This document shows, one piece after another, positions 1 to 64,000 of a DNA stretch of 64,000 nucleotides (position 1 is its first letter; the number at the start of each line of letters is the position of its first letter). A model generated the notes under the pieces. It was given only the letters and a program-made list of their open reading frames with translations, was not told the DNA's origin and made no database searches. Both the position numbers and the translations under genes were made by a program. Origin of the DNA: Bacillus sp. 123MFChir2 (GTDB lineage Bacteria; Bacillota; Bacilli; Bacillales; Bacillaceae_G); NCBI RefSeq assembly GCF_000383235.1, contig NZ_KB910942.1:1-64000 (forward strand), read 5' to 3'.

Positions 1-82
1 GTCGTGAGATTTTTAGCTCTTCTGCAATTTGTGCAACTTTAAATTTCTTCTCATGTAATTGACGAATTTTCAAGTATAGCAT
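1..82 (-). CDS. istA: IS21-family transposase IstA, N-terminal fragment (window edge)
   Basis: The minus strand from ATG at 82 reads MLYLKIRQLHEKKFKVAQIA and continues EELKISR before the window edge. This matches the N-terminal helix-turn-helix of IS21/IS232-type IstA transposases (family recall, no search run). A GGAGGAG ribosome binding site precedes the ATG. IstA cuts and joins the ends of the element, working with the ATPase IstB, which would lie further left outside the window. Whether the rest of the gene is intact cannot be seen. Confidence 0.7.
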   Translation of the reverse strand, partial: MLYLKIRQLHEKKFKVAQIAEELKISR

Positions 83-190
83 TAACTTCTCCTCCAAATC
101 CCCAACCTCCAATAAACAGATACTTTCAGTTTACTAGAAAATTGGTTTTAATGAGCTAAAGTGTAAAAGGTTTCTTAGCGAAAACTGTCA
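1..190 (-). mobile_element. IS21-family insertion sequence, left end (runs off window)
   Basis: The first ~190 bases hold the start of an IS21-like element read on the minus strand. The istA start lies at position 82. Upstream of it is an AT-rich terminal region whose outer edge appears to be the TG/CA dinucleotide near 189-190, typical for IS21 ends. The element directly abuts, and truncates, the C45 peptidase gene that follows. The edge was placed by eye and could be a few bases off; the other end is outside the window. Confidence 0.6.
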
Positions 191-198
191 ATTTTATT

Positions 199-474
199 TT
201 AGCGTTTACAACTACATTGACCATTCAATTCAAACACTCCTATACTTAACAGAAAAGAACTGATCTCTTCAAAAGAAGAATGGCAGCCCTCAGCAAATCC
301 TTGTATTTCCTTCACAACATTAGGATCAAATTCAGTAAGTATAGGTTTGCATGCCTCTCCAAATTTTAATTTTTCTTTAGTTACCTTTGGAAATCGAAAT
401 CCATTTTTATAAAGGATTTCTGCATAATGCTTTCCAGCTTCATAAGCATTTCCTTTTAATCTCGGATGATACAT
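199..474 (-). pseudogene. C45-family peptidase / acyltransferase-like gene, truncated by IS21
   Basis: From ATG 474 (GGAGGG ribosome binding site just upstream) the frame reads MYHPRLKGNAYEAGKHYAEI and ends after the NGQCSCKR sequence. This resembles the N-terminal ~90 residues of the acyl-CoA:6-aminopenicillanate acyltransferase-like C45 family. Full-length members exceed 300 residues and self-cleave at a cysteine; the QCSC here sits about where that cysteine is expected. The frame stops at the edge of the IS21 element, so most of the catalytic domain is gone. Family assignment is from recall of related B. cereus sequences; loss of function is inferred from the truncation. Confidence 0.65.
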
Positions 475-516
475 AATAAATCCCTCCATTGTGCATTTCT
501 TTGTATATATAAATAA

Positions 517-543
517 TAAACCCTCCATTAACTGGAGGGTTTA
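517..543 (-). terminator. Intrinsic terminator after the MerR gene
   Basis: A perfect 11-bp stem (TAAACCCTCCA / TGGAGGGTTTA) with a 5-nt loop is followed on the minus strand by a T-rich run. It lies just downstream of the MerR-family gene and upstream of the truncated peptidase, so it should separate their transcripts. Confidence 0.75.
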
Positions 544-575
544 CCCTGTTTTTGTAAAAAAATTGCTAGTTAACT

Positions 576-1421
576 CTAATTCTTGTTAACTGGTATACAT
601 ATTTTGGTGATAAATTCTGAAGGATGTCTGTTTAAATTTGGCCTTATATCTCTTATATTAGAATTGGACGGAACAAGTCCTTTTTCATAAATCTCTATCC
701 CTTTTCCTATCTGGGTTAGATTCTGTTCTCTTATCCAACTTTCCAACATTTTATATCCTACATCCAATTCTGAATAAGAACCTTTAACTGTCGCGCACGC
801 GTATATACCACTAGCCAAAATTTTACATCCATCTATCTTGTTTGCATCTTTTACTGGCAGAAGTAGTTCTACATCTGCCTCTTTTTGATTCAAATCTCTT
901 TCGTGAAAGGTGGACATTAACTTTCCGTTAACTACAAGATTAAAAGCATAAACTCGATCAAATAAACTTTTAACGAATTGATCTATAAATTTTATCTTTA
1001 TTTTCTCACGAATAGCATAGACTGTTATTTCCTTTCGCTTTTCAATATAACAGCTAGATAAAACAGGTCCTGGGATTATAGAAGTTTCTTTTTCTATTTG
1101 CATTTTTAACATTTTCATTTCTTCTATTTGTTTAGAAATTTGCTCTTTTTGACATTCAAGGTCACAAATTTTATGCTCTAATACGCTTGTCCATTGCAAT
1201 TGATTAGCGCTTTCAATTAATTCCTTAATAGTAGTTAATGGGAATTGAAAATTTTTAAAAAGTATAATTTTTTTCATGACCTGAATTTTTTCATAATCGT
1301 AATACCGATAATTTGTTATAGGATCTATGTATGAAGGTGTTAGTAAACCAATATCATCATAATAGCGTAATGTTTTAACAGGGACATTACATATTTTCGA
1401 AAATTTTCCTATAGAGTACAT
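576..1421 (-). CDS. MerR-family transcriptional regulator with GyrI-like effector domain
   Basis: 281 residues. Residues ~1-70 are a MerR winged helix-turn-helix (YSIGKFSKICNVPVKTLRYY, then a TNYRYYDYEK wing). Residues ~75-120 form the dimerisation coiled coil. The C-terminal ~150 residues resemble the BmrR/GyrI-type small-molecule binding fold, including an ASGIYACATVKG segment. Such proteins usually activate multidrug or stress genes when a hydrophobic ligand binds, by untwisting a promoter with an over-long spacer. No obvious target gene lies beside it; the flanking genes are a truncated peptidase and an oligopeptidase. The ligand is unknown. Confidence 0.8.
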   Translation of the reverse strand: MYSIGKFSKICNVPVKTLRYYDDIGLLTPSYIDPITNYRYYDYEKIQVMKKIILFKNFQFPLTTIKELIESANQLQWTSVLEHKICDLECQKEQISKQIEEMKMLKMQIEKETSIIPGPVLSSCYIEKRKEITVYAIREKIKIKFIDQFVKSLFDRVYAFNLVVNGKLMSTFHERDLNQKEADVELLLPVKDANKIDGCKILASGIYACATVKGSYSELDVGYKMLESWIREQNLTQIGKGIEIYEKGLVPSNSNIRDIRPNLNRHPSEFITKICIPVNKN

Positions 1422-1484
1422 TACGTTCTTCCTTTATTAGTTAATAATATAACATTTATTGTAAATTAAAATCTCAATACATTA

Positions 1485-3176
1485 TTACTTTTCCTCTAAT
1501 AACTCCAACTCTTTCTCCACAAATTCCAGCAACTCTTTAATTGTTTGTGCCGAAAAATCAAAACGAATGCCTGCCGCCTCATACACTTCTTTTACTGATT
1601 TTGCACTTCCTAAAGATAGCGCTCCTTTATAATTGATTAAAGTTTGTTTTGGACTTTCTTTATACTGCTTATACATCTGCAGTGCGCCTATTTGTGCAAT
1701 TGCGTACTCGATATAGTAAAAAGGAGCTTCGAAAATATGTAAAATAGACAACCACTTTGTCTCTAACCAACTTTCATACCCTTCCCAATTCACAAAGTTA
1801 GAGTCATATGTTCTTGCTAGTTCTTTAAATTTTTCTTTTCTTTCGGCATGTGTATGGTTTGGATTTTCGTACATCCAATGTTGGAATTGATCGACTACAG
1901 TAATTATAGGCAAGTATTGTATTATCAATCGGAGTTGCTCACGCTTTGCCCTTTTGAAATCTTCCCCACTTGGATAAAATGTATTCCAATACTCCATCGT
2001 TAGAAGTTCCATTGTCATGCTGGCAAGTTCTGCTGATTCCATTGGGATATTTCGATATGGCCCTAGTTCAATGTCTTTCATAAGTTCATTATGTATACAA
2101 TGACCCATTTCATGTAACAGAACCACGACATCGTCTTGTGTGTTACAACAATTCATAAATATAAACGATTGTTTAGAAGTAGGTAAGAATTCACAAAAAC
2201 CACCCGGAGCTTTTCCTTTACGACTCTCTAAATCTAAGAGATTCTTTTCTTTCATATCATGTAGTAATGCCGAAAAACGAGAATCAACATTTTCTAAAAT
2301 ATGAAAAGTACCTTTTACTAACTCGTCGACATTTTGTACTGGTTGTAAAGGCTTGTCGTTTATTGGAACTGCTCTCATATCCCAAGGTCTAAAAGTATGT
2401 AATCCTAAAAGTTTTTGCTGTTTTTCTTGAAGCTTCTTCTGTAAAGGAACAACATATTGACGCATTGCTTCTGCTAAATCAAAACAATCCGCTGCTGTAT
2501 AATCAAACCGTTCATACTTTTTAAACATATAATCACGATAATTTTGCAAGCCTACATTTTGAGCTTTTTGATGTCGCAACGCAATTAACTTATCCATAAT
2601 AATCTGAAGATCCTCTTCAACCGATAACATACTTTCATGAATAAGAGTCATTGCATTTTGTCTAACCGTACGTTCAGGATTTTGAAGATACACCTGCATG
2701 TCGCTTAACGACTTTTCTTCATCTTCCCACATTACCGTTAAGTTACCTGTAATCTCGAAATATTTTGTTACTAACTCATCTTCGGCAATTTCTAAATCTA
2801 TATTTCTCGCATTGAACAAATGAATTGCACTTTCTACTTTTTTATTCAATAAACCGTAAAAGTTAGGATCTAGCTGCAAACGAAATGGAGATTCGTAGTA
2901 CTTATTGTCTAGTAAACTTTTATATCGTTTCACTAATGGTTGCACATGCTTTTGATCGAAGTCAGAAGTTTCTTTCACTTGCTGGTTATCAGTGTTACAT
3001 TGAAATTGAATATAATGTTGTTTAAGTTGTTCTTCCACTTCATCTAAAAGACGCGACTTCCTTTTCAACCAATTTTCAAGTTCTTCGCTACATTGAATCT
3101 CTGTTTCTAATAAATCTATAAATTGTTTTTGCAACGTTTCCAAATTATTAATAACGAAATATTCAGTATTATCCAT
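1485..3176 (-). CDS. M3-family metallopeptidase (oligoendopeptidase-like)
   Basis: 563 residues, the usual size for M3 peptidases. The zinc motif HEMGH is seen at about residues 354-358 within VVVLLHEMGHCIHN, and the third ligand glutamate lies in MESAELASM about 25 residues on. M3 enzymes are cytoplasmic and cut short peptides. There is no signal peptide. The start is ATG 3176 with an AAGGATG-type ribosome binding site. The small gene at 3192-3440 lies just upstream on the same strand with a 15-bp gap, so the two are probably co-transcribed. Confidence 0.88.
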   Translation of the reverse strand: MDNTEYFVINNLETLQKQFIDLLETEIQCSEELENWLKRKSRLLDEVEEQLKQHYIQFQCNTDNQQVKETSDFDQKHVQPLVKRYKSLLDNKYYESPFRLQLDPNFYGLLNKKVESAIHLFNARNIDLEIAEDELVTKYFEITGNLTVMWEDEEKSLSDMQVYLQNPERTVRQNAMTLIHESMLSVEEDLQIIMDKLIALRHQKAQNVGLQNYRDYMFKKYERFDYTAADCFDLAEAMRQYVVPLQKKLQEKQQKLLGLHTFRPWDMRAVPINDKPLQPVQNVDELVKGTFHILENVDSRFSALLHDMKEKNLLDLESRKGKAPGGFCEFLPTSKQSFIFMNCCNTQDDVVVLLHEMGHCIHNELMKDIELGPYRNIPMESAELASMTMELLTMEYWNTFYPSGEDFKRAKREQLRLIIQYLPIITVVDQFQHWMYENPNHTHAERKEKFKELARTYDSNFVNWEGYESWLETKWLSILHIFEAPFYYIEYAIAQIGALQMYKQYKESPKQTLINYKGALSLGSAKSVKEVYEAAGIRFDFSAQTIKELLEFVEKELELLEEK

Positions 3177-3191
3177 ACGTAAGACATCCTT

Positions 3192-3440
3192 TCATACGAT
3201 ATTCTTCGCAACAAGTTTCAAATGCCCAGCAGGAATAATTTGTTTTACTGTTTCCTGCAAATCCTCTGCCAACACTTCTTCAATATGTTCCAAAGCGACT
3301 TCTAATATGCAGCACTCCATCGTTTCCACATTAAGCAGAGAATAATGATCATTTTTCTTAATCACTAAATATCTATGATCCTCTGTGATTAGTAAAGAAC
3401 CAAGCTGAATTCCTAGTACTCTGTTATCTTCAAACTTCAT
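3192..3440 (-). CDS. Small conserved protein of unknown function
   Basis: 82 residues beginning MKFEDNRVLGIQLGSLLITE. No domain is recognised. The composition is soluble, with alternating hydrophobic residues suggesting beta strands (RYLVIKKNDHYSLLNVET) and a short helical tail. It is preceded by a GGAGG-type ribosome binding site and ends 15 bp before the M3 peptidase start, so it is the likely first gene of a two-gene unit. No function can be assigned. Confidence 0.65.
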   Translation of the reverse strand: MKFEDNRVLGIQLGSLLITEDHRYLVIKKNDHYSLLNVETMECCILEVALEHIEEVLAEDLQETVKQIIPAGHLKLVAKNIV

Positions 3441-3500
3441 ATATATTCCTCCTATCTAAATAGATTTTACAATAAAAGGATATGATAAGATACAAAAATT

Positions 3501-3744
3501 GTAACTACTCAGCCATACATTGCATTTAAAAGTTTAGGAAGGGGTATAATTCCAGCGAAAATACGCTTACTTATAATTGCTGCCATGAAGGTAAAAATGG
3601 ACCTACACCTCTCGCTGCCATTCTTTGTTTTAAACGTTGCGTGTGGCAGGAAAAGGCCCTGACTGCTTCTATGCATCGCTAGTCCCTCTCTACCATCTAA
3701 AAAAATGCTTTTCTTCCTTTTTTACAAAGTAGCTGAGTAGTTAC
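3501..3744. mobile_element. MITE-like element, 244 bp, with 13-bp inverted ends and 8-bp target duplication
   Basis: The ends are perfect 13-bp inverted repeats, GTAACTACTCAGC at 3501-3513 and its complement at 3732-3744. Immediately outside is an exact 8-bp direct repeat, CAAAAATT, at 3493-3500 and 3745-3752, as expected from transposition. The interior has no coding frame. Its right half is similar to a segment at 23240-23352, so it is repetitive. It may belong to the B. cereus group 'bcr' repeats, but I cannot match it to a numbered family. Confidence 0.8.
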
Positions 3745-3886
3745 CAAAAATTTATATGTCGAGAACTCAAAGTGGATTTTATAGTTTACAATATTTCGAT
3801 TAACTTCATAATATTTACAAAACTCTAAACTTTCAGTATATTATAAGTAGGCATGGAATAATAAAGTAGGATAGAGTAATTTCCGG

Positions 3887-4167
3887 GTGGAAAATAAGAA
3901 AAAATTAGTAGTAGTGTTTTAGCAGGAACATTTTTATTTGGAGTTTCAGCACCTCTTGCATTCAATGTAAAGGAAGGAATTGCTGCTAAAATAGCGGCAA
4001 AACAGTAAAAGCATATTTAGCTTATGAAGCTGTTATGAAAACTTTGAACGTTGTTATTAATTTTGAAGGAACGATAACAGATGGTTTATATAAGCAGCTT
4101 AAAAATGGGATGTCCTGCTTGGTTAGCTGATATTGTAGCAAGAGCAATTGTTACATTTTTACTATAA
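3887..4167 (+). pseudogene. Decayed small secreted peptide gene, bacteriocin-like, three frameshifts
   Basis: Three single-base frame changes, near 3913 (-1), 4002 (-1) and 4107 (+1), divide what reads as one ~93-residue product. Corrected, it starts VENKKKLVVSVLAGTFLFGV with a leader-like hydrophobic segment ending SAPLA. An alanine/lysine-rich helix follows (IAAKIAAK, then TVKAYLAYEAVMKTLNVVIN), and the product ends GCPAWLADIVARAIVTFLL. Small size, the leader and neighbouring small membrane proteins resemble bacteriocin loci, but no family was matched. The GTG at 3887 has a weak ribosome binding site. It is probably inactive. Confidence 0.5.
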
Positions 4168-4191
4168 TTGTTTGAATTAGATGAGGGTAAA

Positions 4192-4365
4192 ATGAAGGGA
4201 TTTTTGCGAAATGCGATTTTAATATTTGGGATATATACACTAATTCACATTATTTTCGGTCTTGATTTCAACCCTACTATTAGTCTAATTACTAGAATTT
4301 GTGAACTATTACTTGTAGTTTGTGTATTAATTTATGTTAATAAATTTGTTAATACAAGAGATTAA
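4192..4365 (+). CDS. Small two-helix membrane protein, possible immunity-type protein
   Basis: 57 residues from ATG 4192 (GAGGG ribosome binding site just upstream): MKGFLRNAILIFGIYTLIHI and onward. Two hydrophobic segments (residues ~5-22 and ~30-50) are joined by a short polar loop, with a charged C-terminus NKFVNTRD. It starts 25 bp after the decayed peptide gene and on the same strand. Size and position resemble bacteriocin immunity proteins, which is inference only. An upstream TTG start at 4168 is possible but lacks a good ribosome binding site. Confidence 0.5.
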   Translation: MKGFLRNAILIFGIYTLIHIIFGLDFNPTISLITRICELLLVVCVLIYVNKFVNTRD

Positions 4366-4481
4366 AAATAATCGAAAAAGCATTAAAAAATGTGGTTGAA
4401 AGAAAAATCGCAGTACTAAAAATAATGAAGATTAGAAAAAGAAAAAAGTCATGATACTGAGCTATAAAGGAGCGATTATTT

Positions 4482-4649
4482 ATGATTATTTTAAAGTTTA
4501 TTAAGTTGATTCTTAGGGTAATTTTAAAGCTATTGATGATTACAGTTATAATTTCATTTGCAGTCATTAAGTTTCTGATTTCTTTTGCTTTAATGCTTTT
4601 TACGCTCGGAGCTTTTGCATCGAATGACTATTATCGAAGAAGGTTTTGA
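4482..4649 (+). CDS. Small hydrophobic membrane protein of unknown function
   Basis: 55 residues, MIILKFIKLILRVILKLLMI and onward, ending ASNDYYRRRF. It is almost wholly hydrophobic, with lysine/arginine residues spaced along the first helix and a basic C-terminus, and would span the membrane once or twice. AAAGGAG lies 8-10 bases before the ATG. It is the last gene before the terminator at 4692-4725 and probably belongs to the same unit as the decayed peptide. No family recognised. A short lysine-rich frame at about 4358-4453 lies between the two membrane genes but has no convincing start. Confidence 0.5.
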   Translation: MIILKFIKLILRVILKLLMITVIISFAVIKFLISFALMLFTLGAFASNDYYRRRF

Positions 4650-4691
4650 AGAGGAGCACAGAGTTTGACGCTTACTGATCTATTGTATATA

Positions 4692-4725
4692 AAGAAAAGA
4701 GATATACATTCATATCTCTCTTCTT
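4692..4725 (+). terminator. Terminator hairpin after the small-peptide locus
   Basis: A 14-bp stem with one mismatch (AAGAAAAGAGATAT / ATATCTCTCTTCTT) and a 6-nt loop lies 43 bp after the last small membrane gene. The 3' flank is T-rich. It could also serve convergent transcription from murB. Confidence 0.6.
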
Positions 4726-4857
4726 GCTCCTCTGTAGCTAGTTATCCCAATTAAAACTGTCCATTTTGTTCAAACTTCTTACGTACTTATTTAGTATATA
4801 ACTAGCCTTTTTGTATATTTCACGCATTGACACAAACATCTCAAGTGGTTCTTACTA

Positions 4858-5772
4858 TTAAGACTTTACTTCTTCTCCAATAATTTTCACTTCTGTTTCT
4901 AATTCTACGTTAAATTTAGATTTTACCGTTTCTTGCACATATCTGATAAGTTTTACATAATCACTCGCTGTACCTCCACCTACATTCACCATAAATCCAG
5001 CATGCTTCGTAGATACTTGGACACCACCTATTTGTTTACCTTGCAACCCGCTATCTTGAATTAACTTACCCGCAAACATACCTGGAGGACGTTTAAAAAC
5101 ACTTCCACAAGAAGGATATTCTAATGGCTGTTTTGATTCACGTAAAAATGTCAATTCATCCATTTGTTCTTTGATTTTATTGTAATCTCCTTCTTGTAAA
5201 GCAAATGTCGCTTCTAACACAAGGTACCCTTCTCTAGAAATGGAACTGTTTCTGTATTCTAATTCTAAATCATTTTTATTTAGATTAAGAATTTCGCCAT
5301 CTCTAGTTAGAACTAACACACTTTCAATAACGTGTGATACTTCGCCACCATATGCTCCTGCATTCATATATACTGCTCCGCCAACTGTTCCTGGAATGCC
5401 ACAAGCAAATTCTAATCCAGTTAGATGATTTTCAAGTGCAAATTTAGAAGTATCAATAATAGTTGCTCCGCTTTGAACAATAACCTTATTATCTTTTAAT
5501 AAAATATCAGTTAACTTGGTTAAATTCAGAACAATCCCTCTTATGCCGCCATCTTTAATAATTAAATTTGAACCATTACCTAAAATAGTAAAATCAACAT
5601 CATTTTGATTTGCATATTTTACTACATCTTGTACCTCTTGATACGTAGTAGGTAAAACAAAGTAATCTGCATTTCCACCCGTCTTAGTGAAAGTATATCG
5701 TTTTAACGGCTCATCTTTTTTAACTTTATTATCATCTAATATATTTAATAAATCGTTGTATACTTTATCCAT
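4858..5772 (-). CDS. murB: UDP-N-acetylenolpyruvoylglucosamine reductase (MurB)
   Basis: 304 residues, the size of the shorter MurB type. It reduces UDP-GlcNAc-enolpyruvate to UDP-MurNAc with NADPH and FAD, the second committed step of peptidoglycan precursor synthesis in the cytoplasm. The FAD-binding half shows [15 protein letters not shown] (residues ~62-76) and [14 protein letters not shown] (~131-144). The catalytic region shows YRNSSI, the [10 protein letters not shown] serine motif (~221-230) and the [15 protein letters not shown] segment. B. cereus group genomes usually carry two murB genes; this stand-alone copy is probably the one outside the division cluster. Confidence 0.93.
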
Positions 5773-5989
5773 TTCTATAACCTCTTTACCTAGAATCTGT
5801 CCTATCCATTATAATGCATTTCAATTCAAAAAGACTAAAGTATTATTTTTAAAAAGATTCAAATAATAGTTTATGGTTAGGAAAGACCTAAATATTTTGT
5901 GAAAACAATCAATTATTGCAGTGAATATATTCTACATCAGTCTCTTTCCGTGTACTCTACTTTGAATGTATTGCAAATTTATAGGATAA

Positions 5990-6505
5990 CTACTCTCTTT
6001 CAATAAGCGCCTCTCTCATCATTTCCACTGGATACTTCGGTAACTTCAGCATAATTTGCTCGTTCAGCCATTGATTCATTGCTGCTAAATCTATAAACTC
6101 TTCCTTCTTTTCTACTAACTCATAATAAAAATAATGATCTACAGCGAAAATAGACTCATTTATTTGTGAAATAATACTACGATTATTTGTTGCTGCATAT
6201 TGTACAGTTGAATCTTGATTTAAGTATTGTTCAATTATTTCAGGATCAACGCCATCTAATAATAAATTTGTTGTTAAATTCTTCTTAAATACAAGGTGTA
6301 AGTTTTCTAAATCCTTCTTTAGTACACCATAAACAACAAAGTGATACCTTGTAACATTATTCATAAACATTACACATTTTTTTCGGCCAATCTTAAAAAG
6401 ATTCGCATGCCAACAATATAGCGGATTGAAATCAGCAGCATCTACCTTTTGAACTTTTATTTTCATTTCATCGGCTAATTTTTTTGTACATTGGATAAGT
6501 TGCAT
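5990..6505 (-). CDS. DUF6933-like protein of unknown function
   Basis: 171 residues beginning MQLIQCTKKLADEMKIKVQK. The segment WHANLFKIGRKKCVMFMNN followed by a YHFVVYGVLKKDLENL helix matches my recollection of the DUF6933 family, small cytoplasmic proteins without known function. No membrane segment or catalytic motif is visible. It stands alone between murB and the GrpB-like gene. Confidence 0.7.
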   Translation of the reverse strand: MQLIQCTKKLADEMKIKVQKVDAADFNPLYCWHANLFKIGRKKCVMFMNNVTRYHFVVYGVLKKDLENLHLVFKKNLTTNLLLDGVDPEIIEQYLNQDSTVQYAATNNRSIISQINESIFAVDHYFYYELVEKKEEFIDLAAMNQWLNEQIMLKLPKYPVEMMREALIERE

Positions 6506-6608
6506 ATATTCCTCATTCTTTCTTTTAATTGATAACTGAGTTTTTATCTATATTCTACAAAAAATACAGTAACTTTGGAAAGAATTTGAGAAAAAACATC
6601 TCATAACA

Positions 6609-7193
6609 TTAGTTCTGATTGTATTTATTTTCAAATTCCATTTTTGCAATTTTAGTATATTTGTTAACAAATTCTGTTTTTGCTTTCATATATCCGTCTC
6701 TGTCATGTTTATATTTATCTATTAAGCTCATTTTTAAGTTACCATATTCTTGGGCAACATCTTTATGTAATTGTAAAAAATCTCTAAAATACAATTCATT
6801 CCAGTTCCCCATATACCTAACATGAAGATGAAATACTTTTTCAGCAAATCCTCTCTCTGTATAACCTTTCATAAACATCATATGAGGCGCTGGTTTTTGT
6901 GGTTGCTTTTCTAAGATATATCCGTTTTTTTCTAGTGCATTCACTAAAAGTTTCAAATTACAGTCCTTAGTTATTTCAAGCAATATATCAATCGTTGGCT
7001 TTGCTAATAATCCGTTAACAGAAGTACTTCCTATGTGATGTATTCGTTCGATATATTGATTACCGATTATATTGTTAAATAGTTTTTCTTCTTGTAAATA
7101 CCAATCTTTCCATATTGGATTATGTTCTTTCAATATTATTGGAAACAGTTCCCACAATTCTTCAAGTGACATTTCTAATAAACTCTTAGCCAC
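6609..7193 (-). CDS. GrpB-family (UPF0157) nucleotidyltransferase-like protein
   Basis: About 194 residues. HIGSTSVNGLLAKPTIDILL is the hallmark of the GrpB/UPF0157 family, which has a nucleotidyltransferase-like fold with the GS...D.D pattern. FHLHVRYMGNW and the RDFLQLHKDVAQEYGNLK helix follow as in other members. In some members the domain is fused to dephospho-CoA kinase; here it is alone. I place the start at GTG 7193 because GGAGGAG lies 5-11 bases upstream; the in-frame ATG at 7208 overlaps that ribosome binding site. The reaction is not known. Confidence 0.85.
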   Translation of the reverse strand: MAKSLLEMSLEELWELFPIILKEHNPIWKDWYLQEEKLFNNIIGNQYIERIHHIGSTSVNGLLAKPTIDILLEITKDCNLKLLVNALEKNGYILEKQPQKPAPHMMFMKGYTERGFAEKVFHLHVRYMGNWNELYFRDFLQLHKDVAQEYGNLKMSLIDKYKHDRDGYMKAKTEFVNKYTKIAKMEFENKYNQN

Positions 7194-7290
7194 AATACAC
7201 TCCTCCATTTTACTAAGTAAACCATTTTATCAAACTTTATTTCAAAGCTACATCTACATTCTCAAATGTTGAGTAAAATATTTCTCGCTT

Positions 7291-7689
7291 TTAATCCTGA
7301 ATTTTTTCCAGCTTTGTAACCCGTACCTTCGCAGGATAAGATTCAAGTATTTCACTACATTCTATTCTAACTTTGTCACCTGTTTGTAATTCCTTTTCTA
7401 TATTTAGATAATTAAAGTGTAAAATAGCGTCAGCAGGAATTCTCCTTTTTAATCTCTCTTCTAAGTTTTTTCTATCGTAATCATCTTTTATATGTTTCTC
7501 TTCAATGAAAAACACAGTATCTCCCTTTAGTAAAATATAGCCATCTATTCTATTAGAAACCGCATTATTATCTATTTTTGTTATAGATTGGTTTAACTCA
7601 TTACTTGTATTTGCCTTCCACATTAAAGTAACCATAAAAATCATTACAAAAACTACAATTATTCCAGCTATTTTTATACCGTTGTTCAT
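7291..7689 (-). CDS. DUF3221-like membrane-anchored protein
   Basis: About 132 residues. A single N-terminal membrane segment (IAGIIVVFVMIFMVTLMW, residues ~6-24) precedes an extracytoplasmic domain. That domain contains IDGYILLKGDTVFFIEE and ends with a DKVRIECSEILESYPAKVRV beta-rich block typical of DUF3221 proteins. No lipobox is visible, so it is probably a signal-anchor protein. Several ATG codons cluster at 7689-7695; I chose the last, nearest to a usable AGGTGATGGAG ribosome binding site. It is followed by the nucleosidase gene upstream with a 61-bp gap. Function unknown. Confidence 0.65.
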   Translation of the reverse strand: MNNGIKIAGIIVVFVMIFMVTLMWKANTSNELNQSITKIDNNAVSNRIDGYILLKGDTVFFIEEKHIKDDYDRKNLEERLKRRIPADAILHFNYLNIEKELQTGDKVRIECSEILESYPAKVRVTKLEKIQD

Positions 7690-7758
7690 CTCCATCACCT
7701 AAAATGCCTTTTCTAAAAAAGCTATTAACAAACAGTTGGAATACCGGAAGTGAAATCT

Positions 7759-8463
7759 CTACACTTTCATTTCTTTTGAGACACGCAGTAAAAATGCAAT
7801 CATATATTCGCATGCTTTCTCACAAGCTAACATTTTAAACACTCTTTGTTCTTCGACTGTTTTATCATCCGCTTGATCTGAAGCGGCTTTTAAACAAAGA
7901 AACGGTTTTTCATTCACATAACAAACGTAAGAAAATGCTGCAATTTCTTGATCTACTGCAAGCGCTCCGTATACTGTCTGAAGTAATTCTCTCGTTTCTG
8001 AACTACGAATACGCTGGTCACCTGAAACAACAGTACCATAATGAGAAGGATAAACGAATTGCAACTTTTTCATTTCTTTAATCAACTGTTTTGAAGGATG
8101 AATACTTGCTGCTCTTCCTGTATATAAATCAAACGGATCCGTTTCCATTCCTGCCCCTGTTACATCATGTTGCATAACTTTAGTAGCGACAACAATATCA
8201 CCGTTTTTCAACTTGTTTGATAAACTTCCGCAAATCCCTGTCATAAATAGCTCTTTTGGTTGAAATTCACTAATCAGAAGCTGAACACAACTTGTACATT
8301 GTACCTTTCCGACTCCAGTTATAACAGAAATCAATTCAACACCGCTCAGATTATGAAAATGAAATTCCCAAGCTGCTCGTTTTTCTTTTTTATAGCTTGG
8401 GTAATATTTATGTAAATATGTAAGCTCTGGCTCCCATGCCGCCACAATAGCAATCCGCTTCAT
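7759..8463 (-). CDS. MTA/SAH nucleosidase-like phosphorylase superfamily protein
   Basis: 234 residues of the PNP/UDP phosphorylase fold. The N-terminus MKRIAIVAAWEPEL places a glutamate where MTA/SAH nucleosidase has its general acid. The GVGKVQCTSCVQLLI and FMTGICGSL motifs follow. The C-terminal LKAASDQADD carries the catalytic aspartate. The usual VEMEG motif is replaced by VDQEIAAF, so the substrate may differ from methylthioadenosine or S-adenosylhomocysteine. The family cleaves the N-glycosidic bond to release adenine. AAAGGA precedes the ATG. Confidence 0.8.
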   Translation of the reverse strand: MKRIAIVAAWEPELTYLHKYYPSYKKEKRAAWEFHFHNLSGVELISVITGVGKVQCTSCVQLLISEFQPKELFMTGICGSLSNKLKNGDIVVATKVMQHDVTGAGMETDPFDLYTGRAASIHPSKQLIKEMKKLQFVYPSHYGTVVSGDQRIRSSETRELLQTVYGALAVDQEIAAFSYVCYVNEKPFLCLKAASDQADDKTVEEQRVFKMLACEKACEYMIAFLLRVSKEMKV

Positions 8464-8677
8464 AGATCGATGTCCTTTCCTACTATTTTTTCTTAAATAT
8501 AGTTAACGATAATATAATTATGTATTTTTAATATCATAATGTAACTTTTTTCATAGAGACTAATGATATACACAATCATTTACTTCGCTTTTTGTAATCA
8601 ATAACCTTCTTTTTCCTTTTCAACATGACCTATCTCACAAAAAAAAGACCATCAAATTAAAAATTGGTTTATATTAA

Positions 8678-8699
8678 AATTAGTGTATGTACACTAATT
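8678..8699 (+). promoter_or_regulatory. Palindromic operator overlapping the promoter of the PhzF-like gene
   Basis: AATTAGTGTA-TG-TACACTAATT is a 10+2+10 inverted repeat ending 20 bp before the TTG start at 8720. A -35-like TTGGTT near 8664 and a -10-like TATGTA inside the palindrome are 16 bp apart, so a bound repressor would block RNA polymerase. The regulator is unknown and not encoded next to it. Confidence 0.6.
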
Positions 8700-8719
8700 A
8701 TTGGAGGTGTTGAATTAAA

Positions 8720-9205
8720 TTGGAAAAAGAATTCTTAGTAATTAATAGCTTCTCTGGTGAAAATTTAACTGGAAATCCTGCTGCTGTTTTTTTTGATCCT
8801 AGCGGTTTAGAAAATCATACTTTACAAAACATCGCAAAGCAGATAAATCTTGTGGAAACAGTATTTGTCTATCCATCTGATAATGCGGACTTTCTATTTC
8901 GTTATTTTACTCCTCATAAAGAAGTATCGCTTGCTGGACATCCAACAATAGCAGCGTGTATCGCATTAGTGAACGCCAAGAAAATTGATCCTTATAAACA
9001 GAGTATATATCAAATTGAAACGCAAAATGGACTACGTGAAGTTGTTATTGAAATCATTAAAAATCAAGTACTTGTAAAAATGAAACAAAGCTCTCCTAAA
9101 TTCATTTCACCGTTAATAAGTAAACATATAATCGCCAATACTTTAGGAATTCATGAAGCAGATATTGCTTCTAATCTTCCCATTCAAAAGATTGATTTAT
9201 GTCTT
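8720..9205 (+). pseudogene. PhzF-family epimerase/isomerase-like gene, 3'-truncated
   Basis: From TTG 8720 (GGAGGTG upstream) about 160 residues match the N-terminal half of PhzF-like proteins: VINSFSGENLTGNPAAVFFD, the VETVFVYPS segment (catalytic glutamate region) and LFRYFTPHKEVSLAGHPTIA. Complete members have about 260-300 residues and two similar domains. Similarity stops around residue 160; the frame then runs into the complementary strand of a different gene. The second domain is lost, so it is probably inactive. The family isomerises substrates such as dihydro-3-hydroxyanthranilate; the substrate here is unknown. Confidence 0.75.
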
Positions 9206-9248
9206 CCATGTCCTCAATGCGAGGTCTCCTTATCTCAACATTGCTCAC
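9205..9248 (-). pseudogene. N-terminal stub of a GNAT-like acetyltransferase gene
   Basis: On the minus strand a GTG at 9248, with GAGGAGTG upstream, opens MSNVEIRRPRIEDMED, the way many GNAT acetyltransferases begin (EIRRPRIEDME). After 15-16 codons it meets the truncated PhzF gene coming the other way. The two genes were convergent and a deletion removed the 3' part of both. The GNAT identity rests on this short N-terminus only. Confidence 0.45.
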
Positions 9249-9282
9249 CGAAAATCACTCCTCATTTTTTAAAGTTCTATTT

Positions 9283-10197
9283 TTATTTCAAACTAACCCT
9301 TAATTCATCAAACCAGCGAGCACAAGCCATTGTTTCTTTATGTATTCGTCCATGACTTTCAAAGTACCACCAAGATGAAAGGATACAGTGAGATAATCCC
9401 CACGCGATGATTCTTTCTTTGTCGAGTTGAAGTTTCTCTGCCAATTGTTGCACACGATTTGCTAATATCTGCTTGGGATTTGTTTTATTGAATAAGTGAT
9501 TTCTTAAATACGCAATAGTTTCATATTCTGCTTCACCGATAACTCCCTTTGGATCAATTGCAAGCCATTGCTCCTCTCCCATACATAACACGTTGTCATG
9601 ATGTAAATCACCATGAAGCAAAAGCGGTTTGGAAATTGTTTTAATTAATTGCGGAAATAAATCTTCTGCTTTATCGACAAGATCTTTTGGAAAAGGTCCT
9701 GTATCACCATCAAAATGTACTCGTATTCGCTGCAATCCATTTGACCATTGTTCAATAGAAGGGAATGTATGCTGAGCAGGAACTGGTTTCCAAAGTTTTT
9801 TCATCGTTTGTCCTATAATAGTCGTTGCTTTTTCTTCATTGTCTATATGTGCAAGTGACATACCTGGTTTTATATATTCTAATAGTAAGAATCCATAGTC
9901 AGCATCTGAATCAAGTAGTGTCACCACCCCTTCTCCTTGAAAATAACGAAGCGCTTCGATTTCATTGTTCAATTCCTCGCAAGGTACACCGAGTTTTAAT
10001 ACAACCTCTTGTCCATTTTCCTTTCGAGCTAAACTAACATAGTTATAAGAAAGATTTGGGAACGTCCGAATGAATTGTAACGATAATTTAACTTCCAGTT
10101 CTTGAATCGTATTTGGAAGATTTTCAACCCATTTCTGTCCTCGTTCTTGGTGAACATCTTGGATAGTTGTTTTGAAAGATGAAGGAATACATAACAT
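9283..10197 (-). CDS. Aminoglycoside phosphotransferase-like kinase (APH(6)/StrB type)
   Basis: 304 residues with a kinase fold. A nucleotide-binding lobe contains VVLKLGVP (lysine) and LLLEYIKPG (hinge). The catalytic loop LLHGDLHHDN is near residue 194, followed by the metal-binding AIDPKG. This layout matches streptomycin/hydroxyurea kinases, which phosphorylate hydroxyl groups of small molecules. It lies 3 bp from the YqeK-like HD gene upstream, so the two are probably one transcript. The real substrate may not be an antibiotic. Confidence 0.8.
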   Translation of the reverse strand: MLCIPSSFKTTIQDVHQERGQKWVENLPNTIQELEVKLSLQFIRTFPNLSYNYVSLARKENGQEVVLKLGVPCEELNNEIEALRYFQGEGVVTLLDSDADYGFLLLEYIKPGMSLAHIDNEEKATTIIGQTMKKLWKPVPAQHTFPSIEQWSNGLQRIRVHFDGDTGPFPKDLVDKAEDLFPQLIKTISKPLLLHGDLHHDNVLCMGEEQWLAIDPKGVIGEAEYETIAYLRNHLFNKTNPKQILANRVQQLAEKLQLDKERIIAWGLSHCILSSWWYFESHGRIHKETMACARWFDELRVSLK

Positions 10198-10200
10198 TGT

Positions 10201-10812
10201 TTACTCAACTCCTAGTTTCTCTTTTAGATCAAAATAAGAATCCTGTAACCATGGATGAACAACTTTTAAATTCTGTTTTCGCTCCCATAAGTATGAAATA
10301 TAAGCAAAACAAGCGTGTTCTAATGATAATTCTAACGCTTCTTTAATTTCTGTAATATATGGAGGTGTTCCACTTTGGTCCCATTCAATTTTATCTGCAA
10401 CAAATAACACCATATCTAAAGGTGTTGCATTTTTTCTTAATGTTGTATGACAGCTAATTGCATCTAATATCGTTTCGTTTTCCACTTCAAAAAAATCTTG
10501 TGCAATTCTTTTGGATAGTTTTTGATGAATAATCATCGGAAATATTCTTTCTTCTTGTAACACTTCAATTTGCATTTTCTCTGCTACTTCGATACGTTCA
10601 TCATTTGGAATAATAGCACTAATATCATGGAGATAGCCAGCAATCACTGCTTCTTCTTCATCTAATCCAAATCTCTTGTTAATTCTTTTCGCTTCATTTG
10701 CAACCCTAACAGAGTGCTCATAAGTGTGAGGTTTATTATATTGTTCTAGCATATGTTGAATGTCTAGCTCCCAATTTCCTGTTAGAGAAATGGAATTTAT
10801 CATTTGGTTCAT
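10201..10812 (-). CDS. HD-domain phosphohydrolase, YqeK-like
   Basis: 203 residues. The metal-binding HD motifs are seen in order: EHSVRVANEAKRI (His), GYLHDISAI (His-Asp), MIIHQKLS (His), ISCHTTLR (His) and FVADKIEW (Asp). This order is that of YqeK, which hydrolyses diadenosine tetraphosphate symmetrically; the canonical yqeK sits in the nadD-yqeK cluster, so this copy is probably a paralogue with another nucleotide substrate. It is the first gene of a pair with the APH-like kinase. Confidence 0.8.
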   Translation of the reverse strand: MNQMINSISLTGNWELDIQHMLEQYNKPHTYEHSVRVANEAKRINKRFGLDEEEAVIAGYLHDISAIIPNDERIEVAEKMQIEVLQEERIFPMIIHQKLSKRIAQDFFEVENETILDAISCHTTLRKNATPLDMVLFVADKIEWDQSGTPPYITEIKEALELSLEHACFAYISYLWERKQNLKVVHPWLQDSYFDLKEKLGVE

Positions 10813-11083
10813 TCTCTACTTCCCCTAAAAAATTGCTTATAGTTTCTTACTTTTTTATTCTAGAAATATAAAATTTATCCTTTTTAATACGTTACATGAA
10901 ATTTTAAAATGGAGAGTAAGTCTCCTACACACTAACAAATGTATATTTCTTTTTATTTGCTGTAAAAATTAGGACTCATATGTCATTTATTTTTACAATC
11001 AGTCCTTTAAACACTATTCAGTAATTGATATTATGTAAAAATAGAGAAATGCTTTATTCAATGTTAGGATGTGTTTTTAGTCA

Positions 11084-11638
11084 ATGGTTTTAAATTCTAT
11101 CGATTATGAAATCTTTCAGTGGATCAACTCGTATGTTTACAAATACTCTTTCCTAGATAAAATGATGATTTTTTTCGCTGAGTATGCCCAGTACATATTG
11201 ATTGTTGCTTTATTCATTTTATGGATTACAAATAAAGAAAATAGAGTGCCGGTTTTTCAAGCTTTATTCGCCTGTTCCTTAGCATTTACTATGAATCGAG
11301 TGATTGAATTATTTTTCTATCGCGATCGACCATTCGTTTCCCATCACATTAAACAATTGGTTGATCACGCTGCAAATTCTTCTTTCCCAAGTGATCATGC
11401 TACAGCTGCTTTAGTCATTACTGTAACAATCTGGCTTTGTAGTAGAGGAAAGACATTTATGTGGGTCATTTTTGGAATTTGTATTGCTTTTTCAAGAGTT
11501 TGGGTTGGCGTTCATTACCCTCTTGATGTATTGGCAGGTATAATCCTTGGCGTATCTATGGCACTATTTGTCCACTACCGAATTATGAAAATGAATCTAT
11601 TGAACAAAATAACGAGTTATTCTTTATTTCAAAAATAG
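11084..11638 (+). CDS. bcrC: PAP2 undecaprenyl-diphosphatase, BcrC type
   Basis: 184 residues with about five membrane segments. The three PAP2 phosphatase motifs are present: RVIELFFYRDRPF (~70-82), SSFPSDHATAA (PSDH, ~103-113) and SRVWVGVHYPLDVLAG (~146-161). BcrC-type enzymes dephosphorylate undecaprenyl pyrophosphate outside the membrane to recycle the carrier lipid, and give low-level bacitracin resistance. It is a single gene with its own terminator. The start ATG at 11084 has only a distant AGGATG ribosome binding site. Confidence 0.82.
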   Translation: MVLNSIDYEIFQWINSYVYKYSFLDKMMIFFAEYAQYILIVALFILWITNKENRVPVFQALFACSLAFTMNRVIELFFYRDRPFVSHHIKQLVDHAANSSFPSDHATAALVITVTIWLCSRGKTFMWVIFGICIAFSRVWVGVHYPLDVLAGIILGVSMALFVHYRIMKMNLLNKITSYSLFQK

Positions 11639-11653
11639 AAGCTAATAGCAAAT

Positions 11654-11681
11654 AAAAACGCTTGGAAAACCAAGCGTTTTT
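11654..11681 (+). terminator. Intrinsic terminator after bcrC
   Basis: A 12-bp stem (AAAAACGCTTGG / CCAAGCGTTTTT), 4-nt loop AAAA and a T run lie 16 bp after the bcrC stop codon. Confidence 0.88.
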
Positions 11682-11768
11682 TACTATATATGTAGGCTCT
11701 ATTAAAAACTCCTGTTAACTAAATAATAATTTACTTAACAGGTATCTCCCATAGTTTCCCGCAATTAT

Positions 11769-12560
11769 TTAGCCGTTTACAATTCTCCCGCCATTCACAT
11801 GAAGAATTTGCCCGGATATGTAAGATGCATCATCAGAGGCCAAAAATACATATGCAGGCGCTACTTCAAACGGTTGACCGGCTCGCTTCATAGGAACATG
11901 GTCTCCAAATGTCGCAAGCCATTCTGGAGGTAAGGAAGATGGAATTAATGGAGTCCAAATTGGCCCTGGGGCCACACCATTAACTCGAATCCCTTTAGAT
12001 GCCGAGTAGTCAATTGCATCTTGATCCCCATCATATGCACTTAGAGATGTTGTATTTATTATGGAGCTCCCTGAATTCATGTATGGCAAAGCAGTTTTCG
12101 TTAAAATAAACTGCGAAAAAACATTTGTGTGAAAGGTGCTTTCTCGTTGATTCGAATCTACATCAAGCAGACTGTTTCTTATGTATAATACACCGGCATT
12201 ATTCACCAAAATGTCAATACGACCAAATTGTTGAATCGTCCGCATGACAACTTGTTGGCAATGCTGCTCATACCCAATATCACCTGAAATGGTAATGCAA
12301 CTACGGCCGTATTTTTTGACATAGAACTCCGTTTCTTTTGCATCGCTATGTTCATTTAAATATGAGATCGCGATGTCTGCACCCTCTTTCGCGAAGGCTA
12401 CAGCGACCGCCCTCCCAATTCCACTATCCCCACCAGTTATAAGCGCTACCTTATTTATAAGCTTGCCGGCTGGTTTGTAATTAGGGTTATCAAATATAGG
12501 TCTGGGTATCATTAATGATTCAATACCAGGTTTATTTTGTTGTTGAGGAGGGAAACCCAT
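11769..12560 (-). CDS. Short-chain dehydrogenase/reductase with an internal in-frame deletion
   Basis: 263 residues from ATG 12560 (AGGGGTG upstream). It is an NAD(P)-dependent SDR of the GSP39/YdaD type: cofactor motif ITGGDSGIGRAV (~50), LVNNAG (~130) and the active-site YSASK (~193). In relatives about 17 residues forming the helix after the YxxxK motif (GAI.AFTR.....LV..) separate it from GIRVNGVAPGPIWTPLIPSS. Here GIRVN follows the lysine at once, near 11990-11996. The deletion keeps the frame but removes part of the substrate/dimer helix, so activity is doubtful. Confidence 0.85.
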   Translation of the reverse strand: MGFPPQQQNKPGIESLMIPRPIFDNPNYKPAGKLINKVALITGGDSGIGRAVAVAFAKEGADIAISYLNEHSDAKETEFYVKKYGRSCITISGDIGYEQHCQQVVMRTIQQFGRIDILVNNAGVLYIRNSLLDVDSNQRESTFHTNVFSQFILTKTALPYMNSGSSIINTTSLSAYDGDQDAIDYSASKGIRVNGVAPGPIWTPLIPSSLPPEWLATFGDHVPMKRAGQPFEVAPAYVFLASDDASYISGQILHVNGGRIVNG

Positions 12561-12784
12561 CTCATACACCCCTCTCGACATTTTTCTATAATGTATTATG
12601 ATATTCAGGGAAATATATCCTTTTCAAAAAATAAATAGAGGGGGTAAGGTTATAAAAATGAGTTTTTGCTCCCTTTCTAAAATAATTCTTCAACGTCTCT
12701 GCATAACTAAACTGCCAAATTTCCTTGTATCTTCTAAACTATCGAATCCAAGTTGTGAGTCCAAACTGTTAAAAGCACGTACAT

Positions 12785-13282
12785 TTACACTTTATGAAAC
12801 TCTGATTCTTTATAATGTTTTTCCACCCTATTTAATACAACATCCCGTTCTTTATCCCATACCGAATGCCACTCAAATGTTCCCTGTTCAAAGAATAGCG
12901 GAAACCTTTTTTTAAACCAATCTTGCATCGGTAAATTTAATGCATCTTTTATATCCACCCATACTAACTCTCCTTCAGGTGGCTCTTCAAGTAGCTTTCC
13001 TTCAAAAGATGTTGCCAAATAATTAAATACCATATAACGTAACTTTGTGTTTGGCTCACAAAACTCGGTGATCCCTTTAAAGATTATGTCTTTTACGATT
13101 AAACCTGTTTCTTCACGTACTTCCCGGATCGCTCCGTCTACAATACTTTCTGGAAAGTCGACTTTACCACCAGGAGCAATGTACCCAGGAAAACCTAAAC
13201 GATCTGGACGATTCATTAGTAAAACTTTGTCCCCATCTTGCACCATACACATCGTTAACATTTTGCATTCAAAATTACTCAT
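12785..13282 (-). CDS. NUDIX hydrolase (8-oxo-dGTP diphosphatase-like)
   Basis: 165 residues from ATG 13282, with GGGAGG upstream. The NUDIX box is complete: GGKVDFPESIVDGAIREVRE then ETGL, fitting GX5EX7REUXEEXGU. The sequence MCMVQDGDKVLLMNRPDRLG before it is typical of MutT/YtkD-like proteins. The enzyme would cleave a nucleoside triphosphate or similar pyrophosphate; the exact substrate is not shown. It is separated by about 60 bp from the methyltransferase gene upstream and may share its transcript. Confidence 0.87.
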   Translation of the reverse strand: MSNFECKMLTMCMVQDGDKVLLMNRPDRLGFPGYIAPGGKVDFPESIVDGAIREVREETGLIVKDIIFKGITEFCEPNTKLRYMVFNYLATSFEGKLLEEPPEGELVWVDIKDALNLPMQDWFKKRFPLFFEQGTFEWHSVWDKERDVVLNRVEKHYKESEFHKV

Positions 13283-13343
13283 CAAAAATTTCCTCCCTTA
13301 TGTGAATTCATTGCTGAAAAATATATTATAAAAAAATCCCTTA

Positions 13344-14132
13344 TCATCTTTTTCTCGCTAAATATAACGCAACAAACTGTGGTTTTTCAATTTTTCCACC
13401 ATGTTTTTCAATGACGTTTTGAATACTATGAAACAATTTTTCTTTTACCTCTTGTGAAAGCAAACGATGTGCAGATTGCGTGTGTAATAATGCAATGTAA
13501 TCGTCACTTGTATATGTATCAGTCCATTTATAAGTTTTTACAACTAAATCTTGGAACAAATCATGCTGCATTGTAAGTTTTTTTCGTTCTTCAATTAGGT
13601 CTTCTGGCGTCGGTAATTTGTTGGGATGTAAATGCGGTGCATACTTTTCATAACAATTTGCAATCTCCCGAAAAACATCTGCACTAGGTTGTATGTGATA
13701 TGTCCAAAAGAAGGCCATTGTTCCATTTTCACGCAGCAAATTTGCTATTTTCGGATAGCCAATTTCCGGATTAATAAAATGAAACGCTGTTGCTGAAATA
13801 GCAAGTGAGTATGAATCATCTTGCCGATCCCAATTTTCAAAATTCCCTTGATACACGTGTATACCATTCTCACTTTGAAATTTAGAAGCTGTAAATTGAG
13901 CTAATCGTTCTCCTAGCTCAATACAATCAATCTGCTTATATCCTAATTTAACAAGTCCTTCCGTTGCTTTACCTGTACCACAACCAATTTCAAGAATTCG
14001 ATCTTCCTTCTCAATATTTGCATACATGAACAAATCTTGAAAAAGTTCCTTTGGATATGTCGGTCTTATTTTTTCATATTCTTCGGCAATATCATCAAAA
14101 GTATATTTTCTTTCTTCAAAATTTACATCCAT
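13344..14132 (-). CDS. Class I SAM-dependent methyltransferase
   Basis: 262 residues. The SAM-binding motif ILEIGCGTGKATEGL is at ~45-59, the acidic end of strand 2 is IDCIELG, and motif II/III is YSLAISATAFHFI. The N-terminus FDDIAEEYEKIRPTYP is typical of small-molecule methyltransferases of the UbiE/Tam type. A C-terminal helical part (TYKWTDTYTSDDYIALLHT) probably closes over the substrate. The gene sits 19 bp from the deaminase upstream, in a minus-strand run 12785-15625 that may be one operon of small-molecule-modifying enzymes. Confidence 0.85.
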   Translation of the reverse strand: MDVNFEERKYTFDDIAEEYEKIRPTYPKELFQDLFMYANIEKEDRILEIGCGTGKATEGLVKLGYKQIDCIELGERLAQFTASKFQSENGIHVYQGNFENWDRQDDSYSLAISATAFHFINPEIGYPKIANLLRENGTMAFFWTYHIQPSADVFREIANCYEKYAPHLHPNKLPTPEDLIEERKKLTMQHDLFQDLVVKTYKWTDTYTSDDYIALLHTQSAHRLLSQEVKEKLFHSIQNVIEKHGGKIEKPQFVALYLARKR

Positions 14133-14151
14133 TCTTTTCTTACACCCCTTC

Positions 14152-14793
14152 CTAAAAAACTGTTACTTCACTTATAATTTTATCTACAATCATTGAAATA
14201 TCTGTCTTTTCTTGTTTCGCTTGTACTAACTTATTTGACTCATACCATTTTCGCCCTACAGCAATGCCAATCGGACAATCTTGCTCCCACGATTGTAGTA
14301 ATCGAACTACATCATGTCCTCTCCGCAACACAAAATCTGTCTTCAGAACAAATTGTACAATTTCAAGTTCTTTATGCGGACCTGAAACCTTCATATTTTT
14401 CCCTTGTAAATAGGCATTTCCATCTTTTAAATTGGTTGCTCCGACCACCTTATCTCTTGCTGCATAATGAATATTTCTAATCCCAGACATAACAATAGCC
14501 CCAAAACATAAAGGACATGGTTCCATCGTAGAATACAGTTCATATTCCTTACGCGTTTCGTTTGTCTCTAAATTGTTTATTTTTAAAATCGCATTTATTT
14601 CTGCATGAGCAATTTTGTTATTACATATTTCATTCGGCACCGCTTCTGTCTCGTAAACTGTATTTCTACCTTTTGAAATGATATTTCCACTTTCATCTAC
14701 AATTACAGCACCAATGGGAAATGAACCGTTACAATACGATAACCAAGCTTGATTCAAACATTCTTTCCATGGCCCAGATAATGTATGCCACAT
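14152..14793 (-). CDS. Nucleoside/cytidine deaminase-family protein with C-terminal extension
   Basis: 213 residues. The zinc deaminase motifs are HAEINAILKI (~63) and the TMEPCPLCFGAIVMSGI block with its two cysteines (~90). The N-terminal ~120 residues match tRNA/nucleoside deaminases. The C-terminal ~80 residues are an extra helical region (RRGHDVVRLLQSWEQDCPIG) not found in TadA or cytidine deaminase, so the substrate is likely different. Upstream lies an APH-like kinase. Confidence 0.82.
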   Translation of the reverse strand: MWHTLSGPWKECLNQAWLSYCNGSFPIGAVIVDESGNIISKGRNTVYETEAVPNEICNNKIAHAEINAILKINNLETNETRKEYELYSTMEPCPLCFGAIVMSGIRNIHYAARDKVVGATNLKDGNAYLQGKNMKVSGPHKELEIVQFVLKTDFVLRRGHDVVRLLQSWEQDCPIGIAVGRKWYESNKLVQAKQEKTDISMIVDKIISEVTVF

Positions 14794-14815
14794 ATTATAT
14801 TGTGACCTCCCTTCA

Positions 14816-15625
14816 TTAATTTTTAATTTGGTTCTGTAGAAGAGATATTACTTGCTTATATAAATCATCTTTCTCACCCTCAGGTATACCTTCAATTAAT
14901 CTTGCTGCCATAATTGGTAAAAACCACATTTCTATATCTTTCCACGTACCTTTTGATAAAGTTAAATATTCGTTTACGTATTCCTCACAAAATGCATGGC
15001 GCAGCGCCATAATACCTTGTTTCACTGATTCTGGTATACTTGTCGGTAGATGGGCATATTTTAATATAATAACCGTACGTGCTACATCGGCAAATCGATT
15101 ACCAAAGCCCGCTGTCATCCAATCGATAACAATCGGTCCCTGCTCTGAGATTAAGATATTATCAGGATGAAAATCCATATGACACACTACTTGATCCGTT
15201 GGTAATGTTGTCATATAGGTTACGATCTTTTCTTTTTGCTCTGACGTAAAACGATTACAATGATTTACATGCGACGTTAAAGTTTCACGAATATCCGAAA
15301 ATGCATTAGATTTCTGGCTATGGATTTGAGAATGCAATTCAGCAAACCTTTTTGCTTCTTTCTTTACATTCATCGGGTTTTTAGCTAATTGCTCAGTTAA
15401 AGTCACGCCATCAATTTTCTCATAAATAATCCCTGTTCTATTTTGATAAGATATCTTCTCCGCTACTTTAGGCACGGGTAACCCAAGGTTTTGGACTTCT
15501 TTACTTACAAAAAATTCCCTTTCAATAAGTGATTCTTGAATGTGGTTATGAAATATTTTTACAATTTCTTTGTCATTCCATAAATAAATTTCTGCAGTAA
15601 TTCCTGCTCCCATTTTTTCTTTCAT
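14816..15625 (-). CDS. APH-family phosphotransferase (choline/aminoglycoside kinase fold)
   Basis: 269 residues. The N-lobe contains AEIYLWNDKEIVKIFHNHI with the ATP lysine and IIYEKIDGVTL as hinge. The catalytic loop is VCHMDFHPDNILI (~153-165) and the metal site IVIDWMTAGFGN (~171). This matches small-molecule kinases of the APH/ChoK family. It is the first gene of the run 15625-12785, starting with ATG after a weak ribosome binding site. Substrate unknown. Confidence 0.8.
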   Translation of the reverse strand: MKEKMGAGITAEIYLWNDKEIVKIFHNHIQESLIEREFFVSKEVQNLGLPVPKVAEKISYQNRTGIIYEKIDGVTLTEQLAKNPMNVKKEAKRFAELHSQIHSQKSNAFSDIRETLTSHVNHCNRFTSEQKEKIVTYMTTLPTDQVVCHMDFHPDNILISEQGPIVIDWMTAGFGNRFADVARTVIILKYAHLPTSIPESVKQGIMALRHAFCEEYVNEYLTLSKGTWKDIEMWFLPIMAARLIEGIPEGEKDDLYKQVISLLQNQIKN

Positions 15626-15788
15626 TGATTCATCCTACTTTCATGAATTTGTTATACACCTTCTATTTATTTCCTTTTCATTAACTACTTTTCCTTCCTT
15701 ATTCGACAAAATTCACACAAGAAAAAAGGCGGACCCTTACTCTCGTAAGAAATTCACCTTTTTCTCATTCTATTACTTTATATATCTT

Positions 15789-16505
15789 TTATACCTTTGC
15801 ACTTTCTTTTCCTTTTTCAACATAACTCATATCACCGACAGATTCGATTTTATACTCTCCATCTTTATAGAGAATTTTAGTTACACTTGCATTTTCTAGT
15901 CCAAGTTTTATTTTACTATTATCAATCATGTCTACTAATGCTGTGATTGTAATTCCATGAGATACGATTAAAACGTTACCTCCACCATTTTGGGCAGTCT
16001 CTTCACTAATTTTATCAAGTTCTCTTTTTATACGGGTGGAAAAGGTGTTCCAATCTTCAGCTTGCTTCGTATCGTCTGCCGCTACAATGAAGTTTACAAT
16101 TTCTTTAAGTGATAACCCCATTAGTTCATCTGCTGATTTCACACCAGCAACAGCCCCAATCATTTTTTGCATATTTTCATTCTTATCGCCTTCAAAAATC
16201 CCAAAATTTAATTCACGTAAGTCTTTCCTTTGTTCAAGTTTTAACGTTGATTGCTCACTATATTTTAATACTAAGTTAGCAGTTTCAATTGCACGCCCAC
16301 TATCACTACTATATGCATTAACAAAATGAATATCTTTTAAGCCATTTCCTAAATTTTTAGCTACTTCAACACCCGTTTCTACTAATGGAGAATCTGCCCA
16401 GCCTTGCACTCGTCCACTAGCATTTAACATTGTTTTACCGTGTCTAGTAATATATAACGTAACGGTATTATCTAATGTATTACTGCTCTTTTCGATCTTA
16501 TTCAT
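15789..16505 (-). CDS. Histidine phosphatase (phosphoglycerate mutase-like) family protein
   Basis: 238 residues. The catalytic motif LYITRHGKTMLN is at ~17-28, the phosphate-binding arginine lies in AYSSDSGRAIETA, the acid in RELNFGIFEGD and the second histidine in VLIVSHGITI (~190). This is the branch-2 phosphatase pattern, not the cofactor-dependent mutase. It is cytoplasmic with no signal peptide. It is a single gene with a GGGGAG-type ribosome binding site. The substrate (sugar phosphate, phosphoglycerate or other) cannot be told. Confidence 0.85.
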   Translation of the reverse strand: MNKIEKSSNTLDNTVTLYITRHGKTMLNASGRVQGWADSPLVETGVEVAKNLGNGLKDIHFVNAYSSDSGRAIETANLVLKYSEQSTLKLEQRKDLRELNFGIFEGDKNENMQKMIGAVAGVKSADELMGLSLKEIVNFIVAADDTKQAEDWNTFSTRIKRELDKISEETAQNGGGNVLIVSHGITITALVDMIDNSKIKLGLENASVTKILYKDGEYKIESVGDMSYVEKGKESAKV

Positions 16506-16739
16506 TTCTTTCTCCCCTTTTGAGTATAGCCTATCTGTTTAAATTACTAGATTTCATAGACGCAAAAAATTGAAATCTAACTTAATCCTCTACTACTTGA
16601 GGAGTTTTATAATCAGTATTAACTTATATTCTCTAACAATTATACCATCTATAGCGTTAAATTTTCTATTCTGTACGCTAATATAATACAATTGTTACCA
16701 TTTTCCTATTAGTTTCACTTAAATTATGTCCATATAACA

Positions 16740-16790
16740 ATAAAAGGAGTGAAATCCTGTATTAATAATACAGGATTTCACTCCTTTTAT
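16740..16790 (-). terminator. Strong 24-bp hairpin terminator downstream of sspH
   Basis: A perfect 24-bp stem with a 3-nt loop lies about 45 bp after the sspH stop codon. Left arm 16740-16763, right arm 16767-16790; both begin or end in ATAAAAGGAGTG / CACTCCTTTTAT. It is flanked by AT-rich DNA and would stop sspH transcription before the phosphatase gene. The stem is longer than most terminators. Confidence 0.8.
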
Positions 16791-16834
16791 AAAAAATCAG
16801 ATTTTATTTAAAAGATACTGCCAAAATTTTTGAT

Positions 16835-17014
16835 TTAATACTCATTTAAACTGGATACTGGAACTTCTTGTTCATTATTCGGCTCATTGAGAGGGTAAAT
16901 TCTTGCTGTTTCGTTCGTTTCATCTACATTTTGTATGTAGATTTGCGCCCCGTTATAGGTTACATTCGCCATTACTGGTGAAGCAGCAATCTCTTGTGCA
17001 CGTTGTGTGTTCAT
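16835..17014 (-). CDS. sspH: Small acid-soluble spore protein, H type (SspH)
   Basis: 59 residues, the normal size of H-type SASP. It starts MNTQRAQEIAASPVMANVTY and continues with IYIQNVDETNETARIYPLN and an NEQEVPVSSL tail, which matches the family throughout. H-type SASPs are minor spore-core proteins made late in the forespore, usually under sigma G or F. GGAGG sits 7-8 bases before the ATG, and the gene has its own strong terminator. I could not place a sigma G promoter with confidence. Confidence 0.88.
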   Translation of the reverse strand: MNTQRAQEIAASPVMANVTYNGAQIYIQNVDETNETARIYPLNEPNNEQEVPVSSLNEY

Positions 17015-17113
17015 AATTATAAACCTCCTTTTCGGTTAACAATTATAATATTGACATCCATTCCCTCAAATATTCTGGTGAATTCATACTAAGTAAACAA
17101 GAAGGGAAATGAA

Positions 17114-17149
17114 AAAGCATAGTTTGATGAAATTATCAAACTATGCTTT
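17114..17149 (-). terminator. Intrinsic terminator after the ABC/FtsX operon
   Basis: A 15-bp stem (AAAGCATAGTTTGAT and its complement) with a 6-nt loop lies about 20 bp after the permease stop codon, followed by T-rich DNA on the minus strand. Confidence 0.8.
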
Positions 17150-17167
17150 CGTATTCGTTATATACTT

Positions 17168-19720
17168 CTATTTACTTTGCAACAGATGAATTGGTTTAGC
17201 TGATAACGATTGTTTTGCTGCAATCCAAACAACAGTCGCTGTTGTTAAAACAGATAACAGAATGCCAAAAATAGACCAAGTTACATCGATTTTCATTGGC
17301 ATTTGAAATAAGAATCGTAAAACAACACCTGAAAAAGCTAATGCAATTCCAGCCCCAACGAACCCAGCCGATAAGGAAATGATCGTATTTTCTAATAAAA
17401 TGGATTTCATTAAATTACTCGAAGACATACCAACAGTTTTCATAATGGCCACATCCCGTGTTTGTTGAAGTAAGCGAATGACCACTTGATTTCCAATTGT
17501 CAGAACAGCGGTCAAAAATGCAAATAACGCTACGATAGAAAAGAAAGTACTTTGCATATGAATGATGTATTGTAGACTATCGATTGCTGTAGCAGCAATC
17601 GAATAGGCCATTGCTGAATTAGGAAGTTTATTATTTAACTCTGTTAGAATCGTATTCGTTTGTTTTGGATCGCTATCTAATGAATAGGTAATGCGATTCG
17701 GCTTTCCATATGTAGCTAATGTTTTTGCTGGAATACGAATACCAACCGTTTTTACAATACCTGATTGAAAGAAACCGACAATTTCACAATTTACCAATTC
17801 ATTTCCTATTTGAATATCAACTGTATCACCTGTTTTTACCCCAAGCTTTTTATAACTATCCAACAGGATTGCTTTTTTCCCTCCTGCATCCGCCGATGTT
17901 AAATCGCGCCCTTCAGATATGGTATATGCTTTGGAAGTAAGAGCGGTATCTATACCTTCTACTGAAATTTTAGTTGAACTAAAAAATTTATCTTCTTTTA
18001 CTTTTTGAGCATATTTCGTTGCCGCTTCTTCACCGTTAATATTTTGAAGTCTTCCATCTAATTGATAACCCTTTTTCCATGCTTTTATTTCCTTCATCGA
18101 TTGAATTTGTTTTTCAACTTTTTCTTCGTCGTTAACTGAACTTGTAATAAGAAGATTTCCCATTGCTTCTTTTTCTAATTGCCCTTGCACAGATTCAATT
18201 AAATTATCAGCAAATACGTGACTAGAAACAACAGAAACAACCCCTATTGTTAAGGTAACTGCTAATAATCCATTTCGTTTATTCGTAGCAGCTATATTAT
18301 GCAGGGCAAGAAAAAGACTTTGTGGCACCCTATTTTTCAAAGCGCCAATCATTCGGAATAATAAAGCGTATATAAACCCAATCAAACGAACGAAAGCAAC
18401 AAGACATAACACAACTCCAGTTGTAAGGAGGAAAGCAAGGAGCGACTTAAACATCACACTACCATTCGCACTTGCTGTAAATGCTATTTTGTAAACATAA
18501 ACAGAAAGAATACCACAAACTAAAATAAAAAGTTGAAGTTTTTTCCTAAAAGGTAACGAATAATTAACACTAGTATTCTCTGTATCTCGTAACATTTGAA
18601 GAGGTGACACACGCATTCCACTTTTTACTGGTATCCATGATGCTAAAAAGGTTACGACAAATCCGACGATGATTGTAGTACCAACAACAGACCATGACAT
18701 TCCCCACGTAAGAGGCAAGGAAAGTACACTTGATAAATATGAGGTGAGCCAACTACTTGCTAATAATCCAATTCCAATTCCACCAGCTGTTCCGAGAATT
18801 GCTAGCCAGAATGCTTCTAGCAAAAAATAGCGAATAATAGATCTCGTTTTCATTCCTACCGATTTCATGACAGCGATATCATGTGTACGCGAAGCAATGA
18901 TTACTTTCATTGTATTTGAAGTTGTGATTGCTGCGATTCCAAGAGCTAATACGCTAAATAGTTGAAGAAATGGAAGTAACATATGCAAATCTTTTTGTTT
19001 TTCTAATTCTTTATCATGAATGTCAATTACACTGCTTTGCGGTAATTGTTCTTGCACTTTATTTTTGAAAGTAGAGACGTTAACTTTATCATCCAATCCA
19101 ATTAAAGCTTCATTAACTGTATTTGCTGGTACATGTAAGAGCTTTTGAGCTTGATCTAAATGCAAATACGCTGTTCCGAAGATAGAAGCGTCACCGTAAG
19201 ATTCTTGCACACCTTCAACGAAACCACGAATTTTATAAGAAGACATTTCTCCAGTAGAACGATTCGGAGTCTCCACTTTATCTCCGACTTTCACTTGTAA
19301 ACGATCCGCAGTACTTTTTGATAGAAGGACTTCATTTTTTTGTAAATTGCGAACGTTAGGAAACTGTTTATCTCCATACAGCGGATATTGCTTTGGCTCT
19401 ATCCCTTTTATGATTAAACTTGTTGTTTTTTTATCAGATTTCACCATACTTTGGCCTAATAAAGAAGTTGTAAGTGCTTTTTGCTCCTCTTTAGGAATAG
19501 AAGAGATCAATGTATCGCGATTAATAGGGTTTAAGTAGGATTGAATAGCTACGTCTCCTCCTAGAAGAATTTTGGAAGATTCGTGAATAGAACGAGGTAC
19601 TAATTCGACTAACATTGACATTGAGAAAAAGCTAGCTACTCCAACTACAATACTAAACACAGTAAAGAGGGTTCTCAAACGATTTCTCACTAAACTACGT
19701 AATGCCGATTTTAATAACAT
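17168..19720 (-). CDS. FtsX-family ABC transporter permease, large two-domain type
   Basis: 850 residues. An N-terminal membrane segment (TLFTVFSIVVGVASFFSMSM) precedes a large extracytoplasmic domain (~45-245). Three helices follow with the FtsX core (AVMKSVGMKTRSIIRYFLLE), then a central hydrophobic region (~395-470), a second extracytoplasmic domain (~510-700) and a second FtsX core (VAIMKTVGMSSSNLMKSILL). Such double-FtsX permeases extract lipoproteins or export/sense antimicrobial peptides with a MacB-like ATPase. Its start overlaps the ATPase stop by 10 bp, so the two are translationally coupled. Confidence 0.85.
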   Translation of the reverse strand: MLLKSALRSLVRNRLRTLFTVFSIVVGVASFFSMSMLVELVPRSIHESSKILLGGDVAIQSYLNPINRDTLISSIPKEEQKALTTSLLGQSMVKSDKKTTSLIIKGIEPKQYPLYGDKQFPNVRNLQKNEVLLSKSTADRLQVKVGDKVETPNRSTGEMSSYKIRGFVEGVQESYGDASIFGTAYLHLDQAQKLLHVPANTVNEALIGLDDKVNVSTFKNKVQEQLPQSSVIDIHDKELEKQKDLHMLLPFLQLFSVLALGIAAITTSNTMKVIIASRTHDIAVMKSVGMKTRSIIRYFLLEAFWLAILGTAGGIGIGLLASSWLTSYLSSVLSLPLTWGMSWSVVGTTIIVGFVVTFLASWIPVKSGMRVSPLQMLRDTENTSVNYSLPFRKKLQLFILVCGILSVYVYKIAFTASANGSVMFKSLLAFLLTTGVVLCLVAFVRLIGFIYALLFRMIGALKNRVPQSLFLALHNIAATNKRNGLLAVTLTIGVVSVVSSHVFADNLIESVQGQLEKEAMGNLLITSSVNDEEKVEKQIQSMKEIKAWKKGYQLDGRLQNINGEEAATKYAQKVKEDKFFSSTKISVEGIDTALTSKAYTISEGRDLTSADAGGKKAILLDSYKKLGVKTGDTVDIQIGNELVNCEIVGFFQSGIVKTVGIRIPAKTLATYGKPNRITYSLDSDPKQTNTILTELNNKLPNSAMAYSIAATAIDSLQYIIHMQSTFFSIVALFAFLTAVLTIGNQVVIRLLQQTRDVAIMKTVGMSSSNLMKSILLENTIISLSAGFVGAGIALAFSGVVLRFLFQMPMKIDVTWSIFGILLSVLTTATVVWIAAKQSLSAKPIHLLQSK

Positions 19721-20421
19721 GACGTTGTTTCACCTTCTTTAATTAGCAGTCCATCTTCTATTTGTAAAATACGATCTGAAAGCTTTGCTACGTAAGAATC
19801 ATGTGTAGCAATAATAAAAGTCATGTTGAATCGATCACGTAGTTGAAAGATTAAATTCAAAATAGTTTGTCCTGTTTTCGTATCTAAATTACCGGTAGGT
19901 TCATCCGCAATAACAATAGCGGGATTATTTACTAATGCACGGGCAATAGCCACGCGCTGCTGCTGACCTCCTGACAGTTGACTTGGTAAATGGTGATAAC
20001 GTTCTTTCATCCCAACAAGATCGAGCATCTCTCTTGTTTTTTGGATCATTTCCTTTCGACTCTTCATCCCAGCGCACATAAGCGCCATCATTACATTTTC
20101 CTCGGCTGTCATTGTTGTCACTAAATTATAGGATTGAAAAACAAAACCAATTTTTTTCGCACGAAAATCTGCTAAATTTTCTTCAGATAGGGACGTGATA
20201 TCCTCATTATCGATTATAATATGTCCTTCGCTAGGAATATCTAAAGAACCTAGTAAACCAAGTAATGTAGACTTTCCGCTTCCGCTAGGGCCTATAATAC
20301 TAACCACTTCTCCGCGGTAAATTTGTGTATCAATTCCCTTTAAAATACAGATGATTCCTGCTTCTGTTTCATAATTTTTCTTTACTCCCTGTACTTGAAG
20401 AATCGGCTGTTTAACTACCAT
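19711..20421 (-). CDS. ABC transporter ATP-binding protein (MacB/LolD-like)
   Basis: 236 residues from ATG 20421, chosen because GGAGG lies 9 bases upstream. Walker A GPSGSGKST (~42), Q-loop FVFQSYNLVT, signature LSGGQQQRVAIARAL (~145), Walker B VIADEPTGNLD and the H-loop IIATHD are all intact. The PTGNLD motif is the mark of the LolD/MacB/FtsE group that works with FtsX-type permeases. It powers the 850-residue permease encoded next. No two-component regulator is adjacent, unlike Bce-type detox modules. Confidence 0.92.
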   Translation of the reverse strand: MVVKQPILQVQGVKKNYETEAGIICILKGIDTQIYRGEVVSIIGPSGSGKSTLLGLLGSLDIPSEGHIIIDNEDITSLSEENLADFRAKKIGFVFQSYNLVTTMTAEENVMMALMCAGMKSRKEMIQKTREMLDLVGMKERYHHLPSQLSGGQQQRVAIARALVNNPAIVIADEPTGNLDTKTGQTILNLIFQLRDRFNMTFIIATHDSYVAKLSDRILQIEDGLLIKEGETTSCY

Positions 20422-20492
20422 ACTTTTTTCCTCCAAATTTTTATTAAAAGACAAGTATAGTTCTCATGAAAACCTCTTTTAACTCTCTATTA

Positions 20493-20576
20493 TCATGCAC
20501 GCTCTTCACTTCTTCCTACCTTCCACGCAAGAAATAAAATCGATCCTGTCACTAAAATTGCTGTTAAAATACCCAC
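20493..20576 (-). CDS. Very small single-span membrane peptide
   Basis: 27 codons from GTG 20576, with GGGAGGAGGA upstream: MGILTAILVTGSILFLAWKV then GRSEERA. One hydrophobic span with a charged C-terminus. The very strong ribosome binding site, the transmembrane profile and the position 70 bp upstream of the ABC operon suggest a real small protein, perhaps of the operon leader. No family recognised. A chance frame of this size is possible, so confidence is moderate. Confidence 0.45.
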   Translation of the reverse strand: MGILTAILVTGSILFLAWKVGRSEERA

Positions 20577-20737
20577 AGTGTTCCTCCTCCCTTAACTAGC
20601 TTCATATCCACATCTCATTTTGTCATAAACACACTAAATTTTCTATATTTAGGAAATGATATTTTCTGTAAATCTCTATTTCACAATTAATACTCGTACA
20701 TAAAAGAGGTTGCTAGATAAAACAGGGTAAATCTATA

Positions 20738-20965
20738 TTATTTCTTCTTAAAATTTCTTAAAGGACTCTTATCACTTAATTCGACGAAGAAAGGAAAAAG
20801 TAATAAAAAGAGGCAACGTAAAATTTCACTGGAAAAGCGAAAGGTTTCATCTGGAAAATATTGTCTTTTATTACAGTACGGACAATCTTTCCCGTCATTT
20901 TTCATAAAAAGTGACCACACATCTTTTGCTTTCCACTTTGTTTTACAATTCGTACAGCGAGTCAT
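20738..20965 (-). CDS. Small zinc-finger membrane protein (TIGR04104-like)
   Basis: 75 residues from ATG 20965 (AGGAGGGG upstream). MTRCTNCKTKW and DCPYCNKRQYF give two CxxC knuckles 22 residues apart, as in the TIGR04104 putative zinc-finger family. In relatives the finger is followed by two membrane helices; here only one short hydrophobic stretch (LRCLFLLLFPFFVELS) remains, so the C-terminus may be shortened. Function unknown in the family. Confidence 0.65.
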   Translation of the reverse strand: MTRCTNCKTKWKAKDVWSLFMKNDGKDCPYCNKRQYFPDETFRFSSEILRCLFLLLFPFFVELSDKSPLRNFKKK

Positions 20966-21095
20966 AGTACCCCTCCTATTCTTATAATCCACTTTTTGGA
21001 TTACTGTTTTTAAACTTATAAAACAACCCATTTTTATTTTACGTAAAATAAATACTTTAATAAATGCAACCGTGTAGAAGTCTACAAAGAAAAAA

Positions 21096-21123
21096 GTACA
21101 CCACTTTCCAACAAGTGATGTAC
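21096..21123 (-). terminator. Terminator of the leucine-degradation operon
   Basis: An 11-bp stem with one mismatch (GTACACCACTT / AAGTGATGTAC) and a 6-nt loop, followed on the minus strand by a run of six T, lies 58 bp after the last gene of the operon. Confidence 0.75.
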
Positions 21124-21180
21124 TAATAATTAAATACTGTGTAACATTGTATAATTATACTGTTTTTATAACTATTAAAA

Positions 21181-23124
21181 TTACAATTGTTTCTGCGATT
21201 GTATCCCTTGAATATATGCTACAACTTCAGGATTGACAAGTGAAGATAAATCTCCAAGTTCTCTTCCTAGAAACGCTGCCTTTATAACGCGGCGCATCAC
21301 TTTTGAATTACGTGTTTTCGGTAAATCTTCGACAACATGAATATCTTTCGGGCACAACGCCTTCCCAATATGAGTGTTTACTAGGCTTAGTAATTCTTTT
21401 TTCAGTTCTGATGTAAACAAAGTGCCTTCCCGTAATACAACAAAGCAATGGCATACTTCACCTTTCACTTCATCTGGAACTCCAATTGCTCCGGCTTCGA
21501 CGACATCATGGTGTTTTACTAGAATGGACTCATACTCCGCAGGTCCAATACGTTTTCCAGCAATATTTAACGTGTCATCAGAGCGACCTGTGATGATGTA
21601 TTGTTCTCCATCATATAATACCCAATCACCATGCACCCATTTGTTTTCAAAACGGGACCAGTATGTACTTACATAGCGATCGTCTTCTTCCCAGAAGCTT
21701 TTCGTCATACCGACCCACGGCTTTTCAAGACATAATTCTCCGACTTCATTTTGAACTGGTGCACCGTTTTCATCTAATACAACAGCGGCCATTCCTGGCA
21801 GCGATGCGTTAAAACTAATTGGCGCAATTGGTTTAATGAGGACGTTGCCAAAAATACCACCAGAAATTTCAGTGCCACCTGAGTAGTTACAAATTGGCAC
21901 TCTTTTTTTGCAAACTGTTTCAAAGAGCCACATCCATGGATCTGGATTCCATGGCTCACCTGTTGAACCGATTACTTCTAAACTTTGCAGGGAATGTTTT
22001 TCTACCCACGAATCACCTTTTGCCATTAATGAACGAATTAACGTTGGCGAAATACCGAGGTGCGTTACTTCATAACGATCCACCATTTCCCACAAACGAT
22101 CTGGTTCTGGAAAATCAGGAACACCTTCATACATTACCATCGTCGCACCGTTAAGAAGTGAACCAAATAGTAAAAACGGTCCCATCATCCAGCCCATATC
22201 CGTAATCCATAACACACGGTCACCTTGTTTCACATTCATACCAAAACCAGCATCAAATGCAGCTTTTAGAGGAAATCCTGCGTGCGTATGCACCGTTCCT
22301 TTCGGCTTCCCAGTTGTACCAGATGTATAAATAAGCATAAGCGGATCATCACTTTTCATTTCTTCTGCGTGCGTAAATGGTTTATCTTTTTCAAGAACAC
22401 TCCATGAAATGTCATAATCCTGCGGTGTAAATTTATTACCCGCATGACGAACAATTACGACCTTTTCCACACCCTTGCAATGCTCACATGCTTTGTCTAC
22501 TTCGTCTTTTAAAGAAACGGTTTTACCGCGGCGAGCAAATCCATCTGCGGTAATAATCATTTTAGATCCCGCTGCTTGTACACGTGTCATCACTGCATCA
22601 GAAGCAAATCCTGAGAAAATAGGAGACATGATTGCACCAATTTTCATGACAGCTAACATAGCAACTACTGTTTCTGGAATCATTGGCATGTAAATGGTTA
22701 CACGATCTCCTTTTTCAATTCCTAAATGTTTTAAGCCATTTGCAACGCGGCTTACCCAATCATCTAACTCTTCATATGTAAATGATTTTGATGTACCGTT
22801 TTCACCTTCCCATATAAGAGCCTGCTTTGTTTTCGTATCATCTTCCGCAATCCAACGAGATAGTGCAGATTCAGCAACATTGCAAGTTCCATCGACATAC
22901 CACTTAGCAAATGGAATACCGTTTGCTAAATCTAACACTTCTGTGTATGGACGCATCCATTGATAACCTACCGCACGCTCTGCTTCTCCCCAAAGCCACG
23001 CCGGATCTTCAATAGACTTTTCATAAAATGTTTCATAATCATCAAACCCTAGCGATTGCATCCATTGAAATAAACGCGTATTTGCTTTATATTCCTCGTC
23101 CGGAAACCAAACTGCTTGCTTCAC
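21181..23124 (-). CDS. Acyl-CoA synthetase of the acetyl-CoA synthetase type, last gene of the leucine-degradation operon
   Basis: 647 residues from GTG 23124, chosen for the AGGAGGG 8 bases upstream; an in-frame ATG at 23184 lacks one. ANL-family motifs: LMIYTSGTTGKPKGTVHTH (~274), YSGGTEISGG, ITGRSDDTLNIAGKRIGPAE and the acyl-adenylate lysine region TRNSKVMRR near the end. An acetyl-CoA-synthetase-like N-terminal domain is present, so it is longer than B. subtilis YngI (~550). It activates a short or branched acid to its CoA thioester in the cytoplasm. Position suggests isovalerate, acetoacetate or a related acid; the substrate is not shown. Confidence 0.82.
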   Translation of the reverse strand: MKQAVWFPDEEYKANTRLFQWMQSLGFDDYETFYEKSIEDPAWLWGEAERAVGYQWMRPYTEVLDLANGIPFAKWYVDGTCNVAESALSRWIAEDDTKTKQALIWEGENGTSKSFTYEELDDWVSRVANGLKHLGIEKGDRVTIYMPMIPETVVAMLAVMKIGAIMSPIFSGFASDAVMTRVQAAGSKMIITADGFARRGKTVSLKDEVDKACEHCKGVEKVVIVRHAGNKFTPQDYDISWSVLEKDKPFTHAEEMKSDDPLMLIYTSGTTGKPKGTVHTHAGFPLKAAFDAGFGMNVKQGDRVLWITDMGWMMGPFLLFGSLLNGATMVMYEGVPDFPEPDRLWEMVDRYEVTHLGISPTLIRSLMAKGDSWVEKHSLQSLEVIGSTGEPWNPDPWMWLFETVCKKRVPICNYSGGTEISGGIFGNVLIKPIAPISFNASLPGMAAVVLDENGAPVQNEVGELCLEKPWVGMTKSFWEEDDRYVSTYWSRFENKWVHGDWVLYDGEQYIITGRSDDTLNIAGKRIGPAEYESILVKHHDVVEAGAIGVPDEVKGEVCHCFVVLREGTLFTSELKKELLSLVNTHIGKALCPKDIHVVEDLPKTRNSKVMRRVIKAAFLGRELGDLSSLVNPEVVAYIQGIQSQKQL

Positions 23125-23239
23125 GATTTGTCCCTCCTTATTTTTTCGAAAAAGAAGGCCCTTTGGCAGGGCAATCTCACGCATATATAAATCTATTTCG
23201 ATGGTTCAACATATAAGTCACTACTATACAAAACAAAAG

Positions 23240-23352
23240 TGACCTGCACTCGTTTTCTCTCTTTGTTTTCATATCGCACGTGGCAGAAAAAGGATCTGAC
23301 CGCTTCTATGCACGGCCAGACGCTCTCGCCCATCTAAAAAGAAAAGGTTTTT
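23240..23352 (+). repeat. Partial copy of the 3501-3744 repeat inside the leucine operon
   Basis: About 110 bp aligns with the right half of the MITE-like element. Shared blocks include GTGGCAG.AAAAGG, CTGAC.GCTTCTATGCA and CCATCTAAAAA in the same order and orientation. The 13-bp terminal repeats and a target duplication are not seen here. It fills the 235-bp gap between the carboxyltransferase and ligase genes and must be transcribed with the operon. Confidence 0.6.
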
Positions 23353-23359
23353 ATGATTT

Positions 23360-24907
23360 TTATACCGGATAAACTGGATGCTTACGATCTGTAAATACTT
23401 GATATTTACTCATATACATTTCAAAACGTTGCTTCAATTCAGTGCGTAATTGATTTGGATGAACGATACCATCAATAACCATCTCTGATGCAAGACGATA
23501 AATATCAATGTCTTGCTTATACTCTTCACGCTTTTGCGCGATAAAGGCTGGGCGCTCTTCTTCTGGCAGTGCTGCAATTTTATTTGCATACACTGCGTTT
23601 ACCGCGGCTTCCGGTCCCATTACCGCAATTGAAGCTGTTGGAAGAGCAAGGCAGCAATCAGGTTCAAATGCAGGGCCTGCCATCGCATATAAACCAGCTC
23701 CATATGCTTTTCGTACAACGATAGAGATTTTCGGCACAGTTGCTTCACTCATAGCGGAAATCATTTTCGCACCGTGACGAATAATACCAGCTCGCTCTAC
23801 CTTCGTACCAATCATAAAGCCTGGTACATCAGCTAAGAATAAAAGCGGAATGTGGTAAGCATCGCATAGTGTTATAAATTTCGCTGCTTTATCAGCAGAG
23901 TCATGGAATAATACGCCGCCTTTCATACGAGGCTGATTCGCAATAATCCCAATTGGAATACCGTTAATACGCGCAAATCCAGTAATAAGTTCTTGTGCAA
24001 ATAGCTTTTTCACTTCAAAGAAAGAGTCTTCATCAATTACACGTTTAATTAAATCGTGCATATTAAAAGGTGCATTTTGATTTTCTGGGATAATTTGTTC
24101 TAATGTTTTTTCGAATTCTTTCGGTTCTTGAGGTTCTGTCATTGGAGCTTTTTCTAAGTAGTTACTTGGAAAGTAAGAAATATATTGACGTGCTTTTGAA
24201 ATGGCATCTTCTTCTGTTTTGCAAAGTACATCTCCGCAGCCAGATACAGAGCAATGCATACGTGCTCCGCCCATTTCTTCTAATGTCACTTTTTCACCGA
24301 TGACCATTTCAGCCATACGAGGCGAACCAAGATACATAGATGCATTTCCTTCTACCATCATTACAACGTCACAAAAGGCTGGAATGTATGCACCGCCTGC
24401 AGCAGATGGACCAAATAATAAACAAACTTGCGGTACCTTTCCTGATAATTTTACTTGGTTATAAAAAATGCGCCCTGCTCCGCGTCTTCCTGGGAACATT
24501 TCAACTTGATCTGTAATACGAGCACCAGCAGAGTCAACAAGATAAAAGAGTGGTACACGTAATTTTTCAGCTGTTTCTTGAATACGTAAAATTTTTTCTA
24601 CTGTACGAGAGCCCCATGATCCTGCCTTTACAGTAGAATCATTTGCCATTACACAAACTGTGCGTCCGCTTACTTTACCAGTTGCGGTAACAACCCCATC
24701 TGCAGGCAATCCTTCTTGTTCACAGTTTGCAAATAATGCATCTTCTACGTATTCACCGTTATCAAACAAAAGTGCAAGACGCTCACGAACAAATAATTTC
24801 CCTTTTGCTGCATTTTGCTCATGATATTTAGGCGCCCCGCCCTGCTTTATCGTTTCTACACGCTCTTCTAATGTACGAGATTGTTGTTTTTGATCTAGCA
24901 TATTCAT
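23360..24907 (-). CDS. yngE: Acyl-CoA carboxylase, carboxyltransferase subunit (methylcrotonyl-CoA carboxylase beta-like)
   Basis: 515 residues, a full-length biotin-dependent carboxyltransferase with two crotonase-like halves. Oxyanion and CoA-binding motifs include LFGPSAAGGAYIPAFCDVVM (~155) and GAGLYAMAGPAFEPDCCLAL (~400). It moves CO2 from carboxybiotin to the acyl-CoA, here most likely 3-methylcrotonyl-CoA by analogy with the B. subtilis yng operon. It works with the biotin carboxylase and the 71-residue biotin carrier encoded upstream. Its start overlaps the hydratase stop by 4 bp. Confidence 0.9.
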   Translation of the reverse strand: MNMLDQKQQSRTLEERVETIKQGGAPKYHEQNAAKGKLFVRERLALLFDNGEYVEDALFANCEQEGLPADGVVTATGKVSGRTVCVMANDSTVKAGSWGSRTVEKILRIQETAEKLRVPLFYLVDSAGARITDQVEMFPGRRGAGRIFYNQVKLSGKVPQVCLLFGPSAAGGAYIPAFCDVVMMVEGNASMYLGSPRMAEMVIGEKVTLEEMGGARMHCSVSGCGDVLCKTEEDAISKARQYISYFPSNYLEKAPMTEPQEPKEFEKTLEQIIPENQNAPFNMHDLIKRVIDEDSFFEVKKLFAQELITGFARINGIPIGIIANQPRMKGGVLFHDSADKAAKFITLCDAYHIPLLFLADVPGFMIGTKVERAGIIRHGAKMISAMSEATVPKISIVVRKAYGAGLYAMAGPAFEPDCCLALPTASIAVMGPEAAVNAVYANKIAALPEEERPAFIAQKREEYKQDIDIYRLASEMVIDGIVHPNQLRTELKQRFEMYMSKYQVFTDRKHPVYPV

Positions 24908-25692
24908 TCCCCCTTATAAATCGGCTTCCGTTTTTCGCGAAATGCTTGTAATCCTTCTAAGCGGTCTTTCGTATGAATAACACCTTCGTACGCTTGCTTT
25001 TCCATTTGTAAACCTGTCTGCAAGTCAACTTGCATCCCATTTGTAATTGCTTCTTTTGCACGGCAAACTGCAATTGGACCATTCGCTGCAATTTTCTTGG
25101 CAATTTCAATTGCTTTTTCTTCTAATTCTTGAGTAGGAGTAACATATTCAACAAGTCCGTATTCCTTTGCTTCTTGGGCTGATATACGTCTTGCTGTATA
25201 AATTAATTCCTTTGCGCGTCCCATTCCAATTAAACGCGGAAGACGCTGCGTTCCGCCGGCTCCTGGAATAATCGCAAGCGAAGTTTCTGTTAAACCGAGA
25301 CTTGCTGTTTCTGAAGCGATGCGAATATCACAAGCAAGGCTTAATTCTGTACCGCCTCCAAGCGCAATTCCATTAATAACTGCAAGTACAGGTTGTGACA
25401 ATTGTTCTACCATATCCATAGTAGAGCGAATCATTCCTACCGCTTCTCGCACTTGTTCTTCATTCATAGTAGCGCGCTCTTTTAAATCTGCACCTGCACA
25501 AAATGCTTTTGTACCTGCCCCTGTAATCATTACGACACGAACATCGTTTTCTTCATTAATACGACTTAGTGTATCTTGTAGTTCTTCTAAAAGAGCGAGT
25601 GATAAAGCATTTGCTTGACCTTCACGATTCAATGTGATTTTCACAATATGAGGTGTTACATAATCAACTGAAATATTTTGCAGCTGTAACAT
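24904..25692 (-). CDS. yngF: Enoyl-CoA hydratase family protein (3-methylglutaconyl-CoA hydratase-like)
   Basis: 262 residues of the crotonase fold. The oxyanion-hole segment GAGTKAFCAGADLKER (~55-70) and the catalytic-region signature GIALGGGTELSLACDIRIAS (~105-125) with both glutamate positions (ELSLACD, TSLAIIPGAGGTQRLPR) are intact. In the pathway it would hydrate methylglutaconyl-CoA to HMG-CoA between the carboxylase and the lyase. It lies 4 bp from the lyase gene and overlaps the next gene. Confidence 0.9.
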   Translation of the reverse strand: MLQLQNISVDYVTPHIVKITLNREGQANALSLALLEELQDTLSRINEENDVRVVMITGAGTKAFCAGADLKERATMNEEQVREAVGMIRSTMDMVEQLSQPVLAVINGIALGGGTELSLACDIRIASETASLGLTETSLAIIPGAGGTQRLPRLIGMGRAKELIYTARRISAQEAKEYGLVEYVTPTQELEEKAIEIAKKIAANGPIAVCRAKEAITNGMQVDLQTGLQMEKQAYEGVIHTKDRLEGLQAFREKRKPIYKGE

Positions 25693-25696
25693 AAGA

Positions 25697-26623
25697 TCAC
25701 CTACTCACAGTTTTATGTTGCAAAGCGCGGTATACATGACTCGGAATCTGCGTACCTAGCTTGCTTTGGATAAATTTTGTTGCTTGTAATAGCTTTTCTT
25801 CATTTACATTTGTTTGTACACCCATTTTATGAAGCATGTGAACTAAATCATTTGTTGCGACATTCCCAGATGCGCCTGGTGCATATGGACATCCACCAAG
25901 ACCACCACATGAGCTATCAAAAGTTGTAATACCGCATTCTAATGACTTTACTACATTCGCAAGTGCCATACCGTACGTGTTATGGAAATGCATCGCGAAC
26001 TTAGAAGAATCATAATTTGGGAGCAGGCGCTCTAGTACACGCTCTACTTGCACCGGATTTGCCACCCCGATCGTATCCCCAAGCGATACTTCATAAATGC
26101 CATATGAAAATAATTTGTTACAAAGTTCATCAACCGTATGAACGTTTACTTCGCCTTCGTATGGGCAACTAAATACAGTCGACACGTAACCACGTACTTT
26201 TTTCCCAGCAAATAATGATTGTTTCGTTACCTCTTCAATAACAGAAAGCGCTTCATCAATTGATTTATTAATATTTTTCTTATTATGTGTTTCACTAGCG
26301 GATAAAAAGACGTTCACCTCATCTACATCTTGCAGCAGTGCCCGTTCCAAACCATTTTGATTTGGAACGAGAGCTGCATATGTAACATGCGATTTCCGCT
26401 CAAGCGCAGTAAACACATCTTGTGCATCGGCTAAAGCAGGAATCCATTTAGGGTGAACGAAAGATGAGACTTCAATATAAGAAAGACCTGCGTCTGCCAA
26501 CATATGAATCCATTGCACTTTATCTTTTGTACCAACAACTTTCTTTTCATTTTGCAAACCATCACGCGGCCCGACTTCTTTAATAGAAGCAAAAGAAGGT
26601 AATTTCAATCGATTGCACCCCAT
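25697..26623 (-). CDS. yngG: Hydroxymethylglutaryl-CoA lyase
   Basis: 308 residues. The N-terminal IKEVGPRDGLQNEKK holds the metal/substrate-binding Arg-Asp pair. VSLGDTIGVANP, MHFHNTYGMALAN (metal histidines) and the signature GGLGGCPYAPGASGN with the catalytic cysteine are all present. It cleaves HMG-CoA to acetoacetate and acetyl-CoA, the end of leucine breakdown. The gene sits 6 bp from the biotin-carrier gene. The start at ATG 26623 has no clear ribosome binding site; a TTG 15 bases inside could also serve. Confidence 0.92.
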   Translation of the reverse strand: MGCNRLKLPSFASIKEVGPRDGLQNEKKVVGTKDKVQWIHMLADAGLSYIEVSSFVHPKWIPALADAQDVFTALERKSHVTYAALVPNQNGLERALLQDVDEVNVFLSASETHNKKNINKSIDEALSVIEEVTKQSLFAGKKVRGYVSTVFSCPYEGEVNVHTVDELCNKLFSYGIYEVSLGDTIGVANPVQVERVLERLLPNYDSSKFAMHFHNTYGMALANVVKSLECGITTFDSSCGGLGGCPYAPGASGNVATNDLVHMLHKMGVQTNVNEEKLLQATKFIQSKLGTQIPSHVYRALQHKTVSR

Positions 26624-26629
26624 TTCTTA

Positions 26630-26845
26630 CTATTCGATTTCTACTAATACATCTCCCTCATTAACAAAATCGCCTTCTTGCACAAGAATTTTCATAACAG
26701 TGCCACCTTCTTCTGCAGCGATTGGAATCTCCATTTTCATAGATTCTAAAATGACGACATCTTGATCTTCCTCTACTGTATCTCCTACACCCACCACAAT
26801 TTTCCAAACATTTCCTGCCATCGATGCATATACTTTTGTCATCAT
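26630..26845 (-). CDS. yngHB: Biotin/lipoyl carrier protein (BCCP-like, 71 residues)
   Basis: A single biotinyl domain. The biotin lysine is Lys37 in ILESMKMEIP; glycines at ~11, 19 and 21 and the C-terminal EGDFVNEGDVLVEIE hairpin match the fold. It carries carboxybiotin between the biotin carboxylase and carboxyltransferase encoded on either side. A stand-alone carrier, rather than a fused one, is the Bacillus yng arrangement. AAAGGGGG lies 6 bases before the first of two ATG codons. Confidence 0.92.
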   Translation of the reverse strand: MMTKVYASMAGNVWKIVVGVGDTVEEDQDVVILESMKMEIPIAAEEGGTVMKILVQEGDFVNEGDVLVEIE

Positions 26846-26873
26846 TTATTTCCCCCTTTACATTTCGTAACCT

Positions 26874-28211
26874 TTATTTTTTCACAAGCTGCTTCGTTAC
26901 AAAGCTTGTTGTGTAAATACCACTTTGGAATACTTCATCTTCTAAAACTTGCAGAAGCATCGGCGTATTTGTTTTAATACCCTCTACTTTTAGTTTTCCA
27001 AGTGCTGCTTGCAGCTTTTGAATTGCTTCTTCTCGCGTTTCCCCATGTGCAATTACCTTTGCAATCATCGGATCATAAAACGGTGTAATTGCTACACCAT
27101 CCTCTAGGAAATGATCAATGCGCACTGATGTCGGAAGAGACAGGGAGGTAATTTTCCCTGGTGATGGGAAAAATGTTTTTGGATCTTCAGCATAAATGCG
27201 TGCTTCAATGGCATGACCACTACGTTTTACTTCATTCTGTGTAAACGAAAGGGTTTCGCCTGATGCAATTCGCAATTGCTGCTCAACTAAATCAAGACCA
27301 GTAATTTCTTCTGTTACCGGATGTTCTACTTGTAATCTCGTATTCATTTCTAAGAAATAGAAATTTTTCTCATCATCAACAAGAAATTCAATCGTTCCTG
27401 CATTTGTATAACCGAGCGCTTTCGCCGCTTTTACTGCAACCTCCCCCATTGCTTTGCGTGTTGCCTCATCTAAAAATGGAGACGGAGCCTCTTCAATTAC
27501 TTTTTGATTACGGCGCTGCACTGAACATTCACGTTCCCACAAATACACCGTATTACCTTGTTTATCAGCAAGAACTTGAATCTCAATATGATGCGCGTTT
27601 GTAATCAATCGTTCCATATACATTTCTCCATTGCCGAAGAAATTTTTAGCACGCGTTTGATTACTTTCAAACGCTTGAGTGAGCGCTTGTTCAGTTTCGA
27701 TCACTTGCATACCAATACCGCCGCCGCCAGCAGATGCCTTTAACATAAGTGGATAGCCAATTTGACCTGCAATTTCTTTTGCTTCTTCAACTGTCGGAAT
27801 GCTTGATGAAATACCAGGTACAATCGGAACTTCAGCCGCTAACATTGCTTTGCGAGACTCAATTTTGCTTCCCATCTTTGCAATGACATCTTTTGAAGGA
27901 CCGATAAAGACAATGCCTTCTTCTTCACAACGAGCTGCAAATGTTGTGTTTTCTGACAACAATCCGTAACCTGGATGAATTGCCTCTGCTTTTGTTTCTT
28001 TGGCAATTTCAATAATTTTTTCGAGATTTAGATAACTATCTTGAACGCGTGGTCCACCGACAGGATACGCTTCGCTTGCCATCTTCACATGAAGGGCAGA
28101 CTCATCAGCTTCTGAATAAATTGCTACAGTTTGAATCCCCAGTTTTTCACACGTTTTTATAATACGAACAGCAATTTCACCGCGGTTAGCAATTAATATT
28201 TTCCGAAACAT
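26874..28211 (-). CDS. yngH: Biotin carboxylase subunit
   Basis: 445 residues from ATG 28211 (GGGAGGG upstream). It shows the ATP-grasp biotin carboxylase layout: N-terminal FRKILIANRGEIAVRIIKTC, glycine-rich loop LMLKASAGGGGIGMQ (~160), then FLEMNTRLQVEHPVTEEITG (~285-305), which holds the metal-binding glutamates and catalytic arginine. It carboxylates biotin on the 71-residue carrier using ATP and bicarbonate. In the cell it is distinct from the fatty-acid AccC by its operon. It is 14 bp from the dehydrogenase stop. Confidence 0.93.
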   Translation of the reverse strand: MFRKILIANRGEIAVRIIKTCEKLGIQTVAIYSEADESALHVKMASEAYPVGGPRVQDSYLNLEKIIEIAKETKAEAIHPGYGLLSENTTFAARCEEEGIVFIGPSKDVIAKMGSKIESRKAMLAAEVPIVPGISSSIPTVEEAKEIAGQIGYPLMLKASAGGGGIGMQVIETEQALTQAFESNQTRAKNFFGNGEMYMERLITNAHHIEIQVLADKQGNTVYLWERECSVQRRNQKVIEEAPSPFLDEATRKAMGEVAVKAAKALGYTNAGTIEFLVDDEKNFYFLEMNTRLQVEHPVTEEITGLDLVEQQLRIASGETLSFTQNEVKRSGHAIEARIYAEDPKTFFPSPGKITSLSLPTSVRIDHFLEDGVAITPFYDPMIAKVIAHGETREEAIQKLQAALGKLKVEGIKTNTPMLLQVLEDEVFQSGIYTTSFVTKQLVKK

Positions 28212-28225
28212 AGTGAACCCTCCCT

Positions 28226-29371
28226 TTAGCGACATCCTAAATGTCTTGAAATAACGAGACGTTGAATTTCAGAAGTACCTTCACCAATTTCTAGTAGCTT
28301 TGCATCACGAATATGACGCTCTACTTCATACTCACGCATATATCCATAACCGCCATGAATTTGCACCGCTTGGTTAGATACACGGCTTGCTGTTTCAGAT
28401 GCAAAAAGTTTTGCCATCGCAGCTTCTTTTCCAAATGGTTTATCATTATCTTTTAGCCAAGCAGCCTTATGCACCATATTGCGTGCTAATTCAATTTCTG
28501 TTGCCATATCTGCTAATTTAAATTGAATTGCTTGAAAGTTTGATAGAGAACGACCAAATTGTTTACGCTCTTTCGCATATTGCAGTGCACGCTCAAATGC
28601 AGATTGAGCGATTCCTACTGCTAATGCAGCAATCGAAATACGACCACCATCTAACGTATATAAAAATTGTTTAAATCCTTTATTTACATCCCCAAGAATA
28701 TTTTCTTTTGGTACACGAACACCATCTAAAACTATTTCACATGTATTGGAAGCACGAACGCCCATTTTATCGTATGGACTAGAAATTGTTAATCCTTCGC
28801 TATTTGTCGGAACGATAAAAGCAGAGATTCGTTTTTTACCACTTTCCTCCACGCCATTGATAGCGGTTACAATGATTGTATTTGCATACTCAGCGTTTGT
28901 AATCCAGCACTTCTCGCCGCTAATGACATATTCATCTCCATCCAATACCGCTTTCGTTTGTGTACCACCAGCATCAGACCCAGCATTTGGCTCCGTTAAT
29001 CCGAATGCACCAAGTGTCTTTCCAGATGCCATTGGAACTAAATATTTTTGTTTTTGTTCTTCTGTACCAAAATAATAAATAGGAGAAGCACCAAGTGAAA
29101 TTGTTGCCGCATAACTTAACCCTGTGCCACCACAAGCACGGCCAACTTCTTCAACTGCTAGTGCGTACGATAACGTATCGCCGCCAGAACCACCGTATTC
29201 TTCAGGGAATGGGATTCCTAACAAACCAAGTTCGCCCATCTTTTGAAACGTTTCATATGGGAATTCTGCCGTTTTATCGTAATACACAGCCTTCGGAGCG
29301 ATTTCCTTTTCAGCAAAGTCGCGCACCATTTCTTTGATCATTTGTTTTTCTCTAGTAAGAGTAAATTCCAT
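28226..29371 (-). CDS. yngJ: Acyl-CoA dehydrogenase (isovaleryl-CoA dehydrogenase-like)
   Basis: 381 residues. Signatures GAFGLTEPNAGSDAGGTQT (FAD/substrate loop, ~125-143), WITNAEYANT and the C-terminal QIHGGYGYMREYEVERHIRD are intact, followed by LEIGEGTSEIQRLVI. The base glutamate is expected in the IGEGTSE region or, in isovaleryl-CoA dehydrogenase, elsewhere, which I cannot decide. It is the first gene of the operon and would oxidise isovaleryl-CoA to 3-methylcrotonyl-CoA. In B. subtilis the orthologous operon is sigma-E-dependent in the mother cell; I could not place that promoter here. Confidence 0.9.
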   Translation of the reverse strand: MEFTLTREKQMIKEMVRDFAEKEIAPKAVYYDKTAEFPYETFQKMGELGLLGIPFPEEYGGSGGDTLSYALAVEEVGRACGGTGLSYAATISLGASPIYYFGTEEQKQKYLVPMASGKTLGAFGLTEPNAGSDAGGTQTKAVLDGDEYVISGEKCWITNAEYANTIIVTAINGVEESGKKRISAFIVPTNSEGLTISSPYDKMGVRASNTCEIVLDGVRVPKENILGDVNKGFKQFLYTLDGGRISIAALAVGIAQSAFERALQYAKERKQFGRSLSNFQAIQFKLADMATEIELARNMVHKAAWLKDNDKPFGKEAAMAKLFASETASRVSNQAVQIHGGYGYMREYEVERHIRDAKLLEIGEGTSEIQRLVISRHLGCR

Positions 29372-29524
29372 TTGTCACACCCCTTATCGAATTCGTTATT
29401 TCGACAGCGTGCGCGTATATAGTACAAACATTACTCTAAAAAAGAATGAATAGTAGTAAGATAATTGCTACAATTCTGTCACAATTTAATTGTAAAACAG
29501 AATTTGTACTAATGCACAAAAAAA

Positions 29525-29554
29525 TTCCTACATTGTTCTACAACAACATAGGAA
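29525..29554 (-). terminator. Terminator after the DUF523/DUF1722 gene
   Basis: On the minus strand TTCCTATGTTGTT, a 4-nt loop and AACAATGTAGGAA form a 13-bp imperfect stem followed by seven T, about 30 bp after the stop codon at 29584. Confidence 0.75.
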
Positions 29555-29583
29555 TAAAAAAGTCGAATTATGCGGTTTTTTGT

Positions 29584-30552
29584 TTAATAATCCCGACCTT
29601 TTCCAGAATCTGTGATTTCTACTAACATTTCTGGATATGGTTCAAAATATGTTTGTCTCAGTAAATATGTTTCTTCAAATCGGATTGCCCATGATTTTAA
29701 AATAATCAGTAAACTGCTTAATGGTATTTTCTTTTCCGCATACTTACTGAGTAAAGAAAGAAAATGATCTTTTTCTTCTTTCTTCAATTTATTTTTAAAA
29801 TACCCGAAAATATGCTGACATACGTTGATATTTGATGTATACCGCGGTGTACGATTTAACAATACGTACAATATCTCCTCATATTTTGCAAACACTTCAT
29901 CAATCGAATGCTTTTCCTTATTCGCGATGATACGCCCTAATTCTTTTTGCTTCGTTTGATTATATGCCATGAATAAATACTTTTGATCAGACTGAAATTC
30001 AATTAATGCTTTCATGTTCTTATTTTTCTTCAGTGTTTTAAAATGCGCAATTGTAAATAGTTGCGTCAAAAAATGTTCGCGGATGATAAAATTCGACAAC
30101 CTTCCTTCTTCCTCAATTGCTAAATGTGAAAATCCCGCTAAAACTGCACTACCAAATAACCCGGCTCCCTTGCCTTTTGTGGGTGCCTTTCCTAATCCAG
30201 CATATATTTTCACATCACGCGTTCCGCAGCTTGGCGACCTATTTTTCAATATAAAACCATCCACATCCGGTAGAGAAGATAAAAATACATTTGAAAATTG
30301 CTGCATTTTCTCCGTTAAATCAGCACCTGTTGATGGTTGCACTAATTTTTGTGTTCCATCATGTTCCACAATACGAATCGTTTCTCTTGGAATACCAAGT
30401 CCAATCTCCACTTCTGGACAAACTGGAATGAATTCTACATATGGCTGTAAATTACGTACTGTTGCATCGGAAAGCTTATCGCCGTTATAACGACATGCTT
30501 CAAATTCTAAACATTTACTTACGACAACTGTTGGTTTTACAAATTGCCTCAT
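29584..30552 (-). CDS. DUF523 and DUF1722 (YbgA-like) fusion protein
   Basis: 322 residues. The N-terminal ~150 residues are DUF523 (PTVVVSKCLEFEACRYNGDK and LKNRSPSCGTRDVKIYAG), with conserved cysteines in SKCLEFEACRY and SPSCG that may bind a metal or cluster. The C-terminal ~120 residues are the helical DUF1722/YbgA domain (HFKTLKKNKNMKALIEFQSD and onward). This fusion is widespread; a link to photolyase-type repair or nucleotide metabolism has been suggested for YbgA but is unproven. It lies 5 bp from the TetR gene upstream and may be in its transcript. Confidence 0.85.
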   Translation of the reverse strand: MRQFVKPTVVVSKCLEFEACRYNGDKLSDATVRNLQPYVEFIPVCPEVEIGLGIPRETIRIVEHDGTQKLVQPSTGADLTEKMQQFSNVFLSSLPDVDGFILKNRSPSCGTRDVKIYAGLGKAPTKGKGAGLFGSAVLAGFSHLAIEEEGRLSNFIIREHFLTQLFTIAHFKTLKKNKNMKALIEFQSDQKYLFMAYNQTKQKELGRIIANKEKHSIDEVFAKYEEILYVLLNRTPRYTSNINVCQHIFGYFKNKLKKEEKDHFLSLLSKYAEKKIPLSSLLIILKSWAIRFEETYLLRQTYFEPYPEMLVEITDSGKGRDY

Positions 30553-30556
30553 ATGA

Positions 30557-31210
30557 TTACCTCCGAGGTGTTAGCCCGTATAAAATGAATTGAACGGTAG
30601 ATTCGATCTCTGCCTCATCATCCCATTGTTCTTCTGGTAATAATAAAAAACGAGTTAAAATTAAGCCAATAACAGCTGATAAAGTGAATCGTAATACTGC
30701 TGGTGTTGGGAGTTCAATAATTTGTCCTTGTTTCTGAAAGTGATTCACAATGTTTTCAAAACGAGAGTAAATTTCCTTTGCGAGTAACTGCTGGATTTCA
30801 TCTTTCAATTCAGGTTGAAACGGTACTTCTTGAATTAAAATTTTCAGCATTGGAAAATGTTTTCTCGCAAATTCAAAGCGATTTCGGATCATCGTACGTA
30901 AGAAATTTTCATATGAATCATACGTATTTTCAAATATTTCTTTCGCGAAAGTTTGCACGAAGAACGGAGCAGCAAACTTCGTTAACGTTGGCATCACAAC
31001 AGCAAACAACAAATCTTTTTTCGTTTTATAATAGCGGAAAATCGTTCCTTCTGCTACACCAGCACGCTTCGCAATTTCGCTTGTTGAAGTTGCCGAATAT
31101 CCTTTTTCACTAAACATGTCTACTGCCGCTTCTAAAATGCGCATCTGCCGTTCATTGCGCTTATCTGTTCCTGTTGCGGCAATTAGTTCTTCTAGCCAAT
31201 CCTCTTTCAT
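30557..31210 (-). CDS. TetR/AcrR-family transcriptional regulator
   Basis: 217 residues from ATG 31210, with AAAGGAG at the right distance. The helix-turn-helix is RILEAAVDMFSEKGYSATST, then SEIAKRAGVAEGTIFRYYKT (residues ~23-65). The remainder is the helical ligand-binding and dimer domain. It follows the two ABC exporter genes and most likely represses them through the palindrome at 33008-33021 upstream of the ATPase gene. The inducing ligand is unknown. The start lies 24 bp beyond the permease stop. Confidence 0.88.
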   Translation of the reverse strand: MKEDWLEELIAATGTDKRNERQMRILEAAVDMFSEKGYSATSTSEIAKRAGVAEGTIFRYYKTKKDLLFAVVMPTLTKFAAPFFVQTFAKEIFENTYDSYENFLRTMIRNRFEFARKHFPMLKILIQEVPFQPELKDEIQQLLAKEIYSRFENIVNHFQKQGQIIELPTPAVLRFTLSAVIGLILTRFLLLPEEQWDDEAEIESTVQFILYGLTPRR

Positions 31211-31233
31211 AACATACTCCTTTTTTCTTTCCA

Positions 31234-32253
31234 TTATATTCTTCTATGCTTCTTCAAAGCAAACACGTTACCTAATGTAAATACAATCGCAAATAATAAT
31301 AAAACACCAAGATCGCCAGCAATTTCGCTAAATCCTTGATTTCGAATCATAACTTGTCGCATCGCATCTGCACCGTATGTTAATGGAAATAACTTTCCTA
31401 ATAGTTGTAACCACTTATTCATAGACTCAATCGGAAATAAACCAGAAAAGAAAATTTGCGGTACGATAACTAATGGGATAAACTGAATCATTTGAAATTC
31501 ATTGTTTGCATAAGCCGATAAAAATGTTCCAAGCGTTAACGCTGTTAATGAAAGCATGCATGTAATGAGTAGCGTGAGCCAAGGTGAACCCGCAACATAT
31601 AAATCAAGAACATACACAGAAAAACTAACAATTAGTACGGATTGGAAAAACGCAAAGATGCCAAATCCAATTATATAACCCGCAACAATTTCCCAGCGCC
31701 GAATTGGAGTTGATAATAAACGTTCCAATGTACCGCTTAAACGCTCCCTTACAAATGAAACACCTGATAAAATAAAGACAAAGAAAAATGTGAAGAAACC
31801 AATCAATACCGGCCCTAATCCATCAAACATCGTAAAATCAGCCGAGCCGTGTAAATAAGAAATATCCGGTTTCATCACTGCCGATTCTGATTTTTCCATA
31901 CTCTTTTGCATAACTTGCATAACCGCACGATTTTTTGATGAATCACTGCCTTCTAACGTTACTTTCATCTTTCCATGCTCCACAGCAACGATTGCATCAA
32001 TTACTTGACCTTCTAATTTACCTTGTGTCTTTTCTTTATCGTACTCATAAAAAGAAGCATCTTGTTTTTTCATTGCATCTACAATTGGTGCCGGCACATC
32101 AACTAAAGCAATATGAGGCTTGTAGTCTTTTTGTGTAAATACAAGTGAAAGCAGCCAAAGAAGTAGCATCGGTGCTCCGAACATAAGTGCAAGCGACCGT
32201 TTATCTCGGAAAAACTGACGAATAATACGGATAACAACTCCAAATACTCTCAT
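31234..32253 (-). CDS. ABC-2 type exporter permease
   Basis: 339 residues. One N-terminal membrane helix (SLALMFGAPMLLLWLLSLVF), an extracytoplasmic domain (~45-140), then five helices with the ABC-2 motif VRERLSGTLERLLSTPIRRW between the second and third. This is the YhgE/DrrB/YadH-type layout of drug and lipid exporters. It overlaps the ATPase gene by 4 bp. Cargo unknown; a TetR partner suggests a drug or membrane-active compound. Confidence 0.88.
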   Translation of the reverse strand: MRVFGVVIRIIRQFFRDKRSLALMFGAPMLLLWLLSLVFTQKDYKPHIALVDVPAPIVDAMKKQDASFYEYDKEKTQGKLEGQVIDAIVAVEHGKMKVTLEGSDSSKNRAVMQVMQKSMEKSESAVMKPDISYLHGSADFTMFDGLGPVLIGFFTFFFVFILSGVSFVRERLSGTLERLLSTPIRRWEIVAGYIIGFGIFAFFQSVLIVSFSVYVLDLYVAGSPWLTLLITCMLSLTALTLGTFLSAYANNEFQMIQFIPLVIVPQIFFSGLFPIESMNKWLQLLGKLFPLTYGADAMRQVMIRNQGFSEIAGDLGVLLLFAIVFTLGNVFALKKHRRI

Positions 32254-32981
32254 CGTTCCACCGCTCCTTCCAGTAAAAAGACATCCTCAATGCGTCCAGA
32301 TGTCGTTCTCTCTTTTAATTCAACAGGAGAACCAGTTGCGATTAACTTCCCTTCACGAATTAAACCGAGACGTTCACAAAACTCTGCCTCATCCATAATG
32401 TGCGTTGTCACTATAATGGTTGTTCCTTGTTTTTTTAGCTCATAAAACTTACCCCAAATTGATTTTCGTAAAACAGGATCAATCCCCACAGTCGGTTCAT
32501 CTAAAATGAGAAGCTTTGGTTCATGTAAAAGTGACATAGCAAGTGATAAGCGTTTCTTCATTCCACCTGAAAAATGTTGCACTTGCTTTTTGGCATCATC
32601 AGATAATTGTACAAGCTCAAATACTTCAAATATACGTTCTCTCTTTTGTTTTCCCTTTAATCCATACATTGTCGCGATAAAATCAGCATTTTCATAAGCA
32701 GATAACTCCTCGTACAATGCGTCAGCTTGCGCCATATATCCAATATGTTTCATGCCATTCAAATTCGGCATAACTGTTTGCAGTGCCGTTACTTCTCCTG
32801 ATGTCGCTTCGCTAATACCAGCGATCATCTTAATAAGAGTCGTCTTCCCAGACCCCGAAGGGCCAACTAAACCAAAAATTTCAGCTTCGCGGACAGAAAA
32901 TGAAATATCTTGAATCACTTGTTTCTTTCCAAAATACTTTGAAACACCTTTAAGCGATACTGCCTCATTTTTTAGAGACAT
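32250..32981 (-). CDS. ABC exporter ATP-binding protein
   Basis: 243 residues. Walker A GPSGSGKTTLIKMI (~40), Q-loop YMAQADALYEELS, signature HFSGGMKKRLSLAMSLL (~130), Walker B LLILDEPTVGIDP and H-loop IIVTTHIMDEAEFC. The FSGGMKKRLSLA signature and TTHIMDEAE are typical of ABC-2 drug exporters of the DrrA type. First gene of the ATPase-permease-TetR operon, starting with ATG after a GAGGG ribosome binding site. Confidence 0.92.
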   Translation of the reverse strand: MSLKNEAVSLKGVSKYFGKKQVIQDISFSVREAEIFGLVGPSGSGKTTLIKMIAGISEATSGEVTALQTVMPNLNGMKHIGYMAQADALYEELSAYENADFIATMYGLKGKQKRERIFEVFELVQLSDDAKKQVQHFSGGMKKRLSLAMSLLHEPKLLILDEPTVGIDPVLRKSIWGKFYELKKQGTTIIVTTHIMDEAEFCERLGLIREGKLIATGSPVELKERTTSGRIEDVFLLEGAVER

Positions 32982-33007
32982 AAATTTCCCTCCTCTTCAC
33001 ATTTGTG

Positions 33008-33021
33008 AGTGAGTACTCACT
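33008..33021 (-). promoter_or_regulatory. Palindromic operator upstream of the ABC-2/TetR operon
   Basis: AGTGAGTACTCACT is a perfect 14-bp palindrome 27 bp upstream of the ATPase start codon. Palindromes containing TGAGT/ACTCA are common TetR-family targets, and the operon ends with a TetR gene, so autoregulation at this site is likely. Confidence 0.7.
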
Positions 33022-33198
33022 TTTATTTTAAACTGTTATTCATGTATGTCAAATGATTCTTTTGATTGTTCGTTACAAACACTGCTTCAACCCAAGTAGT
33101 AACAGTGCTGCCTTTTTTATTCATATTTTACTTATTTGTTAATAAAATATGAAAGTCATTTCCCTTAAAAGAAATTATGAGAAAGGAATGATCAATTG

Positions 33199-34092
33199 AT
33201 GAAGGCAGGCAATCAAAAGGTCGACACAATACCGGGGATGCAGCTCTTTGATGGAGAAAAGCTGCTCGTAATTATTACCATGCTTGGCTTTATGCTTGCA
33301 GTTAGTATTGCTGTATATATTGAACTATACGGGGCAATCATTTTTCCAGAAGGCGACTTGGAGCGAGCGTTTTCTTTTAATGCCGCGATCGCATTATTTA
33401 TTTTGTCCATAGCAGCCATTTTACCGATAGCAGGGCTGAGTTCCCGCAAACGGGCAGCTATTCGTTGGACTTTCGCACTGACAACTCTATATGCCTACGC
33501 CGTCGAAACGATCCAGCATTTTCGCGGGATTAATCCACGGTTTACGCGCGCTGGCTCTGCTATTGATTCGATTGCTGGCACTTTGTTCGGGCTTGATTCA
33601 CTATTGATCATCATCGTGACTGTACTGCTTGCCATCCCGTTTTATCGCAAAAGACAGACGAATGAACGTCCGCTGTTAGTATTGGGCATCCGCTATGCAC
33701 TTTTCTCGGCCATTATTGCCTTTATCTCAGGAATATGGATGATCGCGCTGCAAAGCCGATATACGGGCGAGGCAGGAAACTTAATTGTCCTTCATGGACT
33801 CAGCTTTCATGCTTTGCAGGCACTAGCATTGTTAGGATGGGTATCGGAGCGGGCATATACATGTAGTAGGCATGCCCTGCGGCGAATTCATTTTGGAAGT
33901 TTCTCCTGGACGCTTTCTATCATGCTGATTGGTTTACAAACCACTCTCGGACGTTCCGTTTTTGAACTGACAGTGCTGCCGGTTCTTTCCGGCGCCATGC
34001 TGCTCATTTGGTTTGCCATATTCGTTTCCGCTGTATTAAAATTGCTGAGACCGAAACCGATATCTGCCAATCCATCATCGCATAGAAATTAA
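33199..34092 (+). CDS. Multi-pass membrane protein of unknown function, higher GC
   Basis: 297 residues from ATG 33199, with about eight hydrophobic segments, the first LLVIITMLGFMLAVSIAVYI. No known transporter or enzyme motif was recognised. A conserved-looking polar stretch YAVETIQHFRGINPRFTRAG lies between helices 3 and 4. Base composition is visibly richer in G+C than the neighbourhood, with many CGG, CTG, GGC and GCG codons, so recent transfer is likely. It is 33 bp upstream of the ABA4-like gene on the same strand and the two were probably acquired as a unit. Confidence 0.7.
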   Translation: MKAGNQKVDTIPGMQLFDGEKLLVIITMLGFMLAVSIAVYIELYGAIIFPEGDLERAFSFNAAIALFILSIAAILPIAGLSSRKRAAIRWTFALTTLYAYAVETIQHFRGINPRFTRAGSAIDSIAGTLFGLDSLLIIIVTVLLAIPFYRKRQTNERPLLVLGIRYALFSAIIAFISGIWMIALQSRYTGEAGNLIVLHGLSFHALQALALLGWVSERAYTCSRHALRRIHFGSFSWTLSIMLIGLQTTLGRSVFELTVLPVLSGAMLLIWFAIFVSAVLKLLRPKPISANPSSHRN

Positions 34093-34125
34093 AATAATAT
34101 TTTCCTGGAGAGGAGAATTGTAACG

Positions 34126-34563
34126 ATGTATGAAAAGCTGTTTTCTCTTGCAGGCATAGCTATACTGCTCTGGCTTCTTCTAATACTGTTGCCGACGTGG
34201 CGAGTCACAAGGTTTCTCGCGAGCATAGCCATTTTCCCTATGTATCTTGCTGCACTTTATGCTACTGGAATCATCATGGTTATCGTAAGTTCAGGCTTTG
34301 GATTCGTTCAAGATTTCGGGTCGGCGGAAGGTGTCATCCGACTGTTGTCCAAACCGGACTTTGCCTTACTCGCCTGGATTCATTTACTTTGTTTCGATCA
34401 GGCGATCGGCCATTACGTTTATAGGGATAACATGGAACATCGGTATGTATCTATACCCTTGCAATCTATACTCTTATTCCTTATCCTAATGTTCGGCCCG
34501 CTTGGGTTGTTATGTTATCTTGTGCTACGGCAGGTAAGGAAACGGAACAAGGTAACTTTATAA
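34126..34563 (+). CDS. ABA4-like (DUF4281) four-helix membrane protein
   Basis: 145 residues with four membrane segments. KPDFALLAWIHLLCFDQAIG followed by HYVYRDN is the ABA4/DUF4281 signature, named for a plant protein needed for neoxanthin synthesis. Bacterial members are of unknown function. GGAGAGG precedes the ATG. Together with the 297-residue membrane protein it forms a two-gene unit with GC-richer codons than its neighbours. Confidence 0.78.
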   Translation: MYEKLFSLAGIAILLWLLLILLPTWRVTRFLASIAIFPMYLAALYATGIIMVIVSSGFGFVQDFGSAEGVIRLLSKPDFALLAWIHLLCFDQAIGHYVYRDNMEHRYVSIPLQSILLFLILMFGPLGLLCYLVLRQVRKRNKVTL

Positions 34564-34708
34564 AACTAAGTAAGCTATCGAAAATATAACGTTCTTTTTG
34601 AGATTTTTATAAGTAGAAATATTATAAGGAGATATTTTTAACAAATATATCTAAAACATCAAAAGAGATAGTCCCTAAAAAATTCACATAATGTAAGGAG
34701 GAATAAAA

Positions 34709-34873
34709 ATGGACTCTAAACAGAAAGACTATAATGTTGAATATCAATGTCCTAAAGGAGTTGTATATTACAAAAAAGTACAAGCGAGTGATGTTAAAGA
34801 AGCAAAACAACAAATATTAGCTCAACAACCTGACATGAAAATTAGGGCTGTTAACCTTATTGATTCTGAATAA
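34709..34873 (+). CDS. Small conserved-looking protein of unknown function
   Basis: 54 residues from ATG 34709: MDSKQKDYNVEYQCPKGVVY and onward, ending MKIRAVNLIDSE. AAGGAGGA lies 8 bases upstream, and a clear terminator follows 3 bp after the stop, which supports a real gene despite its size. It is soluble, lysine/glutamine-rich with one cysteine, and has the length and beta-helix-beta look of small adaptor proteins. No family matched. Confidence 0.65.
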   Translation: MDSKQKDYNVEYQCPKGVVYYKKVQASDVKEAKQQILAQQPDMKIRAVNLIDSE

Positions 34874-34876
34874 ACG

Positions 34877-34926
34877 AAAATAGCTAGAGTTGAAATATAT
34901 AACTACTACGAGCTCTAGCTATTTTT
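34877..34926 (+). terminator. Terminator after the 54-residue gene
   Basis: A 13-bp stem, AAAATAGCTAGAG at 34877-34889 and CTCTAGCTATTTT at 34913-34925, encloses a 23-nt loop and is followed by T. Confidence 0.7.
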
Positions 34927-34966
34927 GCTCCATTCACATAACTAATGTTAGCGGAAGTTAATCATA

Positions 34967-35403
34967 CTATTTTTCAACTTGCTTTATAAACGCAGATACG
35001 TTTCCTAGACAACAAGATCCTTGAGGATTATTTACTTCGCATCTTTAATATGCATCGATATCTCTTGTACAGCTTGGCTCTTACCAGTTTGCTTTATTTC
35101 TTCACGAATACGTGCTCGTGTCCAATTAAAACAGTAACAAGCAGGCACATCTTCTTCTATATCTTTTTGAAAAAGAGGAACTTTAAGATCGTTTTTGATA
35201 AATACTTGCTGTTCTTCATTAAAGTACACTACATTACATTCTTGCTCTGCACAAAAATAATATGTTTTATCATTTTGATGTAAATATAGTTGTTTCATCC
35301 CAGAAGAATCACGTAAATAAAAATAGACTCTGTTTACACAAAGTCTATTATGGATAATTATTTTTTTTGGAAAATCATCTTGAAAATATCTCTCTATTAA
35401 CAT
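34967..35403 (-). pseudogene. CopZ-like [2Fe-2S] metallochaperone gene, frameshifted and with altered N-terminus
   Basis: The central part, TYYFCAEQECNVVYF and the DVPACYCFNWTRARIREEIK segment, matches the zinc/[2Fe-2S] domain of CopZ-like metallochaperones (recall). The open frame ends IKDAK at 35032. In another frame the sequence continues EVNNPQGSCCLGNVSAFIKQ and ends at 34967, exactly how intact relatives finish. So a frameshift near 35035 removes the C-terminal cysteine pair. The N-terminal ~35 residues lack the expected CxxC zinc knuckle and look replaced. Probably inactive. Confidence 0.65.
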
Positions 35404-35476
35404 GAAATAATAATATACATACGCTCTTTATCTTACTAATCCATACTCTCTTCTTTTAAAGAGTTTCATTCTTATC

Positions 35477-37150
35477 TTATTTCGTTACAGGCGGCAATGC
35501 TGAATATTCCTGATCTTTTGCAGTCAATGTTTCTTGTTTTTTTAACATAAATAACTTATCGCCAACTCCGTAGCATTTCCCTTCATCAGTTAACCAAATA
35601 AAACGAAGAGCTACTTTCGCAGTTTCTCCTTCAAAATTTGGCAAATCCACTACATGATCCAAATATAATATAGGGTCTTGATAAGGATGCTCATTTTGAT
35701 AAGGTTGTTTCCAGGTATATGTATTTCCTTTTTCATCTTTTAACTTCCCTAAAATAAAAACTGGCCACGGGTTTTTCCTACTAAAAGAAGCAGCCATTTT
35801 ATATTTACTAGGGAGTGGACTTATTTCTACTGTTTCGTTTGCGAAAGCTTGATCAATATCAATATCATTTGTTTGAATTTGTCCTTTATAAAGTTCTCCT
35901 TTTTTCGATTGATTCCAAAATACTTCTTTAAATAAACTACGATGAGTTTCTGTTGGTAATACAACGGTATGGCGCTCTTTCTTTGTTTTCTTCGAAATGT
36001 CTGTGATATCAAGTCCAGGGTCTGGCGCTTCTTCATCCATACTGATTTGTCTGTCGTTTTGATTTTCTCCAAATAACTTTTTAGCTTTTTGAGTAGGTTC
36101 TTCTGCATTCACTAATGAAATCGCTGATATAGAAATAACGGCAGTAAGCCCCAATAGCGACCAACGATACGATTTTTTTTGAAATTGTTTAATCATCACA
36201 ATTCTCCTTTTTAGTGCTAGCTTGTTCCTTGTTAAATTTGCTAAGCTAGGAATCTGATAACGATCTGAATAGTCTTCTAATAGATTGATAATTGTATACC
36301 CATAATTAATTCTCTGTTTAAAATCGATATATGTAAGTGCAAGTGCATCGCATGCAATTTCTTGATCTTCGCGCATTCGGTAATATGCATACCAAAGAAT
36401 TGGATTAAACCAATGCAAAATAAGTAAACTATTCATCAAGCAATTCATGCCAACGTCTTTTCGTTTCACATGTGCTAATTCATGATAGAAAATAAAACGT
36501 AGTTGATCATCATCTAGCATTCTCATATGATTTTCAGATAGCAAGATTCTCGGTTTTATAAACCCAAGAACTGTTGGACTTGAGATGTTACCAGATACAA
36601 CTATAGGAATATTTCGTTTAATAGACATTGTACGTTTACAATGCTCCAAAAGATTGATAATTCTTTTCTCAGTAATAAGTGGTTGTTTCTTTATATACAT
36701 ATAGACACGCTTGTTTAATACAATCATAAAAATTCCAAAACAAACAACGCCAAACAACCACACATATAGTACAATTTTGTAAACTGAACTGTAATTTTTA
36801 TGGTGCGATTTTGATTGGGTAAATGATCCTTTTCCCCTTTCAATAGTGACTGCTTTACCGGAAACGTTTGTCTTTTCATAATTCACAGTAGAAACATTGA
36901 CAGTAGGAGGAATCTCACGATTAGGTAAGAAGATGTTATATATACTGTACGAGCTTTCAGGTGCAGACGGTAAAAGTAACCGAAAAATAACAATAATCCA
37001 TACTATATACTGCCATCTCGGCGTTAACTTGTTTTTAAGCACAAGTTTAATAAATAAAATGATTCCAACTAAAATACTAGCCATTAATGAAGATTCAAGT
37101 ATCCAATTGAAAACTTGCGTAAGTTGACTATTTAAGATTTCTACACTCAT
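35477..37150 (-). CDS. BlaR1/MecR1-like M56 metallopeptidase, sensor-transducer
   Basis: 557 residues. Four membrane segments (~20-40, 45-60, 125-145, 325-345) surround a cytoplasmic M56 zinc protease with HELAHVKRKDV (~222-232) and the REDQEIACDALAL glutamate region (~270). After the last helix the extracytoplasmic ~200 residues are not a penicillin-binding domain; no SxxK serine site is seen, so it probably senses something other than a covalent beta-lactam. M56 proteins cleave the partner BlaI-type repressor. The gene overlaps the repressor gene by 4 bp. Confidence 0.85.
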   Translation of the reverse strand: MSVEILNSQLTQVFNWILESSLMASILVGIILFIKLVLKNKLTPRWQYIVWIIVIFRLLLPSAPESSYSIYNIFLPNREIPPTVNVSTVNYEKTNVSGKAVTIERGKGSFTQSKSHHKNYSSVYKIVLYVWLFGVVCFGIFMIVLNKRVYMYIKKQPLITEKRIINLLEHCKRTMSIKRNIPIVVSGNISSPTVLGFIKPRILLSENHMRMLDDDQLRFIFYHELAHVKRKDVGMNCLMNSLLILHWFNPILWYAYYRMREDQEIACDALALTYIDFKQRINYGYTIINLLEDYSDRYQIPSLANLTRNKLALKRRIVMIKQFQKKSYRWSLLGLTAVISISAISLVNAEEPTQKAKKLFGENQNDRQISMDEEAPDPGLDITDISKKTKKERHTVVLPTETHRSLFKEVFWNQSKKGELYKGQIQTNDIDIDQAFANETVEISPLPSKYKMAASFSRKNPWPVFILGKLKDEKGNTYTWKQPYQNEHPYQDPILYLDHVVDLPNFEGETAKVALRFIWLTDEGKCYGVGDKLFMLKKQETLTAKDQEYSALPPVTK

Positions 37151-37545
37151 CGTTCTTTTCTTTGCTCAGCTTCACTTTTATCATCAAGAATACGTTTAAA
37201 TTCATTAATTTCTTCTTGTGAAAGCTTTTCTTCCTTTAAAAAGTTTACAAGCAATGGTTTCATTGCTGCACCATAAAAACGTTTAAGAAATGACTTTGTT
37301 TCTACTTGCAAATAATGATCTTGAGAAACTAAAGGAGTATATGTATACATTTTTCCGATTTCTTGATGAGCTGATATTGCTTCTTTTTGCGCTAATCTGT
37401 TAATCAACGTTCGAATTGTTTTTGGACTCCAATCCATTTTTCCTTCAAGGGCTTTAATAATTTCATTTGCTGTTTGAGGCGCTTTTGACCAAAGAACTTT
37501 CATTATTTCCAACTCAGCTTCAGATATTTTAGGAATTTCTTTCAT
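37147..37545 (-). CDS. BlaI/MecI-family repressor
   Basis: 132 residues. The winged helix ISEAELEIMKVLWSKAPQTA continues NEIIKALEGKMDWSPKTIRT, with the LINRLAQKEAISAHQEIGKM wing. The C-terminal helices (FLKRFYGAAMKPLLVNFLKE) form the dimer and hold the cleavage region. It binds TACA/TGTA operators; two tandem copies lie just upstream. It is translationally coupled to the M56 protease gene, which relieves repression when triggered. Regulated genes other than its own operon are not visible nearby. Confidence 0.92.
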   Translation of the reverse strand: MKEIPKISEAELEIMKVLWSKAPQTANEIIKALEGKMDWSPKTIRTLINRLAQKEAISAHQEIGKMYTYTPLVSQDHYLQVETKSFLKRFYGAAMKPLLVNFLKEEKLSQEEINEFKRILDDKSEAEQRKER

Positions 37546-37568
37546 ATTTATGCTTTCTCCTTTCCGAT

Positions 37569-37612
37569 ATTACAAATGTAGTCTAATGAATATATTACAT
37601 TTGTAGTCTAAT
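37569..37612 (-). promoter_or_regulatory. Tandem BlaI-type operators
   Basis: Two 19-bp units, ATTACAAATGTAGTCTAAT at 37569-37587 and ATTACATTTGTAGTCTAAT at 37594-37612, differ at two positions and start 25 bp apart. Each has the TACAxxTGTA core of BlaI/MecI boxes. They lie 24-67 bp upstream of the repressor start and surround the likely promoter. Confidence 0.85.
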
Positions 37613-37637
37613 ATTGTCAACCATATTTTAGGCATGA

Positions 37638-37675
37638 AAACAAGTGCAATTTTCATATTAAAATTGCACTTGTTT
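37638..37675 (-). terminator. Terminator after the YuzL-like gene
   Basis: A perfect 16-bp stem (AAACAAGTGCAATTTT / AAAATTGCACTTGTTT) with a 6-nt loop, 43 bp after the stop codon of the small gene at 37719. Confidence 0.82.
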
Positions 37676-37718
37676 AACATAAAAACTTTTTCAACAACGA
37701 AAAAATAACAAATTATAA

Positions 37719-37853
37719 TTAGCTACGTTTTTGTCTCTTATTTGATGAAGGAACTTTAGCGGAACCCGTTTCGCTCGTAGTCGTTCCTTGACCTTCAACT
37801 TGAGAAGAGCCAAGACCTGCTCTTGAAGGATTCTGTTTAATTTTTCGACCCAT
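37719..37853 (-). CDS. yuzL: YuzL-like small spore-type protein
   Basis: 44 residues: MGRKIKQNPSRAGLGSSQVE, then GQGTTTSETGSAKVPSSNKR and QKRS. It is basic, rich in serine, glycine and threonine, and matches my recollection of the YuzL family (PSKAG... then a lysine/arginine tail). Family members are small Bacillus proteins, many of the SASP-like class, without known mechanism. GAGGTGAG precedes the ATG. It has its own terminator. Confidence 0.65.
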   Translation of the reverse strand: MGRKIKQNPSRAGLGSSQVEGQGTTTSETGSAKVPSSNKRQKRS

Positions 37854-38047
37854 TTTGCTCACCTCCAACGTTACTTTTTGCTTTGAGACGTGAAACTATA
37901 CAGAGCAAAGGAAAAGATCCCCAACATTGGTTGTATATTTAAAGTAAGCTATTTCTTTATAATTTGAATTCAACTGAAACTGGAGGGATTTTCAATAAAT
38001 CTTTATATGTTAAAGGAGAATTATTAAATAAAAGAAAGGGGATTGAG

Positions 38048-38638
38048 ATGAAAATAAAAATAGGAGTATTTGGGTTAATTTTACCTATTGTTTTATTGTG
38101 TTCTTGCCAACAGACCGATACGGAGAATAGTAGTGAAGACTCAAAAGTTATGGACACTGTCCTTCTTGTTGTGGATAAAGAATCTTTTATTGGGGCTTCC
38201 ATAGATGAAAAAGATAAAGTAGTCGATTTAGAAATAGCAGACGTTGAAAACGCAAGTAAGGTACGAAGCAAAATTAACGAGCAATTAGAAAAACAAGGTA
38301 TCCAACCACGTACAATTCATATTAACCAGAAAAATATGGCGCAAGTAAAACAAGAACATAGATGGGATGAAATTCAAAGTAGCCTGTTTAATGAATTATT
38401 TAAGTCAAAAGGGTATAAGGAGTTTACACTTCAACAAATTTCTATGAGTTCGAATCAACCTATTACTCTAGGTGTTCATACTCCTGTAAAGAATTCAGAT
38501 GTAGAAGCACATGCATATGCAAAAAAGGTTGAAAATGATATAAAGGAGTTTCTTAGCACAGAGAAACTTAAAAGTTGGGTTAAAGCTGATTCTTATATGA
38601 TTAAAGTATATAACCAGGATAAACAAGTAATTAATTAA
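38048..38638 (+). CDS. Secreted lipoprotein, DUF4030-like
   Basis: 196 residues from ATG 38048 (AAAGGGG upstream). The signal peptide MKIKIGVFGLILPIVLLCSC ends in a lipobox LCSC, so the second cysteine is the likely lipidated residue. The mature part has ENSSEDS as spacer and two similar halves ending EKLKSWVKADSYMIKVYNQD, as in DUF4030 proteins (recall). It would sit on the outer face of the membrane. Function unknown. The stop codon overlaps the end of the converging secreted-protein remnant. Confidence 0.7.
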   Translation: MKIKIGVFGLILPIVLLCSCQQTDTENSSEDSKVMDTVLLVVDKESFIGASIDEKDKVVDLEIADVENASKVRSKINEQLEKQGIQPRTIHINQKNMAQVKQEHRWDEIQSSLFNELFKSKGYKEFTLQQISMSSNQPITLGVHTPVKNSDVEAHAYAKKVENDIKEFLSTEKLKSWVKADSYMIKVYNQDKQVIN

Positions 38639-38984
38639 CACATAAAAGTACCATCGGCATACACCGCAACTCCTAATCCACTAGTTCTATACTTTGCGTC
38701 TACCCAGACACTTTGAGGGCGATAAAAATTAGTGCCTTTTCCAATCCACATGTTACTTCTGAAGGACATTGCACCGAAATCATAAGTATTCATGCTGTAA
38801 AGAATGTTGTTCTGTTTATGTTGTTGCATCTGTTCTATCTCGGTTTTAGAGTAAGTTTTAACTACCTTACCGTCTTGATCGATTTCCTGCATAAATACTT
38901 TATCAGTATCTGATGGGCGATTTATATTTTTTGTAGGTGAAGTAGAAGTAGATGTAGTAGCAGAAGAAGTTGGAGTTTCGGCGT
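38635..38984 (-). pseudogene. Secreted-protein gene, 5'-truncated at an IS6 remnant
   Basis: Minus-strand frame open from the IS6 junction (~38984) to 38635. It reads ETPTSSATTSTSTSPTKNIN, then RPSDTDKVFMQEIDQDGK, and ends GLGVAVYADGTFMC. The low-complexity serine/threonine linker and the tail suggest a secreted or wall-associated protein whose signal peptide has been cut off by the IS6 fragment. The remaining start ATG at 38892 lacks a ribosome binding site. No family recognised. Confidence 0.5.
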
Positions 38985-39110
38985 ATGCCTGAAGGGATAC
39001 AAATAAGGCAAGTTAAATATCTCAATAATATAGTGAAACAGGATCACCGTTTCATTAAGAAACGTGTGCGTTCTATGTTAGGATTCGAGTCATATGAACC
39101 AGCCATATAA
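38985..39110 (+). pseudogene. IS6-family (IS240-like) transposase C-terminal remnant
   Basis: The plus strand from 38985 reads MPEGIQIRQVKYLNNIVKQD, then HRFIKKRVRSMLGFESYEPA and I before TAA. This is the conserved C-terminal region of IS6/IS240-like transposases (KYLNNIVEQDHRFIK...). Only ~41 codons remain, and the element's terminal repeat is not visible downstream. The left edge is fused to the secreted-protein gene. Confidence 0.75.
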
Positions 39111-39114
39111 ATGA

Positions 39115-39250
39115 TTAAGGGGAGGAAGAATTATGTCCAATAACGTAATCCAGTAATGAATAAAAATGATCTATTTCAGGATAATCTTCCAAAGCTATCT
39201 CCAAACTTTTGGAAAATAAAGCGTGATCATCTATTAATAAAATATTCATA
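39115..39250 (-). pseudogene. Response regulator, N-terminal fragment
   Basis: From ATG 39250 (GGGAG upstream) the minus strand reads MNILLIDDHALFSKSLEIAL, then EDYPEIDHFYSLLDYV before unrelated codons and a stop at 39115. The LLIDDHALF start with the paired acidic residues is that of NarL/LuxR-type response regulators. The phosphoacceptor aspartate and DNA-binding domain are missing. Confidence 0.7.
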
Positions 39251-39255
39251 GGAAT

Positions 39256-39388
39256 CATCTCCCTTCATAGGAAATAGCAACACATACACCAGAAGGATTA
39301 TATTCTGAAATTGTCATTTTACCGTTTAATAAAAGCAGCTGTTCCTTGATAGAATTCAATCCTCTATGGTCATTAGAAATCTGCTTTT
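39256..39388 (-). pseudogene. Sensor histidine kinase, C-terminal fragment
   Basis: Minus-strand frame ending at 39256: NDHRGLNSIKEQLLLLNGKM, then TISEYNPSGVCVAISYEGR. The GLNSIKEQLLLLNGKM block is the final part (G2-like) of the NarX/DesK-type kinase ATPase domain. It ends just before the response-regulator start, the usual kinase-regulator order. The rest of the kinase is absent; an in-frame stop lies just upstream of the recognisable part. Confidence 0.65.
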
Positions 39389-39554
39389 AATTATACCAAA
39401 TATTAGTATTCCTTCCTTTTAACTATTTTATTAGACGTTCTATATAGCACGCTTGCAGCTATGCATCCATTTTTTATATTTCTTTATTTTTTTATATAAT
39501 TTTTAATACGGTATGTGAAATTTTATAAGAAGTCTTGTTATTCCTGCAGCAAAC

Positions 39555-39589
39555 AAAAGAGATGCTTTCAATGAATAAGCATCTCTTTT
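39555..39589 (-). terminator. Intrinsic terminator after pepD
   Basis: A perfect 13-bp stem (AAAAGAGATGCTT / AAGCATCTCTTTT) with a 9-nt loop, 16 bp after the pepD stop codon. Confidence 0.82.
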
Positions 39590-39604
39590 CCCTCTTACAT
39601 ACGT

Positions 39605-41071
39605 TTAAACTAATGACTTTGTTTCTCGCAATACTTCAATAAAATACTCCCAGTTATTCACAACAGAGGGGATGTTTACATGCTCATCTGGTGTATGAAC
39701 ATGAAACATATCTGGTCCAAGAGAAATTGCATCTAATCCTGGGATTTTTTCCATAAATACACCACACTCAATTCCAGCATGAACCGCAAAAATCTCTATA
39801 TCTGTGCCATACTTTTCTTTATGCACCTTTTCAAATAAGCTGCGAATTGAGGAATTTGGATTGTATGGCCATTCTGGATATTCAGATTCTTTTTCAAACT
39901 GCGCTCCCACTACTGCTGCAATATGCTTAATTTCCTCTACAATATGTTGTTTTAAGCTTTTCACAGAACTTCTTACTTCGTTTCTTAATTTAATTTCATT
40001 ATGTAACGTTTCAACAACACCTAAATTTGTAGAACTTTCCACTAGTCCTTTTATTTCCATGCTCATGCTTTGAATACCGTTAGGAATTAGGAATAATGAA
40101 GAAATGAGTTGTTTTTGTGTTTCTTTTGCAAATACATTTTCAACTGTTTCTTCTAATTTCGTAAGAGAAACAGTTACATCTGGGTCCACAGCGCGCAGTT
40201 CTTCTTGTAAAGTGCTTGTCCACTCTTTTACTTTCTCTTCGACTTTTTGCATATCACTTTCAGAAAGTAAAATTGTTGCTGCACTTTCACGCGGGATTGC
40301 ATTTGTTTTTAATCCACCATGAACGTCACTCATAGAAAATGCAATTTCATTGGATAAATCATAAAGGACTCTGCCTAAAAGTTTATTGGCGTTTCCTCTT
40401 TCTTTATCAATTTCCATACCAGAATGTCCACCTTTTAATCCGCCAACAAAAAGACGACACGGTAATACGTTAGCTGGCGTTTCTTCCCAAACAATAGAAA
40501 TGGTTTCAACTGCTTTGGCGCCGCCCGCACTACTTACTAATAATTTATGATCTTCTTCTGAATCAAGATTTATAAAGATTTTACCGCTAAAATGACTTGG
40601 ATCAACTGCAAAAGCGCCGCCCATTGTTGTCTCTTCTTCTGTCGTAATTACAACTTCAAGAGCAGGATGTGGAATATCAGTTGCGTCTAATAATGATAAT
40701 GCATAGGCAATTGCAATCCCATTATCCGCACCTAACGTTGTATGATTCGCATACAGCATATCCTCCTCAATTCGTAATTGAATTGGATCTTTCTCAAAAT
40801 CATGAACAGTTGCTTGATTCTTTTCACATACCATATCCATATGCCCTTGAATAATAATCGTTGGCACATTCTCATATCCAGCTGTCGCTGGTTTCTTAAT
40901 AATGACATTTAACGCATAATCTTGTACAACTTCTAAATTTCTCTCTTGCGCAAATTTGACTAAATAATCACTAATTGCTTTCTCATTTCCTGATCCTCTT
41001 GGAATCTTTGAAATTTCTGCAAAATGATAAAATATAGGGTGCTTAACTAATTCCGTTACACTTGTATACAT
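39605..41071 (-). CDS. pepD: Aminoacyl-histidine dipeptidase (M20C, PepD-like)
   Basis: 488 residues, the usual size. Zinc and catalytic motifs: IQGHMDMVCE (His-x-Asp, ~80), HTTLGADNGIAIAYALSLLD (bridging Asp), ITTEEETTMGGA (catalytic Glu pair), NLDSEE and near the C-terminus AVHAGIECGVF. A dimerisation lid sits at ~210-340. M20C enzymes cut X-His dipeptides such as carnosine in the cytoplasm. AGAGGGGAAG precedes the ATG. It is a single gene with its own terminator. Confidence 0.92.
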   Translation of the reverse strand: MYTSVTELVKHPIFYHFAEISKIPRGSGNEKAISDYLVKFAQERNLEVVQDYALNVIIKKPATAGYENVPTIIIQGHMDMVCEKNQATVHDFEKDPIQLRIEEDMLYANHTTLGADNGIAIAYALSLLDATDIPHPALEVVITTEEETTMGGAFAVDPSHFSGKIFINLDSEEDHKLLVSSAGGAKAVETISIVWEETPANVLPCRLFVGGLKGGHSGMEIDKERGNANKLLGRVLYDLSNEIAFSMSDVHGGLKTNAIPRESAATILLSESDMQKVEEKVKEWTSTLQEELRAVDPDVTVSLTKLEETVENVFAKETQKQLISSLFLIPNGIQSMSMEIKGLVESSTNLGVVETLHNEIKLRNEVRSSVKSLKQHIVEEIKHIAAVVGAQFEKESEYPEWPYNPNSSIRSLFEKVHKEKYGTDIEIFAVHAGIECGVFMEKIPGLDAISLGPDMFHVHTPDEHVNIPSVVNNWEYFIEVLRETKSLV

Positions 41072-41409
41072 ACGCTTCCCCTCTTTTCATTAAAATAAAA
41101 TTGCATTTTGATTTTACCTACACCTTATTACCATGTAACAAGGTGTAGGTTTATATAAGTATTGTATCATTTTCAAATGATATATGACCGGTTTGTACTT
41201 CTTACAAATTTCGTAACTTTGTCCATTAAGATTTATAATTTATACCCTTTTAATACTACACTGCCTAACTAAATTCACATTACATATAAAATAAAAAAGC
41301 CTTTAAAGCAATGTTATTTTTCAATATACTATAGGGGGCACTCACAATATAAATCATCTAGAAAACCCAAAATAGATGTGCGTTATGACACATCTATCCA
41401 TTTTTTATA
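41072..41409. other. Intergenic region between pepD and gpmA
   Basis: 338 bp without a coding frame. A hairpin CCTACACCTT / AAGGTGTAGG near 41117-41148 lies 45-75 bp upstream of the pepD start and could be a leader structure or an upstream terminator. The rest is AT-rich; the gpmA terminator is listed separately. Confidence 0.4.
41372..41397 (-). terminator. Terminator after gpmA
   Basis: A 9-bp stem (ATAGATGTG / CACATCTAT) with an 8-nt loop, 13 bp after the gpmA stop codon. Confidence 0.65.
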
Positions 41410-42147
41410 TTAAAGTTGTATATGCTTCGGAATTTCCCCTTCTGGCACTTCTCCATCCATGCTCAAATAATAATGCCGAATTGGTTTTAAGTTATCATCT
41501 AATTCATAAACAAGCGGAATGCTCGTAGGAATATTTAATGTAACAACGCCATCATCGGATAAATGATCTAAATATTTTACAAGCGACCGGATTGTATTCC
41601 CATGCGATGAAATAATTACTTTCTCGCCCTTTTGTAATACTGGCACAATTTCTTCATGCCAATACGTCAGAACTCGTTTTGTTGTATCTTCTAGGCACTC
41701 GGTAAGAGGAAATTCTCCTTCTTTTAAATGTTTATATCTAGGGTCTGAAAATTCATAACGCGGATCGGCTTTCGTAAGTGCTGGCGGTCTTACATTTGTA
41801 CTTCTGCGCCATATATGTACTTGTTCTTCTCCGTACTTCTTCGTCGTTTCATCCTTATTTAAGCCTTGCAGTGCACCGTAATGACGTTCATTTAAATACC
41901 ATGATTTATAGACAGGTACCCAGGCAAGATCCATCTCATGAAGAATAATCCAAAGCGTTCGAATTGCTCGTTTTAATACAGAAGTGTATGCTACGTCAAA
42001 CGTATAGCCATTCGCCTTTAAAATTTGTCCTGCTTCTCTTGCTTCCTGTAATCCATTTTTCGACATATCAACATCGGTCCATCCAGTAAACCTATTTTCC
42101 ACATTCCACACACTTTGACCGTGACGAAGAAGCACAAGCTTAATCAT
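41410..42147 (-). CDS. gpmA: 2,3-bisphosphoglycerate-dependent phosphoglycerate mutase
   Basis: 245 residues from ATG 42147 (GGAGGAG upstream). Catalytic histidine in [12 protein letters not shown] (His9), mutase-specific [15 protein letters not shown], and the second histidine in [12 protein letters not shown] (~183). It interconverts 3- and 2-phosphoglycerate in glycolysis. Bacillus also have a cofactor-independent GpmI in the glycolytic operon, so this dPGM is an additional, perhaps growth-phase-specific enzyme. The 14-residue upstream extension is rejected for lack of a ribosome binding site. Confidence 0.92.
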
Positions 42148-42198
42148 AACAATATCTCCTCCAAGGAATAAAATGTTTACATCTATCACGCACTACTC

Positions 42199-42891
42199 TT
42201 ATATTGTTCTTAGTTTCAATTTAGATAATTCAGTGTCAGAAAGGTCGCGATGTTTGTAATCCATGAGTTGAACCTGGCCCCCACCTTTTACTCGAAATGT
42301 CATCGTCTCTTCTCCATACGGCGGATTATGGGCCCCTTTAAACGTAATAACTTGAACAATAACATAAAATTCAAAGCTCGCTTTATCTTTCTCAATACTT
42401 AATATTCTTTCGCTTCCTCTGTACCATAGCCTACTTTCACCATAATAATCTTTTACAGCACCACCGATATACTCTACAAGTCGTTCGATAAGAACTTCCT
42501 TTAGCAATTCTTTCGGAACAGGTATTCTATTTATAGTCTTCTTTTCTTTTCGTAAAATCGTCCAATTCTCATGTATGTTCTTCATATGATAAAGAGCATT
42601 CACACCATTTTGTTTTACAATATGAACATATCCAAAATTCCCTTTTACATACACTCTCGGTTCTAATACCCATTGTTGTTCTCTCCGTAAAATTTCAAAA
42701 AATATTTTTGTTAAGGAAGTAACTTTTCCTACATTAATAAGTTCGACAAAATCGTCTAGAACATACAAATGATATCCATTTATATTCACATCAAAATAAT
42801 CTTGTACTTTGTTCTTTTCTTCACCGTGTACGAAGCTAGTTAAAGAAAACATAAATAAAGTGAAAATAATGATTACAACAAACTTCTTCAT
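42199..42891 (-). CDS. Exported protein of unknown function
   Basis: 230 residues from ATG 42891 (AGGTGAT upstream). The signal peptide MKKFVVIIIFTLFMFSLTSF ends near VHGEE, with no lipobox. The mature protein is alternating beta and helix (YFDVNINGYHLYVLDDFVEL; AVKDYYGESRLWYRGSERIL) without a family I can name firmly; DUF3919 is a possibility. It lies 51 bp upstream of gpmA on the same strand and may be co-transcribed. Confidence 0.65.
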   Translation of the reverse strand: MKKFVVIIIFTLFMFSLTSFVHGEEKNKVQDYFDVNINGYHLYVLDDFVELINVGKVTSLTKIFFEILRREQQWVLEPRVYVKGNFGYVHIVKQNGVNALYHMKNIHENWTILRKEKKTINRIPVPKELLKEVLIERLVEYIGGAVKDYYGESRLWYRGSERILSIEKDKASFEFYVIVQVITFKGAHNPPYGEETMTFRVKGGGQVQLMDYKHRDLSDTELSKLKLRTI

Positions 42892-42941
42892 CAAATCACC
42901 TCGCCTGTTAGTATGTCCTAAAGTTTTTATGCACATAAAAA

Positions 42942-42977
42942 AAACATGAGTCCCCTTTTCAAAAGGTACTCATGTTT
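42942..42977 (-). terminator. Terminator after the DEAD-box helicase gene
   Basis: A hairpin AAACATGAGT / ACTCATGTTT with an inner CC/GG pair and T-rich flank, 17 bp after the helicase stop codon. Confidence 0.72.
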
Positions 42978-42993
42978 AATAATTACTATATTT

Positions 42994-44316
42994 CTATCGT
43001 CCGCGCTTTTTCTGTCCCGGCTTTGCACTATGCTTCTTTTTGCTCGGTTGACCAAAACCAGATTTCTCTGTTTTCGGTCCTTCTTTTCTATCACGGCGTC
43101 CAGATTGACTAAATTGCTTCTTCTCTTTAAATGGTTTCTTTTCTTTTGGCTTTTGCGATCTTTGTTCTTTGTTCTCAGATTCTTGTTTGTTAGGTAGTTC
43201 TACTACTTGTCGTTGTAAGGATGCGTTAATTCCTTTTTCAATTTGCTGTAAATACATTTTATCTTTTGGCGCAACTAATGTAATCGCCAATCCACTTCCA
43301 CCAGCACGGCCTGTCCGTCCAATGCGGTGAATATAACTTTCAACATCTTCTGGAATGTCGTAGTTAAATACATGCGTAACACCTTCTACATCAAGTCCTC
43401 TTGCTGCTACGTCTGTTGCGATTAAATATTGACTTTCAGCATCCCGAAAACGCTTCATAACACGCTCGCGTTTTGCTTGCGATAAATCACCGTGCAGTTC
43501 ATCACAGTTATATCCGTATCCCTTCAGCGCCTCATACAAATTAGTAGCTCTTCGTTTCGTACGGCAGAAAATAACTGCTAAAAATGGTTGATCTTGTTCC
43601 ATCAGTTGACGAAGTGTATCTTGTTTTGCCCTGTCTGTCGTTTCAACAACGCGTTGTTGAATATTATTTACTGTAACCTCTGCACTTTGAATTTTTATGA
43701 TTTCAGGTTTGTTCATATAGCGCTTTGCAAGCGATTGAATTTGTTTAGCCATCGTCGCAGAAAACAACATCGTTTGTCTTTCAACAGGTGTTTGTTCAAT
43801 AATTTCTTCTACCTCTGGTAAAAAACCAAAATGCAGCATTTGATCTGCTTCATCTAAAACGAGCATAGATACATGCGATAATTCAATTGTCCTGCGGCGT
43901 AAATGATCTAATAAACGGCCCGGTGTCGCGACAACAATATGTGTATTTCCTTGTAATTTCTTCATTTGCTGTGAGACATCTTGTCCGCCATATACCGCAA
44001 GCACATGAATATCATTTACATGCACAGTCATTTTTTCAATTTCGCTTGTGATTTGCAGTGCTAATTCTCGTGTTGGCGCTACAATTAACGCCTGGACATG
44101 ACTTGACTGCGGATTTATTTTTTCTAATATCGGCAAAATAAATGCTAATGTTTTTCCTGTTCCTGTTTTTGCTTGTCCAATAATATCTTTTCCTGCTAGT
44201 ACTACTGGGATTGCTTTTTCTTGAATCGGTGTTGATTCCACAATTCCATTTTCTCTTAATGTATCATTTAACGTAGTGCTAATTCCTAATTCTAAAAAAC
44301 TTTTCAAATCGATCAC
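42994..44316 (-). CDS. DEAD-box RNA helicase with basic C-terminal tail
   Basis: 440 residues. All helicase motifs are seen: Q motif ([13 protein letters not shown]), I (AKTGTGKT, ~48), Ia (PTRELA), II (VLDEAD, ~150), III (SAT), IV-VI with [10 protein letters not shown] and [15 protein letters not shown] (~325). Residues ~375-440 form a lysine/arginine-rich tail ([20 protein letters not shown]) that probably binds RNA. B. cereus has several such Csh helicases for cold growth, ribosome assembly and RNA decay; which one this is I cannot tell. Confidence 0.9.
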
Positions 44317-44470
44317 TTCTTTTCACTATTTTTCATATCAAATATTGATTGTACCATTTATTTTGCTAAAGATGAAAAATAAGATTACATTCATTCTATT
44401 TTTCAAATATAAAATAACCCCTCACTTCAAAACGTACTACCATTTAAATGAAGGGTTACTAACAATTGAA

Positions 44471-46366
44471 TTATTTTTTTCTTATTTCTTTTTGTATTTT
44501 TCTTAATGCTTTTTTAGAGCCTCGTTCTATATCATGTTGCAGCTTTCTCTCTTTATAACTTACAAACAAAGTATTTAAATCATAGCCTTCTGGATACAAC
44601 TCTGCTGCTTTCAGTTCCAAAATAACACGCTTATAATTTACTTCAATAAACTCTTCTTTGTATAGTACTACAATATTATTGAAACTATCTTTTGTCTTGT
44701 ATACAATACCAGAATCATTGTGATCCAATAATGTTACTTTGTCTCCAATCTCATACTCATAAGTTTCTTTCGTTTTCACCGCGTTCACTTCAGGCTTCTT
44801 TATTTTATTTTCTTTTACAAGCTCTAAGTTATAATCTTTATTTTCCATATAACACTGTGCTCGCTCCAAAACATGTCCCCGTAAATTCATCTTTCTAGAG
44901 ATCCAAAGTGCGTTACTATCCCCAGATTCTCCAATCATTAATTGATACATCGGCTCTAATGTTTCATTATGAAATTGCATAGCCGCATTCATAAAGTCAC
45001 TGTGAATTTCTGAGAATCGTTTAATTTCACCATAATGAGTCGTCGCAACTGTAATACAACCCATTTGATAAAACTCTTCTAAAATGGCAATCGCAAGTGC
45101 AGCACCTTCATTCGGTTCTGTACCACTACCAATTTCATCAAATAACAACAACGTATTATTGTTAGATATTCTCATAATTTCTGAAATGTTTTTCATATGT
45201 GAAGAAAACGTACTTAAAGCATTTTCAATACTTTGATTGTCACCTATATCTACAAAAATAGAATCAAAAAGGGCAATTTCAGTCTCTTCATCACCATGAA
45301 TATGAAACCCTGACATTGTTGCTAAAGTTAATAATCCAATTGTTTTCAAAACAATTGTTTTTCCTCCAGCATTTGGTCCCGTAATGACTAAACTGCGATA
45401 TTCTTTTCCAATCTCAAAATGTAATGGAATAATCTCACCTTGTAAAAGAGGATGTTTACATTCAACTAGTTTTATATATCCATGACTATTTAATTTCGGT
45501 GCGATTCCACCTATACTCTTACTAAATTTAGCTTTCGCGAAAATCATATCGTATTGACTTATAAGCTCAATATTAATTTTGATATCACTAACATTCTCAA
45601 AAATCATTCCTGATAAAGTGGCTAATATTTGATACTCTTCTATCGCCTCTTCCGCTTTTAAACTCGCTAACTCACCGCTTAATTTTGAAATAACAGCTGG
45701 TTCCATAAAGACTGTTGAACCTTTAGAAGACATCTCTACAATGGTTCCTGCAACTTGATTTTTATAAGAAGCCTTAATAGGAACAGTAAATCGATCGTCT
45801 TTTTTGCTAATAAAGAATTCTTGAATATACTCCTTATTTGCACTACTTTTTAAAAATTTATTTAAGCGATCTCCAATCTTTCCTTCTGCTGTTTCGATAT
45901 GATTGCGAATTCGCTTTAATTCTTTACTCGCCGCAGAATCAACTCGATTCCCTTTAATTGAAAAATGAATCTCTTCCTCAATATTTTTGAACTCTGACAT
46001 CGAGTATGCGTAAGAACTTAAAACAGGTGCAAAAAATGCTTTACTTAACATATATCCCTTAATTTTTCTGCATCCTCTTAAAAAATCTGATACGTTCACT
46101 AATTCAGCTGGTTCCAAAATCATTCCTTTTTCCAGCTTCCCAATTATGCTTTCAACATTGGAAATTCCAACTAATGGAACGTGACTTTCGGTATTCAATA
46201 TTTCTTTCGCTTCGGTTGTTTCATTTAAACGATTTTTAACCACTTTTATATTCGAACTTGGTTGTAGTTTATCTAATAATTGTTTTCCTAATCCACTTAC
46301 ACAATATGACTTCACAATTTCCTTCAATTCGTTATACTGCAATTTTTCAAAAGTCATTGTATTCAT
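44471..46366 (-). CDS. MutS2-like ATPase without the Smr nuclease domain
   Basis: 631 residues. Core, lever and clamp regions precede the ABC-type ATPase: Walker A ITGPNAGGKTIVLKT (~330), Walker B LLLFDEIGSGTEPNEGAALA and the ATTHYGEIK switch (~435). Canonical MutS2 has about 785 residues and ends in an Smr nuclease domain; here the protein ends after a KOW-like beta part (YEIGDKVTLLDHNDSGIVYK) and a basic helix. It is therefore a paralogue that may act on stalled ribosomes or DNA junctions without cutting. ATG 46366 has a GAGGAG ribosome binding site. Confidence 0.85.
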   Translation of the reverse strand: MNTMTFEKLQYNELKEIVKSYCVSGLGKQLLDKLQPSSNIKVVKNRLNETTEAKEILNTESHVPLVGISNVESIIGKLEKGMILEPAELVNVSDFLRGCRKIKGYMLSKAFFAPVLSSYAYSMSEFKNIEEEIHFSIKGNRVDSAASKELKRIRNHIETAEGKIGDRLNKFLKSSANKEYIQEFFISKKDDRFTVPIKASYKNQVAGTIVEMSSKGSTVFMEPAVISKLSGELASLKAEEAIEEYQILATLSGMIFENVSDIKINIELISQYDMIFAKAKFSKSIGGIAPKLNSHGYIKLVECKHPLLQGEIIPLHFEIGKEYRSLVITGPNAGGKTIVLKTIGLLTLATMSGFHIHGDEETEIALFDSIFVDIGDNQSIENALSTFSSHMKNISEIMRISNNNTLLLFDEIGSGTEPNEGAALAIAILEEFYQMGCITVATTHYGEIKRFSEIHSDFMNAAMQFHNETLEPMYQLMIGESGDSNALWISRKMNLRGHVLERAQCYMENKDYNLELVKENKIKKPEVNAVKTKETYEYEIGDKVTLLDHNDSGIVYKTKDSFNNIVVLYKEEFIEVNYKRVILELKAAELYPEGYDLNTLFVSYKERKLQHDIERGSKKALRKIQKEIRKK

Positions 46367-46896
46367 TTTTTGTTCTCCTCACTATGATTTATTGATCGAA
46401 TCATGTATGAAGATACCTAATAATCAGATTTCAATAAGTTTATATAAGAAAAAACTTCTCTCAGTGAAGATCGGTCCCCATCCATCTGGAAGAACTCTTC
46501 CTATCCAAAAGCCGTAAAAAAATAAAAAAGCTGCGGGGATACCACAGCTTTACATACATTTACAAGACAAGTGTAGAAACAAATATTTATTATTAAACAA
46601 ACCTTCTCAAAATAAAGGTCTAGGTCTTTAATAACAAATACCGCTACATGCTTTATAAAGTATTGTAGGTATCTTCATAGGTAACTTAAATAAATCCACA
46701 ACCAAATACAGGGTATAAATTGATATAAAAATACCCAATGGCATTAGATTTATTTCATTAAATTTTTGCCTATTTAGATACTACTCCACTCACAAAAAGC
46801 ACCTCGTCTAATTTATTTTTTATTCTCATTGAAATCTAAATTATGGAATTATTATACTATATGTACAAAATCAAGTAAAGGTACATCACATTACTT
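46367..46896. other. Long non-coding region upstream of the MutS2-like gene
   Basis: About 530 bp without a gene. A strong terminator-type hairpin for the minus strand lies at 46527-46551. A second hairpin (GGAAGA / TCTTCC) at about 46480-46495 and an imperfect CTTCTCTCAGTGAAG lie nearer the gene. The rest is AT-rich and featureless. The mutS2-like promoter should be here but was not placed. Confidence 0.4.
46527..46551 (-). terminator. Terminator-type hairpin in the leader of the MutS2-like gene
   Basis: AAAGCTG / CAGCTTT with inner GGGG/CC pairs, followed on the minus strand by TTTTTTATTTTTTT. It lies 160 bp before the MutS2-like start with no gene behind it, so it may be an attenuator or the end of a lost gene. 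It faintly resembles a T-box terminator but lacks the conserved T-box sequence. Confidence 0.5.
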
Positions 46897-47000
46897 TTGA
46901 ACTACCCGCCACTTAACGTCCTTGTGGACTGTTTGAAGTGGGGGATTCCTACGAACACCAAAGTATTCTTTAGTTATCTTAGTAGGCTATCCCCGTAGTT
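46897..47000 (-). ncRNA. Probable omega-RNA / right end of an IS200/IS605-type element
   Basis: Downstream of the tnpB remnant the minus strand folds as CCCCCACTT ... AAGTGGCGGG enclosing GTCC-ACAA-GGAC, and ends GGGTAGTTCAA at 46897. Such a right end forms the scaffold of the TnpB guide RNA; the first bases beyond 46897 would be the guide. The 5' limit of the RNA is unknown. Assignment is from structure and position. Confidence 0.55.
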
Positions 47001-47547
47001 CCTACGGTTAGAAGTCTTACAGCTTCGTTTTTAAGGTTTTGTCCTGCGTTAATATCCCTGTCATGATGTGTGCCACAAGAAGGGCTATCCCATTCACGAA
47101 GATTTAGATTCTTAACGTCTTTGTTTTGGTAACCACAACAAGAACAAAGCCAAGTTTGGGTAATTTTATTTTATCTCCTGCAATCGCAATATTTCCGTTT
47201 GTTTGTTTTGTTGTATAGGATTGGATTTTATTCTTTTTAGACTTAAAGCGAGGTGCTTCTGTTTGTTTTTTTAAAAAACGAGTGAACGCATCTGCAAGGT
47301 TTTTGAGTACAGATTGCAAGGAAATACTGTCCACTTCTTTTAACCACATGAATTCCTTTTTCAATTGTGTTAATTCTGCTGAACAAGAATGATATGTCAA
47401 TCCTTTTCCTGTTTCCTTGTATGTGTCATTCCAACGTGCCAAAAATCGATTGAATACGAAGCGAGAACAACCAATCGTCTTAGCGATTAAAATTTCTTGT
47501 TTTTTGTTTGGGTATATACGGAATTTGTACGCTTTATTGACAATCAT
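46979..47547 (-). pseudogene. tnpB: TnpB (OrfB) transposon nuclease with large internal deletion
   Basis: From ATG 47547 (GAGGGGAAGG upstream) ~145 residues match the TnpB N-terminus: YKFRIYPNKKQEILIAKTIG and SRFVFNRFLARWND. Near 47160 a deletion joins another frame: [20 protein letters not shown], then [20 protein letters not shown] and VGTTGIAY before TAA at 46979. Thus the zinc ribbon and last RuvC aspartate (DRDINA) remain, but the first two RuvC acidic residues and ~190 residues are lost. It cannot cut DNA, though its right end may still act in trans. Confidence 0.82.
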
Positions 47548-47625
47548 GACCTTCCCCTCACACGTTACAATATACATATTATACCAATTTTAATATATTT
47601 TATATGTCATTTTAGAGGTGAAGAC

Positions 47626-47745
47626 ATGGAAAAACAAACAGTAGTATTACGATTTCCCAAAATTCTTTTAGAGAGAGTGGATACATACAAAGAGCAAAAG
47701 GGTTTTGGCACTCGTACACAAGCTATTTTCACTTATTACAAGTAG
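47626..47745 (+). CDS. Small ribbon-helix-helix (CopG-like) protein
   Basis: 39 residues from ATG 47626 (AGAGGTG upstream): MEKQTVVLRFPKILLERVDT, then YKEQKGFGTRTQAIFTYYK. One beta strand followed by two helices fits a CopG/MetJ-type DNA-binding dimer, though the second helix is short. It is divergent from tnpB with 78 bp between the starts, an arrangement common in Bacillus IS605-type elements, where it may regulate the transposon. It may be a truncated member. Confidence 0.55.
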   Translation: MEKQTVVLRFPKILLERVDTYKEQKGFGTRTQAIFTYYK

Positions 47746-47748
47746 CAG

Positions 47749-47872
47749 TCGGACAGTCGAGATGGTAAATAGCCATCCCTTGTCCGAAGGCGATTCATCC
47801 CACACCTACTCATTGGGCTACGCCCTTCACACTCCTTGAGGTGGGAGTGTTCTCGCCTATTTTAGATAAAAT
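47749..47872 (+). repeat. Second IS200/IS605-like structured end after the RHH gene
   Basis: Directly after the RHH stop codon lie nested inverted repeats: CGGACA ... TGTCCG (47753-47800), then GGCGA ... TCGCC enclosing TCCCACACCT ... AGGTGGGA (47801-47858). This is how right ends of TnpB-type transposons look, on the opposite strand to the first. It suggests two element ends side by side, or one composite remnant. Confidence 0.45.
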
Positions 47873-47906
47873 TGTTCCGATGAAGATTTTTATAAAAATA
47901 ATTTCC

Positions 47907-48422
47907 CTATTCTGTTGTAAGCTGTACTTCAAACTCTATAATAGATTCCCCGTTTTCCCCTATACTTTCTACCGTAATTTTATTAATTGTAAACTCCATA
48001 GTATCTCGAAGTGGAGGAAGATCTTTTATTACACGCAAGGCCATTTCTTTATCATTTTTTCTTCCTACTGTAACATGTGGAAGATAAGGGATCTCTTTAC
48101 AAAGAAACGGTTGAAGAAAATCTGAATACAACTTATTATGTAGCTCAATTATGTTTTCTTTTCCTTCTTCTATGAGTAAAAATAAGTATTCCTTTGCATT
48201 GGTAACCAATGAACTTAACGTAATATGAAAAGAATTCATATTACTTACATTTGTTATTATATGCTTTTTTAAACGCTCGTTTGACACTTCACTTATGAAA
48301 GGAAATACTAATGTAATGTGAGGAGGAATTAAACCAAATAAAGGATCATGCTTTCTTCTTATTTCTTCAATTTCATACAAATCATCACTATTTAAAAAAA
48401 GTAATATTGTTCTTTGCATCAT
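47907..48422 (-). CDS. 2'-5' RNA ligase-family (2H phosphoesterase) protein
   Basis: 171 residues. The two HxT/S motifs are PPHITLVFPF (~34-43) and LPHVTVGRKN (~120-129), spaced as in 2H phosphoesterases such as ThpR/YjcG. Such enzymes hydrolyse or ligate 2',3'-cyclic phosphates of RNA or small nucleotides. It is 2 bp from the methyltransferase gene upstream, so the two are an operon. Substrate unknown. Confidence 0.85.
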   Translation of the reverse strand: MMQRTILLFLNSDDLYEIEEIRRKHDPLFGLIPPHITLVFPFISEVSNERLKKHIITNVSNMNSFHITLSSLVTNAKEYLFLLIEEGKENIIELHNKLYSDFLQPFLCKEIPYLPHVTVGRKNDKEMALRVIKDLPPLRDTMEFTINKITVESIGENGESIIEFEVQLTTE

Positions 48423-48424
48423 AA

Positions 48425-49138
48425 CTATAATCTCTTTCTAAACAGCGCTGTCCAAAGAAATGCTTCTCCAAACACATCATTCGGTTGCTTAATTTCATTC
48501 ATTTTACGCAGCTCAATAACTTCAAAATCTTGAAAAACGTTACGCAGTTTCTCTTCTAAATACGCAATTCCTCCCTGCAAGCCCCACCCTCGATATACAT
48601 CCCAATCTGATATTTCCGAACCATTTTTTTCGTCTAGTTCTCCCGCAGCAAAGCACGTTAAACCAAAATACCCGTTTGGTTTTAATGCCTTCTTCACTAA
48701 TTCGACATAATGGATTCTTCGGTGAGGCGGTATATGGTGTAAACAACCAGAATCATATACGAAGTCATATTGGTTCCAGACTTGTAAATCGAATATAGAC
48801 TTACAGATAAAATGAACTGACACATTTTGCTCAGCCGCTCTTTCTTTCGCCCATTTTATCCCTTCTTCTGATAAATCAACTGCATCTACTTCACAACCTG
48901 TTTTTGCTAAATACAAAGCATTTCTGCCAGGACCACAACCCAGCTCCAACACTTTTCCTTTCTGAATCATCTTTCTATCAAAATATGAAACTAAATTTTC
49001 ATCGGGCACATCCGCAAAGAAAGGGACTTCTTTATCGCGATTAGAATAGAACTGATTCCAAAATGGTTCAGGAGATCTTAATAGAGAATCTAACATTGTT
49101 ATTACATCATCCATACTATGTAACGTTTCATTTTTCAT
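48425..49138 (-). CDS. Class I SAM-dependent methyltransferase (TehB/UbiE-like)
   Basis: 237 residues from ATG 49138. SAM motif VLELGCGPGRNALYLAKTGC (~66-85), VDAVDLSEEGIKWAKERA and the FVYDSGCLHHIPPHRR segment (~130-145) are typical of the TehB-like group. GGGGAAG precedes the start. A longer frame begins at 49201 but lacks a ribosome binding site there. Co-transcribed with the RNA ligase-like gene. Substrate unknown. Confidence 0.85.
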   Translation of the reverse strand: MKNETLHSMDDVITMLDSLLRSPEPFWNQFYSNRDKEVPFFADVPDENLVSYFDRKMIQKGKVLELGCGPGRNALYLAKTGCEVDAVDLSEEGIKWAKERAAEQNVSVHFICKSIFDLQVWNQYDFVYDSGCLHHIPPHRRIHYVELVKKALKPNGYFGLTCFAAGELDEKNGSEISDWDVYRGWGLQGGIAYLEEKLRNVFQDFEVIELRKMNEIKQPNDVFGEAFLWTALFRKRL

Positions 49139-49481
49139 GAGTGAACTTCCCCTCCCATAAATTATAAGTTCCCATATTATTATACCAAATATTAACTTCA
49201 CTACGTTCGAACATTCAAAATATTAAAATGATTTAAAACCCTTAAAACATACATTTCAAGAACAGGAAGAATAGATACAAACGAATCGCTTAGAAATATT
49301 AATCATCCTAAATTTTCATCTCTAAGTTTCATTGATACAATTCTTCATCAACTTAATCCTATTTGTTTAAGGAAATAGTACAAGCCTCCTTCTATTCTCA
49401 TTCATAACCTATTAATGGAATCCACTTTCATAACCTACTTCCTCTATCAGTAAAATACATAATAATCATTTGGAAAGGTAG
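49139..49481. other. Intergenic, nothing recognised
   Basis: 343 bp of AT-rich DNA between divergent genes. No coding frame, strong hairpin or known motif was seen; promoters for both neighbours must lie here. Confidence 0.4.
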
Positions 49482-49721
49482 GTGAATTTACAAATCATTC
49501 GTTTTTTGATTAGTATTGAATTTAGGGTAACAACAGCCCTAATTGTTATTCTTTCTTTTTATTTAGGTAAAGGTAATTTTATGGATGGGTTTAACGAGTT
49601 AGCAAATATAAAACAAAATCTAGACTGGTATGTTTGGGCATATGTGATTTATAGATTACATCATCATCACGCCTTATTAGAAGAGATGAAAAGTGATAGT
49701 GATAAAGAAGATACAAGTTGA
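49482..49721 (+). CDS. Small protein with one membrane segment, unknown
   Basis: 79 residues from GTG 49482 (GGAAAGG upstream). One hydrophobic segment TTALIVILSFYLGKG is followed by a helix ELANIKQNLDWYVWAYVIYR and a histidine cluster RLHHHHALLEE. No family recognised. The GTG start and the lack of neighbours on the strand leave some doubt. Confidence 0.55.
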   Translation: MNLQIIRFLISIEFRVTTALIVILSFYLGKGNFMDGFNELANIKQNLDWYVWAYVIYRLHHHHALLEEMKSDSDKEDTS

Positions 49722-50072
49722 GTTATTTTTGCATACTGTAATGAAATATTTCCTGTATCTGTTTATTTAATTATTGAGAGTCAAGTTTTTTCAATTCCCC
49801 CTCACCTTTAAAGGGCTAAACCATACGTTTTATGAAAGCTCGTCTTAATTTGTAACCTTTAACATCCAAGTACCTCTTATAGCACCTTCCTTAAAAAGAG
49901 CATTTGTAAAATGGTGTTCTTATTTATTGTACTCGATATAATACACAACTCTTCTTATATTCCTACTAACTTCCTAAAAGCCGCGACCAATTATATTTAA
50001 AATACATGTAATAAAGTAAGGGTTGTCTACTATTCAGACTACTCAAATCTAATTAATGAAAGGGTGTTATAT
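49722..50072. other. Intergenic region upstream of the DUF3992 pair
   Basis: About 350 bp without a gene. It is AT-rich with no strong hairpin. The promoter of the first DUF3992 gene should lie at about 49980-50040 (AAAATACATGTAATAAAG region). A sigma-K-type -10 (CATAxxxTA) is not convincing. Confidence 0.4.
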
Positions 50073-50402
50073 ATGGGTTGTTGCCCTGATCCTCAATTTG
50101 TCACTTTTTCTACATGTGATGATTTTACTACAACTGCTGCTGATGTAGTTGGTGGAGTTACTGTATTTGATAATACTGGTGGGCCAATACTTTCTGGTTA
50201 CGTTACTTTAACTAACTTTTCTACAAGCAGTAGTACTACTTTTTTAGCAAACAATGGTACAAACATTATATCCGCATTGAACCAAGGAGACAGCAAGACT
50301 GTTTATGTAGCAAATATAGGAACATTGGTTGCTTTTTCCGGTGCTGCTGGTCAACCTGTTACTGGTAGAGTTTGTGTTGATGCTTCTAGACGAGTAGCGT
50401 AA
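50073..50402 (+). CDS. DUF3992-like protein, possible endospore appendage (Ena-type) subunit
   Basis: 109 residues from ATG 50073 (AAAGGGTG upstream). The start MGCCPDPQFVTFSTCDDF has a CC-x10-C spacing, as in the N-terminal connector of Ena fibre subunits, whose cysteines cross-link neighbouring subunits. The body is threonine/serine/glycine-rich beta sandwich (SGYVTLTNFSTSSSTTFLAN; GDSKTVYVANIGTLVAFSG) ending GRVCVDASRRVA. Ena fibres cover B. cereus group spores. No signal peptide, as for Ena proteins. Similarity is judged by eye, not by search. It is followed by its own terminator and a second DUF3992 gene. Confidence 0.65.
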   Translation: MGCCPDPQFVTFSTCDDFTTTAADVVGGVTVFDNTGGPILSGYVTLTNFSTSSSTTFLANNGTNIISALNQGDSKTVYVANIGTLVAFSGAAGQPVTGRVCVDASRRVA

Positions 50403-50408
50403 CCTACG

Positions 50409-50447
50409 AAAAGATATTAATCCATTTTTGGGTTAATATCTTTTTTT
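50409..50447 (+). terminator. Terminator between the two DUF3992 genes
   Basis: AAAAGATATTAA(T)CC and GGTTAATATCTTTT form a 14-bp stem with one bulge and a 7-nt loop, followed by T7. It lies 6 bp after the first gene, so the second has its own promoter or is expressed by read-through. Confidence 0.85.
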
Positions 50448-50566
50448 AATCACTGTGTTTTTCTAAATTTCTTACTAATTATTCCCTATTATTTGTAAAC
50501 GTATATGTGATTTTTAAATATTATATATAATACGTATTTATATTATTTAGAAATGAGGCATTGTAC

Positions 50567-50983
50567 ATGACAAGAAACCTTTGTAATTCTATGCCAATTC
50601 ACTATCCAATTGGAATACCTTGTTCTTTTCCTGTTCCGATTTATGATCCACCTCAAAATCCGCAAGAAGAATGCAAAGTTGTATGTAATGACATTTGCGG
50701 TAACTTTTTACTTAGTGATCATTTTACTTTTCTTGAAGTTTGGGAAAAGAAAGTTCATAATTCTATTACTGGTACTGTTACAGTTTATAACGATATACAA
50801 AGCTCACTTGTTGAAGTTAATGTGGAACAAAATACAGGAAACCCTATTCTTTTCAAAATTCCCCCTGGAAATTCGGTTTCTAAAACAATTCAAAATATCA
50901 AAGCAGTTACAATTCGTCTTATCCAACCTGGTAGTGCGAACGGCAAATTCTGCTTAGATATATGTTTTGCTATAGACAGATAA
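50567..50983 (+). CDS. DUF3992-like protein, possible endospore appendage (Ena-type) subunit
   Basis: 138 residues from ATG 50567 (TGAGG upstream). A proline-rich N-terminal extension (MPIHYPIGIPCSFPVPIYDP) precedes a cysteine cluster CKVVCNDICGNF. The DUF3992-type beta sandwich follows: SITGTVTVYNDIQSSLVEVN, then FKIPPGNSVSKTIQNIKAVT and GKFCLDICFAI. The GTVTVYN ... PPGNS.S ... I.AVTI ... G.FCLD pattern is the DUF3992 layout. It has no secretion signal and would be made in the mother cell if it is a spore protein. The extension may be a capping or anchoring region. Confidence 0.72.
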   Translation: MTRNLCNSMPIHYPIGIPCSFPVPIYDPPQNPQEECKVVCNDICGNFLLSDHFTFLEVWEKKVHNSITGTVTVYNDIQSSLVEVNVEQNTGNPILFKIPPGNSVSKTIQNIKAVTIRLIQPGSANGKFCLDICFAIDR

Positions 50984-51008
50984 GAATGGTAGGATAAATA
51001 GATTTGTA

Positions 51009-51071
51009 GTAAACGTCAAGCAACTCCAAAAGCAATCTTCATTGTATATTTTGGAGTTACTTGACGTTTAC
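51009..51071. repeat. 23-bp near-perfect inverted repeat after the DUF3992 pair
   Basis: Left arm 51009-51031 and right arm 51049-51071 pair at 22 of 23 positions around a 17-nt loop; the arms begin GTAAACGTCAAG and end CTTGACGTTTAC. It is 25 bp after the second DUF3992 gene. No T run follows on either strand, so it is not a standard terminator. It could be an RNA-stabilising hairpin or part of a small mobile element. Confidence 0.75.
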
Positions 51072-51188
51072 AAAGATGATACATTCATCATCAGCGTGGA
51101 TTTGTCAGCCGCGCCCTATTTCACTTTCATGTGTATAAAAGAGTGGCTCTTTTGTATTTAATGTCGTTCTTCGAAATGAAGTAGTATG

Positions 51189-52055
51189 TTACAAGTTAAC
51201 CATTTCATAACCATTTACAAAGTACTCTATTGTTTCTAACTCATCTTCGTTTAATTCTCTATCAAGTTCTTGTTTATACGCTGTTTTTATTTTTTCGGCA
51301 TCGCCTTTATATGTTTCCGTGTAGGTACCTACTGTTTTTAACAAACGAATCTCTTGCAAAAACTCATTTCGATCAATTGCTTTCCCGTGTGAAAGAATAT
51401 AGGTCTTTGCATCAAACTTCTCTAATTCTTGTATTAATTCAAACGTTCGTTTCGTTGTATAGTTCCACTTCGTAGAAAAAATATCTGCATAGATACAATC
51501 TCCTAAAAACAATATCTTTTCTTCTTTAATATAAATAACAACGGAGTCATGTGAATGGTCACCTCCCACATGCTTTAACACACATGTCACATCACCAAGA
51601 TCTAATTCAAGTTGTTGCTTAAATGTTAATGACGGTAAGACAATTTGAATATTTCTTGGTCGTTCACTGAATTCTTTTTTAATACAACTAGCACAAAATT
51701 CAATTTCTGTACCTTCTTTTACTCGTCTGTCCAAGGCCTCGTCTGTCCATTCATAAGAAACGAGTGTACTCATCTCTTTTTTTGTTTCACTATGTGCGAT
51801 AGACAAAGCATTTTTTAATACAGGTAATCCAAAAATATGATCCCAATGCCAGTGTGTTAATGCGACGAAATCAGGACTTGAGATGTTCTGTTCGTTTAGC
51901 ATTTCTAAAAACAAATGTATATGTGCTTCTGAATTACCTGCATCTATCATCAAATTCTTTTCTTTTCCAACTACCATTCCTAAGATAGGTCTATCTGTTT
52001 CAGAAACAGGTGTCATATACCAAAATGAATGTCCTATTTTTTTAATTTGCTGCAT
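51189..52055 (-). CDS. Metallo-beta-lactamase-fold hydrolase
   Basis: 288 residues from ATG 52055, preceded by GGAGG at the proper distance. Metal motif THWHWDHIFG (HxHxDH, ~72-81), then VGGDHSHDSVVIY, FLGDCIYADIF (Asp) and YILSHGKAI (His) complete the two-zinc site. The fold serves glyoxalases, lactonases, nucleases and others; nothing here identifies a substrate, and the lack of a signal peptide argues against a secreted beta-lactamase. Single gene. Confidence 0.85.
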   Translation of the reverse strand: MQQIKKIGHSFWYMTPVSETDRPILGMVVGKEKNLMIDAGNSEAHIHLFLEMLNEQNISSPDFVALTHWHWDHIFGLPVLKNALSIAHSETKKEMSTLVSYEWTDEALDRRVKEGTEIEFCASCIKKEFSERPRNIQIVLPSLTFKQQLELDLGDVTCVLKHVGGDHSHDSVVIYIKEEKILFLGDCIYADIFSTKWNYTTKRTFELIQELEKFDAKTYILSHGKAIDRNEFLQEIRLLKTVGTYTETYKGDAEKIKTAYKQELDRELNEDELETIEYFVNGYEMVNL

Positions 52056-52323
52056 AACTATTGCCTCCATTTATAACTGTGTAAAAATTGCCAGCCTAGA
52101 AATTTCTTAACTTTTTATTTTGATTACTAATAAACCAATATTTTAATCTTTTTTGTCTTACGAACTCACCTTTCAATTATATTGATTATATAACAATTAA
52201 ATTTATTATAAAGTTTATCATTTTATCCCCTCTAAAATAAGTATATACAATTGAAAACTTTATAATTGGCTTTAATGTTATAAGATTAAGGAGTAAGTAA
52301 TAAAAAATGATGGAGGGATCTAA

Positions 52324-52819
52324 ATGTCAAAATTAAACATCCAACCCGAAATGTCAATTGAAGAGTTAGGACAAAAAGTATCTGATTATCTAAAGGACCA
52401 TTGGGAAGAAGTTCTTGCAAATACCTATTGAGGAACTCCAAAAATTATTTCCTGAGTATGAAGATGCTACGTATGGTATGTACTTAGATAAACTACTTCC
52501 CCCAGCATGGAAAGAGCTTGAGAATGCTGGTTTTCAATCTGCTGAAAAAACAAAGGAAGATGACTTTATTATTGCGGGGTGCTTAAATTTTAGAAATTCT
52601 ATTAAAAAAGCAAAATGGGGAACGCCTGATCATGAAAAGCGTATCTTTTGGATTGTCATTAAAAACCAAAACAAACAATTAATTGGTACTTTTCTTTTTG
52701 AACTATCTCATTCTCATGTAAATTTCAACCTCCCTTCAGCTCCAAAATTAAAGACTTTTACAAGTACTGAAAGAAATGAAATTATCCAAAAAATCCTAAT
52801 CCTAAACAAAAATTCTTGA
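52324..52819 (+). pseudogene. Unknown gene split by a frameshift
   Basis: From ATG 52324 (GGAGGG upstream) a frame reads MSKLNIQPEMSIEELGQKVS, then DYLKDHWEEVLANTY and stops at about 52431. A second frame from 52415 continues QIPIEELQKLFPEYEDATYG and runs to 52819. Removing one base near 52413 joins them as DHWEEVLQIPIEELQKLFPEY, a natural helix. The joined product of ~165 residues has an IFWIVIKNQNKQLIGTFLF beta core; no family recognised. Alternatively the second part starts at TTG 52415, coupled to the first. Confidence 0.55.
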
Positions 52820-52943
52820 TGTTTCTAAAATCAGACGCTAATGCAACATAATTTAAGAAATAGGAATCACCATATATGCTCCTTAACTTAATAGATTTTA
52901 ATACCCTTAAATACAAAAAAATGTTATTCTTTTTGTAGAAATA

Positions 52944-52992
52944 TACAGAAAGGATAACGTCTTTTTTGCTTTATGGATAGTGCAAAATCTTA
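52944..52992. repeat. 49-bp direct repeat, copy 1 (IS4-type leader)
   Basis: Identical over 49 bp to 54813-54861, same orientation, starting TACAGAAAGGATAACG and ending GCAAAATCTTA. At the second copy it is the leader of an IS4-type transposase fragment on the minus strand, so this copy is probably a solo remnant of the same element. It also pairs with upstream DNA (52918-52940) to form a hairpin. Confidence 0.8.
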
Positions 52993-53102
52993 ATTTGATA
53001 GTAATGTGCCGCTCCCTATATACAATGTTATGAAAAAGGAATATTACTTGAATTTACAGAACTGTAACTTATCTAAATCTAATCAGTTTTGGAGGGTTTA
53101 CA

Positions 53103-53474
53103 TTGTTTCTTAATTATCATAGTAATACAGATTTTTCTCCTATATTAAATCACGTTTTAAACACATTCACCCAAGTAATTTGTTCGGGAGCCTCAACTAT
53201 AGTGATTCATAATGATTCTATTGTGTTAGAAGAATATATAGGAAAGCAATCAGATAAACCTAATGCAAGAATTGTACAGCCTGATACTCAGTTTCATGTA
53301 GCTTCGGTAAGAAAAAGCTATATTGGATTTGCCGTGGCATATGCCATTTTTTATGGTTATATAAAAAGTATAGATGACTTTGTATTAACCTATTTACCAG
53401 AGCTTGAAGAAGAAAATAAGCAATTGCGTGAAAAAGAAAACGAAAAGCTTACTGATTACTTCATGAAGTTATAA
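53103..53474 (+). pseudogene. Serine beta-lactamase-like (class C / PBP-like) gene, truncated
   Basis: 123 codons from TTG 53103 (GGAGGG upstream). The serine hydrolase SxxK motif SVRK is seen in HVASVRKSYIGFAVAYAIFY (~residue 69), in the family position. Full proteins have about 350 residues with a later YxN and HxG/KTG; none exists here. After LPELEEENKQ the tail is unrelated and ends at 53474. Truncated, inactive as a penicillin-recognising enzyme. Confidence 0.7.
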
Positions 53475-53478
53475 AATT

Positions 53479-53518
53479 AGGAACGTACATATTAGACATA
53501 TCTAAAATGTACGGTCCT
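53479..53518. terminator. Bidirectional terminator between convergent genes
   Basis: AGGAACGTACAT / ATGTACGGTCCT form a 12-bp stem with one mismatch, with T-rich flanks. It lies between the truncated beta-lactamase-like gene and the kinase-like gene. Confidence 0.7.
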
Positions 53519-53519
53519 T

Positions 53520-54182
53520 TTACAATTTGAATTTCTTTTTAAGCTTCTTATATTTTCTATATGAACGTCTAACAATGTTTAACATGAAATACGGTATTTT
53601 AACAGGGAAAGGCAATTTATAAATGAAAGGTAAGTAAAATGTAAAATATGCCTTTTCTAGGTCTCTCCACTTACTATCTTCTTTTGTTTTTAAGAAATCA
53701 GATACATCGACTACATATCCCCTTCCGTTTTCCATCATCACATTTTTCCCGTGAACATCACAAGGAGTTAATCCTCGTTCCCTTGCATACTCTAAAGCTT
53801 CATTGATGTCAAGGATTACCTGCTTAGGAATTTTAATACCCTTATGAATAGCATCGTATAAGGTAATTTCTTTTAAACGATTCAATACTATGAAATTTTC
53901 TCCTTTATATATAAGCTTCGAATAAGAAGGATGATTTCCTATTCTTCGGTATACTTCTGACTCTTTTTCAATTCCTTCTCCTTCTCGTGCGTAAACTTTC
54001 ACTACCCAATCTTTGTATTCTTTGTGCATAAATACTGCAGCATAATTACCTGTCCCTAAACACTTCCAAAGTCTAGGAATATCTTTAACTACTACAGGCT
54101 CGAATTCATCCTCACTTCTTATGCTTACCTCTTTTAATAATTCGTCCTTTATCAATCTCACAAAACTATTTATACTCATCAT
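53520..54182 (-). CDS. Small protein-kinase-like / LPS-kinase-like protein
   Basis: 220 residues from ATG 54182 (GGAGTGG upstream). Kinase-like features are a glycine-rich GTGNYAAVF (~42-50), lysine in VVKVYARE, glutamate in EKESEVYRRI, catalytic DVHGKNVM (~145) and metal site VVDVSDF. The catalytic loop is shorter than in eukaryotic-type kinases, and only about half the C-lobe remains, with a basic C-terminus RRSYRKYKKLKKKFKL. It could be a serine/threonine or Kdo-type kinase. It lies between IS debris and appears intact. Confidence 0.7.
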   Translation of the reverse strand: MMSINSFVRLIKDELLKEVSIRSEDEFEPVVVKDIPRLWKCLGTGNYAAVFMHKEYKDWVVKVYAREGEGIEKESEVYRRIGNHPSYSKLIYKGENFIVLNRLKEITLYDAIHKGIKIPKQVILDINEALEYARERGLTPCDVHGKNVMMENGRGYVVDVSDFLKTKEDSKWRDLEKAYFTFYLPFIYKLPFPVKIPYFMLNIVRRSYRKYKKLKKKFKL

Positions 54183-54251
54183 TTCCACTCCGGTTTTGTT
54201 AAAAGGGGTCCCATCCACATTTTAAAATAAATATGTCAAAACATATACAAT

Positions 54252-54784
54252 TTAATTTTCCTCATACTGTTTGGCAAGTTTATAAAATGAGGAACGTTTG
54301 ATGCCATACTTTTTCATAGCTCCTACGGCTGTAATTGAACCAGATTTCCATTCCTTGTAAGCATCCATAAATTCTTCTGTTATTTCGACAGGCGGACGTC
54401 CTAAACGTTTACCTTGCTTCCTGGCAAGAGCAATTCCTTCAGCTTGACGTTGTTTAATATCAATTGGCTCCTTTTCTGCAAAGACTGATAATATTATAAT
54501 TTTACCAATTATGTCTGTAAAGGTATACTCTAATTGAATTTTGACTCCTGCCGTATGGCTACTTCCACCTGAATCTTGATAATGTGAAGAAAACTTATCT
54601 GGAAGCTGAAATGTTGTAGAATCTAGAATCCGAATGTGTTTAAAGGCCGTGGCATATTGATGAATTATTTCTTTTGCTGAACGAATCTTTTTTCTTTAGC
54701 TAGGTGTTCTAGAGCATGAGGAAACATATGTCGTTGTAATTCTTCGGCAATCGATTAAAGTTCGTCAAGAATCGAAAGACCCAT
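54252..54784 (-). pseudogene. In-frame chimera of IS4/IS231-type transposase and serine resolvase fragments
   Basis: From 54784 the minus strand opens MGLSILDEL, the start of IS231-type transposases, broken by stops. It resumes as TTFQLPDKFSSHYQDSGGSS and HTAGVKIQLEY, still IS4-like. At about 54525 the same frame switches to TFTDIIGKIIILSVFAEKEP and QRQAEGIALARKQGKRLGRP, then ITAVGAMKKYGIKRSSFYKL, the C-terminus of a Tn3-type serine resolvase with its HTH. Both catalytic parts are lacking. Confidence 0.75.
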
Positions 54785-54812
54785 AAAAAAACGCCATCCT
54801 TTCCTATAATTC

Positions 54813-54861
54813 TACAGAAAGGATAACGTCTTTTTTGCTTTATGGATAGTGCAAAATCTTA
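54813..54861. repeat. 49-bp direct repeat, copy 2 (leader of the IS4-type remnant)
   Basis: Identical to 52944-52992. On the minus strand it is immediately upstream of the transposase start at 54784. With 54786-54803 it forms a stem (GACGTTATCCTTTC / GGAAAGGATGGCGTT) that would mask the transposase start, as reported for IS231-type leaders. Confidence 0.8.
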
Positions 54862-54918
54862 GTTCCTTTTATATAATCAGTGAACTCAGAAGTCAATGAA
54901 TCTCCTAGTTTAATCAGC

Positions 54919-55671
54919 TTATATGTTCTTGTCATAAAAAATCTTTAAAATGGTTTTATAATCTGGAATTTGTAACTTTAAGTATTGATTTATAAAGTTT
55001 TCGTTATCATATGGTACTTTTTTCAATTCAACAGAGAATTGCCCAGCATCAAAATTAACAATACCGTATTGAGCGAATGGTTCATGGTTACATCCTAGTG
55101 AGCCTGGATTTAAAAAAGTTTTGTCCATTGCTTGAAAAAAATGAACAGGATGATGATGCCCAAAACAAATTAGTTTTTCTCCATAGTCATGAAATAAGTC
55201 TAAAAGATGTTCTTGCGTCGGCTGAACAATTTGACTGAAAGGATCTTTACTTATATGTTCAGATAGTTTGTTATGGTTAATATGGTAGTGAATTAATGCT
55301 GTAGGTGTTTGTTCAATGGTTGTTTGTATATATCTTGAAAGTTTATTTAATTTAAGAACAAAGGATTTATCTAGATCTTGCGCAATCCATTCATGATGAT
55401 TACGTAATTCCCCAATATTATGACTTTCCGGATATTGCTCACCGTTAATTAAGGCCAATATAGCTTCATCATGATTACCTGTAATCATTGAGGTATCATT
55501 GCGAGAAAATAGCGCTTCTAAAACCTCGTTTGTTTGATGGCCAATACCAATCATATCGCCTAGACAGTATATGTGTTCTATATCTTCTCGTTTGTCTATT
55601 TCCTGTAGGACAGCCTGTAATGCTACAGCATTTCCATGTATATCTGTTATGAACGCTATATTTTTCCCCAT
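54919..55671 (-). CDS. Calcineurin-like metallophosphoesterase (YfcE/ApaH-like)
   Basis: 250 residues. Metal ligands are seen in order: FITDIHGNAVALQAV (DxH), YCLGDMIGIG (GD), MITGNHDEAIL (GNHD), TALIHYH and CFGHHHPVHF (GHxH). This pattern fits phosphodiesterases and protein or nucleotide phosphatases. Substrate not determined. A homologue is encoded at 62435-63304. It starts after a GGGAG ribosome binding site; no operon partner. Confidence 0.88.
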   Translation of the reverse strand: MGKNIAFITDIHGNAVALQAVLQEIDKREDIEHIYCLGDMIGIGHQTNEVLEALFSRNDTSMITGNHDEAILALINGEQYPESHNIGELRNHHEWIAQDLDKSFVLKLNKLSRYIQTTIEQTPTALIHYHINHNKLSEHISKDPFSQIVQPTQEHLLDLFHDYGEKLICFGHHHPVHFFQAMDKTFLNPGSLGCNHEPFAQYGIVNFDAGQFSVELKKVPYDNENFINQYLKLQIPDYKTILKIFYDKNI

Positions 55672-55771
55672 AAAAATTCTCCCTCATAATAATTCTAATC
55701 TCTATTTCATCATTGTATATCATATTTATTTGAGGTTAACATAAGGTACCATTGTTGGAAGTGGAATGAGC

Positions 55772-56317
55772 TTACACATCCAAACTGTTGATGATAGCTA
55801 ACATTTGATGATCTGTCCATTTGCCATTAATCTTTACATTTTCTTTAGCTATCTCTTCTTTTTTAAACCCTACTTTTTCTAATACACGAATAGATGCTAT
55901 ATTGTCAGGCATAGCTCCTGCTTCAATTCTATGTAATTTTAATTCTCTAAAGGCAAAGTCTACAACAAGTTGAAGGGCTTCTGTTGTATAGCCATTTGCA
56001 TTATACGCCTTATCTAAAGTAAATCCCGTATTACAGCTTTGGACGTCTCCTCTAGCGATTTGAGTTAATGAAATGTCTCCGATAAGTTTATCAGTTGCTT
56101 TTAAAAAGATTCCAAAAGGATATACTTGCCCTTCATCTGTCTTTTTTAATGCCTGTTCAAGGCGTATTTTTTGATGTTCTTCTGTATAAAAGACTTCTGG
56201 GAGTAATGGGCAAACTCGTTGGAAAAACTCGCGATTTCTGGTATGTAATTTAGCTAACTCGCTGGCGTCAGATATCTTGTAAAGTCGAAGATATATTTGT
56301 TTCCCTACTAGTTTCAT
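55772..56317 (-). CDS. GNAT acetyltransferase (RimJ/RimL-like)
   Basis: 181 residues. It starts KLVGKQIYLRLYKISDASEL, has a GDISLTQIARGDVQSCNTGF core and the acetyl-CoA loop region YNANGYTTEALQLVVDFAFR (~105), followed by HRIEAGAMPDNIASIRVLEK (~137). This is the RimJ/RimL pattern for N-terminal or small-molecule acetylation. Single gene with a GGAGGGAT ribosome binding site. Substrate unknown. Confidence 0.9.
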   Translation of the reverse strand: MKLVGKQIYLRLYKISDASELAKLHTRNREFFQRVCPLLPEVFYTEEHQKIRLEQALKKTDEGQVYPFGIFLKATDKLIGDISLTQIARGDVQSCNTGFTLDKAYNANGYTTEALQLVVDFAFRELKLHRIEAGAMPDNIASIRVLEKVGFKKEEIAKENVKINGKWTDHQMLAIINSLDV

Positions 56318-56679
56318 AAAATCCCTCCGATATCTTTTTAATACAATTTTATCATGGTTAATGAAAGAAAAGATTGATGAATATCATATTCACGTAAAGT
56401 TGACATAACGTAACATAATAAAAAATTGAATATCGTCTAGAATCCTTTTATAACAAGGGATTCACTCACTCTCCGATATTATAAAACATGCAGAATTTTA
56501 TACATTACCGCAATGTTGGCTATACTCCATAGAAAATCTTCTCCTTACTTTATTTCAGTAAAAGTTTTAAAGTGACCTGTAGTTTTTTAAATTTAACCAT
56601 CATTACGGTATATGAAATTTTACATTTTTTTTGCTTCTAAACTAAAGAATCGAGCATTGACATATCAATGCTCGATTCT
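56318..56679. other. Intergenic region with a shared 18-nt motif
   Basis: 360 bp without a gene. The motif ACGGTATATGAAATTTTA lies at 56605-56622; near-identical copies are at 10889-10906 and 39508-39525. The terminator at 56640-56685 follows. Otherwise featureless. Confidence 0.45.
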
Positions 56680-56685
56680 TTAGTT
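56640..56685 (-). terminator. Perfect 21-bp terminator hairpin overlapping the stop of the XpaC-like gene
   Basis: AACTAAAGAATCGAGCATTG(A) pairs perfectly with its complement around a 4-nt loop. The stop codon at 56680-56682 lies inside the stem. T-rich DNA follows on the minus strand. Confidence 0.85.
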
Positions 56686-57510
56686 CTTAAATTTTTCTTT
56701 AGCCGCTCGCATCTTCACTTGTAAATCGTGATCGACAGCGTTGCGAATGTTTCGTTCTACTGCTTCCATTTCTTTTTGAAATCCTTTTAGATAGATCGTA
56801 AGTTCTTCTTCTTTCTCTGAACGCTGCGCCGGTGGTATTTGCGCAATGAGTGATAACATATCTACTAAGTCTTTCATTAAGAAAGTTTCGAGTTTATGTT
56901 GCTGTTCAAACATACGATTTTCTTGATAGTACGGAATCGCTTGCAGCACAGAGATTGTCACATCATCAATACTTCTTTGCAATGATGGATTTACGGAACG
57001 TTTATACATTTCAATACGTTTTAATGCATCTGGATAACGGTCATAAAAGTACAACTTGTAAAACGAGAAATCTTGTGGTTTGGATGGCTGCTGTAATTCT
57101 CGCTTCAAGAATTCTTTTACTTTCATCGTTGTCATTTCCATATCTTCACTTGTAACTTGCTTTGTTGTTTTTACAGTGTAGTGAAGTTTTTTCTGTTTTT
57201 CCTTCGGTAGCATGGAAAAAACTTGTTCTTTTGTGCGCGCGTTAGTTGTACAAAAAAGAACGGTGAACGCTTTTTGACTACTGCTTCCTTCTGTACGAAT
57301 CCAGCGGTAAAACAACGGATGCTGTGTGAATTCTTGCAAGAAAGGTACTGTGCTGTGCGATAAACGCTCCATTGAGTCTGTCGCTCGTTTATACGGTTTT
57401 GTCCATGATACATAAAATTTCCGGCCAAAATAAGCAAGTAAAATTACTGCTGTAAGTCCTATCAAAAGGACTATGCCGATAAGTAACAAAATAAATTCAA
57501 AGAAACCCAT
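56680..57510 (-). CDS. Membrane-anchored coiled-coil protein, partner of the TelA-like gene (XpaC-like)
   Basis: 276 residues. One N-terminal membrane segment (FEFILLLIGIVLLIGLTAVI) precedes a cytoplasmic helical domain with YKRATDSMERLSHSTVPFLQ and a coiled coil near residues 200-270. XpaC of B. subtilis is also encoded next to a TelA-like gene; the resemblance in organisation is clear, in sequence only suggestive. The gene is 32 bp from the TelA-like gene and ends in its own terminator. Function unknown. Confidence 0.65.
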   Translation of the reverse strand: MGFFEFILLLIGIVLLIGLTAVILLAYFGRKFYVSWTKPYKRATDSMERLSHSTVPFLQEFTQHPLFYRWIRTEGSSSQKAFTVLFCTTNARTKEQVFSMLPKEKQKKLHYTVKTTKQVTSEDMEMTTMKVKEFLKRELQQPSKPQDFSFYKLYFYDRYPDALKRIEMYKRSVNPSLQRSIDDVTISVLQAIPYYQENRMFEQQHKLETFLMKDLVDMLSLIAQIPPAQRSEKEEELTIYLKGFQKEMEAVERNIRNAVDHDLQVKMRAAKEKFKN

Positions 57511-57542
57511 GTTTTCACCTCCTCTATTGCAGTCTATTTAGA

Positions 57543-58637
57543 CTACCGCTGAATGAGCTTCTTTTTCATTTCATCGTTGAACGTGTCTAGTTCTTTTACA
57601 AACATTTTACTTGATTCAATAATACGTTCTGTTGATTTTTCAGACGCTTCAATCGCCGCGAATACGTTTTGGAATGATTCGCGAAGTTTCTCCATACCGA
57701 TTGCTGGATTTTCTAATAACTTAGTCGTTTCTTCTGTATTTTGCTTTAATGCTTGTGAATTACTTAATATCATCGATTCGATTGCTTCGTTTGTTGCATT
57801 CACAGCATCAATTGTTTTCCTTTGATTCGTTAACGCCAATTGAATAGCTGCTGATACTGTGACAACATTTTGCGTCATTGTAATTGCATTTCGAATCGCT
57901 TCTGTTAACTTTTCATTATTTTTCTTAATAATATCAACAGAGGCTATTGATTGTAATAACACACTCTTTGCTTGCTGCATATTACGCGTACGTACAAGTA
58001 TCTTTTCTAGCGCATCGTTAATTAATGGAATATCTTTTTGCCGCTCTGGATTTTGTTTTTCTACTTCCAGCATATCCGCAAGCTTCTTACCTAAATACAC
58101 TTGTTTGTCCAGCGCATGAATCTTTTGCTCGGATTGTTCTTTTAACATTTCTAAACCGACGCTGTCTTCTCGTAAATTATCACGACCGACTAATAGCGCC
58201 TTTATAATCTCTTCAATTTGTTTATCAATGGATTGATATTTATGAACATACGTTTCCATCGGATTTTTCTTAAATACTTTGAACATAATTCGTTTCATAC
58301 CAGATGCATTAAGTGAATTCGGATCTAATTCTGAAACAACTTTACGTAAATCAAGCAATGTTTTAGGAATATCTTCATTTTTCCCATTCATCATCGCCGT
58401 TACTGGACGTTTTAATGCCGTTAATGTTTGCCCTGCGTCGCGTTGTTCTTTATCTCCTAAATCAGCAAGTTGTGCCAGTACTTTTGAAAGATCTGCATTA
58501 TGTTCACTATTTAACTTTTGTACATACAAATCTGCTTCTTTATTTAGTTCAGCTAATTCTTCATCTTTAATGACTGAATCTACGACTACTTCGATATTGT
58601 CCTGTGATAAGATTTCCTTCTTTTGCAATTCCGTCAA
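57543..58637 (-). CDS. TelA/YaaN-like toxic-anion resistance family protein
   Basis: 364 residues from TTG 58637, chosen for AAAGGAG 8 bases upstream. It is almost all helix: the core KVFKKNPMETYVHKYQSIDK, then GRDNLREDSVGLEMLKEQSE and long coiled coils, ending in a QNVVTVSAAIQLALTNQRKT helix. This is the TelA family, linked to tellurite and antimicrobial resistance, probably through a membrane-associated role. First gene of a two-gene operon with the XpaC-like protein. Confidence 0.85.
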   Translation of the reverse strand: MTELQKKEILSQDNIEVVVDSVIKDEELAELNKEADLYVQKLNSEHNADLSKVLAQLADLGDKEQRDAGQTLTALKRPVTAMMNGKNEDIPKTLLDLRKVVSELDPNSLNASGMKRIMFKVFKKNPMETYVHKYQSIDKQIEEIIKALLVGRDNLREDSVGLEMLKEQSEQKIHALDKQVYLGKKLADMLEVEKQNPERQKDIPLINDALEKILVRTRNMQQAKSVLLQSIASVDIIKKNNEKLTEAIRNAITMTQNVVTVSAAIQLALTNQRKTIDAVNATNEAIESMILSNSQALKQNTEETTKLLENPAIGMEKLRESFQNVFAAIEASEKSTERIIESSKMFVKELDTFNDEMKKKLIQR

Positions 58638-58843
58638 CAAAATCGCTCCTTTATATACATACACTTATAATTATGGTTAGGTGACCATATCTTGAAACGG
58701 TCTTTGTAGCATTCATTCCCCGTTTTATATTATAAGTATACCTATTGTATTTTTAATTGTCCTCAGACTTAAGGCTGAGAAACATCCATTCTTAGGGCGT
58801 ATTCTTTCTTTTACAAGTTAACAATTCTTCTTGTATATTCTAT

Positions 58844-59431
58844 TTAAGTATTTTTCCGCATGACATAAGCGCCCATCTTAAAAGGCAATAACACTGTTTC
58901 GAACTTCTTCTCTTCTTCGACTAAACCAAAAAAATTCTGTAATTCTTCTGCATGTGAAGTTGCATTATCAACGACGATAATACCTTTAGGCATTAAAATG
59001 CGTTTCATGTCTTCCCACCACCACATATATTGCGTACGTTCTGCATCTAAAAAAATAAAATCATACGACTTGTCTAGCTGTTCTGATAAAAATGCCCCAG
59101 CTTCTTGATTATGGATATGAATATAGTTTGCGAGGTTTGCCTTTTGGAAGTTTTCATTTGCTTCTGCCACTCGTTTTGATGAAAGTTCAACTGTTGTAAC
59201 AGTTCCCTTTGTTTCCTCAGCAGCATTAGCAAGCCATATTGTAGAAAATCCATTTGATGTTCCAATTTCTAATATGTGTTTTGCGTCACGCATTTTCACC
59301 ATAATGGATAAAAACTGCCCCATTTCTTTAGAAACATTACGCAATCTCTCTTCTCTCGTTTCTTTTGTGTGATCATGTTCTAATCCGAATACTTCAAGAT
59401 CTTGCAGTAATTTTTCTACTTCTATTCTCAT
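58844..59431 (-). CDS. Class I O-methyltransferase (COMT/YrrM-like)
   Basis: 195 residues from ATG 59431 (AGGGG upstream). SAM motif HILEIGTSNGFSTIWLANAA (~55-74), VTTVELSSKRVAEANENF and DFIFLDAERTQYMWWWEDMK (~125-145) with metal-binding aspartate and the IIVVDNATSHAEEL asparagine (~155) match catechol-type O-methyltransferases. It would methylate a small hydroxylated substrate using a divalent metal. Divergent from the Rel-like gene. Confidence 0.88.
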   Translation of the reverse strand: MRIEVEKLLQDLEVFGLEHDHTKETREERLRNVSKEMGQFLSIMVKMRDAKHILEIGTSNGFSTIWLANAAEETKGTVTTVELSSKRVAEANENFQKANLANYIHIHNQEAGAFLSEQLDKSYDFIFLDAERTQYMWWWEDMKRILMPKGIIVVDNATSHAEELQNFFGLVEEEKKFETVLLPFKMGAYVMRKNT

Positions 59432-59594
59432 ACATATTCCCCTTTCATCTCTAAACATGAAAAATAGTATATGGATGATGTCAAAAATGTGATGTAGGTC
59501 TACCTACAATTATATGCTATTAGAAAGGCTTTTTCCTGTGTGAAGGCGAACTATTATTCCTTAATCAAAAAAATAAAAAAATGAAGGTGAATTC

Positions 59595-60566
59595 GTGAAA
59601 GAACAACTTATTCATAAAGCTACTTATTTAACCCAAAATGAATTCGAGCAGTTTCAGTTTGCCATCTTGTTTGCTGAACAAGCACATGAAGGACAGTTTC
59701 GCATATCGGGAGAACCTTATATTTTACATCCCTTCGCAGTGACAGACATACTACTTGACTGCAAAGCCGACTGTGTAACATTAATTACAGCATTGTTACA
59801 TGATGTCGTAGAAGATACCAATTATACATTGGAAGATATACAAAAACACTTTGGAAAAGAAGTTTCTTATATTGTCGACGGACTAACGAAAGTAGATAAG
59901 AAATCTGTACAAAATAAAGAAGAATATGAAGCAATTAATTTTAGAAAGTTACTTATGGCAGCACAAAAAGACATTCGAGTGATAATTATAAAAGTAACAG
60001 ACCGCCTTCATAATATGAGAACACTGCAAGTAAAAAATAAACATAAACAAGTTCCTTATGCAAACGAAACACTAAAGATATTTGCTCCACTTTGCCATAA
60101 GCTACATTTAAAAACGATACAATCTGAATTAGAAGATCTTGCATTTTTTTATCTCCATAATCAAAAGTACAAAGGCATGAAACAACTTTTACAAAATTTT
60201 AATCAAATATTACGCAATCTAACAGATACGATTTCTACAGACATGCAAAGCTTTCATGACGAACTATTAACATGGCATCTGGATTATGAAATAAGTCCTA
60301 TTTATACTGCTTATTCTCGTCTGCAAGTCATTCAAGATGTAACTATGATTTCAAAAATTCTTATAACAACTTCATCCATTTTAAATTGTTATAAGATTCT
60401 TGGAATGGTACATCAATTATACGAACCAATTCCACATCAATTTGAAGATACCATTTCCATCAATAGCAGTTTATTTAATAAATGTTTGCAAACAAAGGTC
60501 AAAATCGAAAATCACGAGATGACTATCTGGATTCAAACTGAAGGTAGTAAACGAAGAAATGGTTAA
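59595..60566 (+). CDS. HD-domain Rel/SpoT-like protein with degraded synthetase half
   Basis: 323 residues from GTG 59595. The hydrolase half is clear: FAEQAHEGQFRISGEPYILH (HD ligand His), ITALLHDVVEDTNYTLEDIQ (HD and ED) and IIKVTDRLHNMRTLQ (Asn). Residues ~230-323 resemble the synthetase domain (LNCYKILGMVHQLYEPIPHQ, then FEDTISINSSLFNKC) but the catalytic motifs of Rel synthetases are changed and the domain stops early; TGS and ACT domains are absent. It is thus probably a (p)ppGpp or other nucleotide hydrolase. Confidence 0.8.
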   Translation: MKEQLIHKATYLTQNEFEQFQFAILFAEQAHEGQFRISGEPYILHPFAVTDILLDCKADCVTLITALLHDVVEDTNYTLEDIQKHFGKEVSYIVDGLTKVDKKSVQNKEEYEAINFRKLLMAAQKDIRVIIIKVTDRLHNMRTLQVKNKHKQVPYANETLKIFAPLCHKLHLKTIQSELEDLAFFYLHNQKYKGMKQLLQNFNQILRNLTDTISTDMQSFHDELLTWHLDYEISPIYTAYSRLQVIQDVTMISKILITTSSILNCYKILGMVHQLYEPIPHQFEDTISINSSLFNKCLQTKVKIENHEMTIWIQTEGSKRRNG

Positions 60567-60720
60567 ATTTCGCTAATACTTCTAAAGCACAGTTAGCAAT
60601 TCATAAAGCATTTCACGGTGAATAAGTTCTTTAATAAACAAAACAATTGTTTCCTTGTATAGCAACATGAAGTCTTTGTTTCCATAACCTCACTAATGTG
60701 AGTAAATTGCATAATAACAT

Positions 60721-60760
60721 ATAAAAGGTGGTACAAATTTAGAATTGCACCACCTTTTAT
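60721..60760. terminator. Bidirectional terminator between convergent genes
   Basis: ATAAAAGGTGGTACAA and TTGCACCACCTTTTAT form a 16-bp stem with one G-U-type pair and an 8-nt loop, between the Rel-like gene and the gene ending at 60790. Flanks are A/T runs on both sides. Confidence 0.8.
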
Positions 60761-60789
60761 AAAAAATATATTCAAATAAACAAATTCTA

Positions 60790-61149
60790 CTAACCTCTCA
60801 TACGTTTCCGAATATCTGCTGCTATTTTAGTAGGATTATCAATTTCAAAAACAACATACTTATATTTTTCGTGACCTTCTAATTCAATCATGACAAGAGG
60901 TACTCTATTTTCATAGGAAAGAAAATACCATTCATCAGCATATTTAAAACTTCCCTCGAAAATGTTAAGAGCAGGAATTGATGTTCCAGGCATGCGAAGC
61001 ATCCATTGTGGAGCATCAAAATAGTCTACAAATACACTCTTAATTGTATGAAATGGCATTTTTAACGATAATTTCACCGCAAAGAAACCAGTTACGCCAT
61101 TTAATTTTAAAATTACCCCTTCTTCATCAAAGCACACTTCTCTCCCCAT
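60790..61149 (-). CDS. Small PH-like-domain protein, unknown
   Basis: 119 residues: GREVCFDEEGVILKLNGVTG, then KLSLKMPFHTIKSVFVDYFD and APQWMLRMPGTSIPALNIFE. The strand pattern and the final helix (PTKIAADIRKRMRG) match bacterial pleckstrin-homology-like folds. No membrane segment. GGGAGGGA precedes the ATG. Family recall only. Confidence 0.65.
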   Translation of the reverse strand: MGREVCFDEEGVILKLNGVTGFFAVKLSLKMPFHTIKSVFVDYFDAPQWMLRMPGTSIPALNIFEGSFKYADEWYFLSYENRVPLVMIELEGHEKYKYVVFEIDNPTKIAADIRKRMRG

Positions 61150-61225
61150 GTTCTCCCTCCTACCTTTTTATAAGTCCATCATCTAAATTGTAACACAGGA
61201 AGAAAAAACAGGAAATTCAGAATTA

Positions 61226-62023
61226 TTAAAAATACATAACGACAGGTGAAATGATATAGTTATTCGCTGCAACTACTCCAAATCCCCCAAGCAAATTTGT
61301 AGGAAATCCTAAAAATTCATGTAAAATTTCGCTTGGTTGCTTATCTACCAAGTTCGAATAGTCTAGAGAATTTATTTCTTTTTTATTTATTTTTTTTGTT
61401 ATTTTTCCAATAAGGGTAATTTCAACTGATGCATCTGCTGAACCATATTTAAAAGCGAGTTCTCCTATGCTCTCTGTTAAATAGCACTCCTTAACTGGTA
61501 TTAAACAATTATCCATCTTTATAAATGAGCTATATGGAATAGCCTCTTTAATGTATACCAACATATCTTTTACTGAATGAATCTTATTCTTTTGTACACT
61601 CACCATATTCTCGTAAGTTTTTTCAAGTTCATTCAGAAAAACAGTCCTTTGTTCGAGTGTTAAAGTTTGTTCAAGGATAGTTTGTACTTCTACATTTTTT
61701 GCTTCTTCTAATTTATTAAAAAGAAATTTAATAAATTTATCGTTTATCATTTTTTGAACAACATCAAAATTTATTGGTTGAAAACCTGAAGTAAACTTGA
61801 CATATGTACCTGGAGTCAATTCTTCACTATCTTTCTGCTCATTAAAACTAACTAAAGAAGAATTTTTATGAAGATAATCTTCAAATTCTTTTAAAGCACT
61901 ATACTGCTGCCTTAGCGTATTTTCCTTTACCTCTATACTTCTCGTCGTACCGATCAATTCATTATTTATTTGTGCAATAAAAGAATGGATAACATCCTTA
62001 TCTAAGTATACCAACTCTTTCAA
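61226..62023 (-). CDS. DUF6414-like protein of unknown function
   Basis: 265 residues beginning KELVYLDKDVIHSFIAQINN, with a LGGFGVVAANNYIISPVVMYF end. Proteins starting with a YLD...FIAQ pattern form a family (DUF6414, recall) often near defence or mobile genes. The middle holds a long helix (FLFNKLEEAKNVEVQTILEQ). AGGGGGAAC precedes the ATG. Function unknown. Confidence 0.6.
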   Translation of the reverse strand: MKELVYLDKDVIHSFIAQINNELIGTTRSIEVKENTLRQQYSALKEFEDYLHKNSSLVSFNEQKDSEELTPGTYVKFTSGFQPINFDVVQKMINDKFIKFLFNKLEEAKNVEVQTILEQTLTLEQRTVFLNELEKTYENMVSVQKNKIHSVKDMLVYIKEAIPYSSFIKMDNCLIPVKECYLTESIGELAFKYGSADASVEITLIGKITKKINKKEINSLDYSNLVDKQPSEILHEFLGFPTNLLGGFGVVAANNYIISPVVMYF

Positions 62024-62434
62024 AAATAGTTCCCCCTAAAGAATATTTATTTATTCAGTTATTATAATATCTTTTTGTGTACATAGATATAGATTTATCA
62101 ATTAATATATATGTGTTTTAATGAAAAGTTTTACGCATATACTCTTATATTTATTAATTTTATATAAAGAGGCATCAGTATATCCATCAACAAAAGAACA
62201 TTTTGTTAAGTGACAAAAAAGGCGTTTAACAAAATGCGGGTCATTCTATTCAACAATCGGGACAAATTGTTGAACAAAACCTTATAAAAAATAAGATTTC
62301 TATGTAATAGCTTAGAAGAGATTGTGAAAGTTTGTACTTAAATTAACGGGACAGCTTGAATGAGTTCCATAAAATGCTAAAATAAGAATATAAATTCTAT
62401 TTTGATTATACTGTCAATATTAAGGGGAGGACAA
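62024..62434. other. Intergenic region with nested inverted repeats
   Basis: About 410 bp without a gene. ACATTTTGTTAA near 62203 pairs with TTTAACAAAATG near 62226, and CAACAAT ... ATTGTTG near 62260-62275 forms a hairpin. These may be remnants of a mobile end; nothing else seen. Confidence 0.4.
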
Positions 62435-63304
62435 ATGAAATACATGAAACATAAAATTGCTTTACTAGCAGATGTCCATGGAAATGCAAGTGCTTTAAAA
62501 GCAGTTATCGAAGATTCGATTAAAGAAAGTGTCACTGACTATTGGTTTTTAGGAGATTTAATCATGCCTGGGCCTGGGGCAAATGATTTATTTGAAATAT
62601 TAGATAGTATTAAAGTTGCTACTTATGTTAAAGGAAACTGGGAAGACTGCTTCCTTGACGTACTGAATAAAGAGATTGACTTTGATAATGCTTCTGATAT
62701 CTATGTTTCTAGGTTAGTTCAGTACCAGTGTGAAAATTTAGATGAAAACTATATTAATCTTATTAAGAATTTACCATTACACCTAACAAAACAAGTTAAT
62801 AATCTATCTATCAGTATTAGTCATAATCTACAAAATAAAAATTATGGCGGGGATTTATGGCCCACTAATAATCAGAAAAATTTTGATCAGTTATTTGAGC
62901 ATGATTACGATATTGCGATTTATGCTCATACCCATCACCAATTGTTACGCTATAGTAGCAATGATCAATTGATTATTAACCCAGGAACTATAGGACAGCC
63001 TTTTTATAAATGGGACAAGTTACATTCTGACCTACGTGCTCAGTATGCAATTCTTGAAATTGATGAGACGGGGATTGCTGAGGTGAAATTCAAAAAAATT
63101 TCCTATGATGTAGAAAAGGAATTAAAAAACGCTATTAATAATAAACTTCCTTATGTTGACTTATACCGAGAAATGCTCGAGACAGGGAAAACTCATACCC
63201 ATGATATTGAATTATTACAAAAGTTCAATGATAAATTTAATTATAAAAATGAGGTAATTAATTTTTTTGAAAAAAATTATTGGAAATTCAAGGAAATGAA
63301 ATGA
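62435..63304 (+). CDS. Calcineurin-like metallophosphoesterase
   Basis: 289 residues from ATG 62435 (GGGGAGG upstream). Metal ligands: ALLADVHGNASALKAV (DxH), YWFLGDLIMPGP (GD), YVKGNWEDCF (replacing the usual GNHD), SISHNLQNKN (His) and IYAHTHHQLL (HxHH). The GNWE variant in place of GNHD is unusual but occurs in the family. Related to the gene at 54919. Substrate unknown. Confidence 0.85.
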   Translation: MKYMKHKIALLADVHGNASALKAVIEDSIKESVTDYWFLGDLIMPGPGANDLFEILDSIKVATYVKGNWEDCFLDVLNKEIDFDNASDIYVSRLVQYQCENLDENYINLIKNLPLHLTKQVNNLSISISHNLQNKNYGGDLWPTNNQKNFDQLFEHDYDIAIYAHTHHQLLRYSSNDQLIINPGTIGQPFYKWDKLHSDLRAQYAILEIDETGIAEVKFKKISYDVEKELKNAINNKLPYVDLYREMLETGKTHTHDIELLQKFNDKFNYKNEVINFFEKNYWKFKEMK

Positions 63305-63807
63305 ACCCTCTTCAACCAACCTGTCGTTAGTTGAAGAAGACACATACTTATAATAATCCACAATCGAACGCTATTGTGAAATAAAACTTAGATTTTTAAA
63401 TGATTGTATTGTTATATTTTTTAGTGTAGTGAAGGATCTTACATTAAGATTAAACAACTATATTTTTAACCCCGTCCTATATTTAGAACGGGGTTATACT
63501 TGTTTGAGTTTTTAAAATCAAATAACTTCATTGTCATTTTACACATTTCAATTTACATCCCATGTAAATTGAAATACGCCGTAAATATATAAAAAGTATA
63601 TTAGCTCTAACTCATATACCTTGAAGTTTGTCTATCATCTATTTTTCCATTCTATATTTCTGTATTTTCCAAAGTTCTCCTTCTTTTCTAAGCACTTCTC
63701 ATCATTCAATACGCTACAGTAAATTATTCATCCTATATCTTACATGTATTATTAAATAAACCACATACTAAGTTTGAACTTATTTACAATAAAGTGAGGC
63801 TTATTAC
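63305..63807. other. Intergenic region upstream of zwf
   Basis: About 500 bp. A terminator hairpin (see 63467-63496) ends the phosphoesterase transcript. A palindromic TTTACAT/ATGTAAA near 63552-63570 lies about 240 bp before zwf. The rest is AT-rich with no gene. Confidence 0.4.
63467..63496. terminator. GC-rich terminator hairpin after the phosphoesterase
   Basis: TAACCCCGT / ACGGGGTTA form a 9-bp perfect stem with a 12-nt loop, 165 bp after the gene at 62435-63304. The flank is AT-rich on both sides. Confidence 0.6.
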
Positions 63808-64000
63808 ATGACAAAAACTCCTAAAGCTATTATTGTTATTTTTGGTGCGACGGGTGATTTGGCAAAACGCAAATTGTTTCCTTCCATTTATAGACTATAT
63901 CGAAGCGGCAAAATCTCTGATGATTTCGCTGTTGTTGGTGTTGCTAGAAGACCTTGGTCTAATGAAATATTTCGTGAAAATGTTAAACAATCTATTCATC
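63808..64000 (+). CDS. zwf: Glucose-6-phosphate 1-dehydrogenase, N-terminal part (window edge)
   Basis: From ATG 63808 (GTGAGG upstream) the frame reads [20 protein letters not shown], then [20 protein letters not shown] and [17 protein letters not shown] to the window end. [14 protein letters not shown] is the NADP-binding signature of Zwf, the first enzyme of the oxidative pentose phosphate pathway. The remaining ~430 residues are outside the window, so integrity is unknown. Confidence 0.93.

What the first reader, a model, noticed from the sequence alone, without database searches (positions are those of the whole stretch)
50073..50983. Pair of DUF3992 / Ena-like genes outside the usual appendage cluster
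Both proteins show the cysteine-bearing N-terminus and beta-sandwich pattern of endospore appendage subunits. The first has a CC-x10-C start, the second a long proline-rich extension and extra cysteine cluster. They are separated by a terminator and have no other ena gene beside them, so they may form a third type of spore fibre or a cap/base unit. The similarity is by eye.
Basis: partly seen in the sequence, partly recalled or inferred. Interest (0 to 1): 0.72.

Follow-up and report, generated by a model that had tools for sequence, protein, structure and literature searches.

The report
Spore pilus genes shared with prophages
Two small neighbouring genes look like the shaft and the base of a hair-like fibre on bacterial spores, and the same pair turns up inside Bacillus-type prophages, so viruses may carry and spread spore fibres.

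Summary
Both genes (50073-50402 and 50567-50983, + strand) match Pfam Enas/PF13157 above the curated cut-off. Their predicted folds match solved Ena3A, Ena1C, Ena1B and Ena2A best. A strong hairpin with a T-run separates them; no other ena-like or collagen-like frame was found in the 64 kb. Most likely gene 1 is the fibre subunit (cysteines C3, C4, C15, C101, as in Ena1B) and gene 2 an Ena1C-type base (Pro/Cys-rich leader; C129 aligns with Ena1B Cys109). The pilin lineage is apart from Ena3A. The surprise is the relatives: in 12 of 12 IMG/VR records that hold the whole stretch, both genes lie side by side (one copy of gene 1 is broken), in the loci read between phage replication genes and recombinase/late-activator genes, on the opposite strand to those. 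In 7 of these 12 a BclA-type collagen gene lies upstream. DNA similarity to the window stops at the cassette edges. Best reading: a mobile spore-fibre cassette, chromosomal here, and in prophages a candidate for lysogenic conversion of the spore surface. Fibre formation, timing and attachment are inferred, not shown.

The parts
49969..50983 (+). whole cassette; DNA similarity to prophage copies covers 49969-50450 and 50538-50974 and stops there
   Evidence: blastn of the window against 14 prophage loci; the upstream edge varies from 49969 to 50051 between loci, and two loci (L047, L048) are cut inside gene 1
49986..50013 (+). candidate late-sporulation (sigma-K-like) promoter, AC-N17-CATGTAATA
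   Evidence: pattern scan; chance rate 0.08 per 200 nt for the strict AC form; the CAT.TAATA block is invariant in 11 of 11 aligned copies; consensus AC ... CATA-N3-TA as quoted in PMC5749712 passages. Weak evidence
50073..50402 (+). gene 1, Ena-type pilin candidate, 109 aa, cysteines 3, 4, 15, 101
   Evidence: PF13157, AF2 model pLDDT 84.4, fold matches, 70-74% identical prophage relatives
50408..50445 (+). hairpin with T-run between the genes, candidate attenuating terminator
   Evidence: z -7.9; counterpart in 4 of 4 prophage representatives folded, aligned
50567..50983 (+). gene 2, Ena1C-type anchor candidate, 138 aa, Pro/Cys-rich leader then Ena sandwich; C129 aligns with Ena1B Cys109
   Evidence: PF13157, PDB sequence match to Ena1C 9t3p E 1.9e-4, alignment to 7a02, fold matches, 58-66% identical prophage relatives

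Best explanation
The pair is a minimal endospore-appendage (ENA) cassette. Gene 1 is the shaft subunit: made late in sporulation, it would polymerise by strand-to-strand joining of its sandwiches and be locked by disulfides from the N-terminal C3/C4 to C15 and C101 of earlier subunits, as Cys10/Cys11 to Cys24/Cys109 in Ena1B. Gene 2 is the base: it would form a ring by the same strand joining, hold on to the spore with its Pro/Cys-rich leader, and capture the first shaft subunits through C129. The hairpin between the genes would let much pilin and little anchor be made. The cassette moves as a unit: the window holds a chromosomal copy without a tip gene; prophages hold copies, often with a BclA-type collagen gene upstream. 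Shown here: family, fold, cysteine positions, hairpin, conserved pairing, prophage setting, purifying selection. Inferred: fibre, ring, timing, stoichiometry, attachment site.
For: Family and fold of both proteins. Gene 1 has the four-cysteine set of Ena1B and no other cysteine. C129 of gene 2 aligns with Ena1B Cys109 and with an Ena1C cysteine and is invariant in 7 of 7 aligned sequences; PMC12921279 (section 25) equates Cys109 with Ena1C Cys142, whose loss abolishes anchoring. The two genes are adjacent in the same order in 12 of 12 whole prophage loci. An Enas-domain protein with a long leader also lies near the pilin relative in Shouchella L001 and Gracilibacillus L002. Hairpin kept in 4 of 4. 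Purifying selection.
Against: No sequence match of gene 1 to any solved Ena chain; profile comparison of gene 1 with gene 2 fails (probability 3.7%); gene 2 model is weak (pLDDT 66.8); gene 1 connector is about 7 residues against 15 in Ena1B; the two ring-locking cysteines of Ena1C (148, 154) have no counterpart by counting along the alignment; C101 is absent in the Shouchella and Gracilibacillus relatives, whose pilins also get no Pfam hit; no promoter-like site before L001 and L095 pilins; no expression or microscopy data.
Confidence: 0.72

Rival explanations
1. Both proteins are accessory parts (cap, base or minor subunits) of an S-ENA or L-ENA fibre encoded elsewhere in the genome, not a fibre of their own.
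For: No tip gene in the window; Ena1C shows that an Ena-family protein can be a non-fibre part (PMC12921279).
Against: The two travel together without Ena1/2/3 in prophages (PF13157 finds no third copy in 14 records); gene 1 keeps a full pilin cysteine set; gene 2 supplies a base of its own.
Confidence: 0.15
2. The window copy is a decaying leftover of a lost prophage, no longer making a fibre.
For: No phage genes seen around it; a shortened IS605 OrfB about 2.5 kb away; no tip gene; only the cassette is shared.
Against: Both frames, ribosome-binding stretches, promoter-like site and hairpin are intact at dS about 0.64-0.78 from the prophage copies, with dN/dS 0.20-0.42.
Confidence: 0.08
3. 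The prophage copies are phage structural proteins (head decoration or tail) that merely share the sandwich fold, and the window copy was taken from a phage.
Against: Four Ena entries rank above it; the genes lie among replication and regulator genes, not head or tail genes, on the opposite strand, beside BclA-type and DUF4183 spore-type genes; relatives in Shouchella and Gracilibacillus and a Peribacillus plasmid anchor sit in ENA-like loci.
Confidence: 0.04

Closest known systems
L-ENA (ExsL, L-BclA, Ena3A) of the Bacillus cereus group
   Different: Pilin clade is apart from Ena3A; window has no collagen gene; the prophage collagen protein starts like the anchor leader, whereas L-BclA starts like the Ena3A connector; Ena3A gave no confirmed relative in IMG/VR.
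S-ENA (Ena1A/B/C, Ena2)
   Same: Cysteine set of gene 1; Ena1C-type base with Pro/Cys-rich leader and the coupling cysteine.
   Different: One pilin instead of A and B; pilin connector shorter; gene 2 follows in the same direction, whereas ena1C lies opposite to ena1B (PMC12921279 passages); no ring-locking cysteine pair; no sequence-level match of gene 1 to 7a02 or 9i0y.
F-ENA (DUF4183, F-Anchor, F-BclA)
   Same: Spore fibre logic of pilin, anchor and collagen tip (PMC11952670, section 7 part 1 and passages).
   Different: Other protein family; but a DUF4183 gene lies in the same region of 2 of 14 prophage records over the cut-off.
Spore changes in Wip1 lysogens (PMC2716549)
   Same: Lysogeny reported to give spores a double exosporium and new external filamentous matter (section 10 read).
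   Different: Another phage; no responsible gene named in the section and passages read; no link to ena genes tested here. Analogy only.

Membership tests
Ena family (PF13157, DUF3992) | sequence match above the curated cut-off | tested here: met
   26.6 and 64 bits against 22
Ena family (PF13157, DUF3992) | eight-stranded Ena sandwich | tested here: met
Ena fibre subunit (S-ENA-like pilin) | N-terminal CC plus acceptor cysteines near residue 24 and in the last strand | tested here: met
   C3, C4, C15, C101 in gene 1 against Cys10, 11, 24, 109; the match C101 to Cys109 is by pattern, not by a tool alignment
Ena fibre subunit (S-ENA-like pilin) | polymerises into a fibre on spores | not testable with these tools
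   needs microscopy
Ena1C-type anchor | Pro/Cys-rich leader before an Ena domain | tested here: met
   8 Pro and 2 Cys in the first 32 residues; Ena1C leader has 9 Pro and 4 Cys (PMC12921279)
Ena1C-type anchor | coupling cysteine equivalent to Ena1B Cys109 | tested here: met
   C129 aligned
Ena1C-type anchor | ring-locking cysteine pair (148, 154) | tested here: not met
   gene 2 ends nine residues after C129 and has no cysteine at the counted places
Ena1C-type anchor | nonameric ring | not testable with these tools
   no multimer modelling available
S-ENA cluster | ena1A, ena1B, ena1C (or ena2) cluster | tested here: not met
   one pilin and one anchor only in the 64 kb
L-ENA | Ena3A-type pilin | tested here: not met
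   gene 1 group 99/96 apart from Ena3A 100/99; many deeper forks are weak
L-ENA | collagen-like tip gene (L-BclA) in the operon | tested here: not met
   no GXY run in the window; present upstream in 7 of 12 whole prophage loci, but with another N-terminus
F-ENA | DUF4183 domain | tested here: not met
   no DUF4183 match of either protein up to E 10
phage accessory gene (moron), prophage relatives | inside a phage genome, own transcription signals, opposite to its core neighbours | tested here: met
   in the loci read, flanked by phrog_216/248 and phrog_6251/186/19 genes on the other strand; TerL in 5 of 14 records, integrase domain in 13 of 14
phage accessory gene (moron), window copy | inside a phage genome | tested here: not met
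   chromosomal-type neighbours; no phage gene seen by eye in the ORF lists

The most novel reading that the evidence does not exclude
Temperate Bacillus-type phages have a site, between replication genes and recombinase/late-activator genes, stocked with spore-surface genes (this Ena pilin and its anchor, BclA-type collagen proteins, F-ENA-type DUF4183 subunits). Lysogeny re-dresses the spore with phage-encoded fibres, and the window shows such a cassette settled in a chromosome.
Probability: 0.6. Interest if true: 0.85.

Novelty: new variant of a known kind. Interest (0 to 1): 0.73.

Why it matters
Spore fibres influence how Bacillus spores clump and stick. If prophages carry shaft-plus-base cassettes, the spore surface becomes a target of lysogenic conversion, and a phage that rides in a spore gains by changing where that spore goes. 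The pair is also a simple two-gene system, with a built-in hairpin that may set the shaft-to-base ratio, in which shaft and base of an ENA fibre could be studied apart. Reports of altered spores in lysogens (PMC2716549, section 10) would gain a testable class of gene.

Tried and rejected
Rejected: F-ENA membership; plain S-ENA or L-ENA membership; the IS200-like and TOBE hits of gene 2 and the FKBP hit of gene 1 (all below curated cut-offs).

Led nowhere: plasmids with the DNA and with gene 1; deposited phages with gene 1, gene 2, the DUF4183 protein and the BclA-like C-terminus; plasmids with the full BclA-like protein and its leader (one chance-level hit); viral contigs with gene 2 alone (found only with the alignment); Rfam; profile comparison of gene 1 with gene 2. 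The genome search in the class with the pilin profile: 2 of 398 genomes, one of them the Shouchella centre itself, the other weak at E 8.4e-4. PF13157 in two orders: 0 of 14 and 2 of 15. A window gene found no close relative of the window's species in the 398 drawn genomes (best long match 69% identity), so spread across B. cereus-group genomes was not measured. The promoter-like site is weak evidence: the strict AC form is in the window and 2 of 4 prophage representatives, the other 2 have CC; no site was found before gene 2, before the prophage BclA and DUF4183 genes, or before the L001 and L095 pilins.

Dropped rows: L014/L046 (one record, gene 1 frame broken) was left out of protein alignments and dN/dS; L047 and L048 are cut by the record end inside gene 1. 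Alignments A1 and A2 hold 7 rows each, chosen from 14 gene 1 and 13 gene 2 copies (near-identical copies left out; the Gracilibacillus gene 2 relative not used in A2). The tree holds no Ena1 or Ena2 reference sequence.

Full report
What is there. Gene 1 (50073-50402, 109 aa) and gene 2 (50567-50983, 138 aa) are intact neighbours on the + strand. Around them lie ordinary chromosomal-type genes: a DEAD-box helicase, a MutS-type protein, a short IS605 OrfB remnant, a 2'-5' RNA ligase family protein, a methyltransferase and a metallo-beta-lactamase-fold protein. I saw no phage gene by eye in the window ORF lists. No other ena-like or collagen-like frame was found in the 64 kb. The window looks to me like a Bacillus cereus-group chromosome; no call names it.

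Cysteines. In Ena1B, Cys10 and Cys11 of the connector bond to Cys109 and Cys24 of earlier subunits (PMC8619143 passages). Gene 1 has C3, C4, C15 and C101 and no other cysteine: the same set, with a shorter connector (first strand at residue 8 in the model, against a 15-residue connector in Ena1B). Gene 2 has no such CC start; it has a Pro/Cys-rich leader, as Ena1C does (PMC12921279, section 25 read). Its C129 aligns with Ena1B Cys109 and with a cysteine of the Ena1C chain. PMC12921279 equates Ena1C Cys142 with Cys109, places it in the ring lumen, and reports that the C142S form does not restore anchored fibres. C129 is invariant in 7 of 7 aligned gene 2 sequences. The ring-locking pair 148/154 of Ena1C has no counterpart by counting. 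Hence the proposed roles: shaft subunit and base.

Control signals. A promoter-like site AC-N17-CATGTAATA lies at 49986-50013, one mismatch from the sigma-K consensus quoted in PMC5749712 (passages). Its CAT.TAATA block is kept in 11 of 11 aligned copies; the pattern occurs 0.08 (AC) to 0.14 ([AC]C) times per 200 nt of the window. PMC12921279 passages argue that sigma-K likely drives ena genes and report late mother-cell expression. The 17-bp hairpin between the genes has a counterpart in 4 of 4 prophage representatives folded. I read it as an attenuator giving much shaft and little base; that is inference.

Relatives in prophages. A scan of IMG/VR with gene 1 gave 12 loci at 70-74% identity. 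A scan with the gene 2 alignment gave the same 12 records at 58-66%. The gene 1 alignment added two records that end inside gene 1. In 12 of 12 whole loci the two genes are adjacent in the same order; in one (L014) the gene 1 frame is broken. PF13157 finds both genes in 10 of 14 records, gene 2 alone in 2 and neither in the 2 cut records. The records vary: shared 16-mers between 11 compared contexts range from 3% to 80%. In the loci read, the cassette lies between a small recombinase and a late activator (phrog_216, phrog_248) on one side and DnaD/DnaB-type replication genes (phrog_6251, phrog_186, phrog_19) on the other, on the opposite strand to these. TerL (PF03354) was found in 5 of 14 records, none of them among the 8 with a BclA-type gene, and an integrase domain in 13 of 14. 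The records are fragments, so absence says little. Control: Ena3A gave no confirmed relative in the same collection. No deposited phage genome of 50,697 held gene 1 or gene 2 at E 0.01.

Cassette edges. Between window and prophage loci, DNA similarity covers 49969-50450 and 50538-50974 and stops there, apart from two short matches elsewhere in the window. dN/dS between window and 4 prophage copies is 0.20-0.24 (gene 1) and 0.30-0.42 (gene 2). Between prophage copies gene 1 gives 0.05-0.07 in 5 of 6 pairs (0.23 in the closest pair) and gene 2 0.27-0.49. So the unit is kept by selection in both settings.

Companions. 8 of 14 records carry a collagen protein with a BclA_C domain, 7 of them among the 12 whole loci. 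Its N-terminus (HIPFPCSFPLP or HIPFPCAFPLP) shares a PC[AS]FP.P motif with the leader of gene 2 (IPCSFPVP in the window), not with the pilin. This suggests that it binds where the base binds, unlike L-BclA, whose start resembles the Ena3A connector. A DUF4183 protein with the start MPIVKPF, close to the F-ENA hook pattern of PMC11952670 (passages), lies in 2 of the 14 records over the cut-off and in 22 viral loci found with it. Within the stretches fetched, 20 of these 22 hold the recombinase, 14 a DnaD-like gene (7 of them only 31-42% alike), 11 the BclA-type C-terminus and 2 the ena pair. The site looks like a variable store of spore-surface genes.

Wider relatives. Shouchella L001 and Gracilibacillus L002 hold a gene 1 relative (41% and 44%) and a nearby Enas-domain protein with a long leader; their pilins get no Pfam hit and lack C101. 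A Peribacillus plasmid has a gene 2 relative (30%) beside a tip-like gene and an Ena3A. In a tree of 20 rows the gene 1 group (6 rows, 99/96) stands apart from Ena3A (3 rows, 100/99). Nine of 17 inner branches are weak, gene 2 groups with the Peribacillus anchor at 89/80, and Ena1/Ena2 references are not in it.

What is known and what is not. S-, L- and F-ENA are described (PMC12921279, PMC11952670 and PMC8619143: sections or passages read, as cited). My searches for prophage with endospore appendage, prophage with BclA and collagen-like, DUF4183 with phage and spore appendage with phage and ena genes listed no paper whose title, shown abstract start or read passages describe prophage-borne ena genes. 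The library lacks most subscription papers and bioRxiv, so this does not prove absence. PMC2716549 (section 10 and passages) reports new filamentous matter on spores of a lysogen, with no gene named in what I read.

Verdict. Observation confirmed. Interpretation refined to one shaft gene plus one base gene of a further ENA lineage, mobile in prophages. Fibre formation and expression in sporulation remain to be shown.

Noticed in passing
L042 4458-4727 and 6630-7946; L071-L092: A DUF4183 (F-ENA family) gene with a hook-like start and a BclA_C collagen gene lie in the same prophage region as the ena pair; 22 viral loci carry the DUF4183 gene, 11 of them also the BclA-type C-terminus.
   Followed up: partly
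window 50567-50983 (leader) and L040 8131-9429: The leader of gene 2 and the N-terminus of the prophage collagen protein share the motif PC[AS]FP.P, which may be a common docking peptide.
   Followed up: partly
window 51009-51071: Inverted repeat with 23-nt arms, 96% complementary, just after gene 2; -32.5 kcal/mol; no other copy in the window and no exact copy in 95 fetched loci. Could be a two-way terminator or a small insertion.
   Followed up: partly
window 47104-47577: Shortened IS605 OrfB, with only the HTH domain matched by Pfam.
   Followed up: no
L014 (same record as L046), gene 1 near 5001-5332: The pilin gene of one prophage copy is frame-broken while its anchor gene is intact.
   Followed up: no
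L093 (CP079755.1), 3984-6318: A plasmid record labelled Klebsiella grimontii holds an Ena3A that is 100% identical to the solved chain, a collagen L-BclA-like gene and a Spo0E-family gene; the record may be mislabelled or mixed.
   Followed up: no
L094 (NZ_CP071483.1), an 8,896-bp record: A small mobilizable Priestia plasmid (MOBQ) carries an Ena3A-type gene, a 299-residue protein annotated S-Ena type and a tip-like protein without collagen.
   Followed up: no
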